The notes under the pieces: generated by a model
Told to the model about the DNA's origin: nothing
The model's database searches: none
The model's input: only the letters and a program-made list of their open reading frames with translations
Made by a program: the position numbers and the translations under genes
DNA from: Methylomonas sp.
Lineage (GTDB): Bacteria; Pseudomonadota; Gammaproteobacteria; Methylococcales; Methylomonadaceae
Direction: 5' to 3'
Assembly (NCBI GenBank): GCA_026989395.1
Contig: JALSJK010000086.1
Location: 1-64,000, forward strand
DNA length: 64,000 bases
In this document: piece by piece, positions 1-64,000 of the stretch
Position numbering within the stretch: the stretch's first letter is position 1
Layout of the letters: each line of letters opens with the position of its first letter

Positions 1-810
1 CTGATCCTCCAGAATATTTATTTTTTCATGAAGTTCCGGGAAACGGTGCTCGGGATAATCGCTCTTGATTTCGTGGGCGATAATAGAAATTGTTCCCAAA
101 GGTGTACCCATATCATGAGCAGCGCTGGCTGCTAGCGTTCCAAGTGCAACAATGCGTTCATCACGCAAAGCACTCTCTCTGGCATCAGCAAGATGCCGTT
201 CATTTACCCGGATGGTTTTAGCAAGCTCAACGGTAAAATAAGCAACCAGGCCGGCGCTGAATACAAACCCAAACCACATACCAAAAATATGCAGGTTAAA
301 AAAATGATCCTCAGATCGAAGATGTGCGGCATGAGCCATTTGGCTAGGAACATAGCGAGGTGCAATCTCCGGTAGCGGTGAATGGTAAGGAATTAAAATG
401 GTATAAAGTGTTGTGGTTAGAATCACCATATACCAGGTGTAATCATGAGGAAGCATGATGGAGGTAAGAATCAATGGCAATAAAAATATCCAGATGATGG
501 GATTTGTTGCGCCTCCTGTTAAATACAGCAAAATAGCCAAACCGACAACATCAAGTGATAACTGCGCAAAAATTTCAACTTCTGATACTGGAGCTTCAGT
601 TTGCAATCGTAACCAGGTAAAAACATTTAGAGCGGCAATAGCGGCAATGATCGGCCATAGATTTTCTTGTTTAAGGGGAATATGAAGACCATAAACCGAA
701 ATAATAATGATTAATGATTCTCCGCCAATCATTAAGTTTCTTAAGATAAATAACCATTGCAGATTTTCTTTGGTGGGAAGGGCTGTTTTTTTTTTACTGT
801 TATTAATCAT
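1..810 (-). CDS. RegB/PrrB/ActS-type redox sensor histidine kinase, 3' end beyond window
   Basis: The frame is open from an ATG at 810 to the window edge (270 codons). The N-terminal part has about six hydrophobic segments, with the sequence LTGGATNPIIW in the middle. This matches the GGxxNPF quinone-sensing motif of RegB-family kinases. Near the C-terminal end of the visible part comes ALGTLAASAAHDMGTPLGT, the H-box with the phospho-accepting His. In known members this membrane kinase senses the redox state of the quinone pool and phosphorylates RegA/PrrA, which controls respiration, carbon or nitrogen fixation genes. The ATPase domain and any regA partner lie outside the window. Family assignment is strong; the regulon is unknown. 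Confidence 0.88.
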   Translation of the reverse strand, partial: MINNSKKKTALPTKENLQWLFILRNLMIGGESLIIIISVYGLHIPLKQENLWPIIAAIAALNVFTWLRLQTEAPVSEVEIFAQLSLDVVGLAILLYLTGGATNPIIWIFLLPLILTSIMLPHDYTWYMVILTTTLYTILIPYHSPLPEIAPRYVPSQMAHAAHLRSEDHFFNLHIFGMWFGFVFSAGLVAYFTVELAKTIRVNERHLADARESALRDERIVALGTLAASAAHDMGTPLGTISIIAHEIKSDYPEHRFPELHEKINILEDQ

Positions 811-893
811 AATATCTGATGCTAATGCGATACTGGAACAATTGATCGAATACCAATTTCAAGAATACTAGTATTCTAAAGAACAAGTATAAA

Positions 894-1057
894 ACCTGAA
901 TTCATGACTTCACTACGGCACAGGAAGCAAGCACTTGATTTATCACGGGTTGAAAAAATGCCCGCTTAACCTAAGGGTGAAGTTAAGATTTTTTCAAATC
1001 CTGTGCTAAACCAAGTGCTTGCTCCCTGTTATTCGCAATGAAATCTCGGATTCAGGT
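894..1057. repeat. Family A inverted-repeat element, copy 1 (164 bp)
   Basis: This is one of three similar 163-164 bp elements in the window (others at 15208-15370 and 60895-61058). The ends are inverted: ACCTGAATTC at the left and GATTCAGGT at the right. Inside, GCAAGCACTTG pairs with CAAGTGCTTGC, and a central hairpin is built from TTGAAAAAA/TTTTTTCAA and CTTAAC/GTTAAG. It has no coding capacity and looks like a MITE or large palindromic repeat. Confidence 0.85.
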
Positions 1058-1075
1058 AAAAGTTATCTAGAAATG

Positions 1076-1220
1076 TCGGATTATGGAGGATTCTACTGCA
1101 TCAATGGGAAAGTAACTCCTTTTCCAGCCTTTTGGTTGCATTGCGCCACTATGCGCCTTAAAAGATCAAAAAATGCGATCTATTTCCCATTTGTCCTGCA
1201 ATGACTTCTCTTAATCCGAT
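1076..1220. repeat. Family E inverted-repeat element, copy 1
   Basis: About 145 bp with degenerate inverted ends (TCGGATTA near 1076, TAATCCGA near 1212, and internally AATGGGAAA against TTTCCCATT). The middle, TTGCGCC-(N)-GCGCCTTAAAAGAT, resembles 22449-22530. Together with element A1 and the ftsK leader it fills the 713-bp gap between the kinase gene and ftsK; nothing else is recognisable there. Confidence 0.5.
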
Positions 1221-1523
1221 AGCCTCCTAAAAAGAAAATTCAACTTTACTTCCAAAAACTTGCTGTAAAACCATTATATGGCAAAGCGTATAATTTAAAA
1301 ATGCAATTAATTCAGTAATAACTGACATTGGTTGCATCTGAAAAATGGAAAATACATCCGCTAATATCATATTTTTTTTGATCGGATGATCTTGCAAACG
1401 TTAGCCTGGTTTTTATTTCTACATAAATCAATGCATTATTTATATTTTTTCAACTCATGTAAATTATCCAAAATTTGGCCTATAATTATGTTTTAATAGA
1501 AATTTAGGGTGAAAAAATAAAAG

Positions 1524-3806
1524 ATGGTTGCGGTGATTGAAGAGCGGGCAGTACGGGGGTTGCGAGAAGTTACATTATTGGCTTTCACAGCATGTACGCT
1601 TTTTTTATTGATTTCCTTGTTGACTTATAATAGCGAAGATGCGGGTTGGACGCACAGTGGCACCGGACAGGCCATTGTTAATTCCTGTGGAGTAGTTGGC
1701 GCCTGGATTTCAGATTTTTTATTGAGTCTTTTTGGGTTGCTGGCTTACCTGTTCCCTGTCATGATTTTCTGGCATGGGTACATGTTGTTTCGGCAGAAAA
1801 AACTGGCGGAAAATCGTTGGATGCTCAGTTTGCGCTGGTTTGGTTTCTTCTCAACCCTGGTTTCCGGAACTGCTATCTTATATTTGCACTTGCTGCGAAC
1901 TCGAATTGAACTGCCTGGGACGAGTGGTGGTATTTTAGGTCAGGAAGTTGGGGATTTGCTGGTGGCCAGTTTTAAAAATTCTGGTGCGACCTTAATTCTA
2001 CTTGCGCTGCTATTGGCAGGTATTACCTTGTGGACCAGATTATCCTGGTTTTGGTTGATGGATGTGGTCGGTAAATATACCCTCATTGGCTGTTCGTTTG
2101 TACAGGATAAAGTTCTGGATTTTTGGTATTCACGGCGAGAAAATTACGAGCCGGTTCCTGAAGTGATCAAACCGAAACCAGCAAAAGAAAAGTCGGCAAA
2201 ACCAGTTCAAAGAAAGCAGCCAACGCTGAAAATTGCGCCAACCATCAGTGAGCCTGAAATCAGCGACAGAGCTTTAAAAGAACAACAACTGGATTTATTT
2301 GATGATGTTGGAGAAGGCGATTTACCCGCGTTATCATTGCTCGATAACAGATCAAAGCAAGTTAATCGCTATTCCAATTCAGATCTGGAAGAAATGTCCC
2401 GATTGGTTGAAGACATTTTGCAGGATTTTAATGTCGTTGTGGAAGTCGTAGCGGTTCATCCAGGACCAGTTATTACCCGCTTTGAATTACAGCCTGCTGC
2501 CGGTGTCAAAGTCAGTCGTATCAGTGGCTTGGCAAAGGATCTGGCCAGAGCGTTGTCAGTCACTAGCGTTCGAATCGTTGAAGTTATTCCTGGTAAAACC
2601 GTTATCGGTCTGGAAATTCCGAATCAAGAGCGCGAAATGATAACACTTCGTGAAGTTTTGGCATCACGAAACTATGAGAAATCAAAATCACCAATGACTT
2701 TGGTGTTGGGAAAAGATATTTCCGGGGTTCCTGTGGTTGCTGATCTTGGCAAAATGCCTCATGCACTGGTAGCAGGAACAACCGGATCCGGTAAATCAGT
2801 TGCTATTAATACCATGATTCTGAGTATTTTGTATAAGGCGACGCCTGATCAGGTGCGAATGATCATGGTAGATCCTAAAATGCTCGAGTTATCAGTCTAT
2901 GAGGGTATCCCTCATTTACTAACTCCGGTAGTCACTGACATGAAGGATGCTGCCAATGCATTGCGCTGGAGCGTTGCCGAAATGGAGCGCCGATATAAAT
3001 TAATGTCAAAAATGGGGGTTCGGAATCTAGCAGGATTTAATAAGCTGATTGATGAAGCTGCAGTCAAAGGTGAAACCATCCGCGATCCTTTATTTGTATT
3101 AGATCGCCCCCTCGAAGAAGGTGAAGAATTTCCGGTATTGGAAAAATTACCCAGCATCGTCATTATCATTGACGAACTGGCCGATATGATGATGATTGTC
3201 GGTAAAAAAGTTGAAGAATTGATTGCCCGTTTGGCGCAAAAAGCCAGAGCAGCCGGCATTCATCTGATTCTGGCGACACAAAGACCATCTGTTGATGTAC
3301 TAACGGGTTTGATTAAAGCTAATGTTCCCACTCGTATTTCCTTTCAGGTTTCTTCGAGAATTGATTCCCGTACAGTGCTTGATCAGGGTGGGGCGGAGTC
3401 GTTGCTCGGAAATGGCGATATGTTGTTTCTTCCGTCCGGAACCAGCATTCCCATTCGTGCCCACGGCGCTTTTGTCGATGATCATGAAGTACACAAGGTT
3501 GTTGAGTTTTTGAAAAAAACCGGGAAAACGGATTATTTGCCAGAAATCACCGAGACACCTGATGCCAATGATGGTTTTTCCATGCCTGGTGAACCTGGTG
3601 CTGAAGCAGATGCGCTATATGATCAAGCGGTTATGTTTGTTACCGAAACCAGAAAAGCCTCGATATCAAGTGTGCAGAGAAAATTCCGGGTAGGGTATAA
3701 TCGGGCTGCCCGATTAATTGAAGATATGGAGGCGGCCGGTGTGGTTAGTCCACCGGAAACAAATGGTTCCAGAGTGGTTTTGGCACCGCCTGCTCCGGCA
3801 CATTAA
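1524..3806 (+). CDS. ftsK: DNA translocase FtsK
   Basis: FtsK is a membrane-anchored hexameric DNA pump that acts at the septum, clearing the terminus region and activating XerCD dimer resolution. At 760 residues this is the compact form without the long Pro/Gln-rich linker of E. coli. Four or so membrane segments occupy residues 20-180, followed by a charged linker and the alpha/beta motor. The motor has Walker A GTTGSGKS at 418-425 and Walker [12 protein letters not shown] near 546. The C-terminal winged-helix gamma domain ([20 protein letters not shown]), which reads KOPS, is intact. The start ATG is preceded by AGGGTG, somewhat far upstream. It is followed after 49 bp by the BON-LysM gene. 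Confidence 0.97.
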
Positions 3807-3855
3807 TAAACAGAATCGGGTCTTTTTCTTAACAATAACAATCAGGAGAGAAAAG

Positions 3856-4338
3856 ATGGGGTTATTCGACTTTGCCAGAGAAATTGGTGAAAAACTGTTT
3901 ACCAGTGATGAAGATGCCGCAGGAAAAATCTACGATTATATGAGTGCTAACAATCCAGGTATTCAGGATCTCAGTGTTATTTTCAGAGATGGAATTGTGA
4001 CATTAATTGGCATTACTGATAAACCGGAGGCTGCGCAAAAAGCCGTATTAATGGCAGGAAATGTTGAAGGTGTAAAGGAAGTCGTCGCAAATATTGATGT
4101 GACTGAACTTGACTCAGAAACAACATCTGGTTCGGTGAAAAAGGCGCTTGAACCCGAAAATATCGAGTTTTATGAAATCAAGAGCGGCGATACTTTATCA
4201 AAGATTGCCGAACGCGTTTACGGAAATGCTGAGGATTATATGCGGATTTTCGAAGCTAACCGTGAAATTATCAAAGACCCGGATAAAATCTATGTCGGTC
4301 AGAAAATACGGATTCCGTTAGCAACGAGCGCGGAATAA
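3856..4338 (+). CDS. BON and LysM domain protein (Kbp/YgaU-like)
   Basis: 160 residues. The start is the ATG at 3856 with CAGGAG 8-13 bases upstream; an open frame extends back into ftsK but has no better start. Residues 20-95 form a BON domain (DLSVIFRDGIVTLIG...GVKEVVANIDV). Residues 110-157 form a LysM domain (YEIKSGDTLSKIAERVYG...IYVGQKIRIPL). This is the architecture of E. coli Kbp (149 residues), a cytoplasmic potassium-binding protein. There is no signal peptide. The last codons and the TAA stop lie inside a family C repeat element, so the tail -SAE may be element-derived. Confidence 0.9.
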   Translation: MGLFDFAREIGEKLFTSDEDAAGKIYDYMSANNPGIQDLSVIFRDGIVTLIGITDKPEAAQKAVLMAGNVEGVKEVVANIDVTELDSETTSGSVKKALEPENIEFYEIKSGDTLSKIAERVYGNAEDYMRIFEANREIIKDPDKIYVGQKIRIPLATSAE

Positions 4339-4471
4339 GTTTGGTAACTGGCGCCGTATTTTTATTCGTATTCAAGGCGTAGAAATAGCCGCATCACCAG
4401 CTATGTAACTATTTTTATAATGCAAAAGACGGATAAAAAGATAAGCCAGTTGTTAAATTTATTTCATGTTC
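4328..4471. repeat. Family C inverted-repeat element, copy 1
   Basis: About 144 bp, starting GCGCGGAATAA and ending TTTATTTCATGTTCG. It is clearly alignable with 22617-22765, sharing AACTGGCG, TTCAAGGCGT, AATAGCCGCATC and GCTATG. A hairpin AGCCGCATCaccAGCTATGTAACT lies in the middle. It fills the space between two convergent genes and supplies the stop codon of the BON-LysM gene. Confidence 0.8.
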
Positions 4472-4476
4472 GTTTC

Positions 4477-5544
4477 TTAGCCTGAAAATTGGCGTTTCAG
4501 TGCCCATTGAACATGCTCTTTTACCAATTCGGAATGGTGAGAGAGCTTGCTGTTTAAAGCTATTTTAATCTGTTGATTTTTGGGCGCATTACCAAGCGCA
4601 ACAGCAATATTTCTAAGCCATTGTTGGTGGCCTATTCGTCTAATTGCCGAACCTTCGGTTTTACTGAGAAATTCTGCTTCTGACCAAGCAAATACTTCAA
4701 TTAATTGTTGATTATTTAACTGGTGTCTAGGGGAAAAGTCTTTTTCTGCTGAAATTTGGGCAAAGCGATTCCAAGGACAAACCAACTGACAATCATCGCA
4801 TCCATAGATACGGTTGCCTATTAAAGGCCTGAGTACTTCGGGTATCGAGCTTTTCAATTCAATAGTTAAATAGGACACACAAAGCCTTGCATCAACCTGA
4901 TAGGGTGCAACAATAGCCTTGGTTGGACAAACATCTAAACAGGCAGTACATTGTCCGCAGTGATTGCTTGCTTTCTCGTCATTAGGCAAACTCAGATTAG
5001 TATAAATTTCTCCCAAAAAAAACCATGATCCGGCTTTTCGGTTAATCAGATTGGAATGTTTACCAATCCAGCCTAGGCCGGCTTTTTCTGCCAAGGCTTT
5101 TTCCAGTACTGGAGCGCTGTCAACAAAGGCGCGATACCCAAAGTCGCCTATCATATTCTGGATTTTTGTCGCCAGTTTTTGTAGCCGTTTACGCATGATT
5201 TTATGATAATCACGTCCCAAAGCATAACGACTGATATAGGCATTCACAGGATTTTCCAAACAATTTTCCAGATGGCGTTGAGATTCCGGTAGATATTCCA
5301 TGCGTACAGAAATTACACTTTTAGTACCTGGAAGTAACAGGGCTGGGCGGCTACGTTTCAATCCATGTTTATGCATATAATCCATTTCGCCGTGAAAACC
5401 TGCTGCAACCCAGTTTTCCAGATTTTTTTCCGCTTCTTGCAAATTAGTATTAGTAATACCAATTTTCTGAAAGCCAAGCTCTAGACCCCATTGCTTGATT
5501 TGCTGGCTGAGTTCTTGGGAATTGATGGGGGGTGAATCAGGCAA
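4477..5544 (-). CDS. queG: Epoxyqueuosine reductase QueG
   Basis: This cobalamin- and [4Fe-4S]-dependent enzyme performs the last step of queuosine tRNA wobble modification, reducing epoxyqueuosine. The protein is 355 residues, the usual length. The conserved Asp lies in VDSAPVLEK (D142). Two ferredoxin-type cluster motifs are present: C196-x2-C199-x2-C202-x3-C206 and C249-x2-C252-x3-C256-P. The start ATG gives an N-terminus that fits the family. Unlike E. coli, it is not next to nnr, which lies at the other end of this window. It is convergent with the BON-LysM gene. Confidence 0.95.
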   Translation of the reverse strand: MPDSPPINSQELSQQIKQWGLELGFQKIGITNTNLQEAEKNLENWVAAGFHGEMDYMHKHGLKRSRPALLLPGTKSVISVRMEYLPESQRHLENCLENPVNAYISRYALGRDYHKIMRKRLQKLATKIQNMIGDFGYRAFVDSAPVLEKALAEKAGLGWIGKHSNLINRKAGSWFFLGEIYTNLSLPNDEKASNHCGQCTACLDVCPTKAIVAPYQVDARLCVSYLTIELKSSIPEVLRPLIGNRIYGCDDCQLVCPWNRFAQISAEKDFSPRHQLNNQQLIEVFAWSEAEFLSKTEGSAIRRIGHQQWLRNIAVALGNAPKNQQIKIALNSKLSHHSELVKEHVQWALKRQFSG

Positions 5545-5592
5545 AAGATAAAAATCCTCAAAAAAGGGAATATTAGCGTATTAGATACCGAA

Positions 5593-6391
5593 CTATTGTT
5601 TATCTACCTTGATTAAAATACGCATATTTTGGGTGCGGGTAGTTCGGGTTTCGGATAACAGAGTGGTGGAATCTGAATGGTAATTTTCTGTGTTTCCGCC
5701 AATTTCAAGCCATTCTCCTAGCCTAACCCTGACAACAGTGTGCATGTCCTGGGTATCTATTTGTTGATGATTATAATTATCAGACCAAGGGGCTATATCT
5801 AAAATCACCTGGTCCTGACCTACCAATCTTGGGGTAACAATAAATCCAGTACTGGTTTCTAGATAATGGGTTTCAGAAGTAATAGCTGGATTCCCATATT
5901 GGGAAGGATGGATATAAACATCCTGAATAGGTCGAACTGTCCCTATTTTTATATGGGCGGGTTGGCCATCTATGGTTTTTAGGGTTTGGGTATTTTGCTT
6001 TTGATCTTTACTTTTAGTTTTTCTTATTTTGGCATCAAATCGAAAATTATTATTGGCACTGTCATTTGAACTTATTTTGGCTTGTACTCTTGCGGCAATA
6101 TTAAATTGTTCAGCTGATATATCACGGCCTTGAACAACGGTAATGACCAGATTCTCTTGAGCTGAATCCAGTTTTTCAATTATGGTTTGGATTTCAAATA
6201 ATCTCTCAGGTGCTGCTCGTAAGATCAGATTAGAACCACTGGCAACAACTCTTTCTTCCGGTTGTAAAAGCGGCAATAGTAAATTTTTTATTTCTGTAGC
6301 CGGACGATTTTTAATGCTGATGATCTCCATTTCTGCATTTGCCTGATTGAAAAGGCTGAGTGTCAGCAGAAACAAGATCACCAATGCTTTC
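5593..6391 (-). CDS. Exported secretin-like (N0/NolW-type) protein
   Basis: 266 residues (start ATG at 6393-6391) with a clear signal peptide (MKALVILFLLTLSLFNQANA). The mature N-terminus IISIKNRPATEIKNLLLPLL...VVASGSNLILRA resembles the short secretin_N modules of secretins. The C-terminal half (TSTGFIVTPRLVGQDQVILDIAPWSDNY) resembles the start of a secretin beta-domain but is far too short to make a pore. The start overlaps the glgA stop (TAATG), so it is probably co-transcribed with glgA, although no functional link to glycogen is evident. A role in periplasmic protein assembly is a guess. Confidence 0.6.
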
Positions 6392-6392
6392 A

Positions 6393-7826
6393 TTAAATTG
6401 ATTCGTACAGTTTTAGATATTGCTTGGCACTGTTTTGCCAGGAAAAATCCTTGCTCATGGCAGTTTTTTGCATGTTTCGCCAGGTTTTTTTATCGTTATA
6501 TAAAAGTAAAGATCTTTTAATGGATTCCTGCAGTGCTCCGGTACTGGGTTCGTCAAAAACAATACCTGTGGCACTTTTATCCTTAAGTGTATCTGGCATG
6601 GCATCCACAACGGTATCGGCTAATCCACCTGTTCGACGAACCAGTGGAATTGTTCCATAACGTTGACTATACATTTGATTCAGTCCACACGGTTCAAAAC
6701 GCGAAGGCATTAGAAAAATGTCAATGCCTGCTTCAATCTGATGGGCAAGTTTTTCATTATAGCCAATGGTTACGGCAATTTTGTCAGGATACAGGCGTGA
6801 TAGTCCGTTTAATTGATGCTCCAGACTACTGTCGCCACTGCCGAGCAAAACCAATTGGATCGGCGTTGTTACAATTTCCGGTAAAATTTCAACCAGTAAA
6901 TCGATGCCTTTTTGTTCTACCAGGCGACTGACTAGTCCAAAAAGTGAAATTTCAGGATCAACAGGCAAACCGCTGTGTTTTTGTAATTCGGTTTTATTGA
7001 TCTGTTTCTTGTCCAGGTCGGTGTCATTGTATTGTTGATATATTGCTGCATCAGTTTCAGGGTTCCAGTCCTCCATGTCAATGCCATTGATAATGCCGCT
7101 TAGTTTTTCATGATTATGGCTGAGCAGACCTTCCAGTCCATAGCCAAATTCAGGCGTTTGAATTTCCTGGGCATAGGTGGGGCTGACAGTCGTAATTCGA
7201 TCTGAATAAACCAAACCGCCTTTGATAAAGGAAAGCATTTCATGAAATTCCAGGCCCGCAGGATTCCACAACTGTCCGGGAAGATTCAGCTCATGATAGG
7301 TCGTACTGGGAAACAGCCCTTGATAGGCCAAATTGTGGATAGTAAAAATAGATTTAGGCGCGTCTTGTTCCAAAGAAAGTAGCGCAGGAACAAGTCCGCT
7401 TTGCCAGTCATTACAATGAACAATGTCCGGTTTCCAATCCAAATTGGCTCTGTTCATAGCAATTTCAACAGCTACGCGACTGAATACCGCAAAACGTTCC
7501 GCAATATTTTCCCAGGGTTCGCCTTGTTCATCCACATAAGGATTCCCTGGCGTCCCATACAATTCTGGATAATCGACTAACCAGGTTATAACGTCAGTAT
7601 CAGGCAAGCGGGTTTCTAAAATATTAATATCACGGTTATCCACGCGAATTGTAGAGCGAAAAGTTGGCTCCTGTTCAAGCGAAACTGCTTGATAATAGGG
7701 GATGATCAGACGTACATCCTGGCCTAATTCAGTGAGTGCTTTGGGTAAGCTCCCAGCAACATCAGCAAGCCCGCCTGTTTTAATCAGTGGATGGGCTTCG
7801 CTGGTAACAAAAAGTATTTTCTTCAT
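6393..7826 (-). CDS. glgA: Glycogen synthase (ADP-glucose type, GT5)
   Basis: It transfers glucose from ADP-glucose to the non-reducing ends of alpha-1,4-glucan. The protein is 477 residues, typical for bacterial GlgA. The N-terminus ILFVTSEAHPLIKTGGLADVAG carries the KTGGL ADP-glucose-binding motif. The C-terminal half has the GT-B features SRLVEQKGIDLL and PSRFEPCGLNQMYSQRYGTIPLVRRTGGLADTV, which includes the conserved E-x7-E region. It lies 24 bp downstream of glgB and overlaps the next gene by one base, so glgB-glgA and the secretin-like gene probably form one transcript. Confidence 0.96.
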   Translation of the reverse strand: MKKILFVTSEAHPLIKTGGLADVAGSLPKALTELGQDVRLIIPYYQAVSLEQEPTFRSTIRVDNRDINILETRLPDTDVITWLVDYPELYGTPGNPYVDEQGEPWENIAERFAVFSRVAVEIAMNRANLDWKPDIVHCNDWQSGLVPALLSLEQDAPKSIFTIHNLAYQGLFPSTTYHELNLPGQLWNPAGLEFHEMLSFIKGGLVYSDRITTVSPTYAQEIQTPEFGYGLEGLLSHNHEKLSGIINGIDMEDWNPETDAAIYQQYNDTDLDKKQINKTELQKHSGLPVDPEISLFGLVSRLVEQKGIDLLVEILPEIVTTPIQLVLLGSGDSSLEHQLNGLSRLYPDKIAVTIGYNEKLAHQIEAGIDIFLMPSRFEPCGLNQMYSQRYGTIPLVRRTGGLADTVVDAMPDTLKDKSATGIVFDEPSTGALQESIKRSLLLYNDKKTWRNMQKTAMSKDFSWQNSAKQYLKLYESI

Positions 7827-7850
7827 TATTATTTTGGTGAAAAAGCAAAG

Positions 7851-10025
7851 TTATCGTTTTAATACAATTCCGGCTAAAGGCGGAAGGGTCAGAACCACCG
7901 AATGATCTTGTCCCATCCATGGCATGGGTTCAGAAAGTACATATCCATTACCGATATTGGAACCATCATAAAAGCAGGAATCAGAATTTAAAATTTCATG
8001 ATATGTGCCAGCTTCTGGAACGCCAATACGATAATTTTGTCTCGGGATCGGGGTGAAGTTAAAGACCACCAGTAAATTTTCCTGACCATTAGTTCGAATA
8101 TAACTAATAATGGATTGTTCATAGTCATGACAGTCAACCCACTTGAAGCCTTCCTGATCAAAATCATATTGATAAAGTGCTGGATGATGACTGTAGAGTT
8201 CATTCAAATCTTTAACAAGCGTTTTAATACCTTGATGATGCGGATAATCCAATACATACCAATCTAGTGAATGGTTGGAATTCCATTCCGTACCTTGGCC
8301 AAATTCGCAGCCCATAAACAACAATTTCTTGCCGGGATAAGTGAACATAAAAGTATATAGCAGCCTAAGATTGGCAAAACGCTGCCATTCATCACCGGGC
8401 ATTTTGTTCAGCAGGGAGCCTTTGCCATGAACCACTTCATCATGGGAAAAAGGCAAAATGAAATTTTCGGTAAAGGCATAAAGCAAGCCGAAAGTTAGCT
8501 GGTCATGATGATGTTTCCGATGAACAGGGTCTTGGCTTATGTAGCTCAGGGTGTCATGCATCCAGCCCATATTCCATTTCATTGAAAAGCCCAAACCGCC
8601 AGTCCATGTCGGTCTGGTAACCTGAGGCCATGCTGTAGATTCTTCCGCCATGACAACCGTCCCCGGGTGTTGTTCATGAGTAACGGTATTCATGTGTCTG
8701 ATAAAATCTATGGCTTCAAGATTTTCATTGCCGCCATACATATTAGGAATCCAGTCATTCGGTTCCCGGGAATAATCCAGATAAAGCATGGAAGCAACTG
8801 CATCGACTCTCAAACCGTCGATATGGAATTCTTCCAGCCAGAAAAAAGCGCTGGACAGCAGAAAGTTTTTGACTTCATTTCGTCCATAGTTATAAATAAG
8901 TGTTCCCCAGTCTCGGTGTTCACCTTTGCGCGGATCTTCATGTTCATAGAGAGCACTGCCGTCAAATCTGGCCAAGGCAAAACTGTCTTTGGGAAAATGA
9001 GCAGGCACCCAATCTAGCATGACACCAATGTCATTCTGGTGACAGTAATCGACAAAAAATCTGAAATCATCCGGTGAGCCAAAACGGCTGGTCGGTGCAA
9101 AATACCCGGTTGTTTGATAGCCCCAGGAAATATCTAACGGGTGTTCGGTAATCGGAAGCAACTCAATATGGGTAAAACCAAGTTCCTTCACGTAGTCAAC
9201 CATTTGTTTGGCAAGCTCTTTATAGTTGAGAAAGTTGCCTTGGGCATCTCTGCGCCATGAACCAAGATGAACCTCGTAGATTGATAACGGTTGATGTTGC
9301 CAGTCAAATTTCAATCGCTGGCGCATCCATTTGTAATCCTGCCATTGATATTCATCTTCTTTGACGACGATCGAGGAAGTTTTGGGGCGAAATTCAAATT
9401 GTTGGCCGTATGGGTCGGTTTTAACAAGAATTTCACCACTGGCCCGATTCATGATTTCAAATTTATATAAACAGCCAACATCAAGATCTGGCATAAAAAT
9501 TTCCCAGATACCGGAGCCCCCTAAGCTTCGCATTGGGTTACAGCGACCGTCCCAGCGATTAAAGTCACCGACAACACTGACTCTTCCTGCATTCGGCGCC
9601 CAAACCGCAAAATATACGCCGTTAATATCATCAACCTGGCGAAGATGTCCCCCTAGCTTTTGGTATATATGCCAATGATTCCCTTCTGAAAAAAGATGTT
9701 GGTCAAGGTCAGACATTTGAGGGCCAAAATCATAAGGATCGTAATTTTTGTGCTCACCGCCGTCCTTATCCTGCCATTTCAATGAATAATGATCGGGTAA
9801 TTCTTTTTCTGTGTTCAATTCAAACAAATCAGTGCCGGAAATTCGGCTGAATGTTTGGTTGGTATCAAGCAAAATGACTGATTCCGCATAAGGAAGAAAA
9901 ACAGTGATTTTTGTTGCCTTCCCATCAGGATGTCGCCCTAATATAGAAAAAGGATCATGATGATTGGCATTTATTATTTTTGTTTGATCTGGATCAAGCT
10001 TATTTTTTTTTGTTGGCTTGTTCAT
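7851..10025 (-). CDS. glgB: 1,4-alpha-glucan branching enzyme (GH13)
   Basis: It introduces alpha-1,6 branches into glycogen. At 724 residues it has the full-length architecture: N-terminal tandem CBM48-like domains ([38 protein letters not shown]), a central (beta/alpha)8 barrel and a C-terminal beta domain. GH13 regions I-IV are visible: [17 protein letters not shown] (nucleophile Asp), MAEEST (acid/base Glu) and FSHDEVVHG. It is transcribed divergently from glgC across a 94-bp gap, so both halves of glycogen synthesis could share one control region. Confidence 0.97.
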
Positions 10026-10050
10026 TTGGCAATGCCTCGGTATAGTAGTG

Positions 10051-10079
10051 TTGACTGGATATCATAGTAACAAATAAAA
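10051..10079 (+). promoter_or_regulatory. Candidate sigma-70 promoter for glgC operon
   Basis: In the 94-bp divergent glgB/glgC gap, TTGACT (10051-10056) is followed after 17 bases by ATAAAA (10074-10079). The -35 match is good and the -10 match poor. An AGGGGG ribosome-binding site precedes the glgC ATG. Confidence 0.3.
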
Positions 10080-10119
10080 TCAATTAAGGAAGCATCGTTT
10101 TTATCAAGTAGGGGGATTT

Positions 10120-11394
10120 ATGCCAAGGTCAAAACATCAAAATCTAGATCATTTGCCAACACATTTAACACGTAATACCATTGCTTTAATTTTAGCCGGA
10201 GGGCGAGGATCACGATTACATAATATGACCGATTGGCGTGCCAAACCTGCTGTGCCTTTTGGTGGTAAATTTCGTATTATTGATTTCCCGTTATCAAATT
10301 GTATTAATTCCGGAATTCGCAAAATAGGTGTTTTGACGCAGTATAAAGCCGACTCTTTAATTCGTCATATTCAACTCGGCTGGGGGTTTTTGAGAGGCGA
10401 ATTTGGTGAATATGTTGATTTGCTTCCTGCCCAGCAACGTATTGAAACGTCCTGGTATGAAGGGACCGCAGATGCAGTCTTTCAAAATATCGATATCCTC
10501 AGAACCCGCAATCCCGAATTTATTTTAGTGCTGGCAGGCGATCATATTTACAAGATGGATTATGGAGCCATGCTGCTTGATCATGTTGAAAATGAAGCGG
10601 ATTTGACGATTGGTTGTCTGGAAGTTTCTCTTGAGGAGGCTTCTGCTTTTGGCGTGATGGATGTTGATGACGATCGCCGAGTTAAAGCTTTTGTGGAAAA
10701 GCCAGAAAACCCACCGGTGATGCCAGGTAGAAAAGATACGGCTTTGGCTTCCATGGGAATTTATATTTTCAATGCCGGATTTTTATTTGAGCAATTGATA
10801 AAGGATGCCGATACCAAGGATTCAAGTCGTGATTTTGGAAACGATATTATACCTTCGGTCATTAATAATTACCGTGTCAATGCCTATCCTTTCCTGGATA
10901 TACAAGGTCAGCAAAGTTACTGGCGTGATGTGGGTACCATCGATGCCTATTGGAAAGCCAATATGGAATTAATTGGCGTCAATCCAGATTTGAATTTGTA
11001 TGATCACACCTGGCCAATCTGGACATATCAAGATCAAACACCACCGGCCAAATTTGTATTTGACGATGATGATCGACGAGGACAAGCTGTTGACTCAATG
11101 GTTTCAGGAGGATGTATCGTATCAGGTGCGACAGTCAGGCATTCTTTGCTGTTCTCAAAAGTAAGGGTAAATTCTTACTCGCTTGTGGAACATTCTGTGA
11201 TTTTACCGGAATCAAATATCGGCCGGCATTGTAAAATCAGCAAAGCAATCATTGAAAAAGGTTGTAATATTCCGGAAGGCATGGTGATTGGGCAAGATCT
11301 GGAGGAGGATGCAAAGCGTTTTCATGTCAGTCCCGGTGGTGTGGTATTGGTAACTCCCGAGATGTTAGGACAAAAAAGGCATTATGTCCGATAG
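10120..11394 (+). CDS. glgC: Glucose-1-phosphate adenylyltransferase
   Basis: It makes ADP-glucose from ATP and glucose-1-phosphate, the committed and allosterically controlled step of glycogen synthesis. It has 424 residues. The N-terminal nucleotidyltransferase motif [34 protein letters not shown] is intact. [23 protein letters not shown] and the sugar-phosphate lysine region FVEKPENPP follow. A left-handed beta-helix lies at the C-terminus (residues 310-420). A strong AGGGGG site lies 8 bases upstream of the ATG. The 3' end overlaps the GH57 gene by 11 bp, so glgC, the GH57 gene and malQ are translationally coupled. Confidence 0.97.
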
Positions 11395-13078
11395 AAAAAA
11401 GCTGAAAGTCGTTTTTTGCTGGCATATGCACCAGCCTGAATATCGGGATTTACTGACAGGAGAATATAAGCTTCCCTGGACTTATTTACATATTATCAAG
11501 GATTATGTGGATATGGCAGCCCACCTTGAGGCGCATCCACAGGCAAAAGCGGTGATTAATTTTGCTCCTGTTTTGCTGGAGCAAATTGAGGATTATGCTT
11601 ACCAAATTAACCATTATTTGCAGGAAAGGGTCACAATCAGCGATCCTCTATTAGCTGCATTGGTCGCGCCAGCTTTCCCTCCTGAGCCAAATAAACGCTG
11701 CGAGATTATTAAAAACTGTTTGCGTGCAAATCGAGAGCGTTTAATTGATCGTTATCCTCCTTATCAAAAGCTGGCCGATATGGCAAACTGGCTTGAAGCC
11801 AATCCCGATGCTATGCAATACATAAGCTCTCAATTTATTGCAGACATCCTGTGTTGGTATCATCTGGCATGGCTGGGAGAATCGATAAAGTTAACAGATA
11901 GTAGAGTCAAGCGGCTGATTGAAAAAGGAAATCATTTCTCACTTCACGAACGCTTCGAGATTCTCGAGGTTATTGGAGAAATCTGTACGAATTTAATTTG
12001 CCGGTATCGAACTTTGGCTAAACATGGTCAAATTGAATTGTCGGTTACACCGTACGCACATCCTATTATGCCATTGATGCTGGATATGGATAGCGCTCAC
12101 GAGGCCATGCCTGATGCTCCATTACCCGAATTGGGTCATTATCCTGGCGGGGAACAGCGTGTGAGATGGCATATCGAAAAAGGAATTGAATCCTTTAAGC
12201 ATTTTTTTGGGTTTACTCCTCAAGGTTGTTGGCCATCTGAAGGTAGCGTCAGTGAGAAAACGGTTGAAATTTTATCAGATTCTGGTTTTCAGTGGTTTGC
12301 CAGTGGTGGCAATGTTCTGCGCAATAGTCTCCATCGCTCGCAAATGGAGAATGAAACCATCCATCAGCCATTTCAGTTAATAAATACTCAAATAACTGGT
12401 TTTTTTAGAGATGATGGCCTTTCTGATTTAATCGGTTTTGATTATTCCAAGTGGCATGCAGACCATGCGGTTGCAGATTTAGCAGAGCATTTGCGTAAAA
12501 TTGCTGCTCATGATCCTGGTGCCAGCGTTGTTTCAATTATTCTGGACGGAGAAAATGCCTGGGAATATTTCCTAGATAATGGCTATCATTTCCTTGACGC
12601 GTTATATAAAAATTTTTCTCAGCATCCAGATTTTGAACTAAGTACTTTTTCGGAATGCTTGAAAGACAATAAGGAGGCAAAAAGCATTCCTCACTTGGTT
12701 GCTGGAAGCTGGGTTTATGGTACTTTTTCTACCTGGGTTGGCGATCCTGAAAAAAATCGTGGTTGGGATATGTTAATTGATGCCAAAAATTGTTTTGACA
12801 AGGTTGTAGCTACAGGACAATTGAGCAAAAAACAATTATTACTGGTAGAGAAGCAGCTTGCCGTCTGTGAGGGTTCAGATTGGTTCTGGTGGTTTGGTGA
12901 TTATAATCCTGGAGAAGCCGTTAGTAACTTTGAGAAACAATTTCGTTTGAATCTATCTAATCTTTATCATTTGCTGGGAGAGGAGCCACCGGCATATTTA
13001 TCTTTAACATTCACCCAAGGCTCAGGTGACCCTGCCAGAGGAGGGGCAATGCTACCTGGTACAATTGAGAATGCTTGA
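11384..13078 (+). CDS. GH57 family alpha-glucan hydrolase/transferase
   Basis: 564 residues. The start [28 protein letters not shown] is the signature N-terminus of glycoside hydrolase family 57 (HQPE). The retaining nucleophile Glu is in CWPSEGSVS (about residue 285) and the acid/base Asp in [10 protein letters not shown] (about 386). The sequence resembles the proteobacterial GH57 alpha-amylase-like group found in glycogen clusters rather than thermophilic branching enzymes; exact specificity (amylase, amylopullulanase or transferase) cannot be read from sequence alone. No signal peptide, so it acts on cytoplasmic glycogen or maltodextrin. The coding region overlaps glgC upstream and malQ downstream. 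Confidence 0.9.
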
Positions 13079-14534
13079 AAAACGTAGAGCCGGAATTTTA
13101 TTACACATTACATCGTTACCCGGCGCCGGCGGTAATGGAGATTTAGGTAAGGAAGCGTATCAGTTTGTGGATTTTTTAAATGATACCGGGGTGTCGGTCT
13201 GGCAAACTCTGCCGTTAGGAATGCCTCATGATGATGGTTCCCCCTATCAATGTTTATCAGCCCATGCTGGCAATCCGGAGTTAATTAATCTTGACTGGTT
13301 ACAGAAAAAAGGTTGGTTAAATGTTTTAGATACCGCTGAGGGCTCAGAAATTGATGGCTTGTCCAGAAAAGAGCTGTTGAAACATGCCTATCAAGATTTT
13401 TTAATTTTTTCAAAAGAAAGTGATAAGCGTGATTTCAAGGAATTTTGTCAAGAAAAAGCGGGTTGGCTTGATGATTTCGCGCTTTTTATGTCATTAAAAC
13501 ATCAGTTCAATAAAAGAGGCTGGTTTGACTGGCCCGAACAGTTCAGGGATAGAAAGAAAACTCCACTGTTGGAAGCTTCATTCAGGCTCTCAGTGGAGAT
13601 TGAAGAAATTAAATTTGAGCAGTATGTGTTTTTTTGCCAATGGCACGAATTACGCAAATACGCAAAGCAAAAGGGCATTCTTTTATTTGGTGATATACCT
13701 ATTTTTGTGGCTTATGATAGCGCAGAAGTATGGGCTCATCCAGAATATTTCAAGCTCAATTCCGAGAAAAAAATGACGGTCGTTGCTGGAGTTCCTCCCG
13801 ATTATTTTTCAGAAACAGGGCAGCGATGGGGCAATCCTCACTATGACTGGAATTATCTTCAAGAAACTGGTTTTCAATGGTGGGTTGAACGCATGCAAAC
13901 CCAATTAGAATTGTTTGATATCGTCAGAATTGATCATTTCAGAGGGCTGGAAGCTGCTTGGGAAATTCCGGCCGATGAAGAAACAGCAATAAACGGCACC
14001 TGGGTAAAAGCTCCTGGTGAAGCACTACTAAACACCTTCAAGGATACTTTTGGTGCTATTCCGTTGGTTGCGGAAGATCTCGGAGTTATCACACCGGAAG
14101 TGGAGATATTAAGGGATCAATTTGGGCTGCCGGGCATGAAGATCTTGCAATTTGCTTTTGATGGTGGAACTGACAATCCTTATTTACCGCATAATCATAC
14201 TGAGAATTGCGTGGTTTACACCGGAACCCATGATAATGATACGACATTGGGCTGGTTTGAATCGCTATCTGATGATATGAAACATTATGTTTATGAATAT
14301 TTGGGTTTTCCTCAATTGGAAATGCCTTACGCATTGGTCCACGCTGCATTTGAATCCATTGCCAATCTGGCCGTTATACCCATGCAGGATGTATTAGGCT
14401 TAGGAAGCACTGACAGAATGAATACCCCGGGGACTATTGAAGGAAACTGGGCGTGGCGTTTTAACTGGGAGCAGGTCACAGAAGAAAAATCTAATAGACT
14501 TGCTCATATGGTAGATTTGTATGGCCGAAGGTGA
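13071..14534 (+). CDS. malQ: 4-alpha-glucanotransferase (amylomaltase, GH77)
   Basis: It disproportionates maltodextrins, transferring glucan segments between chains. The start chosen is the ATG at 13071, overlapping the GH57 stop as ATGCTTGA; this gives the expected N-terminus RRAGILLHITSLPG. The protein has 487 residues, like plant DPE1/short MalQ forms. GH77 motifs are visible: LFGDIPIFVAYDSAEVW, GVPPDYFSETGQRWGNP, VRIDHFRG (nucleophile Asp), VAEDLGVIT (acid/base Glu) and YTGTHDNDTT. It is the last gene of the glgC-GH57-malQ transcript and is followed by a hairpin terminator. Confidence 0.96.
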   Translation: MLEKRRAGILLHITSLPGAGGNGDLGKEAYQFVDFLNDTGVSVWQTLPLGMPHDDGSPYQCLSAHAGNPELINLDWLQKKGWLNVLDTAEGSEIDGLSRKELLKHAYQDFLIFSKESDKRDFKEFCQEKAGWLDDFALFMSLKHQFNKRGWFDWPEQFRDRKKTPLLEASFRLSVEIEEIKFEQYVFFCQWHELRKYAKQKGILLFGDIPIFVAYDSAEVWAHPEYFKLNSEKKMTVVAGVPPDYFSETGQRWGNPHYDWNYLQETGFQWWVERMQTQLELFDIVRIDHFRGLEAAWEIPADEETAINGTWVKAPGEALLNTFKDTFGAIPLVAEDLGVITPEVEILRDQFGLPGMKILQFAFDGGTDNPYLPHNHTENCVVYTGTHDNDTTLGWFESLSDDMKHYVYEYLGFPQLEMPYALVHAAFESIANLAVIPMQDVLGLGSTDRMNTPGTIEGNWAWRFNWEQVTEEKSNRLAHMVDLYGRR

Positions 14535-14544
14535 TCAATTGCAG

Positions 14545-14588
14545 AACCAAGCCAGTGTGTGTTTTTACTGGCCTGGTTATTTTTGAAA
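14545..14588 (+). terminator. Rho-independent terminator after malQ
   Basis: Stem AACCAAGCCAGT/ACTGGCCTGGTT with one mismatch and loop GTGTGTTTTT, followed by ATTTTTG. It lies 11 bases after the malQ stop. Confidence 0.75.
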
Positions 14589-14600
14589 TTTTATAAAAAC

Positions 14601-15188
14601 TTATACAGTTTTTTTCCTTCTTAAACCTAATAACATTAAACTGCTGCCAAACAGCCATATTGCAGCAGGTAAAGGTGTCTCAATAACTGGGGCGGGGTCT
14701 GTGTAGGTTGTGGTTAAGTTATTAAAATTAAACCAGAATATATTGGTAAGCCCATTGATCAAGTGACTTCCGTTAATCTTTAGATGGTCATTTTGATTGG
14801 GAAATGAAGAATAATAAGTCCATTTACCGTTAGAAGCATCTTCTGAATAAAGAACATAGGTTTGATTTTCTTCCAGATCCCAAAATACATTTGCCTGGTG
14901 ACTGATCTCTCCATTTGGACTTCCATAAGAATACAGAATGTCACCATCGCTATTCATTAATCTGATGGTATCTGCTTTTCCCTGGTTCTGAAAAGTAAAG
15001 CTGTCCAGCGTTATATCAGCTAGAGCAATAAATTCAAGACCAGAATTAGCAAATGTATTTCCATTGGTATTATTTGTTAATTCCGGGCCTTCTATTGATA
15101 ATGTTATTGAAGCCCTAGCTGAATTTATTAACATTAAAAGCAGCAAGAAAGTTAAAAAGGGTTTGATGATTTTATATAGATAAGACAT
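14601..15188 (-). CDS. Exported PEP-CTERM-type protein
   Basis: 195 residues. A signal peptide (FLTFLLLLMLINSARA) precedes a beta-rich, Asn/Thr-rich domain of unknown function. The C-terminus reads TPLPAAIWLFGSSLMLLGLRRKK: a Pro-containing motif, a hydrophobic helix and an Arg/Lys tail, the layout of a PEP-CTERM sorting signal cleaved by exosortase/EpsH. The variant PLPAAxWLF is frequent in methanotrophs and some other gammaproteobacteria. No exosortase lies in the window. Such proteins are usually secreted into extracellular matrix; the function of this one is unknown. It is convergent with malQ. Confidence 0.75.
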   Translation of the reverse strand: MSYLYKIIKPFLTFLLLLMLINSARASITLSIEGPELTNNTNGNTFANSGLEFIALADITLDSFTFQNQGKADTIRLMNSDGDILYSYGSPNGEISHQANVFWDLEENQTYVLYSEDASNGKWTYYSSFPNQNDHLKINGSHLINGLTNIFWFNFNNLTTTYTDPAPVIETPLPAAIWLFGSSLMLLGLRRKKTV

Positions 15189-15207
15189 TTTTCACCTTGT
15201 TATTTTT

Positions 15208-15370
15208 ACCAGAATCAGTGACTTTACTACGGCACAGATGACAAGCTATCGATTCATCACGGATTGAAAAAATGCTCGTTTAACCTAAGGGTGAAGCTAA
15301 GATTTTTCAAATCCCGTGCTAAACCAATCTCTCGCTCCCTATTATCCGCATTGAAATCACGGGTTCTAGT
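15208..15370. repeat. Family A inverted-repeat element, copy 2 (163 bp)
   Basis: Ends ACCAGAATCAGTGA and TCACGGGTTCTAGT are inverted. The interior shares ACTACGGCACAG, AAAAAATGCTCGTTTAACCTAAGGGTGAAG and CCGTGCTAAACCAAT with copies 1 and 3. It occupies half of the 327-bp gap between two minus-strand genes; the rest is AT-rich with no recognised signal. Confidence 0.85.
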
Positions 15371-15515
15371 TTTAGTTAGAAATAATAGTTTTTTTCAGTA
15401 CAGTATTAAAACTTAAATTGAACTTAAATAATATTTATTTTTACTAATGCGGGCAGAAAATGCGATATACATCACACTTTGAAAATTAACTTGATGTGTT
15501 CAGGAAAGGTTTATG

Positions 15516-15893
15516 TTACAGCTGGTTGAAAGCACCCAAATCGATAACTAACCGTACTGACACGTAAAGGACAAAAAATATCAGGATAAAATATAGAATA
15601 AATTGGAAGGGATGATCTTTAAAGCTATCCAGGATGGTTTTGTTTTTTCCTTCGGTTATAAGTTGTTGTAATTCAGCCCTGGATTTAGCTTGCCGCTTTT
15701 GTTGATAATCAAAAAGTAATTTTTTGGCTGTCGATAATTGAGATTCATCATTCAGCCAAAGTGCAGGGGTTGAAATCCCCCAATTGCCTGGAGAGGTCTC
15801 GTAAAACAGAATATTGTTTTGTTTCAAAAGATCCTTGACTTCTTGAGCCTCATCTTCGGGAACACCTCGTAAATGAAAAAGTAAAACAGCCAC
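15516..15893 (-). CDS. Small membrane-anchored protein, DUF6164-like
   Basis: 125 residues, GTG start at 15893-15891 overlapping the ybjQ-like stop (TAGTG). Residues 1-50 (LLFHLRGVPEDEAQEVKDLL...YETSPGNWGISTPALWL) resemble the DUF6164/DUF2007-like signal-transducing fold, from memory of the family. After a helical linker there is one membrane helix near the C-terminus (FILYFILIFFVLYVSVRLVI). The tight overlap with the YbjQ-family gene indicates co-expression. Function unknown. Confidence 0.7.
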   Translation of the reverse strand: MAVLLFHLRGVPEDEAQEVKDLLKQNNILFYETSPGNWGISTPALWLNDESQLSTAKKLLFDYQQKRQAKSRAELQQLITEGKNKTILDSFKDHPFQFILYFILIFFVLYVSVRLVIDLGAFNQL

Positions 15894-16207
15894 TATTTTA
15901 TTTTGACGGCAGTTCCGTATGCCAGAATTTCTGAGGCATTGGCCATAATGGCGCTAGTGGTAAAACGAATGTTTACGATAGCATCGGCACCTTTTTCCTC
16001 TGCCTGTTCAACCATTCGAATAATGGCTTTATCGCGCGCTTCTGAAAGCATTTCAGTATAGCCTTTAATTTCCCCGCCAACCAAACCTTTCAAACCAGCC
16101 ATAATGTCCCTGCCGACATTTTTGGATTGGACAACATTGCCAGTGACAACTCCAAGACATTCTAAAATTTCTTTGCCAGGTAAATCCGGTGTAGTGCTAA
16201 ATAGCAT
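15893..16207 (-). CDS. YbjQ/UPF0145 family heavy-metal-binding-domain protein
   Basis: 104 residues. The sequence LGVVTGNVVQSKNVGRDIMAGLKGLVGGEIKGYTEML, then ADAIVNIRFTTSAI and AYGTAVKI, is the complete UPF0145/YbjQ domain, a small pentameric fold of unknown biochemical role. There is no signal peptide. It is first gene of a two-gene unit with the DUF6164-like gene. Family call is firm, function is not known. Confidence 0.9.
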   Translation of the reverse strand: MLFSTTPDLPGKEILECLGVVTGNVVQSKNVGRDIMAGLKGLVGGEIKGYTEMLSEARDKAIIRMVEQAEEKGADAIVNIRFTTSAIMANASEILAYGTAVKIK

Positions 16208-16231
16208 AATTTCCTCGTATAAAAATATATA

Positions 16232-16391
16232 TACTTCGCGCGGTCTCGACTACGGATTTCTAACGACTGAGTTTTTGCCGATAGCTGCGTTACTAAAACA
16301 GTTGCGTAGCTTGCTATGCGCCTGTTTTAGTGCCTTGCTCTCGACAAAAATCAGTGCGCTATAAATTCCGCATCCGTGACCGCGCGAAGTA
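16232..16391. repeat. Family D long inverted-repeat element (160 bp)
   Basis: The ends are a perfect 14-bp inverted repeat, TACTTCGCGCGGTC and GACCGCGCGAAGTA. ACTAAAACAG and CTGTTTTAGT, then GCGTAGC and GCTATGC, continue the pairing toward the centre. Only one copy is seen here. It ends 9 bp beyond the stop of the oxidoreductase gene and is richer in G+C than its surroundings. No coding capacity. Confidence 0.8.
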
Positions 16392-16399
16392 TAAGTGCA

Positions 16400-17380
16400 T
16401 TAATCAATGGTAAGAATAATTTTACCAATATGTTGACTGCTTTCCATTAGTTCGTGCGCTTGGTTCACTTCAACCAAAGGGAAAGTTGTATGAATCACGG
16501 GTTTGATTTTACCTGATTCAAACAATGGCCAAACATTTTTTAGCAGTTGTTTTGCAATTCTTGCTTTAAAAGCTAAATCTCTGGCTCTTAATGTGGAACC
16601 AGTAACGATTAATCGTTTTAACATAATAGGAAGCAAGTTAATTTCAGACTTAGCGCCATTTTGAATGGCAATCTGCACCAACCTTCCTTCTTCTGACAGA
16701 CATTTTATATTTCTCGGGAAATAATTTCCGCCAATCATATCAAGAATCACATCGACCCCGTTTTCTTCAGTGAAAGTGCTGATTTCTTTGACAAAATCTT
16801 CTTTTTTATAATTAATTGCCGTATTAGCACCCAATTGTATGCAAAATTGACATTTTTCATCTGTGCCCGCAGTGACAATAATTTCAGCGCCAAAACATTT
16901 TGCCAATTGGATGGCTGTTGTACCAATACCACTGGTGCCACCATGAACTAGCAGGGTTTCACCGGCTACTAAGTTGGCGCGATCAAAAATATTACTCCAG
17001 ACAGTAAAAAAAGTTTCTGGAATTGCAGCAGCTTGTATAAAGGAAAATCCTTCCGGGACAGGAAGGCATAAGTTCTCATCAGCCAGGCAATATTTAGCAT
17101 ACCCTCCGCCGGTAACTAATGCACAAACTTTATCGCCAATGTTTAAGCTTTTTACCTGACTTCCTAATTCAATGACTATTCCTGATATTTCAAGCCCGGG
17201 GATATCCGAAGCGCCTTCAGGTGGTGGATAAAGTCCCTTGCGTTGCATAATATCCGGCCGGTTAATGCCTGCTGCTGCAACTTTAATTAATACTTCGTTG
17301 ACATTGGGGACCGGCTTTTCCCGGTTTGATACTTGTAGCTTTGAGTTTTTTCCATAACTGATAATTTCAATCGCTAGCAT
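16400..17380 (-). CDS. NAD(P)H quinone oxidoreductase, PIG3-like zinc-less MDR family
   Basis: 326 residues. The N-terminal GroES-like domain (VLIKVAAAGINRPDIMQRKGLYPPP, GLEISGIVIELG) lacks the catalytic zinc ligands of alcohol dehydrogenases. The Rossmann part carries LVHGGTSGIGTTAIQLAKCFGA, the GxxSGIG variant typical of the TP53I3/PIG3 quinone oxidoreductase branch. These enzymes reduce quinones with NADPH. It is transcribed on the minus strand, diverging from the amine-oxidase-like cluster across about 300 bp. Confidence 0.88.
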   Translation of the reverse strand: MLAIEIISYGKNSKLQVSNREKPVPNVNEVLIKVAAAGINRPDIMQRKGLYPPPEGASDIPGLEISGIVIELGSQVKSLNIGDKVCALVTGGGYAKYCLADENLCLPVPEGFSFIQAAAIPETFFTVWSNIFDRANLVAGETLLVHGGTSGIGTTAIQLAKCFGAEIIVTAGTDEKCQFCIQLGANTAINYKKEDFVKEISTFTEENGVDVILDMIGGNYFPRNIKCLSEEGRLVQIAIQNGAKSEINLLPIMLKRLIVTGSTLRARDLAFKARIAKQLLKNVWPLFESGKIKPVIHTTFPLVEVNQAHELMESSQHIGKIILTID

Positions 17381-17679
17381 TTTTTTTAGATAGGGAGGTA
17401 AGAATGAATATTTAAGATAATAAGTACAATTTTAAAATCGCACAATACAATGTTAGGAAAATTAAAAAAACACGCATTCAATGCCAGTTAAAGTGAAGTA
17501 ACTTTATGCTATATAACTTACTTTTAAGCAGTCTTCGTACGAATTATTGACAATAACAGTTTATTAGAAAAAAAATGATGTTAAACAATAAAATAAGAAA
17601 TATAATTTAATTAAGTGCAGCTTAATTTTATGAGGAATATTGTACTATGAATAAACAGGGTATTGAGCTTGGAGGAAGC

Positions 17680-18345
17680 ATGAAAGAGAATATTAAGAAA
17701 GTAATTACCTACATTTACTTGGTAATTACTTGTGTTGGAGTTTCTAAAGCTGGACCTTTAGATTCACTCGATATTGGCGAGATAGGAAGAGCCAAACAAG
17801 TTTTACAGAACTTAAGAAATGTTCCACAAGCAAGGGCATTTTCACCGTCACCAGCACCACAGTCAGAAATTTTGCTGATTGAAAGACGCCCTGTAGAAAA
17901 AGGAACGGAGCGTTCTGCTCCGCGACTGGTCGATGTTTATTCCTACAATTATGAGACAAATAAGCTCAATCAAACAGTTATTGACATAAATACCAATGCC
18001 GTACAATCGGTTACAGAAAGCCAGGGCGTTCAATTACCGCTAATCGAGAAAGAGATCAGGCAAGCAATTGATTTGGTTTTTAATGATCCTCAGCAGTTAC
18101 AACTATTAAATCAGGAATATCAGAGACTAACTGGTCAAACCTTAACCAGTGTAGATCAGGTAAAAGTCAAAGCTTTTACCTTTCTTGGCGATAGTCTTCC
18201 AGGTGTCGTTAATGAAGATGCCAAAAACTGCGGTATTCACCGTTGTGCCCAATTGTTGCTTTATACCTCAGATTCAGTTGCTTTTGAAATCAGTCCGGTT
18301 ATTGATCTCTCAACAAAAAAAATAATTCAGAATATCAATTTCTGA
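17680..18345 (+). CDS. Exported copper-amine-oxidase N2/N3-domain-like protein
   Basis: The start chosen is the ATG at 17680, preceded by GGAGGAAGC; an in-frame ATG 33 bp upstream has a weaker site. Protein of 221 residues with signal peptide (YIYLVITCVGVSKA). The mature part follows the layout of the N2 and N3 domains of copper amine oxidases. GPLDSLDIGEIGRAKQVLQ matches the HPLDxLTxxEIxxA start, a strand pair VDVYSYNYETNKLNQTVIDI follows, then QLPLIEKEIRQAIDLVFNDPQ, and the protein ends with FEISPVIDLSTKKII just where the catalytic domain would begin. No catalytic domain is attached; the next two genes encode catalytic domains. The homology is read by eye and moderately sure. Confidence 0.65.
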   Translation: MKENIKKVITYIYLVITCVGVSKAGPLDSLDIGEIGRAKQVLQNLRNVPQARAFSPSPAPQSEILLIERRPVEKGTERSAPRLVDVYSYNYETNKLNQTVIDINTNAVQSVTESQGVQLPLIEKEIRQAIDLVFNDPQQLQLLNQEYQRLTGQTLTSVDQVKVKAFTFLGDSLPGVVNEDAKNCGIHRCAQLLLYTSDSVAFEISPVIDLSTKKIIQNINF

Positions 18346-18370
18346 ATCTAGAATAATTTAGGGGAATAAT

Positions 18371-19540
18371 ATGAAATTTAGAGTCTTTATGATTTTGGTT
18401 GCTATTGCAATGGGAGCAACCAGCACCACAACAACTGCAAGACCGGTAGGTCAAAGCTGTCCTTCAGGACAAGTTATCAATAACACGTTTAGCTCAGGAG
18501 CAGGATGGGATATTTGCTGGGAAGCTGAATCTAAGCAAGGCATAATTTTTTCAAATATCTACTACAACACACCTGCAGGAATTTCCCGAAGAGTACTGGG
18601 AGAAGCCTCGGTATCACAAATTGTCACTGAATTTGATGATGGCAGCACTAGCCAATTTACTGTTACCCAAAATGGTTTGGGTGGAGATAACTTGGTTAAT
18701 TTAACATCTACAGATTGTCCTAATGGCCAAAGGCTTCAGTTAAATGGCAAGAATGTTTTGTGTCAATCAACAAAAGCGAGAGGCTATATTCACAAAGACG
18801 ATGTTCGTCAGCGCCAAGGTGAATTATTGGATTTGTTCAGCATTTCCAAAATCGGGGGTAAAACCTATATAGTCCGTTGGAAATTTTATGATAGCGGTAT
18901 CATCGAACCGATGATCGGTCTGTCGGGTAAGCTGGAGAAATTTGGCAGTAATGTAAATTATGGCTGGACAGTGGGGCAAAACAATCAAATTGCAATTGGT
19001 TTCACCAATCATTACTTTTGGCGATTGGACTTTGATCTGGGTGAAACTCCGGATGATGATGTTGCCGAGGAAATTATTAGTGTTCCGTCTTCGGATCGTT
19101 TGAAAAAAACCATTCAAATTCAATCAATGGCTTCTGAAGCTGGTCGTTCATTGGATTATGAAACGAAACGTTTCTGGCGGATTCGTGATGCTGCTATTCA
19201 AAATTCTAACGTAGGTTTCATTTCCTATGAGCTAGTACTGCTGAATTATGCTCATCAAGGACAGGGAAATAGTAATGTGTCATGGCTAGGCAATGATTTT
19301 TTTGTCACAAAATACAATTCTTGCGAACGTTTTGCAGTAGATAATCCATCTCAAAATGGCTGTGGCACGAATATCACGCAATTTGTTAATGGAGAAAATG
19401 TAAATGAAAAAGATTTGGTGACTTGGTACAGAGCAAGTTATCACCATTTACCCAGAGATGAAGATTTGAATTCAGTACCTGTCAGATGGACGGGTTTTCA
19501 ATTGTTACCCAGAGACTGGGTTTCTGAAAATCCTCTATAG
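18371..19540 (+). CDS. Exported copper amine oxidase catalytic-domain homologue, predicted inactive
   Basis: 389 residues with an Ala/Thr-rich signal peptide, AGGGGA ribosome-binding site and a 25-bp gap to the previous gene. The fold markers of the amine oxidase catalytic domain are present: WDICWEAESKQGIIFSNIYY, EASVSQIV, WKFYDSGIIEPMIGLSGKL, YFWRLDFDLG, and near the end SYHHLPRDED with FQLLPRDW. The functional residues are mostly lost. The TPQ tyrosine position is Lys164 (IGGKT instead of xGNYD/E), the catalytic Asp position is Thr97, and the HxH copper pair is Phe211/Asn213. Only the third ligand His359 remains. It is most likely a pseudoenzyme or binding partner of the next protein. Confidence 0.75.
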   Translation: MKFRVFMILVAIAMGATSTTTTARPVGQSCPSGQVINNTFSSGAGWDICWEAESKQGIIFSNIYYNTPAGISRRVLGEASVSQIVTEFDDGSTSQFTVTQNGLGGDNLVNLTSTDCPNGQRLQLNGKNVLCQSTKARGYIHKDDVRQRQGELLDLFSISKIGGKTYIVRWKFYDSGIIEPMIGLSGKLEKFGSNVNYGWTVGQNNQIAIGFTNHYFWRLDFDLGETPDDDVAEEIISVPSSDRLKKTIQIQSMASEAGRSLDYETKRFWRIRDAAIQNSNVGFISYELVLLNYAHQGQGNSNVSWLGNDFFVTKYNSCERFAVDNPSQNGCGTNITQFVNGENVNEKDLVTWYRASYHHLPRDEDLNSVPVRWTGFQLLPRDWVSENPL

Positions 19541-19588
19541 CGTCCAATTTTGAATTATTCCAATAACAAAATTACACAGGTATCAATC

Positions 19589-22438
19589 ATGAATTATTTA
19601 TTGCACGGACTAAAGTCTACAACATTATTTTTTATACTCTGCATATACAGCTTTAATGCGCAAGCAGCAGAACATTGTGCTGATCAATATTATATTGATG
19701 TCACACTACCTAATGAGGCTCGATGGGATATGTGTTGGGAACATCGTAATCGCGAAGGTATTGTGCTTCATCATGTCTATTACACTCCAAAAGGAGGTAA
19801 TCGAGAGCTGGTTTTGTATCAGGCCAGTATTGCCCAGATTTTTGTGCCATATAATGATAATGGCGCACGTTATCATGATGTATCGGATTATGGTATTGGC
19901 GGCAGTTACATGCTTGATCTGAAGCCTGCGGATTGCCCAGGGGGATCATTATTAGCCTTTTCAGGGAAAAATGTTATTTGTCAGCAAACCCAGAAGAAGG
20001 ATTTTGCTCATCATGCTGGTTCGGACTCCCTTCAAGGCGATGCCTTGAGTATATTAAGTGTTTCCGGTGTTGGCGCTTATTATTATATCCCACAGTGGAT
20101 TTTTCATGATGATGGCACTATCGAGCCGGTAATGGGAGCAACTGGCTCATTACAACGGTTTGGTGATGCGACAGAAACCTCGCATGGTTGGCCAATCAGT
20201 CAAAATCGAGTTGGTTTGGCGCATTTGCACAATTACTACTGGCGATTGGATTTTGATTTAGGCACATCAAGGACGGATGATTTTGTTGAAGAGATAAATC
20301 ACACGCTAAGTTCAGGCAAGCGGATTCGGTCAACAACCCGGTTTTCATCTGAAGTCGCAAGGGAAGTTAATCCTGCAACATTGAGATCATGGCGAATTGT
20401 TGATGGCGCCAATACTAATACAAATGGTCATGCCAAATCATTTGAATTTTTATTGCAAGAAACCGGGCATAAAGATAAAGGACCCAGCTCAGAACCTTAC
20501 ACTTTAAATGATTTCTTTGTGACCAGTGCCAATAATTGTGAGATTTTTGCATCACATAACCCTACCACGAATGGTTGTAAGCGAAATTTGGCGGAATTTG
20601 TAAATGGTGAAAATATTACTAATGAGGACATTATTGTTTGGGTAGGAGTCACTTTTTATCACATGCCAAGGGTTGAAGATGCACCTCATATGGATGCTCA
20701 CTGGAATCATTTTCATATTGTTCCCAGAGATTGGCATGCGAAAAATCCTTTGGGTAATGGTGATGCTGGGCCTGGAAATACCCCGCCTGTAATTTCAAAC
20801 CCTGGTAATCAGATTAATCAGGTAGGCGATATCATTAACCTGGCAATTTCTGCGACTGATGCTGATGGGGATACCCTTAGCTTTTCAGCAAATAATCTTC
20901 CGGCCGGACTCACAATCGATAGTTCAACAGGAGTTATTTCAGGAACTTTAGTAACTGCATCAGATGGGCTTGATGTTACTGTTAATGTTAGCGATGCCAG
21001 TGAAATCAGCAGTATTTTATTTAACTGGCAGGTTAATGATGGCAATACGGGAGGGGGAAATACACTTTTTTCTGATGATTTTGAATCTGATTTGGGCTGG
21101 CAAGTTAATCCTACTGGCTTAGATACGGCAACGACTGGTAAGTGGCAACGAGCGGATGCCGAAATTACAGAATACCGGGGTTCTGCTATCCAGCTTGGTG
21201 ACTCGCATAGTGGAAATTTTCATCTTGTTACGGAAGCAAGATCAGGTGGACGGCTGGGTGCAGCAGATATTGATTCCGGGGTTACTGCAATTATTTCCCC
21301 GACAATTGCTATTCCGGCAACTGGTGATTATGAGTTATCCCTATTCTATTATTTCTCCCATTTATCAAATGGGAATACTGATGATTTTCTGAAAATCACT
21401 ATCAAAGGGGATAATAATCAAACGGTTATTTTAAACAAAAAAGGTAACAGCAGCTTGGTTGCCGGCAGCTGGACCAAGTTAACGCAATCATTGAATTCCT
21501 TTTCCGGTCAGAACATTCGTATCTTAATTGAGTCGGCAGATGGCGGTTCTCCAAGCTTGATAGAGTCAGGAGTGGATGATGTGCTAATCAAGAAAACTGG
21601 TGATACAGTAAATCAAGCACCTCAGATTGCCAACCCCGGTGATCAATCCAATGTCGTTGGTGAATCAATCAATTTAGCAATACAAGCAACTGATTCTGAT
21701 GGTGATTCTTTAAATTATACAGCAACAAATTTACCCCCCGGGCTATCCATCAATACCAATAGTGGTTTGATTTCAGGTGCAGTCCTGGCAAATGCTGTTG
21801 GTTCTCACAATGTTACCGTTACTGTTACAGATGGTGTTGAAAATGCAAACGCCACTTTCACATGGCGCATTGAAAGCGATAATGGCAATGTTGAGCCAAT
21901 TGTTTTTAATGATGATTTTGAAACTGAAATGGGCTGGGTAGTCAATCAAAATGGTTCTGATACAGCGACACGGGGACAATGGGAGCGTGGTAACGCCGAG
22001 GAAACAACTTATCAAGGAACCACATTGCAAGTAGGCAATTCTGTCAGTGGTTCTAATCATTTAGTTACTGGCAGGCCTGCCGGTGGTTACGTTGGTCAGT
22101 ATGATATTGACTCAGGAAAGACATCAATTATTTCCCCGGAGATTAGTTTACCGGCCAATGGTGAATATGAATTATCATTCTCATATTATTTTGCACATCT
22201 TTATAATTCTGATGCTAATGATATTTTTAGGGTGACTATTCAAGGGTCAAACAATACTGAAGTTGTTTTAACCAAAAATGGCAGCAATGAAACCTGGCCT
22301 GGATCATGGGAAGTATTTTCTACGTCATTATCCAGTTTCGCTGGTCAAACAATAAGAATCTTGATCGAAGCTTCAGATGCCGCTAGCCCCAGCCTGGTTG
22401 AGGCAGGCGTAGATAATGTTTTGATCAAAAGAAATTAG
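19589..22438 (+). CDS. Exported multidomain copper amine oxidase-like protein
   Basis: The ATG at 19589 is preferred over a TTG 39 bp upstream because the signal peptide then fits; 949 residues. Residues 28-388 are an amine oxidase catalytic domain with all expected functional positions. Base Asp97 is in YHDVSDYGIG, the TPQ-precursor Tyr164 in VGAYYY, copper ligands His212 and His214 in AHLHNYYWRLDFDL, and His358 in YHMPRVED. The residues flanking the tyrosine (A and Y) differ from the usual N-Y-D/E. Then come two repeats of an Ig-like He_PIG domain (about 400-490, 677-767) plus a 175-residue DDFE-LGW jelly-roll-like module (493-670, 771-949). The usual N2/N3 domains are absent. Predicted reaction: primary amine plus O2 to aldehyde, ammonia and H2O2, outside the cytoplasm. 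Confidence 0.8.
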   Translation: MNYLLHGLKSTTLFFILCIYSFNAQAAEHCADQYYIDVTLPNEARWDMCWEHRNREGIVLHHVYYTPKGGNRELVLYQASIAQIFVPYNDNGARYHDVSDYGIGGSYMLDLKPADCPGGSLLAFSGKNVICQQTQKKDFAHHAGSDSLQGDALSILSVSGVGAYYYIPQWIFHDDGTIEPVMGATGSLQRFGDATETSHGWPISQNRVGLAHLHNYYWRLDFDLGTSRTDDFVEEINHTLSSGKRIRSTTRFSSEVAREVNPATLRSWRIVDGANTNTNGHAKSFEFLLQETGHKDKGPSSEPYTLNDFFVTSANNCEIFASHNPTTNGCKRNLAEFVNGENITNEDIIVWVGVTFYHMPRVEDAPHMDAHWNHFHIVPRDWHAKNPLGNGDAGPGNTPPVISNPGNQINQVGDIINLAISATDADGDTLSFSANNLPAGLTIDSSTGVISGTLVTASDGLDVTVNVSDASEISSILFNWQVNDGNTGGGNTLFSDDFESDLGWQVNPTGLDTATTGKWQRADAEITEYRGSAIQLGDSHSGNFHLVTEARSGGRLGAADIDSGVTAIISPTIAIPATGDYELSLFYYFSHLSNGNTDDFLKITIKGDNNQTVILNKKGNSSLVAGSWTKLTQSLNSFSGQNIRILIESADGGSPSLIESGVDDVLIKKTGDTVNQAPQIANPGDQSNVVGESINLAIQATDSDGDSLNYTATNLPPGLSINTNSGLISGAVLANAVGSHNVTVTVTDGVENANATFTWRIESDNGNVEPIVFNDDFETEMGWVVNQNGSDTATRGQWERGNAEETTYQGTTLQVGNSVSGSNHLVTGRPAGGYVGQYDIDSGKTSIISPEISLPANGEYELSFSYYFAHLYNSDANDIFRVTIQGSNNTEVVLTKNGSNETWPGSWEVFSTSLSSFAGQTIRILIEASDAASPSLVEAGVDNVLIKRN

Positions 22439-22448
22439 GATACTGTCT

Positions 22449-22530
22449 GTGGTAATGGGAAGTTGGCTCCGTTAACGATTATTTTTTGTTGCGCCCTAAT
22501 GTGCCTCAAAAGATGAGTTCAATTTCCCGC
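22449..22530. repeat. Family E element, degenerate copy 2
   Basis: It shares AATGGGAA, TTGCGCC, GTGCCTCAAAAGAT and ATTTCCC in the same order as 1076-1220, with weaker similarity. The 369-bp gap between the amine oxidase gene and the ATPase gene holds this element and the family C copy. Confidence 0.45.
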
Positions 22531-22616
22531 TTGCCTGGCTGTGAATTTTATAGCCACAGGTTTCTTTCTGGAGAAGGATTGTTGTGAACGCAATCAGGTT
22601 TTGCTATTAGGGACGC

Positions 22617-22765
22617 GCGCGGAATAAATTCGACAACTGGCGTAGGATTTTTATTTGTCTTCAAGGCGTGATAATAGCCGCATAGCAACAAGCTATGCAG
22701 CTATTTTTACAACGCAGCAGACGAATGAAAAGATATGCAAATTGTGCTCAAGTTATTTCATGTGC
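22617..22765. repeat. Family C inverted-repeat element, copy 2 (about 149 bp)
   Basis: Begins GCGCGGAATAAATTCGACAACTGGCG and ends AAGTTATTTCATGTGC. The centre is the hairpin AGCCGCATAGC-AACAA-GCTATGCAGCT. This is the best-preserved copy of the family. Confidence 0.85.
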
Positions 22766-22807
22766 GTCGTCAAGCAACAGCGGGAGTTTTCAACAAGAAA
22801 ATGCTTT

Positions 22808-24253
22808 TTAACGCCGGCCACCAAGTAAAGAGCCTAAAATTCCTCGAATAATTTGCCTGCCAAGTTGGCTGCCGATGCTTCTGGCAGCACTTTTCAGCAT
22901 GGCTTCACCAACACTTTGCCGGCCACGCGAACGTTTGGATTTCTTGGGTTCATCTTGTTGTTCTTCTGCCTGCTGTTCGGCCCGCTGTTTTAATAATTCA
23001 TAAGCTGACTCCCTGTCAATTTCCTGCTCGTATTTACCATGCAGCGGTGACCGGGAAATAAATTCTTTTCTTTGTACATCAGAAATCGGACCGATTTGAG
23101 ATTCAGGTGGTCTGACCAAGACCCTTTCTACTGGCGTTGGACTACCATCCGGATTTAATGTTGAAACCAAAGCTTCACCGGTTTTTAACTCGGTAATAAC
23201 AGATTCGGTATCTAGCTTTGGATTGGCGCGGAATGTTTCGGCAACGGCTTTAATAACTTTTTTGTCTTTCGGGGTATAGGCCCGTAATGCGTGTTGAATT
23301 TTCAAACCTAACTGCCCCAAAATATCTTCAGGAACATCGAGCGGACTTTGGCTAATGAAATAAACCCCAACTCCTTTGGAGCGAATTAAGCGCACAATTT
23401 GTTCGATTTTTTCAATTAAAACCCTTGGGGCATTATCAAATAGCAGATGCGCTTCGTCAAAAAACAATACCAGTTTTGGTGCCTCAGCATCACCAACTTC
23501 AGGAAACGTTTCAAAAATTTCTGAAAGCAGCCATAAAAGGAAAGTAGCATATAATTTCGGGGAATTATTGCTTAGCTCTGTCGCATCAAGAATACTGATC
23601 ACGCCATTGCCGGAAAAATCAGTTTTGCATAAATCATCCAGTAGAATTGCCGGTTCGCCAAAAAACTGTTCTGCACCTTGTTCTTCCAGAACTAACAGAC
23701 GGCGCTGAATTGCGCCAATACTCGCCGAGGAAATATTGCCATATTCTGAACGCAGTTCCTTGGCGTTATCGCCCATCCAACTTAGCATCGACCGAAGGTC
23801 TTTAAGATCCAGTAACAACAAGCCTTCATCATCAGCAATTTTAAAACAGCTGTAGATTACCCCGGACTGGGTATCGTTCAATTCCAGAAGATTACTGAGC
23901 AGTAAAGGACCTATATCAGAAATTGTGCTTCGAACTGGATGACCAGTTTTGCCAAAAACATCCCAAAATATGGCGGGGTTACCACGGAAGTTGAAATCTT
24001 TTATTCCGATTTTGTTGATGCGATCAGTGATTTTATCATGGGGTTTTCCCGGAGTCGTGATGCCAGAAAGATCCCCTTTGATATCAGCAAGAAAAACTGG
24101 CACGCCAATTCGGGAAAATCCTTCAGCAAGGATTTGCAGTGACACAGTTTTTCCACTCCCTGTTGCACCTGAAATCATTCCATGTCGATTACCCATTGCA
24201 GCATTCATCATCACTTGATGAGTGTCACTGCCTCCAATCAAAATTTCCTTCAT
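22808..24253 (-). CDS. HerA/YjgR-family (DUF853) ATPase
   Basis: 481 residues. Walker A GATGSGKT lies at 29-36 (HGMISGATGSGKTVSLQ), then FLADIKGDLSG, and Walker B LVLFFDEAHLLF in the middle. SKGVGVYFISQSPLDVP is the DUF853 signature after Walker B. The C-terminus is Lys/Arg/Gln-rich and ends in a Gly-rich hydrophobic stretch (GRQIIRGILGSLLGGRR). YjgR-type proteins belong to the HerA-FtsK superfamily; their cellular role is not established. The gene stands alone on the minus strand between the amine oxidase cluster and a small lipoprotein gene. Confidence 0.88.
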   Translation of the reverse strand: MKEILIGGSDTHQVMMNAAMGNRHGMISGATGSGKTVSLQILAEGFSRIGVPVFLADIKGDLSGITTPGKPHDKITDRINKIGIKDFNFRGNPAIFWDVFGKTGHPVRSTISDIGPLLLSNLLELNDTQSGVIYSCFKIADDEGLLLLDLKDLRSMLSWMGDNAKELRSEYGNISSASIGAIQRRLLVLEEQGAEQFFGEPAILLDDLCKTDFSGNGVISILDATELSNNSPKLYATFLLWLLSEIFETFPEVGDAEAPKLVLFFDEAHLLFDNAPRVLIEKIEQIVRLIRSKGVGVYFISQSPLDVPEDILGQLGLKIQHALRAYTPKDKKVIKAVAETFRANPKLDTESVITELKTGEALVSTLNPDGSPTPVERVLVRPPESQIGPISDVQRKEFISRSPLHGKYEQEIDRESAYELLKQRAEQQAEEQQDEPKKSKRSRGRQSVGEAMLKSAARSIGSQLGRQIIRGILGSLLGGRR

Positions 24254-24331
24254 AAGGTCTCCGATTTTAAAGCACTAAAATGTTAAATCTGTTTTTACAG
24301 CATTCATTATATTTTCAAAAAAAGGGATTTT

Positions 24332-24763
24332 TTACATGCTATGGTGTTTATAAATTACGGTATGGTTATCGCGTGGGTCTTTTGATTTTTTCATGGCTTT
24401 GCCTTGATCAATGCGTTCTTGTGTATATTTGGCGATCATTTGTTCCCAGCTGGAAAATTCACGGTATTCCTTGACGCCCAAAGCCTTGCGATCCTGAAAA
24501 ATTTGTTTGCCAACCTCAATGATTTCATCCGGGGTTTTACCGTCCACCAAACTAAGAAATTCATCATCATCGCGATAGGTATCACGCATAGACCAAAAAG
24601 AAACTTCAAATTCAATGCGCTTATCAACCGGTAAATAGCTTCTAATACCCTTAACAGAGCGATATGCAGTTCGGGTTGAAGAGCCATTAATCTGATTACT
24701 CCTGCCACAACCAATAACAACTAGAAAGCTGATAACAAGTATAGATACAGATATTTTCCTCAT
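24332..24763 (-). CDS. Small predicted lipoprotein of unknown function
   Basis: 143 residues. The N-terminus ISVSILVISFLVVIGCGRS is a lipoprotein signal peptide with lipobox VIGC. The mature part is charged and mostly helical (FWSMRDTYRDDDEFLSLVDGKTPDEIIEVGKQIF), with a basic tail. It resembles small DUF6694-type lipoproteins by layout only. It is probably a separate transcript from the DUF853 ATPase, 78 bp apart on the same strand. Confidence 0.6.
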   Translation of the reverse strand: MRKISVSILVISFLVVIGCGRSNQINGSSTRTAYRSVKGIRSYLPVDKRIEFEVSFWSMRDTYRDDDEFLSLVDGKTPDEIIEVGKQIFQDRKALGVKEYREFSSWEQMIAKYTQERIDQGKAMKKSKDPRDNHTVIYKHHSM

Positions 24764-24978
24764 AATTTAAACCTCTAAAATTATATAATTAAATATATCA
24801 ACATTTACTTTTTGTTATTATTGCTGTTGATTTTTTATGAAAGATGCTTGGTAAAACTTGCTTTTTTAGCCACTAGGCTTTATTTCAAACAACAGTCTTA
24901 GCAAATGCCGCAGTTTTATTTCGTTTATAGAAACAAAGTAAAATACTCGGCTATTATAAACCGATTAGCCAGGATGCC

Positions 24979-26715
24979 ATGCTGGAATTTATTCAAAAAT
25001 TAATACAGCGATATCGCTCAATTTTAATGAGCGGGGACTTAGAAGATTCGACCAAGGAGAGTTACCAGGATAGAATTGATTCTCTGAGTCTTGCAGAAGC
25101 CTTTTTAAAAAAAGGCATTTTAAACAAAGACCAGAAACAACATCCAATTCAAATAGCGGTGATAGGACCTACCCAGGCCGGAAAAAGTTCCGTGGTCAAC
25201 CTGCTGTTAGATAGCAGCGCTGCAGGAGTAAGCGCTTTGGCTGGTTACACGGCACATCCACAAAGTTTTGCCATAAATTTGAAGGATCAGGAATTTATCT
25301 GGCTTGAAAATTATTTTTCTCCCTTCAAGAAAGTACAACAAAGTCAGTTAAGCCACGATGCTTATAATCGTTTTTCCATTACCCATGTCAATTCTAAATC
25401 ATTGCCATCCGGCATGTTATGGGATTCGGCAGACTTTGATTCAATTGATGCGATACAATACCGGGAGGGTGTGCTAAAAACGATTGCATTGGCAGATGTT
25501 ATCGTACTGGTAGTCAGTAAAGAAAAATATGCTGATCAGTCAGTCTGGGAAATCATGAAACTGATTGAAGGTTTCGGTCAGCCAACTTTAATAATTGTCA
25601 ACAAATTGCTTGAAGACAGTCAAGATATTGTTTTGAGGTCGCTGGAAGAAAAATGGCGTCAATCTCGCAAGGATAATTTACCGGCTGTAATTCCTCTGTA
25701 TTATCAGAAACAAGGATCACCTGCTGCGGATCAACTAGACAGAGCCTTGATTAATCGGCTTTTCAGCAAGCATCAACGCAAGCAGCATGAACAGTATCAA
25801 TTCCAATTTTTAAAACAACATTGGCCAGATTGGGTTGAACCAGTGAGGGCGGAATTTACTGTAGCCGATGAATGGCAGGGAATTATCGATAATTGTCTAA
25901 AAGATGCAATGGTTAGTTACCAGCGTGATTATCTGGATCATCCTAACCATTATGAAACTTTTCAAAATGCACTTGCTAAATTATTAACCCTGCTTGAGCT
26001 TCCCGGCATTGCCAAGGCAATGGCGAAAACCCGCAGGGTTCTGACATGGCCGGCAAGAAAAATTTTTGGTATTGGATCGAAATCCAGAAAGACTGCAGAA
26101 CATAGCCATGAAGTGGCATTGCTCAACCAGATTGCTGAACATTTTTTGATACAAGTGGCAGATCAGGTGCTAGACAGAATGGAAAAAGAGCCTGAAAAGC
26201 GGCAATGGTGGAAAGAGGTCAACGCGCTTTTACGCCAACAGCGTGAACAGATTCTGGAGCAATTTCAATTATCAGTGAATGCATATCATCAGGATTTTTC
26301 ACAAGAAATAGAATCAACTGCACAGCGTTTATACAATAAGCTGGATGATCAGCCTGCAATTTTAAATACTTTGAGGGCAACACGTGTTACTACCGATGCA
26401 GCAGCCCTGGCTTTGGCTTTATATACAGGAGGCATCGGTTTACATGACTTAATTGTTGCGCCTGCTATGTTATCAGTTACGTCAATACTGGCAGAAAGCT
26501 CCATCGGAGCCTATATGCATCGACTGGAAGCTGAGTTAAAAAAGAAGCAGCACGATACCGTCAAAGAGAAATTGTTTGCAACAATTTTAAGACGATCATT
26601 AACGTTATTTCCCAAAATGATGCACAAAGATCGGTATTTCAATATTTCTCCAGAACAATTAGAACAAGCTGAACAACAACTCAAACAAAAACCACATGGA
26701 TTACAATTATTCTGA
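24979..26715 (+). CDS. GTPase of a paired GTPase system, protein 1
   Basis: 578 residues. P-loop GPTQAGKSS at 63-71, a G3-like DSADFD at 149-154 and a G4-like VNKL at 207-210, where the usual Asp of NKxD is missing. The remainder is helical with charged coiled-coil-like stretches (QLSVNAYHQDFSQEIESTAQRL) and a hydrophobic region at about 470-500 (AAALALALYTGGIGLHDLIVAPAML) that could touch membrane. This layout is reminiscent of dynamin-like or YcjX/YfjP-type membrane GTPases, but no named family can be assigned with certainty. Its 3' end overlaps the second GTPase gene by 20 bp. Confidence 0.7.
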   Translation: MLEFIQKLIQRYRSILMSGDLEDSTKESYQDRIDSLSLAEAFLKKGILNKDQKQHPIQIAVIGPTQAGKSSVVNLLLDSSAAGVSALAGYTAHPQSFAINLKDQEFIWLENYFSPFKKVQQSQLSHDAYNRFSITHVNSKSLPSGMLWDSADFDSIDAIQYREGVLKTIALADVIVLVVSKEKYADQSVWEIMKLIEGFGQPTLIIVNKLLEDSQDIVLRSLEEKWRQSRKDNLPAVIPLYYQKQGSPAADQLDRALINRLFSKHQRKQHEQYQFQFLKQHWPDWVEPVRAEFTVADEWQGIIDNCLKDAMVSYQRDYLDHPNHYETFQNALAKLLTLLELPGIAKAMAKTRRVLTWPARKIFGIGSKSRKTAEHSHEVALLNQIAEHFLIQVADQVLDRMEKEPEKRQWWKEVNALLRQQREQILEQFQLSVNAYHQDFSQEIESTAQRLYNKLDDQPAILNTLRATRVTTDAAALALALYTGGIGLHDLIVAPAMLSVTSILAESSIGAYMHRLEAELKKKQHDTVKEKLFATILRRSLTLFPKMMHKDRYFNISPEQLEQAEQQLKQKPHGLQLF

Positions 26716-28327
26716 TTTAGTTTCCAGGGCCAAGCAGTGGGCTAAAGAAGCAGTACAGGCTGGTTGGCTTTCTGAGAAAGATGCCAAGCCCTTGCTTGAG
26801 TTTGATGAGCGCACGCCAGACTCTTTATTTGCCGAATCACATTCCCGGCCTTTAATTGTGGCTTTCCTGGGAGGTAGTGGCGTTGGAAAGAGCACTTTAT
26901 TAAATCGGCTCGCTGGTAAGGAAATTGCCAGAACCGGCGTGGAACGGCCAACTTCAAAAGAAGTCACATTATATCGGCATCATTCGGTTGAATTGTCTAA
27001 ATTACCTGAGTCTTTGCCAATCGACAAAATTAAAGTGTCAACTCACGATGATGAAAGTAAGAAAAATATTATCTGGATTGATATGCCTGATTTTGACAGT
27101 ACCGAAGCCAAAAACAGGGATCTGGTTTTAGGCTGGCTGCCACATATCGATGTGTTGATTTATGTGGTCAGTCCAGAGCGTTATCGGGATAACAAGGCTT
27201 GGCAGATTTTGCTGGTTGAAGGTGGCCGGCATGCCTGGATTTTTGTTTTGAACCAATGGGATAGGGGGCAGCCGGAACAATATGACGATTTCATTAAACA
27301 ACTCAAGAAAGCAGGATTTGAAAATCCGATTGTTTATCGCACCAGTTGCCTCTCAGATCCATCAATAACGACACAGGATGAATTTGCAAAATTGCAAACG
27401 ACTATTGAAGGGCTGGCCAATGAGCATGTTATCGGACAGCTTGAATCAAGAGGATTGCTGGTAAGGCAAATTGACTTGAAAGAAAAACTCCAAAGCAGTA
27501 TGGAAAAAACGGGATCACCAGACGGGTTTAATCAACTAATCAAGCATTGGCAATCCAGTTGGCCCGAAACCGTTAAACTTCTTCAGGAAGGCTTTGAATG
27601 GCCTTTGCAAATTATGGCGGGATATTATGCGCAGCAGGCCGGACATTTACTGCCAAAATACAAAAAACAAACCAATACAGAATCAGAACCCGTCAATCAA
27701 AAGTCGATACTTTGGGATGAGTGGGCACAGAGTCGTTTCACTGATAAGCTGGATGAATTAATTGTTAAGGCAGATCAATTACAGTTACCAGTAAAACCAA
27801 TTAAACAATTGCTTTTATCCTATCGGGATAAAGCTGCAAAAATTGTTCATGAGCAAACGGAATTGGCAGCTCGTCAGGCGTTGGTTAACCCTGGAAACAA
27901 GCTACAGCGCTTTTTTATGAAATTTGCGCGTTTTTGTGAGTTTGTTTTACCGTTAGCAGCCATTTCCTGGGTAAGTTATCAGGTACTAAAAGGTTTTTAT
28001 GACAGCAGTATGACCGACGAAGCCTATTTAGGAACTGATTTTGCCATTCACAGCGGAATTTTGATTGCGCTATCGTGGTTACTGCCTTTTTTCCTGAGAA
28101 AACAGTTAAAACCTTCATTGGAAAAAACTGCGTTAAAAGGGCTAAAACAAGGTCTTGAACAGGCAATGGCAAAAATTGAGGTCGAAGTTGAGTCGGCGAT
28201 AAAGCAAGTTTCCGAACAAAGGGAGCAATTGATTGCAAAAGCTGAGCCAATTCTAGAGCAATGTGAACAGCAACCTCCATCGAAACCGGTTAAAGAAACA
28301 GAAACACTAAAAAGAATGCTGGTTTAA
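26696..28327 (+). CDS. GTPase of a paired GTPase system, protein 2, with two C-terminal membrane helices
   Basis: 543 residues. P-loop GGSGVGKST at 59-67, Switch I region with TSKEVTLYRH, G3 IDMPDFDST and G4 NQWD. Late in the protein two hydrophobic helices (FVLPLAAISWVSYQVL; SGILIALSWLLPFFL) precede a long charged helix (EQAMAKIEVEVESAIKQVSEQREQLIAKAEPILEQ). The paired arrangement and the shared overall plan suggest the two proteins form a heteromer on the inner membrane, as some bacterial dynamin-like pairs do. This is inference. No neighbour hints at the process served. Confidence 0.72.
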   Translation: MDYNYSDLVSRAKQWAKEAVQAGWLSEKDAKPLLEFDERTPDSLFAESHSRPLIVAFLGGSGVGKSTLLNRLAGKEIARTGVERPTSKEVTLYRHHSVELSKLPESLPIDKIKVSTHDDESKKNIIWIDMPDFDSTEAKNRDLVLGWLPHIDVLIYVVSPERYRDNKAWQILLVEGGRHAWIFVLNQWDRGQPEQYDDFIKQLKKAGFENPIVYRTSCLSDPSITTQDEFAKLQTTIEGLANEHVIGQLESRGLLVRQIDLKEKLQSSMEKTGSPDGFNQLIKHWQSSWPETVKLLQEGFEWPLQIMAGYYAQQAGHLLPKYKKQTNTESEPVNQKSILWDEWAQSRFTDKLDELIVKADQLQLPVKPIKQLLLSYRDKAAKIVHEQTELAARQALVNPGNKLQRFFMKFARFCEFVLPLAAISWVSYQVLKGFYDSSMTDEAYLGTDFAIHSGILIALSWLLPFFLRKQLKPSLEKTALKGLKQGLEQAMAKIEVEVESAIKQVSEQREQLIAKAEPILEQCEQQPPSKPVKETETLKRMLV

Positions 28328-28815
28328 TACTTCCTTAGAATCTATTTGATGGATAGGTATTGGTATCATGAATATGGGAAGGGGCTGTTCATCATGGCCA
28401 GAAAATTTAAAAGAGCTTAAAGGAAAAAAAACCGCTATTTCTTTAGCGCATACTATACGTGACCAAAGTCATTCTTCTTTGGGTATCAATGCAACTAGAA
28501 AGTTGGATTTTATCTATTTTGGTATTTCTACTATTCTTATAATTGCGTTTGTTTTTACCGTACGCACATGAGTATAAAGAAGCTATCAATTGCATGCAGT
28601 TAACCGCCGAAAGCGTCACATCTTTTGCAAAAAGCCGCAAAAGCTGTCTACTTCCGGCGTCAGTTAATGCAGGCGTTATGCATTCCTTAGCTGAGCTCAT
28701 CTCTGATATTCAAAGGTGACCTAAAAGGATTAGGTTGGAGTAACTTAGCTCATTATAGTGCCAGGCCGGTTCTGATCTGATGGCGATTCGTAACGTAAGA
28801 AACAGGAATTGATCA
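28328..28815. other. Intergenic stretch at left border of restriction-modification island
   Basis: 488 bp without a convincing gene. A 67-codon open frame (28368-28571) has a hydrophobic end but no ribosome-binding site worth trusting. A short palindrome CTTTTGC-N-GCAAAAG lies near 28620-28645. Base composition rises in G+C just before hsdM, marking the likely edge of transferred DNA. Confidence 0.5.
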
Positions 28816-29034
28816 ATGACAAGCACCCAACAACGCGCCGCCCTGCAACGCCAGATCTGGCAAATCGCCAACGATGTACGCGGCGCAGTCGATGGCTGGG
28901 ATTTCAAGCAGTATGTGCTCGGCACCCTGTTTTATCGTTTTATTAGTGAAAACTTTGCCAACTACATCGAAGGCGGTGATGATAGCATCAATTATGAGAA
29001 ATGGACCCTATCGATTGGACTGTCCAATCGATAG
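28816..29034 (+). pseudogene. hsdM: hsdM fragment: N-terminal stub of a type I DNA methyltransferase
   Basis: Only the first 60 residues or so are HsdM-like (QRQIWQIANDVRGAVDGWDFKQYVLGTLFYRFISENF...GDDSINYE). A complete HsdM has about 500. The SAM-binding and NPPF catalytic motifs are missing. The reading frame runs into a perfect 49-bp palindrome (28997-29045) and stops; on the other side the sequence is hsdS. About 1.4 kb has therefore been lost and no functional methyltransferase can be made. Confidence 0.88.
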
Positions 29035-29045
29035 GGTCCATTTCT
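28997..29045. repeat. Perfect 24-bp inverted repeat with 1-bp centre at the hsdM/hsdS junction
   Basis: The left arm 28997-29020 and right arm 29022-29045 are exact reverse complements around a single T at 29021 (core ATTGGAC-T-GTCCAAT). A T-run follows. The palindrome sits exactly where hsdM breaks off, as expected for a fold-back or template-switch deletion scar, although an assembly artefact is possible. Confidence 0.9.
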
Positions 29046-29542
29046 TTTTTTGAAGTAGCGAACAGAGGAAGAAAGCCTGTAAAAGCCTCGTTACGCCTGC
29101 CTGGAGAAACACCATATTATGGCGCAAATAACTCCAAGACTATGTTGAAGGGTATACGCATGATGGCGAGTTTGTGTTAATCGCAGAGGATGGCTCAGCA
29201 AGTCTTGAAAACTATTCAATTCAATATGCAATTGGAAAGTTTTGGGCTAACAATCATGTTCATGTTGTATGCGGTAAATCAGGGCTGAATACAAGGTTTT
29301 TATATCATTTTTTGTGTATTGTTAATTTCATTCCATATTTATCTGGTGGTGGTAGAGCAAAATTAACAAAGGGGAAGTTGATTGAAATAAAAATCCCCAT
29401 CCCCTGCCCAAACAACCCAAAAAAATCGCTGTCAATCCAGGCAAAAATCGTCCGCATACTGGACACCTTCACCGATCTAACCACCGAGCTTAGTGCGCGT
29501 AGAAAACAATACAATTACTATCGGGATCAGTTGCTATCCTTC

Positions 29543-29584
29543 CACCACCCCGCCCTAAAGGGCACCCCTCCGGAGGAGGGGAAT
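29543..29584 (+). repeat. GC-rich palindromic element, copy 1, in frame inside hsdS
   Basis: Two back-to-back hairpins: CGCCCT-aa-AGGGC and CCCCTCC-GGAGGAGGGG. Translated in frame it adds [14 protein letters not shown] between the two halves of HsdS. The same sequence occurs at 30695-30735 and, inverted, at 30237-30277. Confidence 0.88.
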
Positions 29585-30236
29585 ATTTACTCCACCAATG
29601 ACCGGGAAGTTGAGTGGAAGAGTTTGGGTGATTTATGCTTAATTGGGGATGGGTTACATGGAACTCCTAAATATGATGAGACTGGGGAATATTTTTTTAT
29701 AAATGGAAATAATTTAGATAATGGGAATATTGTATTTAATGGTAAAACAAAAAAAGTGAATGATTCAATGTTTAAAAAACACGGGATTATTTTCACAGTT
29801 GAAAATACTGTTTTTTTATCAAAAAACGGTACAATTGGCAATGTTTCATTTTATAACAATGAAAAGATTGTACTTGGTAAATCAGTTGCCTTTTTTAACA
29901 TTGAATCATCCGATCTTTATTCAAGGTATTTGTTCTATTTTCTGCAAACTGATTTTTCTAAAAAATATTTTGAATCTCAAAAAACAGGTTCAACAATTAA
30001 AAATCTAGGTTTAAAAGCTTTAAGGTCATTTAAAATTCCGCTTCCAGGCTACGCTGAACAAACCCGTATCGTCGCCATCCTCGACAAATTCGACACACTA
30101 ACCCACTCCATCAGCGAAGGATTGCCGCGCGAAATTGAACTGCGTCAAAAGCAATACGAATACTACCGTGATTTGCTATTGAGCTTCCCACCACCCCACC
30201 AGGCTACACCTGCCACCCCTACACCGAACGGGCGCC

Positions 30237-30277
30237 ATTCCCCTCCCTTGGAGGGGTGCCCGAAGGGCGGGGTGGTG
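30237..30277 (-). repeat. GC-rich palindromic element, copy 2 (inverted), at the hsdS 3' end
   Basis: Reverse complement of the element at 29543-29584 with few differences. It codes for [14 protein letters not shown] in hsdS. A tandem array AACAGCACA follows at about 30299-30325. Confidence 0.85.
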
Positions 30278-30298
30278 CGGACGGTTCGAGGTGGTACC

Positions 30299-30325
30299 AA
30301 CAGCACAAACAGCACAAACAGCACA
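30299..30325 (+). repeat. 9-bp tandem repeat (AACAGCACA, three units)
   Basis: Three consecutive copies of AACAGCACA encode Asn-Ser-Thr repeats at the end of the hsdS frame. Length variation by slippage would keep the frame. Confidence 0.8.
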
Positions 30326-30339
30326 GAATAACCACCACC

Positions 30340-30810
30340 ATGCGCAAAACCAAAACCTACAAATCCCTACCCTACAACCCGGCACTAAAACAGCGAGCCA
30401 AAGCCCTGCGCAAAGCCGGAATATTACACGAAGCCTTGCTGTGGCTAGAGCTAAAAGGCAAAAAACTCAATGGTCTGGATTTTGACCGGCAGAAAATCAT
30501 CGGCAACTATATCGTCGATTTTTACTGCGCAGAAAAAGCAGTAGTGATAGAAGTCGATGGTTCTTCACACGACAGCAAACAGCTAGAAGATGCCGAACGG
30601 GACCGTTATTTGCAAAGCCTGGGGCTGACGGTGATTCGTTTGTTAGTCAAGGATGTGTTGCAGAATATGGGTGGGGTCGTGGCATTTTTAAAGGACCACC
30701 CCGCCCTAAAGGGTGCCCCTCTGGAGGAGGGGAATAATTACCCCGACCTGACGGGTACCCTTCAGGAGAATGGGAATGACTTCAATACAGGGACGGATTC
30801 TTATGACTGA
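30340..30810 (+). CDS. DUF559 (Vsr/PD-(D/E)XK-like) endonuclease-domain protein
   Basis: 156 residues from the ATG at 30340, nine bases after the hsdS stop. The core (LPYNPALKQRAKALRKAGILHEALLWLELKGKKLNGLDFDRQKIIGNYIVDFYCAEKAVVIEVDGSSHD...RDRYLQSLGLTVIRLLVKDV) is DUF559. It keeps the D-x(n)-E-x-D metal-binding residues of the very-short-patch-repair endonuclease fold (IVDFYC, VIEVDG). The C-terminal 40 residues after FLKD come from two GC-rich palindromic elements and are probably not functional. DUF559 genes are frequent passengers of RM islands. Cellular role is unknown. Confidence 0.85.
   Translation: MRKTKTYKSLPYNPALKQRAKALRKAGILHEALLWLELKGKKLNGLDFDRQKIIGNYIVDFYCAEKAVVIEVDGSSHDSKQLEDAERDRYLQSLGLTVIRLLVKDVLQNMGGVVAFLKDHPALKGAPLEEGNNYPDLTGTLQENGNDFNTGTDSYD
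30695..30777 (+). repeat. GC-rich palindromic elements, copies 3 and 4 in tandem
   Basis: Copy 3 (30695-30735) closely matches 29543-29584. Copy 4 (30740-30777) is a diverged version, CCCCGACCTGACGGGTACCCTTCAGGAGAATGGGAAT. Both are read in frame as the tail of the DUF559 protein. Confidence 0.8.
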
Positions 30811-31846
30811 TTCCAATCTCAGTTTGCAAGACCAAACCACCGAATTCCTGCTCTATACCGCGCCCAATGGCGAGGTCAAAATAGAAGTGCTGCTCAGTGA
30901 TGAAACTATCTGGCTAACGCAAAAACGCATGGCTGAGCTGTTTGGCGTGCAACGCCCGACTATTACCAAACACCTGAAAAATATATTTGAAAGCAATGAG
31001 TTACAGGAGGATGCGGTATGTTCCATTTTGGAACATACCACTGAACACGGTGCGATTGCCGGGAAAACACAAACTCAGAAAGTAAAATACTATAATCTGG
31101 ATGCAGTGATCTCCGTCGGTTACCGCGTCAATTCTGCGCAGGCCACCCAGTTCCGTATCTGGGCCACCCAGCTGATCAAAGAATATATTATCAAGGGTTT
31201 CGCCATGGATGATGACCGCCTGAAAAATGGGCAGTTCTTTGGTAAGGATTACTTTAAAGAGCTGCTGGAACGGGTGCGTTCCATCCGCGCCAGCGAACGG
31301 AGAATCTATCAGCAGATCACTGATATTTTCGCCGAGTGCAGTATAGACTACGACCCGAAATCGAAAACGACCCAGCAGTTTTACGCCCATGTGCAAGACA
31401 AGTTCCATTACGCCATTACGGGCCATACTGCCGCAGAGATTATTTCGTTGAAGGCCGATGCCAGTAAACCCTTGATGGGCATGAGCACCTATAAAAATGC
31501 TCCCGATGGCAGGGTTTTGAAGTCTGACGCTACTATTGCCAAAAACTATTTAAGCGAAGAAGAAATAAAGAAATTGGAGCGGGCGGTATCGTCATTTTTT
31601 GATTATATCGAAGGAATTATCGAGCGGCGTAATACCTTTACTATGGAAGGCTTTGCTGAAAGTGTAAACAAGTTCCTGGCCTTTAATGAGTACCGGATTC
31701 TGGAAGGTTACGGCAGTGTTAGCAGGCAACAGGCGGAGCAGAAAGCTTTCGCCGAGTACGACAAGTTCAATAAACTGCAACGCATTGAATCAGACTTTGA
31801 CCGCGAACTGAAAAAGCGTCTGCAAAAGCAGGATAACAAGACATGA
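30803..31846 (+). CDS. RhuM family protein
   Basis: 347 residues from the ATG at 30803, overlapping the DUF559 stop as ATGACTGA. The N-terminal segment ([48 protein letters not shown]) is a DNA-binding-like helix-turn-helix, and [46 protein letters not shown] is the signature of Virulence_RhuM. The name comes from a Salmonella pathogenicity island; the biochemical role is unknown. RhuM genes often lie inside type I RM operons. Translation is coupled at both ends, overlapping hsdR by four bases. It appears intact, unlike its RM neighbours. Confidence 0.9.
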
Positions 31847-34800
31847 CGGATTACAAAACTATCGCCGAGTCGAACCATTTTATCGTTCTCGATAAATACA
31901 CCAAACAATGGCAGATCAAGGAAAGCTACCAAAGCGAAGCTGACCTGGAGCGCGAGTTTATTGAGGATTTGCAGAATCAGGGTTATGAATATCTACCCGG
32001 TCTAAATACAGCTGAAAAAATGCTGGCGAATGTACGCGAGCAGTTGCAAGCGCTGAATAAGATGCAGTTTTCAGAGGGCGAATGGCTGCGTTTTGTTGAG
32101 GAATATCTGGACAAACCCGGCGATGGCATTGTCGATAAGACCCGTAAAATACACGATAACTATATCCACGACTTTGTGTTTGATGACGGGCATATTCAAA
32201 ATATTTACCTGCTGGATAAAAAGACGATTACGCGCAATAAGTTGCAGGTAATCAAGCAGTTTGAACAAACCGGCTCACACGCCAACCGCTACGATGTGAC
32301 CGTACTGGTCAATGGCTTGCCTTTGGTGCAGATCGAGCTGAAAAAACGTGGCGTGGCGATTCGTGAAGCCTTTAATCAGGTACATCGCTACAGTAAGGAG
32401 AGCTTCAACAGCGAGCACTCGTTGTATAAATATTTGCAGCTGTTTGTAATTTCCAACGGCACCGACAGTCGTTATTTTGCCAACACCACACAGCGCAATA
32501 AAAACAGTTTTGATTTCACCATGAACTGGGCGAAAGCCGATAACAGCCTGATCAAGGATCTAAAAGACTTTACCGCCACCTTTTTCCAGAAAAATACGCT
32601 GCTCAATGTGTTGCTTACATTTTCGGTGTTCGATGTCAGCGATACCTTGCTGGTGATGCGCCCTTACCAGATTGCTGCCACCGAGCGCATTCTATGGAAG
32701 ATTAAAAGCTCGTTCGAAATGAAAAACTGGAGCAAGCCTGATAGTGGGGGTTATATCTGGCATACCACCGGTTCGGGTAAAACCTTGACCAGTTTCAAGG
32801 CGGCGCGTTTGGCGACTGAGCTGGATTTTATCGAGAAGGTATTTTTTGTGGTGGACAGGAAAGATCTGGATTACCAGACCATGAAAGAATATCAGCGCTT
32901 TTCACCGGATAGCGTCAATGGCTCTGACAGCACTGCCGGGCTAAAGCGAAACTTGAGCAAAAACGACAACAAAATCATCGTTACCACCATTCAGAAGCTC
33001 AACAACCTGATGAAAAGCGAGGGTGATCTGGCAGTTTACAACCAGCAGGTGGTATTTATTTTTGATGAATGCCACCGCAGCCAGTTTGGTGAGGCGCAGA
33101 AAAACCTGAAGAAAAAATTCAGGAAGTTCTGCCAGTTTGGTTTTACAGGTACACCTATTTTTGCACAAAATGCCTTGGGAGTAGAAACAACTTCCAGTGT
33201 ATTTGGGCGTGAATTACATTCGTATGTGATTACCGATGCCATTCGTGATGAAAAAGTGTTGAAATTCAAGGTGGACTACAACGATGTGCGCCCACAGTTC
33301 AAGGCAGTTGAAAGCGAGCAGGATGAGAAAAAGCTCTCGGCGGCGGAAAATAAACAGGCTTTGTTGCATCCCGATCGTATTCGGGAAATTTCGCAGTACA
33401 TCTTGCATAATTTCAGGCAAAAAACGCATCGCATGCAAGCGGGAGGAAAAGGCTTTAATGCTTTGTTTGCGGTTAGTAGTGTAGATGCGGCTAAGTTGTA
33501 TTATGAGTCGCTTATGCAGTTGCAGTCGAATGGGCACCCCTCCAGAGGAGGGGAATAGATACTCCACCTCTGTGGGGGAGGGGGATTTATTAAAAATCGC
33601 TACCATCTTTTCGTTTGCCGCCAATGAAGAACAGAATGCTGTGGGTGAGATTTTGGATGAAAGTTTTGAAGTTTCAGCCTTGAACAGCAGCGCCAAAGAA
33701 TTTTTGACTGCCGCCATCAATGACTATAACGCCTTGTTCAAAACGAACTATGGCGTGGATAGCAAGGGCTTTCAAAACTATTATCGCGATCTTGCCAAGC
33801 GGGTAAAAAGTCAGGAAATCGATTTGCTGATTGTGGTGGGCATGTTTCTGACAGGCTTTGATGCGCCCACGCTGAATACCTTGTTTGTCGATAAAAACTT
33901 GAGCTATCACGGGTTGATTCAGTCCTATTCGCGCACCAACCGCATTTATGATGCCACCAAGACCTTTGGCAATATTGTTACCTTCCGCGATCTGGAGCAG
34001 GCCACGATCGATGCCATTACCCTGTTTGGTGATGCAAACACCAAAAACGTGATACTGGAAAAAAGTTATCAGGAATATATGCAGGGCTTTACCGATGTAG
34101 TCACCGGTGAAGCCAGACGTGGTTATATGGATGTGGTATCGGAATTACAACAGCGTTTTCCCAACCCTGAGGATATTGAAAAAGAATCCGATAAAAAGGC
34201 CTTTGCCAAGCTATTTGGTGAATATTTGCGAGTGGAGAATGTGCTGCAAAACTACGATGAATTTGCCAGTCTGAAAGCCCTGCAAAGCGTGGATATGGAC
34301 AACCCGGAGGAGATTGAGGCATTTAAAGCCAGGCATTATTTGAACGATGAGGATCTGGCCACGCTACAAGCGATAAACATGCCTGCCGAACGTAAATTAC
34401 AGGATTACCGCTCGACCTATAACGACATACGTGACTGGCTGCGGCGTGAGAAATCAGCGGATGAGCATGAGAGCTCAAACATTGATTGGGGTGATGTGGT
34501 ATTTGAGGTGGATCTGCTTAAATCCCAGGAAATCAACCTGGATTACATTCTTGAGCTGATTTTTGAAAACAGTAAAAAGGTAAAAGACAAAGCAACACTG
34601 GTTGAAGATGTTCGCCGTGTTATCCGCGCCAGCCTTGGCCACCGCGCGAAAGAGAGCCTGCTGGTCGATTTTATCAATCAAACCGATCTTGACAAGCTTG
34701 GTGATAAGGCCGGCGTCATTGATGCCTTTTTCACCTTTGCACAAGCTGAACAACAACGAGAGGCAGAAGAGTTAATTAGTGCTGAGAACCTGAATAAAGA

Positions 34801-34987
34801 AGCGGCTAAACGTTACATTACGACATCGTTAAAACGTGAGTACGCCAGTGAAAATGGTACAGAGCTAAATGCACTCCTTCCAAAAATGAGCCCGCTTAAT
34901 CCGCAATATCTGACAAAAAAACATAACGTTTTCCAAAAAATTGCCGCTTTTGTTGAGAAGTTTAAAGGTGTGGGTGGGCAGGTTTAA
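31843..34987 (+). pseudogene. hsdR: hsdR restriction subunit interrupted by a palindromic element and frameshift
   Basis: Frame 1 (31843-33558) holds the nuclease core ([25 protein letters not shown]), Walker A in [31 protein letters not shown] and GFTGTP, then stops at NGHPSRGGE. The rest of HsdR continues in another frame, from [16 protein letters not shown] near 33590 to 34987 ([31 protein letters not shown]-terminal helical domain). The break coincides with a copy of the GC-rich palindromic element at 33532-33567. The product would be cut in the middle of the helicase domain, so restriction is presumably lost, consistent with the missing methylase. Confidence 0.88.
33532..33567 (+). repeat. 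GC-rich palindromic element, copy 5, disrupting hsdR
   Basis: GGGCACCCCTCCAGAGGAGGGGAATAGATACTCCACC matches the right half of the hsdS copy plus its flank (29562-29595). It shifts the hsdR reading frame. Confidence 0.85.
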
Positions 34988-35245
34988 ATCATGCTATAGA
35001 TAACATACATGCATTATGAGGGAAATTTTCACGTCTGGATCTGTGAGGAGGGCGGCCGGGTAACTGGTGCTTTTACCCGGAAATTGACCCACAAAAAGCG
35101 CCGTGGATTTTTTATAGCTTGTTGTGGTTGGAAAGTCCATTCATAATAAAAATTTCGTTGGCCTCGAGTTTTGCGGTCAATTTATGCTGGATCGTTATCT
35201 AGAAAAATTTAAGCAAATAATCCGCCTGCGACAAAATGTCACTTC
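34988..35245. other. Intergenic stretch at right border of the RM island
   Basis: No gene is supported. The first 110 bp (for example ATGAGGGAAATTTTCACGTCTGGATCTG at 35016) read like non-coding sequence often seen beside group II introns or transposons, judged from memory only. The rest is AT-rich leader of the next gene. Confidence 0.35.
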
Positions 35246-35266
35246 TTGCCCTGATTGTTGTCTGCG

Positions 35267-35272
35267 TATAAT
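35267..35272 (+). promoter_or_regulatory. Candidate -10 box for the copper-protein gene
   Basis: A consensus TATAAT at 35267-35272 would start transcription near 35279, leaving a leader of about 27 bases before the ATG at 35306. TTGCCC lies 15 bases upstream as a weak -35. It would argue against a TTG start at 35255. Confidence 0.4.
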
Positions 35273-35305
35273 CCTCAGGATGTTTCTACAATTCGTCCAG
35301 GGGTT

Positions 35306-36667
35306 ATGCAAAAACAACAACGTTTTTCAATTGAAGGCATGCAATGCGCTGATTGTGAAAACATCATTGAAGAAGCAGTTTTAGCACTTCCAGGCATTTA
35401 TAATGTAAAAGCAAATTTTACGTCTGAATCCCTGACGTTCACGTATGATCCTGACATTATTTCACTAACTACCATCTGTGCGGCAGTAAAAAAAGCTGGC
35501 TACATCTGTCATTCCTATCAACCAAAACGTTCAGAAGGTTTGCTCAAGAACCTGTTAATTATTGCTGCAATTATTCTTATTTTTTTTATTGCTTTTCAAC
35601 TTAAACATTTTTTTACACAAGATTTTTCATTCACTGAAATTGGTGAAAAGGCAAATTACGGGCTTTTATTTTTAGTTGGAGTATTAACCAGCTTCCATTG
35701 CATAGGAATGTGTGGTGGTTTTGTGTTGGGCTACACTGTGGCCGGAACAAAATCAGGCAAATCATCCCATTTAAGTCATGTTTTTTATGGCGTTGGAAAA
35801 ATTATTTCCTATTCAGTACTCGGTGCATTTTTTGGTTTTATCGGAGCAGCGTTCACCATCACAGTAACGATGAAAGCCATTATCTCTGGGTTGGCCGGAT
35901 TGTTCTTGATTATTTACGGATTGAGCATGACTGATGCCTTTGCTGGCTTGCGGCGTTTTCATATTCGATTACCTCGAAGTTTTGTTCATCGTTTATTCCA
36001 GCAACAGCGAAAAACAACCAGTCCTTTTATCATCGGTTTACTCAATGGACTGATGATAGCCTGTGGGCCATTACAGGCCATGTATGTTTTAGCGGCAGGG
36101 ACAGGGAGTGCAATTGAAGGTGCAAAAATACTGGCCATTTTTGCAGTAGGGACATTACCCTTAATGTTGTTGTTTGGTTATTCCGCAAACTTTTTAACGG
36201 CAAATCTAACCCGGAAATTCCTTAAATTTTCAGGGGTAATCATTATCGTACTGGGCACGATCATGCTGAACCGAGGTTTGTTATTATCTGGAAGCGGTTA
36301 TGATTTTCATTCCTTTTCCACAAAAATTTCCCAAAAAATAAAAGTTCATTTTATGACCTGGCAGCATGATTTTGTCGATGCTGGCGCTCATATCCAGAAT
36401 GGATATCAGGTTATTTACATGGAAGTTGAGGCAAAAAAATATACCCCATCAGAATTTACTATTAGAAAAAATGTCCCAGTGAAGTGGATAATTAACGTTA
36501 AAGAACTATCACAATGTAATAAACAAATCGTGATTCCATCTCTGAATAAAACTATCGATCTTCACCTTGGATTGCAAATGATCGAATTTACACCAACTCA
36601 CAATGGCGTTATCAGTTGGAGCTGTCACATGGGTATGATTCCGGGGACATTTATTGTTTCCGAATAA
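35306..36667 (+). CDS. HMA–TauE/SafE (DsbD-like)–cupredoxin fusion, copper-handling membrane protein
   Basis: 453 residues from the ATG at 35306. Residues 5-70 are a heavy-metal-associated domain with C14-A-D-C17 in GMQCADCENIIEEAV. Next comes a membrane region of about seven helices of the sulfite-exporter TauE/SafE (DsbD_2) type, with FHCIGMCGGFVLGY and LLNGLMIACGPLQAMYVLAA, whose repeated Cys residues could pass metal or electrons. The final 100 residues are a cupredoxin-like domain (EFTIRKNVPVKWIINVKELSQCNKQIVI...ISWSCHMGMIPGTFIV) with Cys-x-x-Met ligands. Such fusions are linked to copper export or cytochrome oxidase maturation; the precise role here is inferred. Convergent with fnr. Confidence 0.82.
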   Translation: MQKQQRFSIEGMQCADCENIIEEAVLALPGIYNVKANFTSESLTFTYDPDIISLTTICAAVKKAGYICHSYQPKRSEGLLKNLLIIAAIILIFFIAFQLKHFFTQDFSFTEIGEKANYGLLFLVGVLTSFHCIGMCGGFVLGYTVAGTKSGKSSHLSHVFYGVGKIISYSVLGAFFGFIGAAFTITVTMKAIISGLAGLFLIIYGLSMTDAFAGLRRFHIRLPRSFVHRLFQQQRKTTSPFIIGLLNGLMIACGPLQAMYVLAAGTGSAIEGAKILAIFAVGTLPLMLLFGYSANFLTANLTRKFLKFSGVIIIVLGTIMLNRGLLLSGSGYDFHSFSTKISQKIKVHFMTWQHDFVDAGAHIQNGYQVIYMEVEAKKYTPSEFTIRKNVPVKWIINVKELSQCNKQIVIPSLNKTIDLHLGLQMIEFTPTHNGVISWSCHMGMIPGTFIVSE

Positions 36668-36672
36668 AATTC

Positions 36673-36694
36673 GGGCAGCTAAATTTAGCTGCCC
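36673..36694. terminator. Bidirectional-type terminator between copper gene and fnr
   Basis: Perfect 22-nt palindrome GGGCAGCTAAATTTAGCTGCCC followed by TGGATATTTTTT on the plus strand. It includes the fnr stop codon. Confidence 0.75.
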
Positions 36695-37386
36695 TGGATA
36701 TTTTTTAATGCTTTCAAATCAATAATGCGAATATTCCTTTTTTCAACATCAATAATTTTTGAATCCTTGAGTTTTTTTAGTAATCGGCTAACAGTTTCAA
36801 GGGCAATTCCCAGGTGAGTTCCAATTTCCTGCCTGGTTAACGTCAGGGTAAATTCAGTCTCGGAAAATCCCCGCTTTTTATAGCGTTTAGAGAGGTTTAA
36901 CAGAAAATAAGCAAGCCTTTCCTCCGCAGGAATATTTTTCAAAATGATCTTGTTACGATCTTCGTTTATTTTTTCCCCCGCATGAAGAAATAATTCCCTC
37001 ATCAGACCAGGAATCAGTTTCGCCAAACCCTCAAGATCAGTAACCGGTAATTCACAAAGACTGAGCGTTTCCAGAGCGATAACCGAACAAGTATGCTTGT
37101 TGTTATACAAACCATCAAAACCCAATAATTCCCCCGGCAATAGCACATCAATGATATGCTCGTTGCCACGCTCATCATTAGAAATCAATTTTGCAGTGCC
37201 GGATTTTATCGCCAGAAGGCTTTTTAATTCATCACCTTCACGATAAATATACTCACCCCGCTGCAAAGTTTTTTTGCGTTTGATAACAACGTCGATATCT
37301 TCAACTTCATCTTTTGTTAAGCCACGTGGCAAACAAATCGTGTCGAGACTGCAATTATTACAAGTGACTTGTTTGTCGATATTCAC
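36685..37386 (-). CDS. fnr: FNR-type oxygen-responsive transcription regulator
   Basis: 233 residues. The cluster-binding cysteines follow FNR spacing: C9-x2-C12-x5-C18, with the fourth at C100 (HTCSV). The CNB-like beta-roll has GEYIYREGDELKSLLAIKSGTAKL. The C-terminal helix-turn-helix is TRQEIGTHLGIALETVSRLLKKL with the E-TVSR recognition motif of FNR/ANR. It should bind [4Fe-4S] and activate anaerobic genes when oxygen is low. The copper/oxidase-type membrane protein is next door and convergent, which fits a respiratory neighbourhood. Confidence 0.94.
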   Translation of the reverse strand: MNIDKQVTCNNCSLDTICLPRGLTKDEVEDIDVVIKRKKTLQRGEYIYREGDELKSLLAIKSGTAKLISNDERGNEHIIDVLLPGELLGFDGLYNNKHTCSVIALETLSLCELPVTDLEGLAKLIPGLMRELFLHAGEKINEDRNKIILKNIPAEERLAYFLLNLSKRYKKRGFSETEFTLTLTRQEIGTHLGIALETVSRLLKKLKDSKIIDVEKRNIRIIDLKALKNIQGS

Positions 37387-37550
37387 TTGTGAAAGTAATT
37401 TTTGTAAATCTTGAATTGAGAATACATTGCTTCACTAAACTTTCATAACAAAATTCGTAACATTTAATGTAAGTTTACAACGGATTGTATCAAAAAAAAT
37501 CGTTAAGAGAGTTTTTGAACATTAAGTAACGACTCAATCATTTGCCCCCA

Positions 37551-37701
37551 ATCGATGGGTTCTATCTAAGTGCATCGAAAATATTTGAAAGTTTTCCCGG
37601 TTTAAAAAACGATATTGGGCTAGATGATAATTTTAAAACAAAGCTATATCGGGTCTTATGAACCGTATCCGGATTTTAGCCCATTATACGAACCCATCAA
37701 T
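37551..37701. repeat. Family F inverted-repeat stretch (about 150 bp)
   Basis: ATCGATGGGTTC at 37551 and GAACCCATCAAT at 37690 are inverted, and GGGCTA/TAGCCC pair further in. No second copy is seen. It lies in the 726-bp gap between fnr and bepA, which also contains the candidate RNA gene downstream. Confidence 0.5.
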
Positions 37702-37849
37702 CTTAGGCCTTAGCTGGTAGTTGTTGAGATAATTCCGATAAGGTTTTGTTACTTTTGTGGGCTGCCAGGGCCATTTTTGTTTTGAACTATACTGAGTGAT
37801 TTTATCTTTTCTTACGCCCGAAGTTACGGATTCAGATATAAATAAAAGA

Positions 37850-38036
37850 AATAAAAAAGCCCGCAAAATGCGGGCTTAAATTTTTTTATTTTTATTATTA
37901 AGCTCTTATTTCCAAGCTAGTTGCTCAGCTTAAATGTAAGAGAGAACAATTGTTTTTATTATTATGAGGTCCGATTAAAGACCTTTCCTCCACTTTTAGC
38001 CGACAATTTAGAGTCGAGCCTCCTCCCTTAAGCCGT
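37850..38036 (-). ncRNA. Candidate small RNA with GGA motifs (Csr/Rsm-like?)
   Basis: On the minus strand, TGGACA (38070-38065) and TATAGA (38048-38043) are 16 bases apart, predicting a start near 38036. The transcript begins with AAGGACGG, GGGAGGAGG, GTGGAGGAAAGG and TCGGACC within 70 nt. It would end at a strong terminator (stem AAGCCCGCA/TGCGGGCTT then TTTTTTATTT). Repeated GGA motifs in short hairpins are the hallmark of CsrA/RsmA-titrating RNAs, but the structure was not computed. No reading frame of note is present. Confidence 0.45.
37857..37877. terminator. Strong hairpin terminator
   Basis: AAGCCCGCA-aaa-TGCGGGCTT, with T-runs on both sides when read from either strand. Confidence 0.85.
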
Positions 38037-38042
38037 CCTTAT

Positions 38043-38070
38043 TCTATATCAAAAAAAATATTGTTGTCCA
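38043..38070 (-). promoter_or_regulatory. Candidate sigma-70 promoter of the small RNA
   Basis: -35 TGGACA (5 of 6 consensus) and -10 TATAGA (4 of 6) with a 16-base spacer, minus strand. Confidence 0.45.
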
Positions 38071-38112
38071 TTAATATCTAAAATATTTGTAAGTATTTGC
38101 CAAGTCATGATT

Positions 38113-39576
38113 TTAGTGATCTTGTTGGTGCATCTTTTCCTCTTCGAGAAAGTAATTCAGCCGATCATCAAGGATTGCTGCTAAATAAAAATTCAAATCC
38201 TTAGATTTTTGGGCTAGTTTTACTTGAGTAATAGCAAATGGCGTCAGCCCTTTTGCATAATAATACTCAGCCATATACCTATGTGATTCGGCTTGCTTTC
38301 CAAGAGCTCCGTAGGTTTCTGCAAGTAACCGGTAATAGGTAGGCTGGTGTTTGATTTTAATATTTAAGTTATCTAAAGCCCGATAAGCTTTTTTTGCATA
38401 CCCGGATCTCAGAAGTGTCGAAATATATTCATACTGGATGGCAGTATTTTTAGGAAAAATTTTTAATGCCTTGTTATATCGAGCTAAAGCCATATCGAAT
38501 TTTCCGCTTTCAAATGCAGTTTTTGCCCATGCGGTCAGATATTGTGATTGATTGGGGAATTCATGCACCAGTTGCCGGAAAATAGCTTCAGCCTTTTTGA
38601 ATTGTTGTTTTTTCAATGCGATCAATCCTAGGCCATATCGGGCGACAGCACGTTGAACTGGAGTACCTTGTTTTTGACGAACTGAAAAATAGCGCAAAAT
38701 ATCATTATAATTATCGAGGGTTTTAATGCGCAGTTTTGCTTTGGTCAGTAAATAATCAGGCGAATCCGGATATTGCCGATAAGGATATTTTTCAGCACGA
38801 CCGCGAGTGTCCGATATTCTGGATACGGTGACCGGGTGCGTCCTGAGAAACTCAGGAATCCCCTTGCCATAATATCGGCTTGATTGCTGTAAGCGTTCAA
38901 AAAAAATCGGCATACTGCGTGGGTCATAATTAGAATGAACAAGTGTTTGCATGCCGATACGATCTGCTTCCTGCTCATTATCACGAGTGAAATTAATTTG
39001 ATACTGGGCACTTCCGGCCTGAATTGCAGTTAAAGCTGCCATTCCCATCTCGGCATTTTGAGTTCCCAGCAAGATAGCCGCCAGCATTGCCGCCGCAGTG
39101 GGTAAAGAAAGTTGACTGGCTGCCTCAAAGGCGCGATAGAGGTGACGCTGTGTAACATGAGCAATTTCATGCGCCATCACAGAGGCCAGCTCGCTTTCTG
39201 ATTCTGTCGTCGTTATTAATCCTGAATTTATACCAATATATCCGCCCGGTCCTGCAAAAGCGTTGATGGATTTATCCAGGACTACAAAAAAATGAAAAGG
39301 GTAAGATGGCGTATCACTATTAGTTGCCAGTCTGTTGCCAACGGATTCAATGTAATGCTGGATTTCTAAATCTTCATCGATGTTAATTTGGGAATGTAGT
39401 CTTCTAAAAAATGCTTCACCGAGCTTTTTTTCTTCAATCGGAGAGATCAGTGTGCCCGTGGAATCACCCATATCGGGGAGTTTGATTTTATCTGTTTCTT
39501 CGGCGCTTAAAGAAGAAATGACAAAGAAAAATGCCGTGAACAGCGCAAATTTCCTTTTTGTGGTTTTAAATTTCAT
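38113..39576 (-). CDS. bepA: Outer-membrane-protein assembly metalloprotease BepA (M48)
   Basis: 487 residues, the same length as E. coli BepA (YfgC). A signal peptide (FALFTAFFFVISSLSA) is followed by the M48 peptidase domain, with zinc motif H136-E-I-A-H140 in MAHEIAHVTQRH and the third-ligand Glu region DNEQEADRIGMQ. The C-terminal half contains TPR repeats (RYGLGLIALKKQQFKKAEAIFRQLV; KFDMALARYNKALKIFPKN). The periplasmic enzyme degrades or helps misfolded LptD and BAM substrates. It is divergent from tusD. Confidence 0.94.
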   Translation of the reverse strand: MKFKTTKRKFALFTAFFFVISSLSAEETDKIKLPDMGDSTGTLISPIEEKKLGEAFFRRLHSQINIDEDLEIQHYIESVGNRLATNSDTPSYPFHFFVVLDKSINAFAGPGGYIGINSGLITTTESESELASVMAHEIAHVTQRHLYRAFEAASQLSLPTAAAMLAAILLGTQNAEMGMAALTAIQAGSAQYQINFTRDNEQEADRIGMQTLVHSNYDPRSMPIFFERLQQSSRYYGKGIPEFLRTHPVTVSRISDTRGRAEKYPYRQYPDSPDYLLTKAKLRIKTLDNYNDILRYFSVRQKQGTPVQRAVARYGLGLIALKKQQFKKAEAIFRQLVHEFPNQSQYLTAWAKTAFESGKFDMALARYNKALKIFPKNTAIQYEYISTLLRSGYAKKAYRALDNLNIKIKHQPTYYRLLAETYGALGKQAESHRYMAEYYYAKGLTPFAITQVKLAQKSKDLNFYLAAILDDRLNYFLEEEKMHQQDH

Positions 39577-39725
39577 AGAAAATTTGACGAAAAACCTAGC
39601 ATCTGGTTCCAGGATAAAAGATTAGGTATTATGGCATATCTATTTTCTGCGGTTGTGACTTGAATAAACAATGCAGAGATTGTTTTAAATCTATCTACTA
39701 TCTACCTTGGGTGTCCGGCTTTTAG

Positions 39726-40115
39726 ATGAAATATGCCATACAGATAAATGCTAGTCCATATTCGTCAGGATGTGGAGAAACTGCGTATCAATTTATTCAT
39801 GCCGTTATCGAAAACAAACATCAGGTTTTTCGAGTTTTTTTTTACTTTGAGGCCATCTATCAAGCTTTCCAATTTATGACGCCTCCTGATGATGAAGTTA
39901 ATTTGGTTCAGCGGTGGAGTAAACTGGCGGAAATTTATCATATTGATTTGGTTATTTGTATCTCAGCTGCACAAAGAAGAGGATTGTTATTTGAAGATGA
40001 GGCAAAAAGGCGCAACAAAGTTGACAATGAGCTGGCTGAAGGTTTTCGTATTTCAGGTTTAGGTCAGCTGGCCGAAGCGATGTTGGAAGCTGATCGTTTT
40101 ATTATTTTTAGATAA
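39726..40115 (+). CDS. tusD: Sulfurtransferase TusD (DsrE family)
   Basis: 129 residues, DsrE fold. The acceptor cysteine is C78 (DLVICISAAQRRG), the same position as the active Cys of E. coli TusD. TusD takes persulfide sulfur from TusA and passes it to TusE for 2-thiouridine formation at the tRNA wobble position, or functions as DsrE in sulfur oxidisers. RLLFEDEAKRRN and a C-terminal MLEADRFIIF complete the family pattern. It is 10 bp from tusC. Confidence 0.9.
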   Translation: MKYAIQINASPYSSGCGETAYQFIHAVIENKHQVFRVFFYFEAIYQAFQFMTPPDDEVNLVQRWSKLAEIYHIDLVICISAAQRRGLLFEDEAKRRNKVDNELAEGFRISGLGQLAEAMLEADRFIIFR

Positions 40116-40125
40116 AAAAGATAAA

Positions 40126-40488
40126 ATGCGGGTGAAAAAATTTTTATTTATACTCAGTCAATCCCCGCATGACGGGCTTTGGGTTCAAGAAACACTGGAT
40201 ATTCTTTTAACAGTCGCAGCATTTGATCAACCAGTTAGTTTGTTATTTCTTGACCAGGGTGTGTTTCAGATCAAAAAACATCAGAATTCTGAATTAATCA
40301 ATCTTAAAAATACCGCGGCAATTTTTAAAGCATTGGAAATCTACGATATCCAAGATATTTTTTCTGAAGTTGAATCTTTACAGGAATATGGCTTAAAGCC
40401 AGGGGATTTGTTTTTACCCGTAAAAGAAATTTATCGAAAGGAATTGCCTTTGTTTATCAAGAAGTTTGACATAGTTTGTAGTAATTAA
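40126..40488 (+). CDS. tusC: TusC/DsrF family sulfur-relay protein
   Basis: 120 residues. LFILSQSPHDGLWVQETLDILLTVAAFDQPVSLLFLDQGVFQI and KALEIYDIQDIFSEVESLQEYGL match the DsrF/TusC pattern, which is a structural partner of TusD in the TusBCD hexamer. The third subunit, TusB/DsrH, would normally follow but the next 150 bp hold only the hrcA control region. It must be encoded elsewhere or be missing. Confidence 0.88.
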   Translation: MRVKKFLFILSQSPHDGLWVQETLDILLTVAAFDQPVSLLFLDQGVFQIKKHQNSELINLKNTAAIFKALEIYDIQDIFSEVESLQEYGLKPGDLFLPVKEIYRKELPLFIKKFDIVCSN

Positions 40489-40592
40489 AGCTATGGATAC
40501 TGCCTAACGTGTTTGTTTATGCGGCTGAATGTCGTTTTAAGTTATTTTTCAGCCAAAGTTGACCAAATTGCTCCTTAATGCTAATTTTTACT

Positions 40593-40619
40593 TTAGCACT
40601 CTCCATGTTAAAGTGCTAA
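40593..40619 (+). promoter_or_regulatory. CIRCE operator of the hrcA-dnaK operon
   Basis: TTAGCACTC-N9-AAGTGCTAA, one mismatch from the consensus TTAGCACTC-N9-GAGTGCTAA. It is 24 bp upstream of hrcA. HrcA binds this inverted repeat and represses the chaperone genes until heat shock. Confidence 0.95.
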
Positions 40620-40642
40620 TAAAAAAATAAGTCGGGGTAATT

Positions 40643-41695
40643 GTGACTAATAAACCAAAATTGAATGAACGATCTTTGCAATTATTGAAAACTTTGGTTG
40701 AGCGGTATATTAGTGAAGGCCAGCCAGTGGGTTCACGCTCGCTTGCCAAAAATTCACAGTTGCAACTTAGTCCGGCCACTATTCGTAATGTTATGTCCGA
40801 TCTTGAAGAGCTTGGATTGGTTCATTCTCCACATACTTCGGCGGGAAGGGTTCCAACTGCAAAAGGTTATCGGTTGTTTGTTGATTCGTTGTTGACTGTT
40901 AAACCCCTTAATATAGAAGAAATCAATTTATTGCAACATGGTCTGGAAAATGATGATGATGAGGCAAAAATAGTTGATAAAGCCTCCAGGTTGTTGTCGG
41001 AAGTGACGCAAATGGCTGGTGTTGTTACATTACCGAGGCGAGAATTGGTTTCACTGCGGCATATTGAATTTTTACCATTATCCAATACTCGGGTATTGGC
41101 AATTTTTGTGACCAATGAACAGGAAGTTCATAATAAAATTATCCATACTTCAAAACAATTCAGCGCGGCAGAGTTACAACAAGCCGCGAATTATTTGAAT
41201 TCAATCTACTCAGGACAAAGTTTGACTGATGTGCGCCAGGCCATCGTGATGGAAATGCAGCAAACCCAAAAGCAGATGAATCAAGCAATGCTGGATGCCG
41301 TCAGTATGGCGCATCAAACTTTCGAAGACGATCAGGGAAAAGAAGATTACGTGTTGACGGGTGAAACCAATTTGATGGATTTTTCCGAACTTGCCGATAT
41401 GAGCAGGCTCAGGCAACTATTTGAAGCATTTGGCCAAAAGCGCAGTATTATTCATTTGCTTGATAAATGCCTTGAAGCAGACGGCGTGCAAATTTTTATT
41501 GGTGAAGAATCAGGTTATGATGTTTTCGATTGCTGCAGTTTGGTGACATCAAGCTATTCCGTTAATGATCAGGTTGTTGGGGTACTGGGTGTTATCGGGC
41601 CTACACGCATGGCCTATGAAAAAATCATCCCTTATGTGGATGTTACCGCAAAATTATTAAGTGCGGCCTTGAATCCCAAAAGTGTGACCCCATAA
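40643..41695 (+). CDS. hrcA: Heat-inducible transcription repressor HrcA
   Basis: 350 residues, GTG start with GTCGGGG upstream. The N-terminal winged helix (LVERYISEGQPVGSRSLAKNSQLQLSPATIRNVMSDLEELGLVHSPHTSAGRVPTAKGYRLFVD) is highly typical. The rest is the GAF-like and dimerisation region ending in GVLGVIGPTRMAYEKIIPYVD. It represses its own operon through the CIRCE site just upstream; GroE usually aids its folding. First gene of hrcA-grpE-dnaK-dnaJ. Confidence 0.96.
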   Translation: MTNKPKLNERSLQLLKTLVERYISEGQPVGSRSLAKNSQLQLSPATIRNVMSDLEELGLVHSPHTSAGRVPTAKGYRLFVDSLLTVKPLNIEEINLLQHGLENDDDEAKIVDKASRLLSEVTQMAGVVTLPRRELVSLRHIEFLPLSNTRVLAIFVTNEQEVHNKIIHTSKQFSAAELQQAANYLNSIYSGQSLTDVRQAIVMEMQQTQKQMNQAMLDAVSMAHQTFEDDQGKEDYVLTGETNLMDFSELADMSRLRQLFEAFGQKRSIIHLLDKCLEADGVQIFIGEESGYDVFDCCSLVTSSYSVNDQVVGVLGVIGPTRMAYEKIIPYVDVTAKLLSAALNPKSVTP

Positions 41696-41760
41696 TAAAT
41701 CCATAATTTAATCGTATAAAATCGAATGGTTTTATTTTTTTAATTCCGGAGTGATAAACA

Positions 41761-42387
41761 ATGAGTACAGAACAGGAAATGTCTGAGTCTCAAACAGAGG
41801 CTGAACAAATGAATCAACAAGATCAGCAAGCTTCTGAATCGGAACAGATGACGCAAGAAGGTCAACAAGATTCTATTGAAGTATTAAAACAAGAGCTTGA
41901 AGAAGCGCAACAAAAATCACAGGAAAACTGGGATAAAGCAGTGCGTGTTCAGGCCGATATGGAAAATTTAAAACGCAGGACTCAAAAGGATGTCGAAAAT
42001 GCCCATAAATTTGCATTGGAAAAATTCTCAAAAGAATTGCTTAATGTCGTTGATAGTTTGGAATTGGGCATTCAGGCCGCATCTGGAGATACGCCTGATG
42101 TAGAAAAACTTAAAGAAGGAATGGAGTTGACACTGAAGCAACTTCAGGCGGTTCTAAAAAAATTCAATATTGAGGCATTAGATCCTACTGGTGAGCCTTT
42201 TAATCCTGAACATCACCAGGCCATGAGTATGCAGCCTTCTGATGAACATGAACCTAATACCGTGGTCAATGTGTTTCAAAAAGGCTATTTGCTTAATGAC
42301 CGACTCATCCGCCCAGCCATGGTAGTGGTTTCAAAAGGTAGTGATAAAAAGCCGGAAAGCGGTTCAAAAATTGACGAGCAGGCTTGA
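41761..42387 (+). CDS. grpE: Nucleotide exchange factor GrpE
   Basis: 208 residues. A long Gln/Glu-rich N-terminal extension leads into the coiled coil ([47 protein letters not shown]) and the C-terminal beta domain ending with [27 protein letters not shown], the GrpE signature. It releases ADP from DnaK. A GGAG site lies ahead of the ATG. Confidence 0.96.
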
Positions 42388-42454
42388 AAATAAAATAGTC
42401 AGCCTCATATAACAAACATACAAAAAATTTAAATTCAAAGTCTGGGAGAAATCA

Positions 42455-44386
42455 ATGGCTAAAATAATTGGAATAGATTTAGGAACAACCAACTCTTGTG
42501 TTGCAGTTTTAGAAAACGGCAAGGCCAGAGTGATCGAAAATAGTGAAGGAGCAAGAACCACGCCTTCAATCATTGCCTTTACTGATAGTGATGAAGTGTT
42601 GGTGGGCCAGGCGGCCAAACGGCAAGCGGTAACCAACCCTGAAAATACTTTATTTGCAATCAAAAGATTGATTGGTCGGAAATTTAAAGATGAAGTGGTT
42701 CAAAAAGACATCAAAATGGTGCCTTACAAAATCATTGAAGCTGAAAATGGTGATGCCTGGGTTGAATGTCATGGTAAAAAAATGGCACCGCCTGAAGTTT
42801 CATCGAGAGTTTTGATGAAACTTAAAAAAGATGCCGAGGCATTTTTGGGTGAAGAAGTGAAGGAAGCAGTTATTACTGTTCCTGCTTATTTCAATGATTC
42901 CCAGCGCCAAGCAACTAAGGATGCAGGACGTATCGCAGGTCTTGACGTTAAACGGATCATTAACGAGCCTACTGCAGCAGCATTGGCTTTCGGAATGGAT
43001 AAGCCTCGCGGCGATATGACTGTTGCCGTGTATGATTTAGGTGGTGGTACATTTGATATTTCCATTATCGAAATCGCTGAAATTGAAGGTGAGCATCAAT
43101 TTGAAGTGCTAGCGACTAACGGCGATACTTTCTTAGGCGGAGAAGACTTCGATCTGAGAATTATTGATTACTTGGCTGAAGAATTTAAAAAAGATAATGG
43201 TATTGATCTACACAATGATCCATTAGCATTGCAGCGTTTGAAAGAAGCGGCAGAAAAGGCAAAAATTGAATTGTCATCAGCCGAGCAGACAGATGTCAAT
43301 TTACCTTATGTTACAGCAGATGCAACAGGACCAAAGCATTTGAATGTTAAATTGACTCGTGCAAAACTGGAGTCTTTAGTGGCTGATTTGATCGAGCGTA
43401 CTAAAGAGCCTTGCGCCACAGCATTGAAAGATGCGGGATTATCTGCATCCGATATTAAAGAAGTGATTTTGGTCGGTGGTCAAACCAGAATGCCGAAAGT
43501 TCAGGAGTTCGTAAACGGCTTTTTTGGCAAAGAGCCAAGAAAAGATGTTAACCCTGACGAGGCGGTCGCATTAGGCGCTGCAATTCAGGCTGGCGTCTTG
43601 GGCGGCGATGTTAAAGACGTATTACTACTTGATGTGACACCATTGTCCCTGGGTATTGAAACAATGGGCGGCGTGATGACCAAGTTGATCGAAAAGAATA
43701 CCACGATCCCTACCAAGGCATCGCAGGTCTTTTCAACGGCAGAAGACAATCAGACTGCAGTAACGGTGCATGTTCTACAAGGAGAACGTGAACTTGCATC
43801 AGGAAACAAATCGTTAGGCCGGTTTGACTTAACGGATATTCCACCTGCGCCACGTGGAGTGCCGCAAATTGAGGTATCGTTTGATATTGACGCGAATGGT
43901 ATACTGAATGTTTCGGCAAAAGACAAAGCAACAGGCAAGGAGCAGTCGATTGTTATTAAAGCATCAAGTGGATTATCTGAAGACGAAGTAGATCGTATGA
44001 TCAAGGATGCTGAAGCCCATGCTGATGAAGATCGTAAACTTGCCGAGCTGGTCAGTGTGCGAAATACCGCTGAAGGAATGATTCATGCGACAGAAAAGTC
44101 TGTAGAAGAACTTGGTGATAAGGTTGACGCTGATGAAAAGGCCAAGATTGAAAAAGCTGTTGAAGAGCTTAAAGAAGCCATAAAAGGCGATGATAAGGCT
44201 GAAATTGAAGCAAAAACAACCGCATTGACTGAGCTATCGTCTAAACTTGCAGAAAGAGTTTATGCCGATAAAGGTGGAACCGAGGAAGCTGCAGCTGATA
44301 CTGCGGGGCAAACTGAAACTGCAGAATCTTCAGACGATGTTGTTGATGCAGAATTTGAGGAAGTAAAGGACGACGATAAAAAATAA
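42455..44386 (+). CDS. dnaK: Molecular chaperone DnaK (Hsp70)
   Basis: 643 residues. The nucleotide domain has [26 protein letters not shown] and [13 protein letters not shown]. The interdomain linker [18 protein letters not shown] and a complete substrate-binding domain follow, with an acidic tail ending [11 protein letters not shown]. It refolds proteins with DnaJ and GrpE. A GGGAG site lies 8 bases before the ATG. A hairpin separates it from dnaJ. Confidence 0.98.
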
Positions 44387-44439
44387 TCACCCAGGATAGA
44401 CCGAAATTGATTTATCCTGATCACTGAAACACTTTACAA

Positions 44440-44464
44440 AACCGCCGGTTTTTGCTGGCGGTTC
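44440..44464 (+). terminator. Hairpin between dnaK and dnaJ (attenuator or terminator)
   Basis: AACCGCCGG-tttttg-CTGGCGGTT followed by CTTTACG. The T-run is poor and the hairpin sits over the position where the dnaJ ribosome-binding site should be. It could therefore lower dnaJ expression relative to dnaK or protect the dnaK mRNA end. Confidence 0.6.
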
Positions 44465-44472
44465 TTTACGTT

Positions 44473-46421
<1,949 letters not shown>

Positions 46422-46616
46422 CTAGCTTAATTTTCGGCGTATAAACACGTCGAAAATGGATTAAATCACTCTTTTTTCCGCATAAATTTCATTTCCCAAC
46501 CGTTTTTTCAGCCCCACTAATCAGTTGCCCCTCTAAAAATTCAGTTGCCTGACTGCAAGATCAATTAAAATAACTGGCAATAAGAAAAAACCGGTCATTA
46601 TAGTCAGGGTTATCGA

Positions 46617-48812
46617 GTGAGCATTGTAAAAACAATAATTATTCACCTACTCATTGCAGTTGCTATTGCAACGGTAGTGTGGGTTTCTCATTTTTACCGG
46701 TTTCCACAGCATGACACTCCAATCGTTATTCTGGGCTCAGGAGTTATTCTAGGTCTGTTATACCGGATGGCAGCCAAAGCTCTTCCTGTATTGTTAATTG
46801 GCTTGTTTATTAGTCACTATTACTTAATTGGGTATTCTTTTGTCGTTTCTGCGTGGTTTTCATTTTCCATGATGACGAGTGGCTGGTTGGCCTATCTGTA
46901 TTTACGCAAAACACTAAGTCATGACCTCATTAAACGACCAGTCCGAAATTTTCTACATTTTTATGTCGCAGCGTTCCTGATTTCGCCTATAACCAGTTTT
47001 ATTCTGGATTTACCATTAATTTGGCTGGATTATGAGATCCAACTTCCGGAAGATGTTCGTTTGCTAGTTTTTTCTTATACTTTTGGAGAAGCCTTGGGTG
47101 CATTGGTTTTTGCTCCTGCCATCGCCTTATTTGGCAGAAAATATCACCTTAAATATTCTTATGCAGATTATTCGGCTTTCAAAACAGAAAAAATGATTTG
47201 GCTTGCAGCAGCGGCTCTGTTAGTCGTTCTTACCATTGCGATGGGTGAAAAATATTTTTTTGCTGGTTTATTAGATTCAGAATTGTTTTTATATCCGATG
47301 ATTGCTTGGAGCGCATTAAGGCTGGGTGTGGTATTTACCAATATTGCTGTGGCAATTATGGCCTATACCATCTTCACTTTTCATTTTTTTGGGATTGCAG
47401 GAACCTCGGGAGGAATGAATATCCCCCAAACATTAGGTATGCTGCTGCTAATTATTACGCTGGCAATTTTAGCGCAGTTGGTTGCTGCAGTTTCTCTGGA
47501 ACGTCGGAAAAAAGAAGCGGCTTTGGAGCATACTACATTGCATGATCCAGTTACGGGGCTGCCCAATAGACGAAGCCTGGAGAAAAAAATGACAGCTTTA
47601 TCATCAAGTAATCAAGAGGAGGCCATTTATTTATTGGGCTATGCTTCAATTTGCAATTTTGATACTTTGGTGCAAGGTTATGGTATTGAAGCTCAAAATA
47701 CCTTGTTTCGACAATTTGCCGGGTTTTTACAAATTGAAACTGATCTGGAGGATAAAATTTTTCGGGTAAGTGATTCCGCTTTTGCATTGTTGTTGAAGGA
47801 AAATCAGGCAATGAACGTTGTCAAACAACTGGCTGAAAAAGTCAAGCAGTTTAAATTTGTCTGGCAAAAAAAATCTTTTCATATCAATGCCGTTTTTTCA
47901 CTGGTACCGATCGATTATGTTCCCGGTGAAGCGCATGGCCCGATTGAACATGCCAGTACACTGGCAGAAAAAGCTTATGCGCAAGGAAATATCGGTTCGG
48001 TCAGTGCCAGTAATAAGGATCAGGATATCAAGCGACGGGAAAACCGTGCTGATTGGTTAGGGAGAATTAATAAGGCACTGGCTCAAAATCTTTTTACCCT
48101 GGTCGCGCAACCCATTATTCCTATCGAACCGCCCGAAGCCGGTCATATTCAACACTATTTTGAAATATTATTACGACTGCAAGGTGCCAGCGGCAATCTG
48201 GAAATGCCCGGAGAATTTATTTCTCACGCGGAAAACTTTAATCTAATGCCCAATATTGACCGCTGGGTGGTGAGGAATACTCTGAAATGGTTATCATCAA
48301 CCGAAACAGATTTGGATAAGATTGGTCTTTGCTCGATCAATCTGTCCGGACAAGCCATTGCAGACCCGCAATTTTGTTCTGACATAGAACAGTGGATTAA
48401 AGAATTCCAGGTGCCTGCTGAAAAGCTTTGCTTTGAAATAACTGAAACAGCGGCTATTGCCAACATGCATACTGCATCGGAATTTGTGAGTAGATTGCAA
48501 AAAATGGGATGCTCAGTGGCATTGGATGATTTTGGCAGTGGTTTATCATCTTTTGAATATTTAAAAAAACTCCCTGTTAACATTCTTAAGATAGATGGAA
48601 TTTTTATACGCAATATGCCGCAGTCCAAAACCGATTGCATCATAGTCGATTCGGTTTGGCGCGTTGCCCAAACCATGAATTTATCGACAGTGGCAGAATA
48701 TGTTGAGTCAGAAGAAATATTGCATTTATTAACTGAAATGGGGGTAACTTATGCACAGGGCTATCATATGGGAAGACCCGTTACCTTAAGCGAGATTCTT
48801 GACAGAAAATAA
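46617..48812 (+). CDS. MASE1–GGDEF(degenerate)–EAL cyclic-di-GMP phosphodiesterase
   Basis: 731 residues, GTG start. Residues 1-295 are eight or so membrane helices of the MASE1 type. The GGDEF-like domain starts HDPVTGLPNRRSLEKKM, but the GGDEF signature is replaced by RVSDSAF, so no cyclase activity is expected. The EAL domain looks complete: FEILLRL (metal-binding Glu), CSINLSG, EITETAA, LDDFGSGLSSF, LKIDGIFI, AEYVES and AQGYHMGRP. It should hydrolyse c-di-GMP and favour motility over biofilm in response to an unknown membrane signal. Monocistronic. Confidence 0.88.
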   Translation: MSIVKTIIIHLLIAVAIATVVWVSHFYRFPQHDTPIVILGSGVILGLLYRMAAKALPVLLIGLFISHYYLIGYSFVVSAWFSFSMMTSGWLAYLYLRKTLSHDLIKRPVRNFLHFYVAAFLISPITSFILDLPLIWLDYEIQLPEDVRLLVFSYTFGEALGALVFAPAIALFGRKYHLKYSYADYSAFKTEKMIWLAAAALLVVLTIAMGEKYFFAGLLDSELFLYPMIAWSALRLGVVFTNIAVAIMAYTIFTFHFFGIAGTSGGMNIPQTLGMLLLIITLAILAQLVAAVSLERRKKEAALEHTTLHDPVTGLPNRRSLEKKMTALSSSNQEEAIYLLGYASICNFDTLVQGYGIEAQNTLFRQFAGFLQIETDLEDKIFRVSDSAFALLLKENQAMNVVKQLAEKVKQFKFVWQKKSFHINAVFSLVPIDYVPGEAHGPIEHASTLAEKAYAQGNIGSVSASNKDQDIKRRENRADWLGRINKALAQNLFTLVAQPIIPIEPPEAGHIQHYFEILLRLQGASGNLEMPGEFISHAENFNLMPNIDRWVVRNTLKWLSSTETDLDKIGLCSINLSGQAIADPQFCSDIEQWIKEFQVPAEKLCFEITETAAIANMHTASEFVSRLQKMGCSVALDDFGSGLSSFEYLKKLPVNILKIDGIFIRNMPQSKTDCIIVDSVWRVAQTMNLSTVAEYVESEEILHLLTEMGVTYAQGYHMGRPVTLSEILDRK

Positions 48813-48817
48813 ATTGA

Positions 48818-49138
48818 CTACTCCAAAGTAGAAGGATTTTGAGATTCAGTATTTTGATTGTTTGGTTCGTAAACCGATTGCAAATGCTTACGGACAGCAA
48901 AGAAGCGATAAAACCCAATTGCGATTACGACAAATCCAGTCAACAATATGATTATTCCTGCAATTTGGATCAAATTATTCTCTGGAAATACCGCAATTAA
49001 TGTTGCGCCAGCAGCAAGCAGCCCAATAGCGGTTCGGATATAGGCAAGTAAAGTTCTCTCAATTGCGAGTTGCGTTCTGTCATACGCAAGATGATCGCGG
49101 AGAATCATTGCTTCGGGATTTATTTTTTTATATGGCAT
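48818..49138 (-). CDS. DUF202 (YidH-like) inner membrane protein
   Basis: 106 residues. The pattern LRDHLAYDRTQLAIERTLLAYIRTAIGLLAAGATLI is the DUF202 signature, followed by two more membrane helices (IAGIIILLTGFVVIAIGFYRFF). The hydrophilic tail is Asn/Ser-rich. Function unknown. It is convergent with the EAL gene, 5 bp apart. Confidence 0.85.
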   Translation of the reverse strand: MPYKKINPEAMILRDHLAYDRTQLAIERTLLAYIRTAIGLLAAGATLIAVFPENNLIQIAGIIILLTGFVVIAIGFYRFFAVRKHLQSVYEPNNQNTESQNPSTLE

Positions 49139-49264
49139 CGATGGAATTTATTTTTAGTTCAGATAAAAAACTTTTTTAGAAATATGTATTTTTAATGGGA
49201 AAAGGGTTATATTCAACCAAATTCTCATTTCAAAGACAGTGGTGATTATTAAGTAGTTATATTA

Positions 49265-49427
49265 GCAACTACTTAGCGTATTTATAGTTTCAATATTAGT
49301 AACTTGTTCCAGAAGACGCCGTCAATACGGCCGTGTAGGCTTAATTGTGTCATCCATGACACATACATAAATTCCACAAGTTACTAATATTGATAAGTTT
49401 TATATATTAAGCATGCTGAATAGTTAC
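49265..49427. repeat. Family B inverted-repeat element, copy 1 (163 bp)
   Basis: Ends GCAACTACTTAGCGTATTTA and GCTGAATAGTTAC. The interior shares TAGTTTCAATATTAGTAACTT, CCAGAAGACGCC, GTGTAGGCTT and GTGTCATCCATGACAC with 60651-60815. The flanking 8-mers (TTATATTA and TTATTATT) are only partly alike. It explains most of the 344-bp gap. Confidence 0.88.
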
Positions 49428-49482
49428 TTATTATTAAAAGAAAATAATTTTTAAATCATTCAAAATTATAGGGAGAATAATA

Positions 49483-50499
49483 ATGGTTAAGCAAGAGAAA
49501 CTTCGCTGGGGTATTTTGGGTGCGGCCCGAATTAACCAGCAGTTAATGCCGGCTATTGTAGCAGCAGAGAACAGTGAGCTATTAGCAATGGCGAGTCGCC
49601 GGCCCGGTGCAGCCGCCGAAACTTTAGCAAAATATGCCCCCGAACAGCAAAATATAAGAATTTTTGATGATCCCAACAGTTTGCTTGAAGACCCAGATAT
49701 CCAGGCTGTTTATATTCCGTTATCAAATCATGAGCATGCCGAATGGACCTTGCGGGCAATTAAACAGGGAAAGCATGTGCTTTGTGAAAAACCCATGGCT
49801 TTAAAAAGAGCCGATATTGAAGCAATTGAGGCTGCTGCATACGAAGAAAAGGTTGTTGTGATGGAAGGGTTTATGTATCGATTTCATCCGCAGCACGCCA
49901 AGCTGATGAATATTATCAATAATGGAATGATTGGCGAGGTTAGGATGGTCAAATCTAGCTTTGCTTTTATGTTGCAACCGGCTCGGGAGTATCGTATTGC
50001 TGACCCTGTTGAAAAAGGCGGCGGCGCAATGTGGGACATCGGTTGTTATGCTATCCATGCAGCCAGATTTCCATTTATGAAAGAGGCGCCATTATCAGTT
50101 GCTGCAATGGTAAAATTTACAAAATCTGGGGTAGATCTTGGCGGTTGTGGCAGCATCGATTATGGAAATGGCCGGTATGCCCAATTTGAGTACAGTTTTG
50201 AACATGCTCGTCGTGCTGAATACGAGGTAATTGGGACCAAAGGTGGGTTGAAATGCCATAATGTTTGGGCGAAACCCAATGAGCATCCGGTTATTTCATG
50301 GTGGACAGAAGATGGAGAAAATGGCTTGGAAACACTTGCTGTTGCCAATCACTTTTTGTTAGAAATTGAACATTTCAGTGATTGTGTACTAAATAATAAA
50401 AGCCCTGCGCTTTCAGTTGCTGATTCCGAAATTAACTGTCAGGTTATCGTTGCCGCATTGCAGTCAAATAAAGAAGGCAAGAGCATTAAGCTTGTCTGA
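49483..50499 (+). CDS. Gfo/Idh/MocA family oxidoreductase
   Basis: 338 residues, GGGAG site upstream. Rossmann motif GILGAARINQQLMPAI and the conserved EKPMALKRADIE (EKP lysine) are present. MYRFHPQHAKL and GGGAMWDIGCYAIHAAR form the C-terminal alpha/beta domain with the usual D-x3-H. These enzymes oxidise or reduce sugars or related diols with NAD(P); the substrate cannot be told. It is not close kin of the other family member at 61776-62741 in sequence detail. Confidence 0.88.
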   Translation: MVKQEKLRWGILGAARINQQLMPAIVAAENSELLAMASRRPGAAAETLAKYAPEQQNIRIFDDPNSLLEDPDIQAVYIPLSNHEHAEWTLRAIKQGKHVLCEKPMALKRADIEAIEAAAYEEKVVVMEGFMYRFHPQHAKLMNIINNGMIGEVRMVKSSFAFMLQPAREYRIADPVEKGGGAMWDIGCYAIHAARFPFMKEAPLSVAAMVKFTKSGVDLGGCGSIDYGNGRYAQFEYSFEHARRAEYEVIGTKGGLKCHNVWAKPNEHPVISWWTEDGENGLETLAVANHFLLEIEHFSDCVLNNKSPALSVADSEINCQVIVAALQSNKEGKSIKLV

Positions 50500-50579
50500 G
50501 GGGCTTTGAATTTAACCTGACAGTTACTTCTGAATTAGTTGTAATTGTCAGGTCAATTTTGAGTTCTTTGAAAGATAAA

Positions 50580-50981
50580 TTAATTCCCCGGAAATACTTC
50601 TTTAAGCTTGCGGTAAAACTCAAGGCCTTTAACAGCACGGGTTTTAGCGGTATCCAAATCACCTTTTTTTGCAGCAATTCTTGCTTTCTTCATTTGTGAC
50701 CCAGCTTTGCTTTTATAAACAGCCGCTTTCTTGGTGGCGTGAATTTCTTTTGCCATTTGTTTGACATCATTCAGAAGCGACAAGACGGTTTCATTGTCCG
50801 CACCACTTTCGATTGCTGCAAGTACTTTTTCAGACCGCTCAATGGTGGTATCAATAAAACCTTTGATTTCATCCATGGTCGCATTTTCAATTTTTCCTGC
50901 AGCAAAACTTGCTGTAGAAAAGCTGGAAATGGCGGATAAGAGAAAAAAAGCTAATATAATTTTTTTTGTCAGATGCATCAT
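50580..50981 (-). CDS. Small exported helical protein of unknown function
   Basis: 133 residues. A signal peptide (LAFFLLSAISSFSTASFA) is followed by a mostly helical, Lys/Ala-rich mature part (TIERSEKVLAAIESGADNETVLSLLNDVKQMAKEIHATKKAAVYKSKAGSQMKKARIAAKKGDLDTAKTRAVKGLEFYRKLKEVF). It resembles small periplasmic four-helix proteins but has no recognised ligand motif; no Cys is present. Single gene. Confidence 0.65.
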   Translation of the reverse strand: MMHLTKKIILAFFLLSAISSFSTASFAAGKIENATMDEIKGFIDTTIERSEKVLAAIESGADNETVLSLLNDVKQMAKEIHATKKAAVYKSKAGSQMKKARIAAKKGDLDTAKTRAVKGLEFYRKLKEVFPGN

Positions 50982-51076
50982 TATTATTTCCTTGGGTTGG
51001 GTGCGAAATTGAAACTTATTATGTCACGGAATGCGTTGGCTTTCATCCTCAGTAAGTACATGGTAATTTGGGATCG

Positions 51077-51145
51077 CACATGGTATAAATTCGACAACTG
51101 GCGTAGGATTTTGTTTGTCTTCAAGCCATATAATGTTCGTGCGCG
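51077..51145. repeat. Family C element, internally deleted copy 3
   Basis: ATAAATTCGACAACTGGCGTAGGATTTTGTTTGTCTTCAAG matches the left half of 22617-22765. It then jumps to a right-end-like ATAATGTTCGTGCGCG. It abuts the stop codon of the lipoprotein gene, as copy 1 abuts a stop. Confidence 0.7.
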
Positions 51146-51149
51146 TTCC

Positions 51150-51710
51150 TTAATGCCAGCCACCGTATTGTTTGGTTGGGTCGCCCCGAAAATTTGCTGA
51201 AGTCCGGTTTCTCCCTGGCGCATTAACTGCACTATTGGCGGCTTGCATAATATTTGCAACCGTATATCCGCCCAGCGCTTTTGCCTGTTCTGCTATTGCA
51301 GTGGTTCGCGGGTTGATTTCGTAAATTTTAATAAATGGATCAACCGCCACAGAGATTAATTTGTTGCTGCCATTATCAGGATCAAAAGTTAAAATAATGG
51401 GCAAAGTGGTTTGTGCAGGAATTTCTACCGTGAAGCGGTTGTTTTTTTGAAGTTTTGCAATCGTAATAAGATTGCCTTGCTCGTCAGTTACTTTAACTTC
51501 ACCGGAGAGGCTGGTTTGTTTATCATCACTGACAGAGCCTTTCAGCACGGTCGCTTTATTGTATTTTTTTATTTGTGCCTTGATTAAAGGTTTATTGGGT
51601 TTATCGTCACTACATCCTGCTAGAAAAAAACTGCTGCCGAAGGTAATTAATAGCAAAATAGGTAATTTTTTGAAGAGATTGGCTGTATCGGTTAAAAATT
51701 TTTTTTGCAT
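51150..51710 (-). CDS. Predicted lipoprotein with Ig-like beta domain
   Basis: 186 residues. Lipobox FLAGC after a hydrophobic N-terminus. The middle (VLKGSVSDDKQTSLSGEVKVTDEQGNLITIAKLQKNNRFTVEIPAQTTLPIILTF) reads as a carboxypeptidase-regulatory-like beta sandwich. The C-terminus contains NSAVNAPGRNRTSANFRGDPTKQYGGWH. It sits 9 bp downstream of the sigma-54 activator gene on the same strand, so the two may be co-transcribed. Function not known. Confidence 0.7.
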   Translation of the reverse strand: MQKKFLTDTANLFKKLPILLLITFGSSFFLAGCSDDKPNKPLIKAQIKKYNKATVLKGSVSDDKQTSLSGEVKVTDEQGNLITIAKLQKNNRFTVEIPAQTTLPIILTFDPDNGSNKLISVAVDPFIKIYEINPRTTAIAEQAKALGGYTVANIMQAANSAVNAPGRNRTSANFRGDPTKQYGGWH

Positions 51711-51719
51711 GTTTGTTTC

Positions 51720-53282
51720 CTATTCTTGGCCGCGAAAATCCGCTAAACATAAATTGTGTTTTTTGATTTTATCGTAAATAGCACGAGTCGTAAGTTCCAT
51801 CATATCGGCTGTTTTTTTAACATCGCCCTGGTTTTGAAGTAAAGAAGCTTTTAAAAAAGTTCGTTCTACTTGCGCGATGGCATTTTCCTTTAGTTTTTTC
51901 CAGTTATTTGTTTTTATAGTAGGCATTGCAGAACCAAAGTCCAATTCCGTTATTTCCTTGTCTTTGGCAAATAAAAGGCTTCGTTCCAAGGTGTTTTCTA
52001 ATTCTCTCACATTACCAGGCCAATGATAGCCACGGATTTGCTGCATGACTTCACGGCTGACGGATTCAATTTTTTTATTATGTTTTTTGTTCATGCGATT
52101 AATGATCAGCTGGACTAGATAAGGCAGATCTTCTGGGCGTTCAGCCAGGGGCGGAATTTCTAATCGAATAACATTAATCCGATAATAAAGATCATTTCTA
52201 AATTGTCCTTGTTCTACTTTTTGTTCCAGAACCTGATTAGTTGCAGAAATAATTCTTAAATCAACATGTAACTTATGTTTTCCACCCACTCGTTCCAGCT
52301 CGCCTTCCTGAATAATTCGTAGCAGACGGCTTTGGGCGGCCGGTGACAAAGAATCAACTTCGTCCAGAAACAAGGTGCCCCCTTCTGCGCGTTCAAAATA
52401 GCCTTGATGGACTTCAATTGCACCGGTGAAAGCGCCTTTTTCATGTCCAAACAAAGCGCTCTCAATCAAACTTTCTGGAATTGCTCCGCAATTAACAGCA
52501 ATAAATGGCTTATTGCTACGTTCGCTCATACCGTGAATAGCTCTGGCAATGAGTTCTTTCCCAGCACCAGTGGGTCCCTGAATTAAAACTGTCGCAGAAG
52601 TTGGGGCGATAACTTCAATTGCCTGCAACACTTTTTGCATTGCTGGCGATTTAGCAATAATTGTTGGCGCAAATTTTTTGTTGTTATTTTTTTTCTCTTG
52701 ATACCAGATTTTCTTTAAACTTTGATCAATTCGGGTTTGCAGATCCTTCATGGCAATTTTTTCCTTGCTTGGAGAGGAATTCGTATATTCAATTCCAGGT
52801 AAGTCTTTTGCTGTTTCAGGGTTGGTGTGAATACAAACTTCACAATAACCATCCTGTTTGGCTATGCTTTTCTTAATTTCAACCTTGGCATAACCTAGGT
52901 TTCGAGCGGCAATGCCACCAAAGACGCTTGATGTCATACGGCAAAGCTCGGGAAAATGCGTTACTTTCGAGCCAAACGGACATTTTGTATTAGTAACAGT
53001 AATGCACTCTTGATCACTGTTTTGCAGAGAAAAATTGCCGCCAATATTGTTTTTTAGGCTAAGAATCAGCTCTGTATAACTTTCTCTGTCAAGGGCATCA
53101 GTAATTTTTTTCTTGTCTTTTCGGTAAGTTTCTTCAAAAAAGCATCCGGCCGTCTTAGCAATGTGTTCAATTAATTTTTCACATTGGTCCTGGCTTTGTT
53201 GTTCGCAAGCATGCATCAGCTCAAGGATGAAGGTCTGAAGAAAGAAAGTAGGGGAGAGATGTGACAGAGAGGGTGTGTTCAT
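51720..53282 (-). CDS. Sigma-54-dependent transcriptional activator with methanogen-output-like sensor domain
   Basis: 520 residues from the ATG at 53282; a TTG 18 bp upstream is the alternative. Residues 1-165 carry the CPFG...[39 protein letters not shown] pattern of the Metanogen_OD (MOD1) sensor. The AAA+ domain has Walker [15 protein letters not shown] (sigma-54 contact), LDEVDSL and [20 protein letters not shown]. The Fis-type C-terminal helix-turn-helix is [25 protein letters not shown]. It should activate sigma-54 promoters in response to an unknown ligand. Target genes are not evident in the window. Confidence 0.9.
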
Positions 53283-53532
53283 CAGTATCCAAATGTGCAA
53301 TTTATTTTCATTAATTGAAGCATAATTTCAATTCTGGTTCAACCTAAAAATTTAAGTGATTGAAAATAATAAACAATCTCATTTGTAAAATGTGGCATGC
53401 GTATTGCTCAGGTAGAAGCATAAGTTTTATAGCTTCGATGTTAACCAGAATTGTGTGAAGACAAGAGTCATATTTCCACTTTCTGGGTTTCAGCGAATTT
53501 CGTCAATGTAGAGTAATAAGCAGGTAAATAAA

Positions 53533-54186
53533 ATGAGTAATAAAAAACCCCCATTAAACCCACATCCCTTAAGTGATTATGTTGCCTGGGCAGGCGGGCG
53601 TAATCGTGAGCCAATTCTAAATGTATTGAAACAAAAATTACCTGAAAACCCCGGGAAGGTTCTCGAGTTTGCAAGCGGCAGTGGAATGCATATGAATTAT
53701 TTTGCACCGCATTTTCCACATTTACAATTTCACCCTTCAGATAAAGATACTGAAGTTTTTGATGCCATAAAAAAACGCACGGATGATGAGGAAAATCCTA
53801 ATATAGTTGACCCAGTCCATTTAGATCTAACTGAATCAGATAGTTGGACCAAATTGGAACAGGAAGGTACGTTTGATGCTATTTTCTGTATTAATATTTT
53901 CCAAGTAGCGCCAATTTCAATTGCAGATGGAATGATGGAGTGCGCTTCTCATCTTCTTCATCAAGATGGATTTATGCTGATCTATGGTCCTTTTCAGGTG
54001 GATGGCTCTTTTACTACCGCCTCAAATCAGGAATTTCATGAAACATTAAGATCGGCTGGAGTCTCTGAGTGGGGCTTAAAAGATGTGGCTGATATTAAAG
54101 CAGCAGCTGCAGAATATGATCTGAATTTGGCAGAAATCGTTGATATGCCGGTAAACAATTTTTCTTTGATAATCAGGAAAAACTAA
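53533..54186 (+). CDS. DUF938 SAM-dependent methyltransferase-like protein
   Basis: 217 residues. PLSDYVAWAGGRNREPILNVLKQKL, then VLEFASGSGMHMNYFAPHFPHLQFHPSDKD, is the DUF938 pattern, with the GSGxH SAM-binding loop. ICINIFQVAPISIADGMM and LIYGPFQVDGSFTT follow. A Rossmann methyltransferase fold is expected; no substrate is known for the family. Upstream region 53301-53532 has no recognised element. Confidence 0.88.
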   Translation: MSNKKPPLNPHPLSDYVAWAGGRNREPILNVLKQKLPENPGKVLEFASGSGMHMNYFAPHFPHLQFHPSDKDTEVFDAIKKRTDDEENPNIVDPVHLDLTESDSWTKLEQEGTFDAIFCINIFQVAPISIADGMMECASHLLHQDGFMLIYGPFQVDGSFTTASNQEFHETLRSAGVSEWGLKDVADIKAAAAEYDLNLAEIVDMPVNNFSLIIRKN

Positions 54187-54312
54187 AAGAATTGGCCTGA
54201 TATAATGTTTGCCTCGTGTTCAAAAATCTATCTCCAGCCATATGTATAATCGATGTACATAATACCGAATACGAGAACTCTTTTAAAAATAAATTACTAC
54301 TAGGAGTAGATA

Positions 54313-54891
54313 ATGACAAAAATACACGATGAAGTATTGCAGGCAAATGAACAATATGTTGCAGGCTTTGACAAAGGTGACCTGGCAATGCCGCCTGCTC
54401 GGCAGTTTGCAATTTTGACCTGCATGGATGCCCGACTTGATCCTGCAAAATATGCCGGATTGTCGGAAGGTGATGCTCATGTTATCCGTAATGCTGGAGG
54501 ACGTGCTAGTGATGATGCTATAAGATCTTTGGTTATTTCCTATAAGCTTCTCGGCACTAAGGAGTGGTTTGTTATCCATCACACAGATTGTGGAATGGAA
54601 ACATTTACTGATGACATTATGCGGGATTTGTTATCCAGCAGTCTAAAAACTGCTTCAGTTGATGAGTCAGGCTGGCATGATTGCTGTGAAGGCCCCGGTT
54701 CTGCTGAAGGTAAATATATTGATTGGCTGACTATTTCTGATCAAGCAGAGAGTGTCCTTGAAGACGTAGTTCGAATTAAGTCACACCCTCTAGTACCGGT
54801 AAATATTCCAGTCTATGGATATATTTATGATGTAAAATCAGGTCAATTAATTGAAGTTCCGGCTGCTACAGAAGCAGGTAAAGTAGCGTAA
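54313..54891 (+). CDS. Beta-class carbonic anhydrase
   Basis: 192 residues. Zinc ligands C37, H90 and C93 lie in LTCMDAR and IHHTDCGM, with the catalytic dyad D39/R41. It interconverts CO2 and bicarbonate. It is of the short, cab-type branch ([14 protein letters not shown]) rather than the E. coli Can branch. TAGGAG lies ahead of the ATG. The stop overlaps the following SDR start (TAATG), so both are coupled. Confidence 0.9.
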
Positions 54892-55625
54892 TGAAACAAT
54901 CATGTTTAGCCGTTATCATCGGAGTTGGTCCCGAACGTGGCTTGGGTGCTACGCTCGCAAAATTTTTCGCCGCAAAAGGTTTGCACGTTTTTATCGCAGG
55001 AAGAAGTCAAAATAAGCTTGAATTGATTGTCAATGCGATAGAAAAAAAAGGCGGAACAGCGACTTTGGTTGTTGCTGATGCCACTGCTGAACATGATATT
55101 AAGCATTTATTTGATGAGATAAAAAGAGATAGCCGTCCCTTGGGGTTATGTGTCTACAATGTAGATAGTAATATTCCCGCACCTTTACTTGAAACCGAAT
55201 CAGAAATTTTTGAGAAATTGTGGCGACAGAATTGTTACGGTGCTTTTTTGTTCGGGAAGCAGGCAATTCAAATGATGGTATCTCAAGAGCAAGGTACGCT
55301 TATTTACACTGGGGCTACGGCATCATTAAGAGCTAAACCTCCTTTTACGGCTTTTTCCGCAGCAAAATCCGGATTGAGGGCGCTGGCACAAGGGATGGCC
55401 AGAGAATTTTCCCCCCGAGGTATCCATGTTGCCCATATTGTTATTGATGGGGTAATTGATGGTGAACGGGCAGGCAAGCAATTTCCTGATTATGTTGCCT
55501 CAAAAGGAAAACACGGCTTGCTTCAACTTGAGGCTATTGCAGAAACCTATTGGGCCGTCCATTGTCAGCATCCCAGCGCCTGGACACAGGAACTCGATTT
55601 GAGACCTTATAAGGAGCCATTTTAA
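54891..55625 (+). CDS. SDR-family protein with Phe in place of catalytic Tyr
   Basis: 244 residues. It has a Rossmann start IIGVGPERGLGATLAKFFAAKG and AGRS. The active-site motif Y-x3-K reads F155-S-A-A-K159 in PPFTAFSAAKSGLRAL, so the tyrosine is missing, and the expected Ser in the preceding strand is replaced (YTGATAS). It may be a non-enzymatic or divergent SDR. It is coupled to the carbonic anhydrase gene. Known bacterial relatives with the GxGPGLG-type start are annotated as glucose dehydrogenase-like SDRs. Confidence 0.75.
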   Translation: MKQSCLAVIIGVGPERGLGATLAKFFAAKGLHVFIAGRSQNKLELIVNAIEKKGGTATLVVADATAEHDIKHLFDEIKRDSRPLGLCVYNVDSNIPAPLLETESEIFEKLWRQNCYGAFLFGKQAIQMMVSQEQGTLIYTGATASLRAKPPFTAFSAAKSGLRALAQGMAREFSPRGIHVAHIVIDGVIDGERAGKQFPDYVASKGKHGLLQLEAIAETYWAVHCQHPSAWTQELDLRPYKEPF

Positions 55626-55641
55626 TTTTTTTTAAAATAGC
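55616..55641. terminator. Hairpin between convergent SDR and sufT genes
   Basis: GCCATTTTAA-ttttt-TTAAAATAGC, ten-base arms with one mismatch, overlapping both stop codons. AT-rich, so only moderately stable. Confidence 0.5.
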
Positions 55642-56180
55642 CCTAATTGCACCTGCGCAACTTCAGACATCATTTCCCTGGACCAGGGTGGATCAAGTAC
55701 CACTTCTACATCGACAGTTTCAACGCCCGGTAAGCCGCGAATGGCCTTTTCAACATCGCCTTGAATTACCGGTCCCATGCCACAGCCGGGAGCTGTCAGG
55801 GTCATTTTGATATGAACGGCATTTTTACCTTCACCCAAAGGTTCAACATGACATTGATAAACCAATCCCAGGTCGACAATATTGACCGGAATTTCAGGGT
55901 CATAAACTGTTTTCATGACTTCCCAGCAATTTTTTTCAACCGCCTCTGGGTCATCTTCCTCAACCAGTGTTTTTAGTTGATGTTTTTCTTTACCCAGAGC
56001 ATCGGCATCGGCTCCATCAATACGAACCATGTGGCCATGCTGGGTAACAACGGTGTAATTGTTTCCTAGCGACTGATGCAAGGTAACTTCTTCACCTTCT
56101 TTCAAGGTTGCATGATTGCCATCAGGAATGGTGACTACATTGACATCGCGGGTCAGGGTTATATTTTCTCTTTCAGTCAT
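55632..56180 (-). CDS. sufT: Putative Fe-S cluster assembly protein SufT
   Basis: 182 residues. An N-terminal extension (DVNVVTIPDGNHATLKEGEEVTLHQSLGNNYTV) precedes the MIP18/DUF59 domain with DPEIPVNIVDLGLVYQ and the conserved Cys motif MTLTAPGCGMG, and the C-terminus VEVVLDPPWSREMMS. SufT helps maturation of [4Fe-4S] proteins. No suf operon lies nearby. It is followed on the other side by yciK at 10 bp on the same strand. Confidence 0.92.
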   Translation of the reverse strand: MTERENITLTRDVNVVTIPDGNHATLKEGEEVTLHQSLGNNYTVVTQHGHMVRIDGADADALGKEKHQLKTLVEEDDPEAVEKNCWEVMKTVYDPEIPVNIVDLGLVYQCHVEPLGEGKNAVHIKMTLTAPGCGMGPVIQGDVEKAIRGLPGVETVDVEVVLDPPWSREMMSEVAQVQLGLF

Positions 56181-56189
56181 AGTCTTTGT

Positions 56190-56918
56190 TTATCTGGTAA
56201 ATGTTCTGGCATCAATGACTTGACCGGTTATGCCGATACTGTCTGCTGCGAACAAATAGTTATATACTTCATTTAATGCTTCCATCGTTTGCAGTTTATC
56301 TTTATCTTCAGCAGGATATGCTCGCTTTCTAAGCGGACTATTTACGGGACCCGGGACTAAGGTATTGACCCGAATTTTTCCTGATGATTCAAATTCTTCT
56401 GCCAGAATATGGGCGAAACCCTCCAGCGCGATTTTCGAGACTCCATAAGCACCCGAAAAAGCCATACCCAGTCTTGCTGAAGAATCTGAAGTGAATACGA
56501 TGGACGCATGATCACTTTTTTGCATCACTGGCAGTAGTACCCGAGTCAAAATAAATGGCGCATTCAGATTGACATTTAAGGTATGCCCCCAGGCAGCAGT
56601 GCCATGAATTGAGAGTGGTGTGAAAGCATGAAATTCTACTGCTGAATACAGCATGCCTTGTAAGGAGCCGTATTTTTCAGCAATGGTATTCGCCAATTCC
56701 TGGTATTCGTCTTCATTGGCGCCGGCCAAATCAAATGGATAAATTGCCGGTTCAGGTGCGCCAGATGTAACAATTTCATCGTAAACCGCTTCCAGTTTGG
56801 GAATAATTTTATCCAGCAAAATTATCGTTGCACCAGAGTTTGCCAAGGTTTTTGCAGCCGTGCTGCCAAGACCTCCCGCCGCGCCCGTAATTAAAATAAC
56901 CTGGTCTGTTAGTGTCAT
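56190..56918 (-). CDS. yciK: YciK-type SDR oxidoreductase
   Basis: 242 residues. NAD(P) motif VILITGAAGGLGSTAAKTLANSGA, Y-x3-K in YGVSKIALEGFAHILAEEF and a preceding catalytic Ser in FTSDSSARL. The substrate is unknown. It overlaps the phosphatase gene by 4 bp. The order ubiG-phosphatase-yciK is conserved in Pseudomonas and other gammaproteobacteria. Confidence 0.9.
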   Translation of the reverse strand: MTLTDQVILITGAAGGLGSTAAKTLANSGATIILLDKIIPKLEAVYDEIVTSGAPEPAIYPFDLAGANEDEYQELANTIAEKYGSLQGMLYSAVEFHAFTPLSIHGTAAWGHTLNVNLNAPFILTRVLLPVMQKSDHASIVFTSDSSARLGMAFSGAYGVSKIALEGFAHILAEEFESSGKIRVNTLVPGPVNSPLRKRAYPAEDKDKLQTMEALNEVYNYLFAADSIGITGQVIDARTFTR

Positions 56919-57589
56919 GCTTGATTATCCAGAAAAGCTAAAATTTCGTCAGGGCTATCAATCAGAAAATCGGCGCCCCATTGCTCGGGAATATCTTCTG
57001 GTTTTAAATAACCCCAAGTTGCGGCCATGGTTTTCATGCCGGCTGCTTTACCTGCCTCAATATCATGGGCGGCATCTCCAATATAGATACATTGCTCAGG
57101 TTTTACCTCAGCCTGCTCACAAGCAGCAAGCATGGGTTCTGGATAGGGCTTCGCTTTGTCAGTGGTATCGCCGCTGATAATACAAGCTGCGCGATCAGTC
57201 AAATCAAGTGCCGCTATGAGGGGCTTAGTAAAGCGCTGTCTTTTGTTAGTGACAACCCCCCACTTCAAGCCCCGGTTTTCAATATGATCCAAAAGTGATT
57301 CCATACCTTGATAAAGTTGAGTATATTGGGCAATATTTTGCTGATAATCGTCAAGCATTACTTCTAAAATCTTGGCTTGAAGTTTTTCATCATTACAATC
57401 AGGTAAACATTGCTTTATCATCGCCACCGCGCCATGAGAAATAAATGGCTTGATGTGTTGGTATTCAACTGCCGAATAATGATACTTTTGAATGCTGCGA
57501 TTAAGTGCCGCAATTAAATCTGGCGCAGTATCGGCAAGCGTTCCGTCAAGATCGAATAAAATGCAGGATAAACTGTAATCCGCTGACAT
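56915..57589 (-). CDS. HAD phosphatase of the Gph/MupP type
   Basis: 224 residues. HAD motif I FDLDGTLADTAPDL, motif II GVVTNK, and motif III/IV with K in DKAKPYPEP and YIGDAAHDIEAGKAAGM. In Pseudomonas the homologue in the same gene order (between ubiG and yciK) is MupP, the N-acetylmuramic acid 6-phosphate phosphatase of cell-wall recycling. The alternative is phosphoglycolate phosphatase. Synteny favours MupP; sequence alone does not decide. Confidence 0.88.
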   Translation of the reverse strand: MSADYSLSCILFDLDGTLADTAPDLIAALNRSIQKYHYSAVEYQHIKPFISHGAVAMIKQCLPDCNDEKLQAKILEVMLDDYQQNIAQYTQLYQGMESLLDHIENRGLKWGVVTNKRQRFTKPLIAALDLTDRAACIISGDTTDKAKPYPEPMLAACEQAEVKPEQCIYIGDAAHDIEAGKAAGMKTMAATWGYLKPEDIPEQWGADFLIDSPDEILAFLDNQA

Positions 57590-57591
57590 AC

Positions 57592-58302
57592 CTATATTTC
57601 AGGTCGTTGATAAGCAATAATATAATTCACATCAATATCCTTACCCAAACTGAATTGTTTGCTGAAAGGATTATATTCAATCCCTGTCATTCCCCGAATT
57701 TCCAGTCCTGCATGGCGACACCATCGGCTTAGTTCAGACGGTTTGATAAAAGTTTTGTAATCATGGGTGCCTTTTGGCAACATTTTCAGTAAATGTTCGG
57801 CTGCTACGATGGCCAATAAATAGGCTTTTGGTTTACGATTAAGCGTTGAAAAAAACACAAAACCGCCAGGTTTAACTATTTTTGCACAAGCATTGACGAT
57901 AGAAGCCGGGTCAGGAACATGCTCCAGCATTTCCATGCAGGTGACATGATCGAATTGTTCCGGGTGTTGTTCAGCAAAGGTCTCGGCACTGATTTTTTGA
58001 TAATTTGCTTGAACGCCAGATTCCAGCCCATGTAAATCCGCAATATCAATGAGTTCTTCACTCAAGTCAATACCTGTCGCTTTTGCTCCTTGTTTGGCAA
58101 GGCCTTCAGTTAAAATGCCACCACCACAACCGACATCGACAATTTTTTTATCCTGAATATCAGCATATTCCTGAATAAATTTGATTCTCAGAGGATTGAT
58201 GTCATGAAGGGTTTTAAATTCCCCTTGTGGATCCCACCAGCGCTCAGCCAAGGAGCCAAACTTGTCGATTTCGTGTGGATGTACGTTTTCTGTTGCTGTC
58301 AT
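57592..58302 (-). CDS. ubiG: Ubiquinone biosynthesis O-methyltransferase
   Basis: 236 residues. DKFGSLAERWWDPQGEFKTLHDINPLRIKFI is the UbiG N-terminus. SAM motifs VDVGCGGGILTEGLAKQGAKATGIDLS and TCMEMLEHVPDPASIVNACAKIVKPGG are present. It methylates the two hydroxyls of the ubiquinone head-group precursors. It is the first gene of the ubiG-phosphatase-yciK operon, with a 2-bp gap. Confidence 0.96.
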   Translation of the reverse strand: MTATENVHPHEIDKFGSLAERWWDPQGEFKTLHDINPLRIKFIQEYADIQDKKIVDVGCGGGILTEGLAKQGAKATGIDLSEELIDIADLHGLESGVQANYQKISAETFAEQHPEQFDHVTCMEMLEHVPDPASIVNACAKIVKPGGFVFFSTLNRKPKAYLLAIVAAEHLLKMLPKGTHDYKTFIKPSELSRWCRHAGLEIRGMTGIEYNPFSKQFSLGKDIDVNYIIAYQRPEI

Positions 58303-58478
58303 AATTAAAACTTGAATTTCAATGCGAGTAGTATACTAAATTACTAGGTTATGAGTTGTTTTTCCATCATTCTAAGCGCTTTAAGGTTTCTGTTTTGGAA
58401 ACAGCGGCTATACTTAGACGTTAATACGTTAGCCGTATTTTGATATATTTTTTTCTTCTAAATTCAAGCGAGCCAAGC

Positions 58479-59921
58479 ATGTCTAACAATAAGTCATTTT
58501 CATTCGTTTTTATTGGTTTACTAATACTGACAGTATTAAATGCCTGTTCATCAAATATCCCTCCAAAAAAAATCGCTAAGCAATCAGAAGAAGAGGAGCA
58601 GGTTATAAATGCTCGTCGTGTTGCTATCGATGCTTATATTTATGCTTATCCTATGCTGGAATATTATAAATCGATGTATCGACAGAACATAGATGTAAAG
58701 TCACCTCAATATAAAGCGCCCTTTAATCAACCCAGTTACGTTACCCAGTTACCCAATCCAAAGGCGAAACATTTACCTCGTTATAATAATGATAATTTAT
58801 ATACTTTGACGCGCTACGACTTGCGAACTGAACCATTAATCTGGTCAGTTCCAAACATGGGTGATCGCTACTTCGTCATCCAGTTTGTCGATATGTTTAC
58901 CCATAATTTTGCTTATGTGGGCACCAGATCTACCGGTAATAATGGTGGTAATTATATGTTGGTCGGGCCTAATTGGCACGGCCAGGTTCCGGATGGTATG
59001 ACCAAAATAATAAGATCTGAGACCAATTTCCCTTATAGTATCCAACGAACGTCTGTATTACCTGAAGAGGTGGAACAAGTCAGTGCCCTAATTAAATCTT
59101 TTAAATTGATCCCTTTTCATCAATTTATCGGAAAGCCATCTCCCAAACCAGCGCCAGAAATTTCATTTCCAGTTTATAAATCGCAAAAAGCAGAATCGAT
59201 GGATTTTATTGGCTATTTTAATTTTTTGCTGGAACAAGTGAGTTTACCCTCCAGTGAACAAAAACTTTTTGATCAGTTTGCCAGTATTGGCATTAGCCCT
59301 GGAAGTCAATTTGATTCTTCAAGCTATAGTCGTGCAGACAAAATCATGATTAAGGCAGGTATTGCCAAGGCAATGAATGATATCAAAACTCGCACCAGAA
59401 ATTTGGTCACTGTGAAAAACGGTTGGCAAATATTTGCTGGAATTTATGGTAGCCGGGATAAATTGCAAGGTGATTATTTGACCAGAGCTGCAGCTGCCAG
59501 ATTTGGGCTTTATGGAAATGATGAAGAGGAAGTTTACTATCCAGCAACAACCGTTGATAGCAAGGGCTATAGTCTGAATGCCAGTGAAACATCTTATGTT
59601 CTACATTTTGATAAGGAAGATCTGCCACCAGTGAATGGTTTTTGGACGCTTTCCCTGTACAAAATGCCTGACCACAGCCTGGTTGAAAACCCCATCAATC
59701 GCTATGCAATCAACAGTCAATCCAAAGATTTACATTTTGCTGAGGATGGTTCATTAACTCTATACATACAGCATAAGTCACCCGGGAAAATTAAAGAATC
59801 CAACTGGTTACCTGCGCCACAGGGAAAGTTTCTTCTACAGTTCCGGGCTTATATGCCAAAACCTGAAGCTATACAGCCTGATAATTTATGGGTACCGCCA
59901 AAGGTTGTGGTAGCCAATTAA
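58479..59921 (+). CDS. DUF1254/DUF1214 lipoprotein
   Basis: 480 residues from the ATG at 58479; an ATT-rich upstream in-frame start is rejected because the lipobox (TVLNACSS) then sits too far in. The N-terminal DUF1254 domain (AYIYAYPMLEYYKSMYRQ; LPRYNNDNLYTLTRYDLRTEPLIWSVPNMGDRYFVIQFVDMF) and C-terminal DUF1214 domain (LPPVNGFWTLSLYKMPDHSLVENPINRYAINSQS; NWLPAPQGKFLLQFRAYMP) are complete. The role of these abundant secreted proteins is unknown. Single gene. Confidence 0.88.
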   Translation: MSNNKSFSFVFIGLLILTVLNACSSNIPPKKIAKQSEEEEQVINARRVAIDAYIYAYPMLEYYKSMYRQNIDVKSPQYKAPFNQPSYVTQLPNPKAKHLPRYNNDNLYTLTRYDLRTEPLIWSVPNMGDRYFVIQFVDMFTHNFAYVGTRSTGNNGGNYMLVGPNWHGQVPDGMTKIIRSETNFPYSIQRTSVLPEEVEQVSALIKSFKLIPFHQFIGKPSPKPAPEISFPVYKSQKAESMDFIGYFNFLLEQVSLPSSEQKLFDQFASIGISPGSQFDSSSYSRADKIMIKAGIAKAMNDIKTRTRNLVTVKNGWQIFAGIYGSRDKLQGDYLTRAAAARFGLYGNDEEEVYYPATTVDSKGYSLNASETSYVLHFDKEDLPPVNGFWTLSLYKMPDHSLVENPINRYAINSQSKDLHFAEDGSLTLYIQHKSPGKIKESNWLPAPQGKFLLQFRAYMPKPEAIQPDNLWVPPKVVVAN

Positions 59922-60041
59922 ATTTTCTAATCAAATATATGCTTTTGTAAAGCTACTAAAAACTCTCCAAATAAAAAATTGTTTTTTTTGTTCTTTGAAT
60001 TTACCATGACAAGCTGAATAAAAATAATACAGGAGAAAAAA

Positions 60042-60572
60042 ATGAAATTAACATTCCCAACAATTACATTGCATAGCAAAGGTGCCAAACTATTTTTATT
60101 GTCCACAGTTCTGTTGGTTACAGGAACTGTAAATGCAGCAACTGTAAACTATTCTTTAGAGAATGTTGTTTTTGATAACAATAGGCAAATGACAGGTACT
60201 TTTCAATGGACCTATCAAGAGGGAGATTTCGAAAATGGTGCAGGATTATTTACTGATCTGAATATTCCAGGATATGACTCAGGTATTGATGCATTGACCA
60301 TTAATTTCGATATTGCAAAATCAATTGAATTTTCCTTAACAGCAAATCTCCACAATGAAGGGGTGGATATTACTTTATTTTTAGCCAATGCGCTTTCTCC
60401 AACCGGAGCAGCTAATTTGGACTTAACTAGAAGTTCGTATGACATTGTAAGAGGAGGCCGTGGAGGTCTAATTAGCGGAGCTATTGCACCAAGTATTGTT
60501 CCAATACCAGCGGCATTTTGGTTGTTTCTATCAGGATTACTAAGTATGAAAAGTATTTTGATAAAAAAATAA
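60042..60572 (+). CDS. Small exported protein with PEP-CTERM-like tail
   Basis: 176 residues. GGAG site and signal peptide (GAKLFLLSTVLLVTGTVNA). The mature part has GTFQWTYQEGDFENGAGLF and GIDALTINFDI, resembling small PEP-CTERM exoproteins. The C-terminus VPIPAAFWLFLSGLLSMKSILIKK has Pro, a hydrophobic helix and a Lys tail. As with the protein at 14601-15188, an exosortase elsewhere in the genome is implied. Confidence 0.75.
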   Translation: MKLTFPTITLHSKGAKLFLLSTVLLVTGTVNAATVNYSLENVVFDNNRQMTGTFQWTYQEGDFENGAGLFTDLNIPGYDSGIDALTINFDIAKSIEFSLTANLHNEGVDITLFLANALSPTGAANLDLTRSSYDIVRGGRGGLISGAIAPSIVPIPAAFWLFLSGLLSMKSILIKK

Positions 60573-60642
60573 ATCTGATTTTAAGAAAGTAGTCTTATAA
60601 GGGTCGTTGTACATGCAAGATGGACTTTACCAAATGGCTCAA

Positions 60643-60823
60643 CAATTGATGTAACTACTCAGCGTATTTATAGTTTCAATATCAGTAACTTATTCCAGAA
60701 GACGCCATAAATACGTCCGTGTAGGCTTGATTGTGTCATCCATGACACATACACTTCTTCCATAAGCTGCTGATATTTAATAATTTTAGTTAAATTAAAT
60801 ACGCTGAATAGTTACCAATTGAT
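60643..60823. mobile_element. Family B element, copy 2, with 8-bp target-site duplication
   Basis: The element 60651-60815 (165 bp) starts GTAACTACTCAGCGTATTTA and ends TAAATACGCTGAATAGTTAC, near-perfect inverted ends. It is bracketed by the direct repeat CAATTGAT (60643-60650 and 60816-60823), the mark of transposition. It codes for nothing and needs a transposase supplied in trans. Confidence 0.88.
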
Positions 60824-60894
60824 CAATATAGAAATATTGGAACCAGAGGGAGATCGTCTTTTATTTTGCCTACCAATCATCTGGTGGCTAAAAA

Positions 60895-61058
60895 CTTGAA
60901 TCCGTGACTTTATTACGGCACAGGAGGCAAGCTCTTGATTCATCACGGAATGAAAAAATGCCCGCTTAACCTAATAAGGGTGGAGTTAAGATTTTTTCAG
61001 GTCGTGCAAAACCAATATCTTGCCCCTGTTATCCGCATTAAAATCACGGATTTCAAGT
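60895..61058. repeat. Family A inverted-repeat element, copy 3 (164 bp)
   Basis: Inverted ends ACTTGAATCCGTGACTTTA and TAAAATCACGGATTTCAAGT. Best-preserved ends of the family. Together with the family B copy it fills the 503-bp gap between two genes. Confidence 0.88.
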
Positions 61059-61075
61059 GAACACTTAAAGTTTTT

Positions 61076-61666
61076 TCATTGCTCCAATCCACAATTGGTC
61101 AGCGGGCTAGTATCTATAAATTCGCCCTCACGTTCAACAATATCAGCATAAGGAAGCAGCAGACCACCTGAAGTGAAGGCATCGGCATTTGCTGGAGCTT
61201 GTGTCCCACCTTGAGTTACCTCCAGAAATTTAGCAAAATTAGCTACCCAAATGTGGGGTGCAAGCTGATTGACTTTAGTTCTAATTTTGATGCGTCCTTT
61301 TTTATCTGCAGTTACGGGTTCACCAAGAAATTGAAAATGACCATTGCATGATGGATCGACAAGTGCACCTGGCGAATCTGGTACGCCGCGATCAGGAATT
61401 GGCTCAAACCAATGATTAAGTATTACATACGTTTCTCCTGGCATTAGACCATTCACCTTGATTTTAACGTAATGCCTTGAGTTGATGGATCTTATTTCGG
61501 TGAATCCGTTGGCGTTGATGGCCTCAGGGGTATTGATTTTAAATTCATTACTGAAATTTGCCCGCCGAAAAATAACACTACCATGATCAGCCTGTACAAT
61601 ATGAGGTATTGACAAAGTACTTATTAAAATAGTTAGCAAGAATGGTTTTGAAATCAGTTTTTTCAT
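61076..61666 (-). CDS. Exported protein of unknown function
   Basis: 196 residues with signal peptide (PFLLTILISTLSIPHIVQA). The mature part is beta-rich (YVKIKVNGLMPGETYVILNHWFEPIPDRGVPDSPGALVDPSCNGHFQFLGEPVTADKKGRIKIRTKV), in layout like a small adhesion or anhydrase-like beta sandwich. Two Cys (SCNGHF and NCGLEQ) could form a disulphide. No family was recognised. The stop lies 18 bp from the family A element. Confidence 0.65.
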   Translation of the reverse strand: MKKLISKPFLLTILISTLSIPHIVQADHGSVIFRRANFSNEFKINTPEAINANGFTEIRSINSRHYVKIKVNGLMPGETYVILNHWFEPIPDRGVPDSPGALVDPSCNGHFQFLGEPVTADKKGRIKIRTKVNQLAPHIWVANFAKFLEVTQGGTQAPANADAFTSGGLLLPYADIVEREGEFIDTSPLTNCGLEQ

Positions 61667-61775
61667 TTTTAATTCTCCATGATTCTAGGGAAATGGGGTC
61701 ATAATGAAAATAGTTGCATAAAGGGATTTACGCACTTTGGATAATAGAGTCTGTACTAAAGCACAGTGTCAAGCA

Positions 61776-62741
61776 TTATCTTTGTAAAATTTGTTCCATT
61801 ACCAAAGCTGTCCGAACAGCAGTATTTCCATTACTGGGGCAATTTCCGATACCATTTAGTTGATCGACAATAGTTTGAATTAACGGCTGTTGCACATGCT
61901 CTGGATGGTCGATTGAAAATTCCTGTAAACCTGTGTCAGTTATCAAACGAATAGCTTCCATGCCAAATGAAGAAAACAGGAGTTTTCCTCGGTCCCCGAT
62001 AATTTCAGTCTGATCTTGTCTTTGAAAGCAGTTGAAACTCCATAATCCGGTTCCCTGAATGCCTGACGCAAAGCTAAAACTTGCACTGACAGTATCTTCA
62101 GCAGGATACTGGTTTCCGATATTACTGGTATATCCTGAAGCGCTTTCAATGGGTCCAAGCATAAAATCCAGATAATCCAGGGTATGACAGGCCAGATCCA
62201 TAAAAAAACCACCGCCAGATATTTCCGGGATCACGCGCCAAGGCAAGGGGGTTTCTGGGGTGTGGTTAAAAGGTCGGGTGAAAATTATATTAACCGCTTG
62301 TATTTTGCCAATGGCGGCAGAGTCTAATAGTGATTTGATTTTCAAAAACCGGGGCAGGGCACGGCGGTAATAAGCGACAAATAGAGGAACCTTGGCTTGT
62401 TCACAGGCATACACCATCTCCTGACATTGTTGATAATTTAGTGCCATTGGTTTTTCCACATAAACGGGTTTCCCTGCTTTGGCAACTTCCAGAACATAGT
62501 CATGGTGCTTGTGCGGTGGCGTGGCGATATAAACTGCGTCAACTTCCGGATCATGAATCAGTTCCTGGCTGTTTGAATAGAATTTGGCAATATCATGACG
62601 TCGTGCATAATCCGCTGCCAAATTTTTATTCCTGCGCATGACTGCAACTAGTTTGGAATGATTGGCTTTTTGAAATCCGGGGCCGCTTTTTACTTCAGTC
62701 ACCTTGCCGCAGCCGATAATGCCCCAACGAATAATTTTCAA
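61776..62741 (-). CDS. Gfo/Idh/MocA family oxidoreductase
   Basis: 321 residues. Rossmann start IIRWGIIGCGKVTEVKSGPGF, EKPMALNYQQCQEM with the conserved Lys, and GGGFFMDLACHTLDYLDFMLG in the C-terminal domain. FGMEAIRLITD and GNTAVRTALVMEQIL complete it. A sugar or inositol-type dehydrogenase is expected; the substrate is not known. It is divergent from nnr. Confidence 0.88.
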   Translation of the reverse strand: MKIIRWGIIGCGKVTEVKSGPGFQKANHSKLVAVMRRNKNLAADYARRHDIAKFYSNSQELIHDPEVDAVYIATPPHKHHDYVLEVAKAGKPVYVEKPMALNYQQCQEMVYACEQAKVPLFVAYYRRALPRFLKIKSLLDSAAIGKIQAVNIIFTRPFNHTPETPLPWRVIPEISGGGFFMDLACHTLDYLDFMLGPIESASGYTSNIGNQYPAEDTVSASFSFASGIQGTGLWSFNCFQRQDQTEIIGDRGKLLFSSFGMEAIRLITDTGLQEFSIDHPEHVQQPLIQTIVDQLNGIGNCPSNGNTAVRTALVMEQILQR

Positions 62742-62814
62742 TGATTTTCCTTGTAAGTTTTGCCTTTACCAAAAAGACTCAATAAAATGAAATTTTTATA
62801 ACTCAGAAATTATC

Positions 62815-64000
62815 ATGCCAAAATTACCCGAAAATCTCTACCGCGTTGAACAAGTCAGGGAGCTTGACCGGATTGCCATTCAGGAATTTGGTATTCCTGG
62901 ATATGAATTGATGAACCGTGCCGCTATGTCAAGCTTTCGAATCATACGCATGAATTGGCGGGAAATCGATGGTGTGGCTATCTTTTGTGGCCCTGGTAAC
63001 AATGCCGGTGATGGCTATGTGCTTGCCCGGTTAATGATGGAAGCCAGAATGGATGTGGTTGTTTATGCCGTTGCACCGCCGACTCAATTGAGAGGCGATG
63101 CGCTGGATGCCTTTCAGGACTATCAGGCAATTGGCGGTAAGATCATAGATTTTCATCCGAATATTGAATATTCTGCAAACACTTTAATTGATGCTGTTTT
63201 GGGCACAGGGGTAAACCGAAAGGTAACTGGGCATTATGCAGAGGCAATTGAAATGATTAACCAGGCCGGAAAAACAGTTATTTCTCTGGATATTCCATCT
63301 GGATTAAATGCAGATACTGGTATTTGCATGGGTCAATCAGTGTGCGCAAATGCAACGATTACCTTTATTGGCTTAAAACAAGGGCTTTTTACCGGGGATG
63401 CCCCTGGCTGTTGTGGGGAAATTTATTTTTCTTCCCTCGATGTCCCGGAGGATCTTTATAAGAAAGTGCCAACCACCACAACATTAATGCAAAATCCCAA
63501 TTTTCAGCGCAGGGAGCGGTGTGCACATAAGGGAAAATATGGCCATGTCCTGGTTATAGGCGGTAGTCATGGCTTTTCCGGTGCTGCTCGTTTATCAGGC
63601 GAAGCAGCTGGCAGAATTGGTGCGGGGTTGGTAAGTATTGCAACGCAACCAGAGCACGCGGGATATATGAATGTCATGGTGCCGGAGTTAATGTGTCATG
63701 GCATTGAAAATCAGCTACAGCTACAAGCGTTAATGAAAAAAGCAACGGTGATCGTAATCGGACCGGGCTTAGGGCAGAGTCAATGGGCTCAGGACTTGTG
63801 GCAGCAAGTAATGGCTACTGAAGATAAACCTATTGTGGTTGATGCCGATGCTTTGAATATACTGGCTAAAAATGTACGTCATAAAAACAACTGGATTTTA
63901 ACGCCTCATCCTGGAGAAGCTGCAAGATTATTAGACTGTACCACTTCAGAAATCCATCAGGATCGATTTGCTGCAGTATCTGCAATTCAGAAAAAATTTG
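62815..64000 (+). CDS. nnr: Bifunctional NAD(P)H-hydrate epimerase / ADP-dependent dehydratase (3' end beyond window)
   Basis: The frame is open to the window edge (395 codons). The N-terminal NnrE half has GPGNNAGDGYVLARLM (ligand loop) and DAVLGTGVNR. The dehydratase NnrD half starts near residue 230 with GKYGHVLVIGGSHGFSGAARL and contains GPGLGQSQWA, VVDADALN and TPHPGEAARLL. It repairs hydrated NADH and NADPH. Divergent from the oxidoreductase gene, with a 73-bp gap. Confidence 0.96.
   Translation, partial: MPKLPENLYRVEQVRELDRIAIQEFGIPGYELMNRAAMSSFRIIRMNWREIDGVAIFCGPGNNAGDGYVLARLMMEARMDVVVYAVAPPTQLRGDALDAFQDYQAIGGKIIDFHPNIEYSANTLIDAVLGTGVNRKVTGHYAEAIEMINQAGKTVISLDIPSGLNADTGICMGQSVCANATITFIGLKQGLFTGDAPGCCGEIYFSSLDVPEDLYKKVPTTTTLMQNPNFQRRERCAHKGKYGHVLVIGGSHGFSGAARLSGEAAGRIGAGLVSIATQPEHAGYMNVMVPELMCHGIENQLQLQALMKKATVIVIGPGLGQSQWAQDLWQQVMATEDKPIVVDADALNILAKNVRHKNNWILTPHPGEAARLLDCTTSEIHQDRFAAVSAIQKKF

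Follow-up and report, generated by a model that had tools for sequence, protein, structure and literature searches.

A three-gene unit related to copper amine oxidases, with separate D2/D3, dead D4 and active-type D4 proteins, in Methylomonas and other bacteria

The window studied here (the whole stretch of 64,000 nucleotides from a Methylomonas sp.) carries at 17680-22438 on the + strand three successive genes which together correspond to one copper amine oxidase. The first encodes a free-standing D2/D3 (N2/N3) module, the second a catalytic domain (D4) in which most catalytic residues have been replaced, and the third a D4 where they are intact. The homology with copper amine oxidases is beyond doubt, and the organisation of the trio is unlike that of the described single-chain homodimers. 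Probably the three proteins form a single secreted or surface-located heteromeric copper amine oxidase of the topaquinone (TPQ) type, both the complex and its activity being what we infer from the genes. The features of the locus are as follows.

17680-18345, + strand: gene 1, N2+N3 (D2+D3) subunit, export predicted (fold and profile matches, CxxxRC motif)
about 17680-17751, + strand: predicted signal peptide of gene 1
18371-19540, + strand: gene 2, catalytic-domain (D4) pseudoenzyme, export predicted (PF01179 at 2.6e-28, model, residues lost)
18659-18661, + strand: gene 2 Thr97 at the position of the catalytic base Asp (alignment)
18860-18862, + strand: gene 2 Lys164 at the position of the TPQ tyrosine (alignment)
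19001-19009, + strand: gene 2 Phe211-Thr-Asn213 replacing the HxH copper ligands (alignment)
19592-22438, + strand: gene 3, D4 subunit with C-terminal Ig-like and choice-of-anchor J domains (PF01179, He_PIG, choice_anch_J)
19880-19882, + strand: gene 3 Asp97, catalytic base (aligned with AGAO Asp298; all 86 active copies have Asp here)
20078-20083, + strand: gene 3 Ala163-Tyr164, TPQ precursor tyrosine, with Ala replacing the canonical Asn
20225-20233, + strand: gene 3 His212-Leu-His214, copper ligands 1 and 2
20663-20665, + strand: gene 3 His358, copper ligand 3

The open reading frames (17647/17680-18345, 18371-19540 and 19550/19592-22438, all +) are separated by 25 bases between genes 1 and 2 and by about 10-50 bases between genes 2 and 3. 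Residue numbers are counted from the Met at 18371 for gene 2 and from the Met at 19592 for gene 3, the frame of which opens at a TTG at 19550. A sequence-only reading had proposed three consecutive genes for exported proteins; the genes are there, and export is likely, judged by the hydrophobic signal-like segment at each N-terminus. The GC content of the three genes (0.38, 0.40 and 0.41) resembles that of the flanks (0.39 and 0.41), therefore composition lends a foreign origin no support and a recent foreign island was rejected on GC, even though the trio is patchily distributed (three of 237 genomes of the family). A viral origin was likewise discarded, as a search of IMG/VR with two peptide patterns gave zero relatives, and so was frame decay or assembly error, since the trio with intact frames recurs in some 50 loci. 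Elsewhere in the window (14601-15188, - strand) lies a gene for a small exported protein whose tail (LPAAIWLFGSSLMLLGLRRKK) resembles PEP-CTERM, at a Pfam E-value of only 0.095.

Protein 1 on its own gave no match in a Pfam search, the N2/N3 models included, and a few of its homologues match the Pfam N2 models weakly (best 0.0004-0.003). When PDB sequences were searched with protein 1 or the profile built from it, amine oxidase matches were absent or weak (0.44 and worse) amid unrelated ones, so that profile-profile and fold comparisons were needed to identify the protein. The NCBIfam primary-amine oxidase profile NF008559 matches at 2.3e-7 over positions 12-145 of 648. In hhalign the profile of mature protein 1 homologues (71 rows, 64 used) aligned with 13 full-length amine oxidases at P 1.9e-9 and a score of 73.5, covering residues 41-252 of the first target row, while the top score of 20 column-shuffled versions was 20.2. 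The AlphaFold2 model (pLDDT 93.7) matches AGAO residues 9-192 in Foldseek at 1.3e-8, and VIA-align gave a best Z of 10.4 (8.6-9.5 for the AGAO rows) with an rmsd of about 3.0-3.6 over about 166-173 residues. The match spans the whole mature protein, AGAO 9-192 or ECAO 91-281 from end to end, so protein 1 stops where D3 stops in the single-chain enzymes. Its CxxxRC motif is invariant in 67 homologues. Thus the claims that gene 1 carries N2/N3-like domains only and ends at the boundary between N3 and the catalytic domain both hold, and the structural match to N2/N3, set beforehand as a test, was found.

Protein 2 matches PF01179 at 2.6e-28, and its model (pLDDT 93.5) superimposes on AGAO (2yx9) with Z 37 and an rmsd of 2.3 over 347 residues; as modelled, it is a complete D4 domain that is catalytically dead. 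Thr97, Lys164, Phe211 and Asn213 stand where the base, the TPQ tyrosine and the first two copper histidines are expected, and a His is retained at the position of the third copper ligand, so four of the five catalytic residues are gone. In a plasmid search with protein 2 all the matches listed were distant (23-26 percent identity) and mostly ordinary single-chain oxidases. Protein 3 matches PF01179 at 9.4e-43 and keeps all five residues (Asp97, Tyr164, His212, His214 and His358). No D2/D3 is fused N-terminally to its D4, this module being encoded by the separate gene at 17680-18345; C-terminally an Ig-like domain (He_PIG, 2.9e-31) and a choice-of-anchor J domain (7.2e-10) follow. The residues which the sequence-only reading had named in genes 2 and 3 were all recovered by alignment, and its view of gene 2 as an inactive catalytic paralogue agrees with the profile match, the modelled fold and the replaced residues. 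That both genes carry catalytic domains only is correct for gene 2 and not for gene 3, because of these C-terminal domains. In many copies from Thiotrichaceae and Granulosicoccaceae the C-terminal tail ends in GGGS-type segments followed by hydrophobic and basic residues, a composition that suggests surface anchoring; protein 3 of the window has no such tail.

A scan of GTDB genome contigs gave 203 relatives, of which 80 loci were kept and analysed; they were fetched by motifs common to both paralogues, so the counts call for some caution as a sample. These loci span Thiothrix, Cocleimonas, Leucothrix, Granulosicoccaceae and other Gammaproteobacteria as well as Chloroflexota, Streptosporangiaceae and Wenjunlia, and the recurrence of the trio in related genomes, which had been proposed as a check, extends to other genera, families and orders. 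The order N-dead-active is found in 51 of the 80 loci (47 simple, two N-dead-active-active and two dead-active-N-dead-active). Two further loci are dead-active and cut by the contig end, and one Chloroflexi locus reads N-dead(frameshifted)-active; in this Caldilineaceae locus (L061, 964-2230) the dead copy lies across two overlapping frames, by frameshift or assembly error. Seventeen loci, mostly from Actinomycetota, are N-active without a dead copy (15 read directly, two with the frame of the active gene called too far upstream). The remaining nine (L039, L046, L047, L049, L051, L054, L055, L056 and L057) are lone active genes with neither an N nor a dead gene as neighbour, and every one of their assemblies (prefixes JAGRJD, CALMZC, CALFUP, FUYB, CALAJG, CALKXC, QGKM, PDPG and QGKL) also holds a trio, as if several active subunits might share one scaffold. 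With the exception of these nine, no locus whose contig extends far enough lacks the N gene, and throughout all loci there is one strand and one gene order. In the sampled loci the dead copy always lies directly upstream of the active copy, and in profile searches of 237 genomes of the family and 369 of the class there was likewise no dead copy lacking an active one. Within the window's family the trio occurs in three of the 237 genomes, belonging to three genera and all encoding particulate methane monooxygenase, and eight other genomes have single-chain enzymes only. One of these three trio genomes (G226) and locus L025 carry the same trio.

We sorted 142 sequences by the five residues (the Asp, the TPQ Tyr and the three His). 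While 86 keep all five, 56 keep none, one or two, and not a single sequence keeps three or four; because the sorting itself defines the two sets, the information lies in this empty middle and in the operon position, dead first and active second. In the dead copies the base is replaced by Leu, Gln, His or Val, the TPQ tyrosine by Arg, Leu, Gln and others, the first His by Phe or Ala and the second by Asp, Val or Leu, and several Trp, Gly and Cys positions that bear the fold are retained at roughly the level seen in the active copies. A tree that included a single-chain outgroup placed 53 of the 54 dead copies in one clade (SH-aLRT 100). The dead copy outside it belongs to a divergent trio on long branches (L006, 1019-5757, genome G032) and retains the second His without the first and third. 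This trio is perhaps an independent duplication or a case of fast evolution, and a single origin of all dead copies, L006 included, is not rejected (p-AU 0.144). The dead copies are under strong purifying selection: their pairwise dN/dS, taken from computable pairs only with synonymous-saturated pairs left out, is 0.013-0.13, and N and active partners show a similar range. The one clade and the low dN/dS mark the dead copy as a long-standing component kept by selection.

From these observations we infer an assembly, a subunit ratio, TPQ formation, amine oxidation and a role for the dead subunit along the following lines. Protein 3 would be the only catalytic subunit, its D4 binding copper through His212, His214 and His358 and its Tyr164 becoming topaquinone, so that primary amines would be converted to aldehydes and H2O2; its C-terminal domains would put it on the cell surface or beyond it. 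Protein 1 would supply the D2/D3 module that is fused to D4 in ordinary enzymes. Protein 2 would occupy the second catalytic position of the D4-D4 dimer, with a structural role and possibly one in substrate or surface binding, and would carry out no chemistry. Known copper amine oxidases are D4 dimers whose arms extend into the active site of the partner (PMC3382800), and hence a dead D4 would have an obvious structural job.

It could also be that protein 3 is a self-sufficient homodimer which binds the N2/N3 subunit, and that the dead paralogue, although encoded in the same operon, is a separate exported protein (e.g. a binding protein, an inhibitor or an activator) outside the oxidase particle. 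The N-active pairs without a dead copy in Actinomycetota, Chloroflexota and Hydrocarboniphaga speak for this. Relatives from Actinobacteria do without the dead subunit, so the fold does not generally depend on it. The N-active pairs of Actinomycetota presumably use active-active dimers, in which case the dead copy would have arisen later, by duplication in a lineage that is now mostly gammaproteobacterial. Against a separate protein stands that every dead copy in the sample immediately precedes an active one and none is found alone, also in the family and class genomes searched, and that it keeps the whole D4 fold together with the conserved core Cys residues. We regard this arrangement as unlikely, though still worth keeping in mind. 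The heteromer is favoured by the obligate linkage, the fixed order, the purifying selection on the dead copy and the restriction of lone active genes to genomes with a trio, but co-divergence and linkage by themselves do not prove contact within the trio.

A further difference concerns the surroundings of the TPQ tyrosine. The consensus of ordinary copper amine oxidases is T-x-x-N-Y-D/E (PMC3382800), and protein 3 departs from it with GVGAYY, a point that the sequence-only reading had missed. The Asn before the tyrosine, Asn(-1), is absent from all 86 active copies of the split family and present in all 13 single-chain oxidases compared. Its place is taken by Ala, Trp, Ser, Glu, Gln, Thr or His; Gly(-2) and Tyr(+2) are constant in the 86 copies. 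All active copies also share a His in the alignment column of AGAO Asp605 and a Met in that of AGAO Met602, both of which are rare in the dead copies. Of the flanking consensus positions, Thr and Asp/Glu are missing from almost all active copies too; however, they also vary in single-chain controls such as the methanotroph oxidases, which keep the Asn in the motif WIGNYI, so that only the loss of the Asn distinguishes the split clade. In AGAO the exchange N381A still allows TPQ to form, with a 180-fold slower biogenesis and a 160-fold slower kcat (PMC9491219). By analogy, the split family would permanently carry a change that cripples a standard enzyme: either its control of TPQ must differ or its activity may be low, and the activity could also be of another kind.

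Pursued further, the loss of Asn(-1) in 86 of 86 copies and the near-complete loss of its neighbours could mean that the unit no longer oxidises amines and that its copper site serves binding, adhesion or some other oxidation in a surface copper-binding or adhesive structure. The large Ig and anchor-J tails would fit this, as would the particulate methane monooxygenase encoded by all three family genomes with a trio, which makes copper handling relevant in the host. We nevertheless find such a function improbable. The Asp, the TPQ Tyr and the three His, although they were the selection criterion, come as a block without intermediates. The Tyr that corresponds to AGAO Tyr284 lies outside the criterion and is also 100 percent conserved in the active copies; copper binding alone would not require the Asp and both Tyr, and AGAO N381A does make TPQ and turns over slowly (PMC9491219). 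That gene 2 is just a decaying, functionless duplicate, as its loss of four of five catalytic residues might suggest, is contradicted by purifying selection (dN/dS 0.013-0.13) and by some 55 copies with intact frames in several gammaproteobacterial orders, in one old clade and at a constant position, which makes it extremely improbable.

In search of a wider conserved operon we found that most recurrent neighbours are antisense artefacts of GC-rich genomes or lineage-specific synteny, and the idea was dropped with one exception from Thiotrichaceae. A gene for a MauG-family di-heme peroxidase lies 3' of the active gene in 16 loci of Thiotrichaceae type and in one from Pseudomonadales (PF03150 at 1e-37 to 1e-45 in the three tested), and in most of them a small YtkA-like lipoprotein with the motif GGMPxHGHGLPT is encoded in between. 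Examples of this pair are L026 10602-11843, L031 13770-15416, L043 10314-12411 and L058 12237-13628. A peroxidase adjoining an H2O2-making oxidase could possibly serve H2O2 removal or a MauG-like maturation of the cofactor. Neither gene adjoins the trio in this window, and the MauG-type genes in the three trio genomes of its family sit on other contigs than the trio. Beside the trio of G226 (L023, 2-7199) we read from the translations a large repeat protein and what resembles a complete type I secretion operon, with genes for an ABC transporter, an HlyD-like adaptor and a TolC-like protein. One may speculate, with little confidence, about an obligately asymmetric class of enzymes in which the dead D4 and the free D2/D3 replace Asn(-1) in topaquinone control, the MauG-type di-heme protein of Thiotrichaceae possibly matures or protects the quinone, and interchangeable active subunits use a shared N-plus-dead scaffold.

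The retention of the trio across many bacteria suggests a new, asymmetric build of copper amine oxidase, which would give bacterial cell-surface biology a quinoprotein that contains a pseudoenzyme. As a natural and conserved split it tests the roles of the second D4, of the D2/D3 module and of the Asn flanking TPQ, and cultured model strains exist in Thiothrix, Leucothrix and Cocleimonas for the trio and in Streptosporangium for the two-gene form.

In the open-access literature searched we found no description of a split or pseudoenzyme-containing copper amine oxidase, and the structurally characterised enzymes are single-chain homodimers according to a review of 2012 (PMC3382800). With AGAO, ECAO/TynA and HPAO the trio shares the D2, D3 and D4 folds, the catalytic Asp, the TPQ tyrosine, the three His and the Tyr284 equivalent. 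It differs from them in having D2/D3 and D4 on separate proteins, an additional dead D4 paralogue, additional C-terminal Ig and anchor-J domains and no Asn(-1) in the TPQ motif. Methylamine dehydrogenase is a bacterial quinoprotein that oxidises amines with different subunits and whose TTQ cofactor depends on the maturase MauG. It resembles the complex proposed for the trio as a multi-subunit amine quinoprotein, and a MauG-family gene adjoins the trio in Thiotrichaceae, but its fold and its cofactor are different and the window trio has no MauG gene beside it. In trypanosomatids AdoMetDC with its prozyme, and deoxyhypusine synthase with its dead counterpart, are activating heteromers of an active enzyme and a dead paralogue (PMC5201418, PMC3663545). 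Although these pairs have unrelated folds, are eukaryotic and intracellular and lack a split-off domain subunit, they are like the trio in that an active enzyme is kept together with a catalytically dead paralogue.
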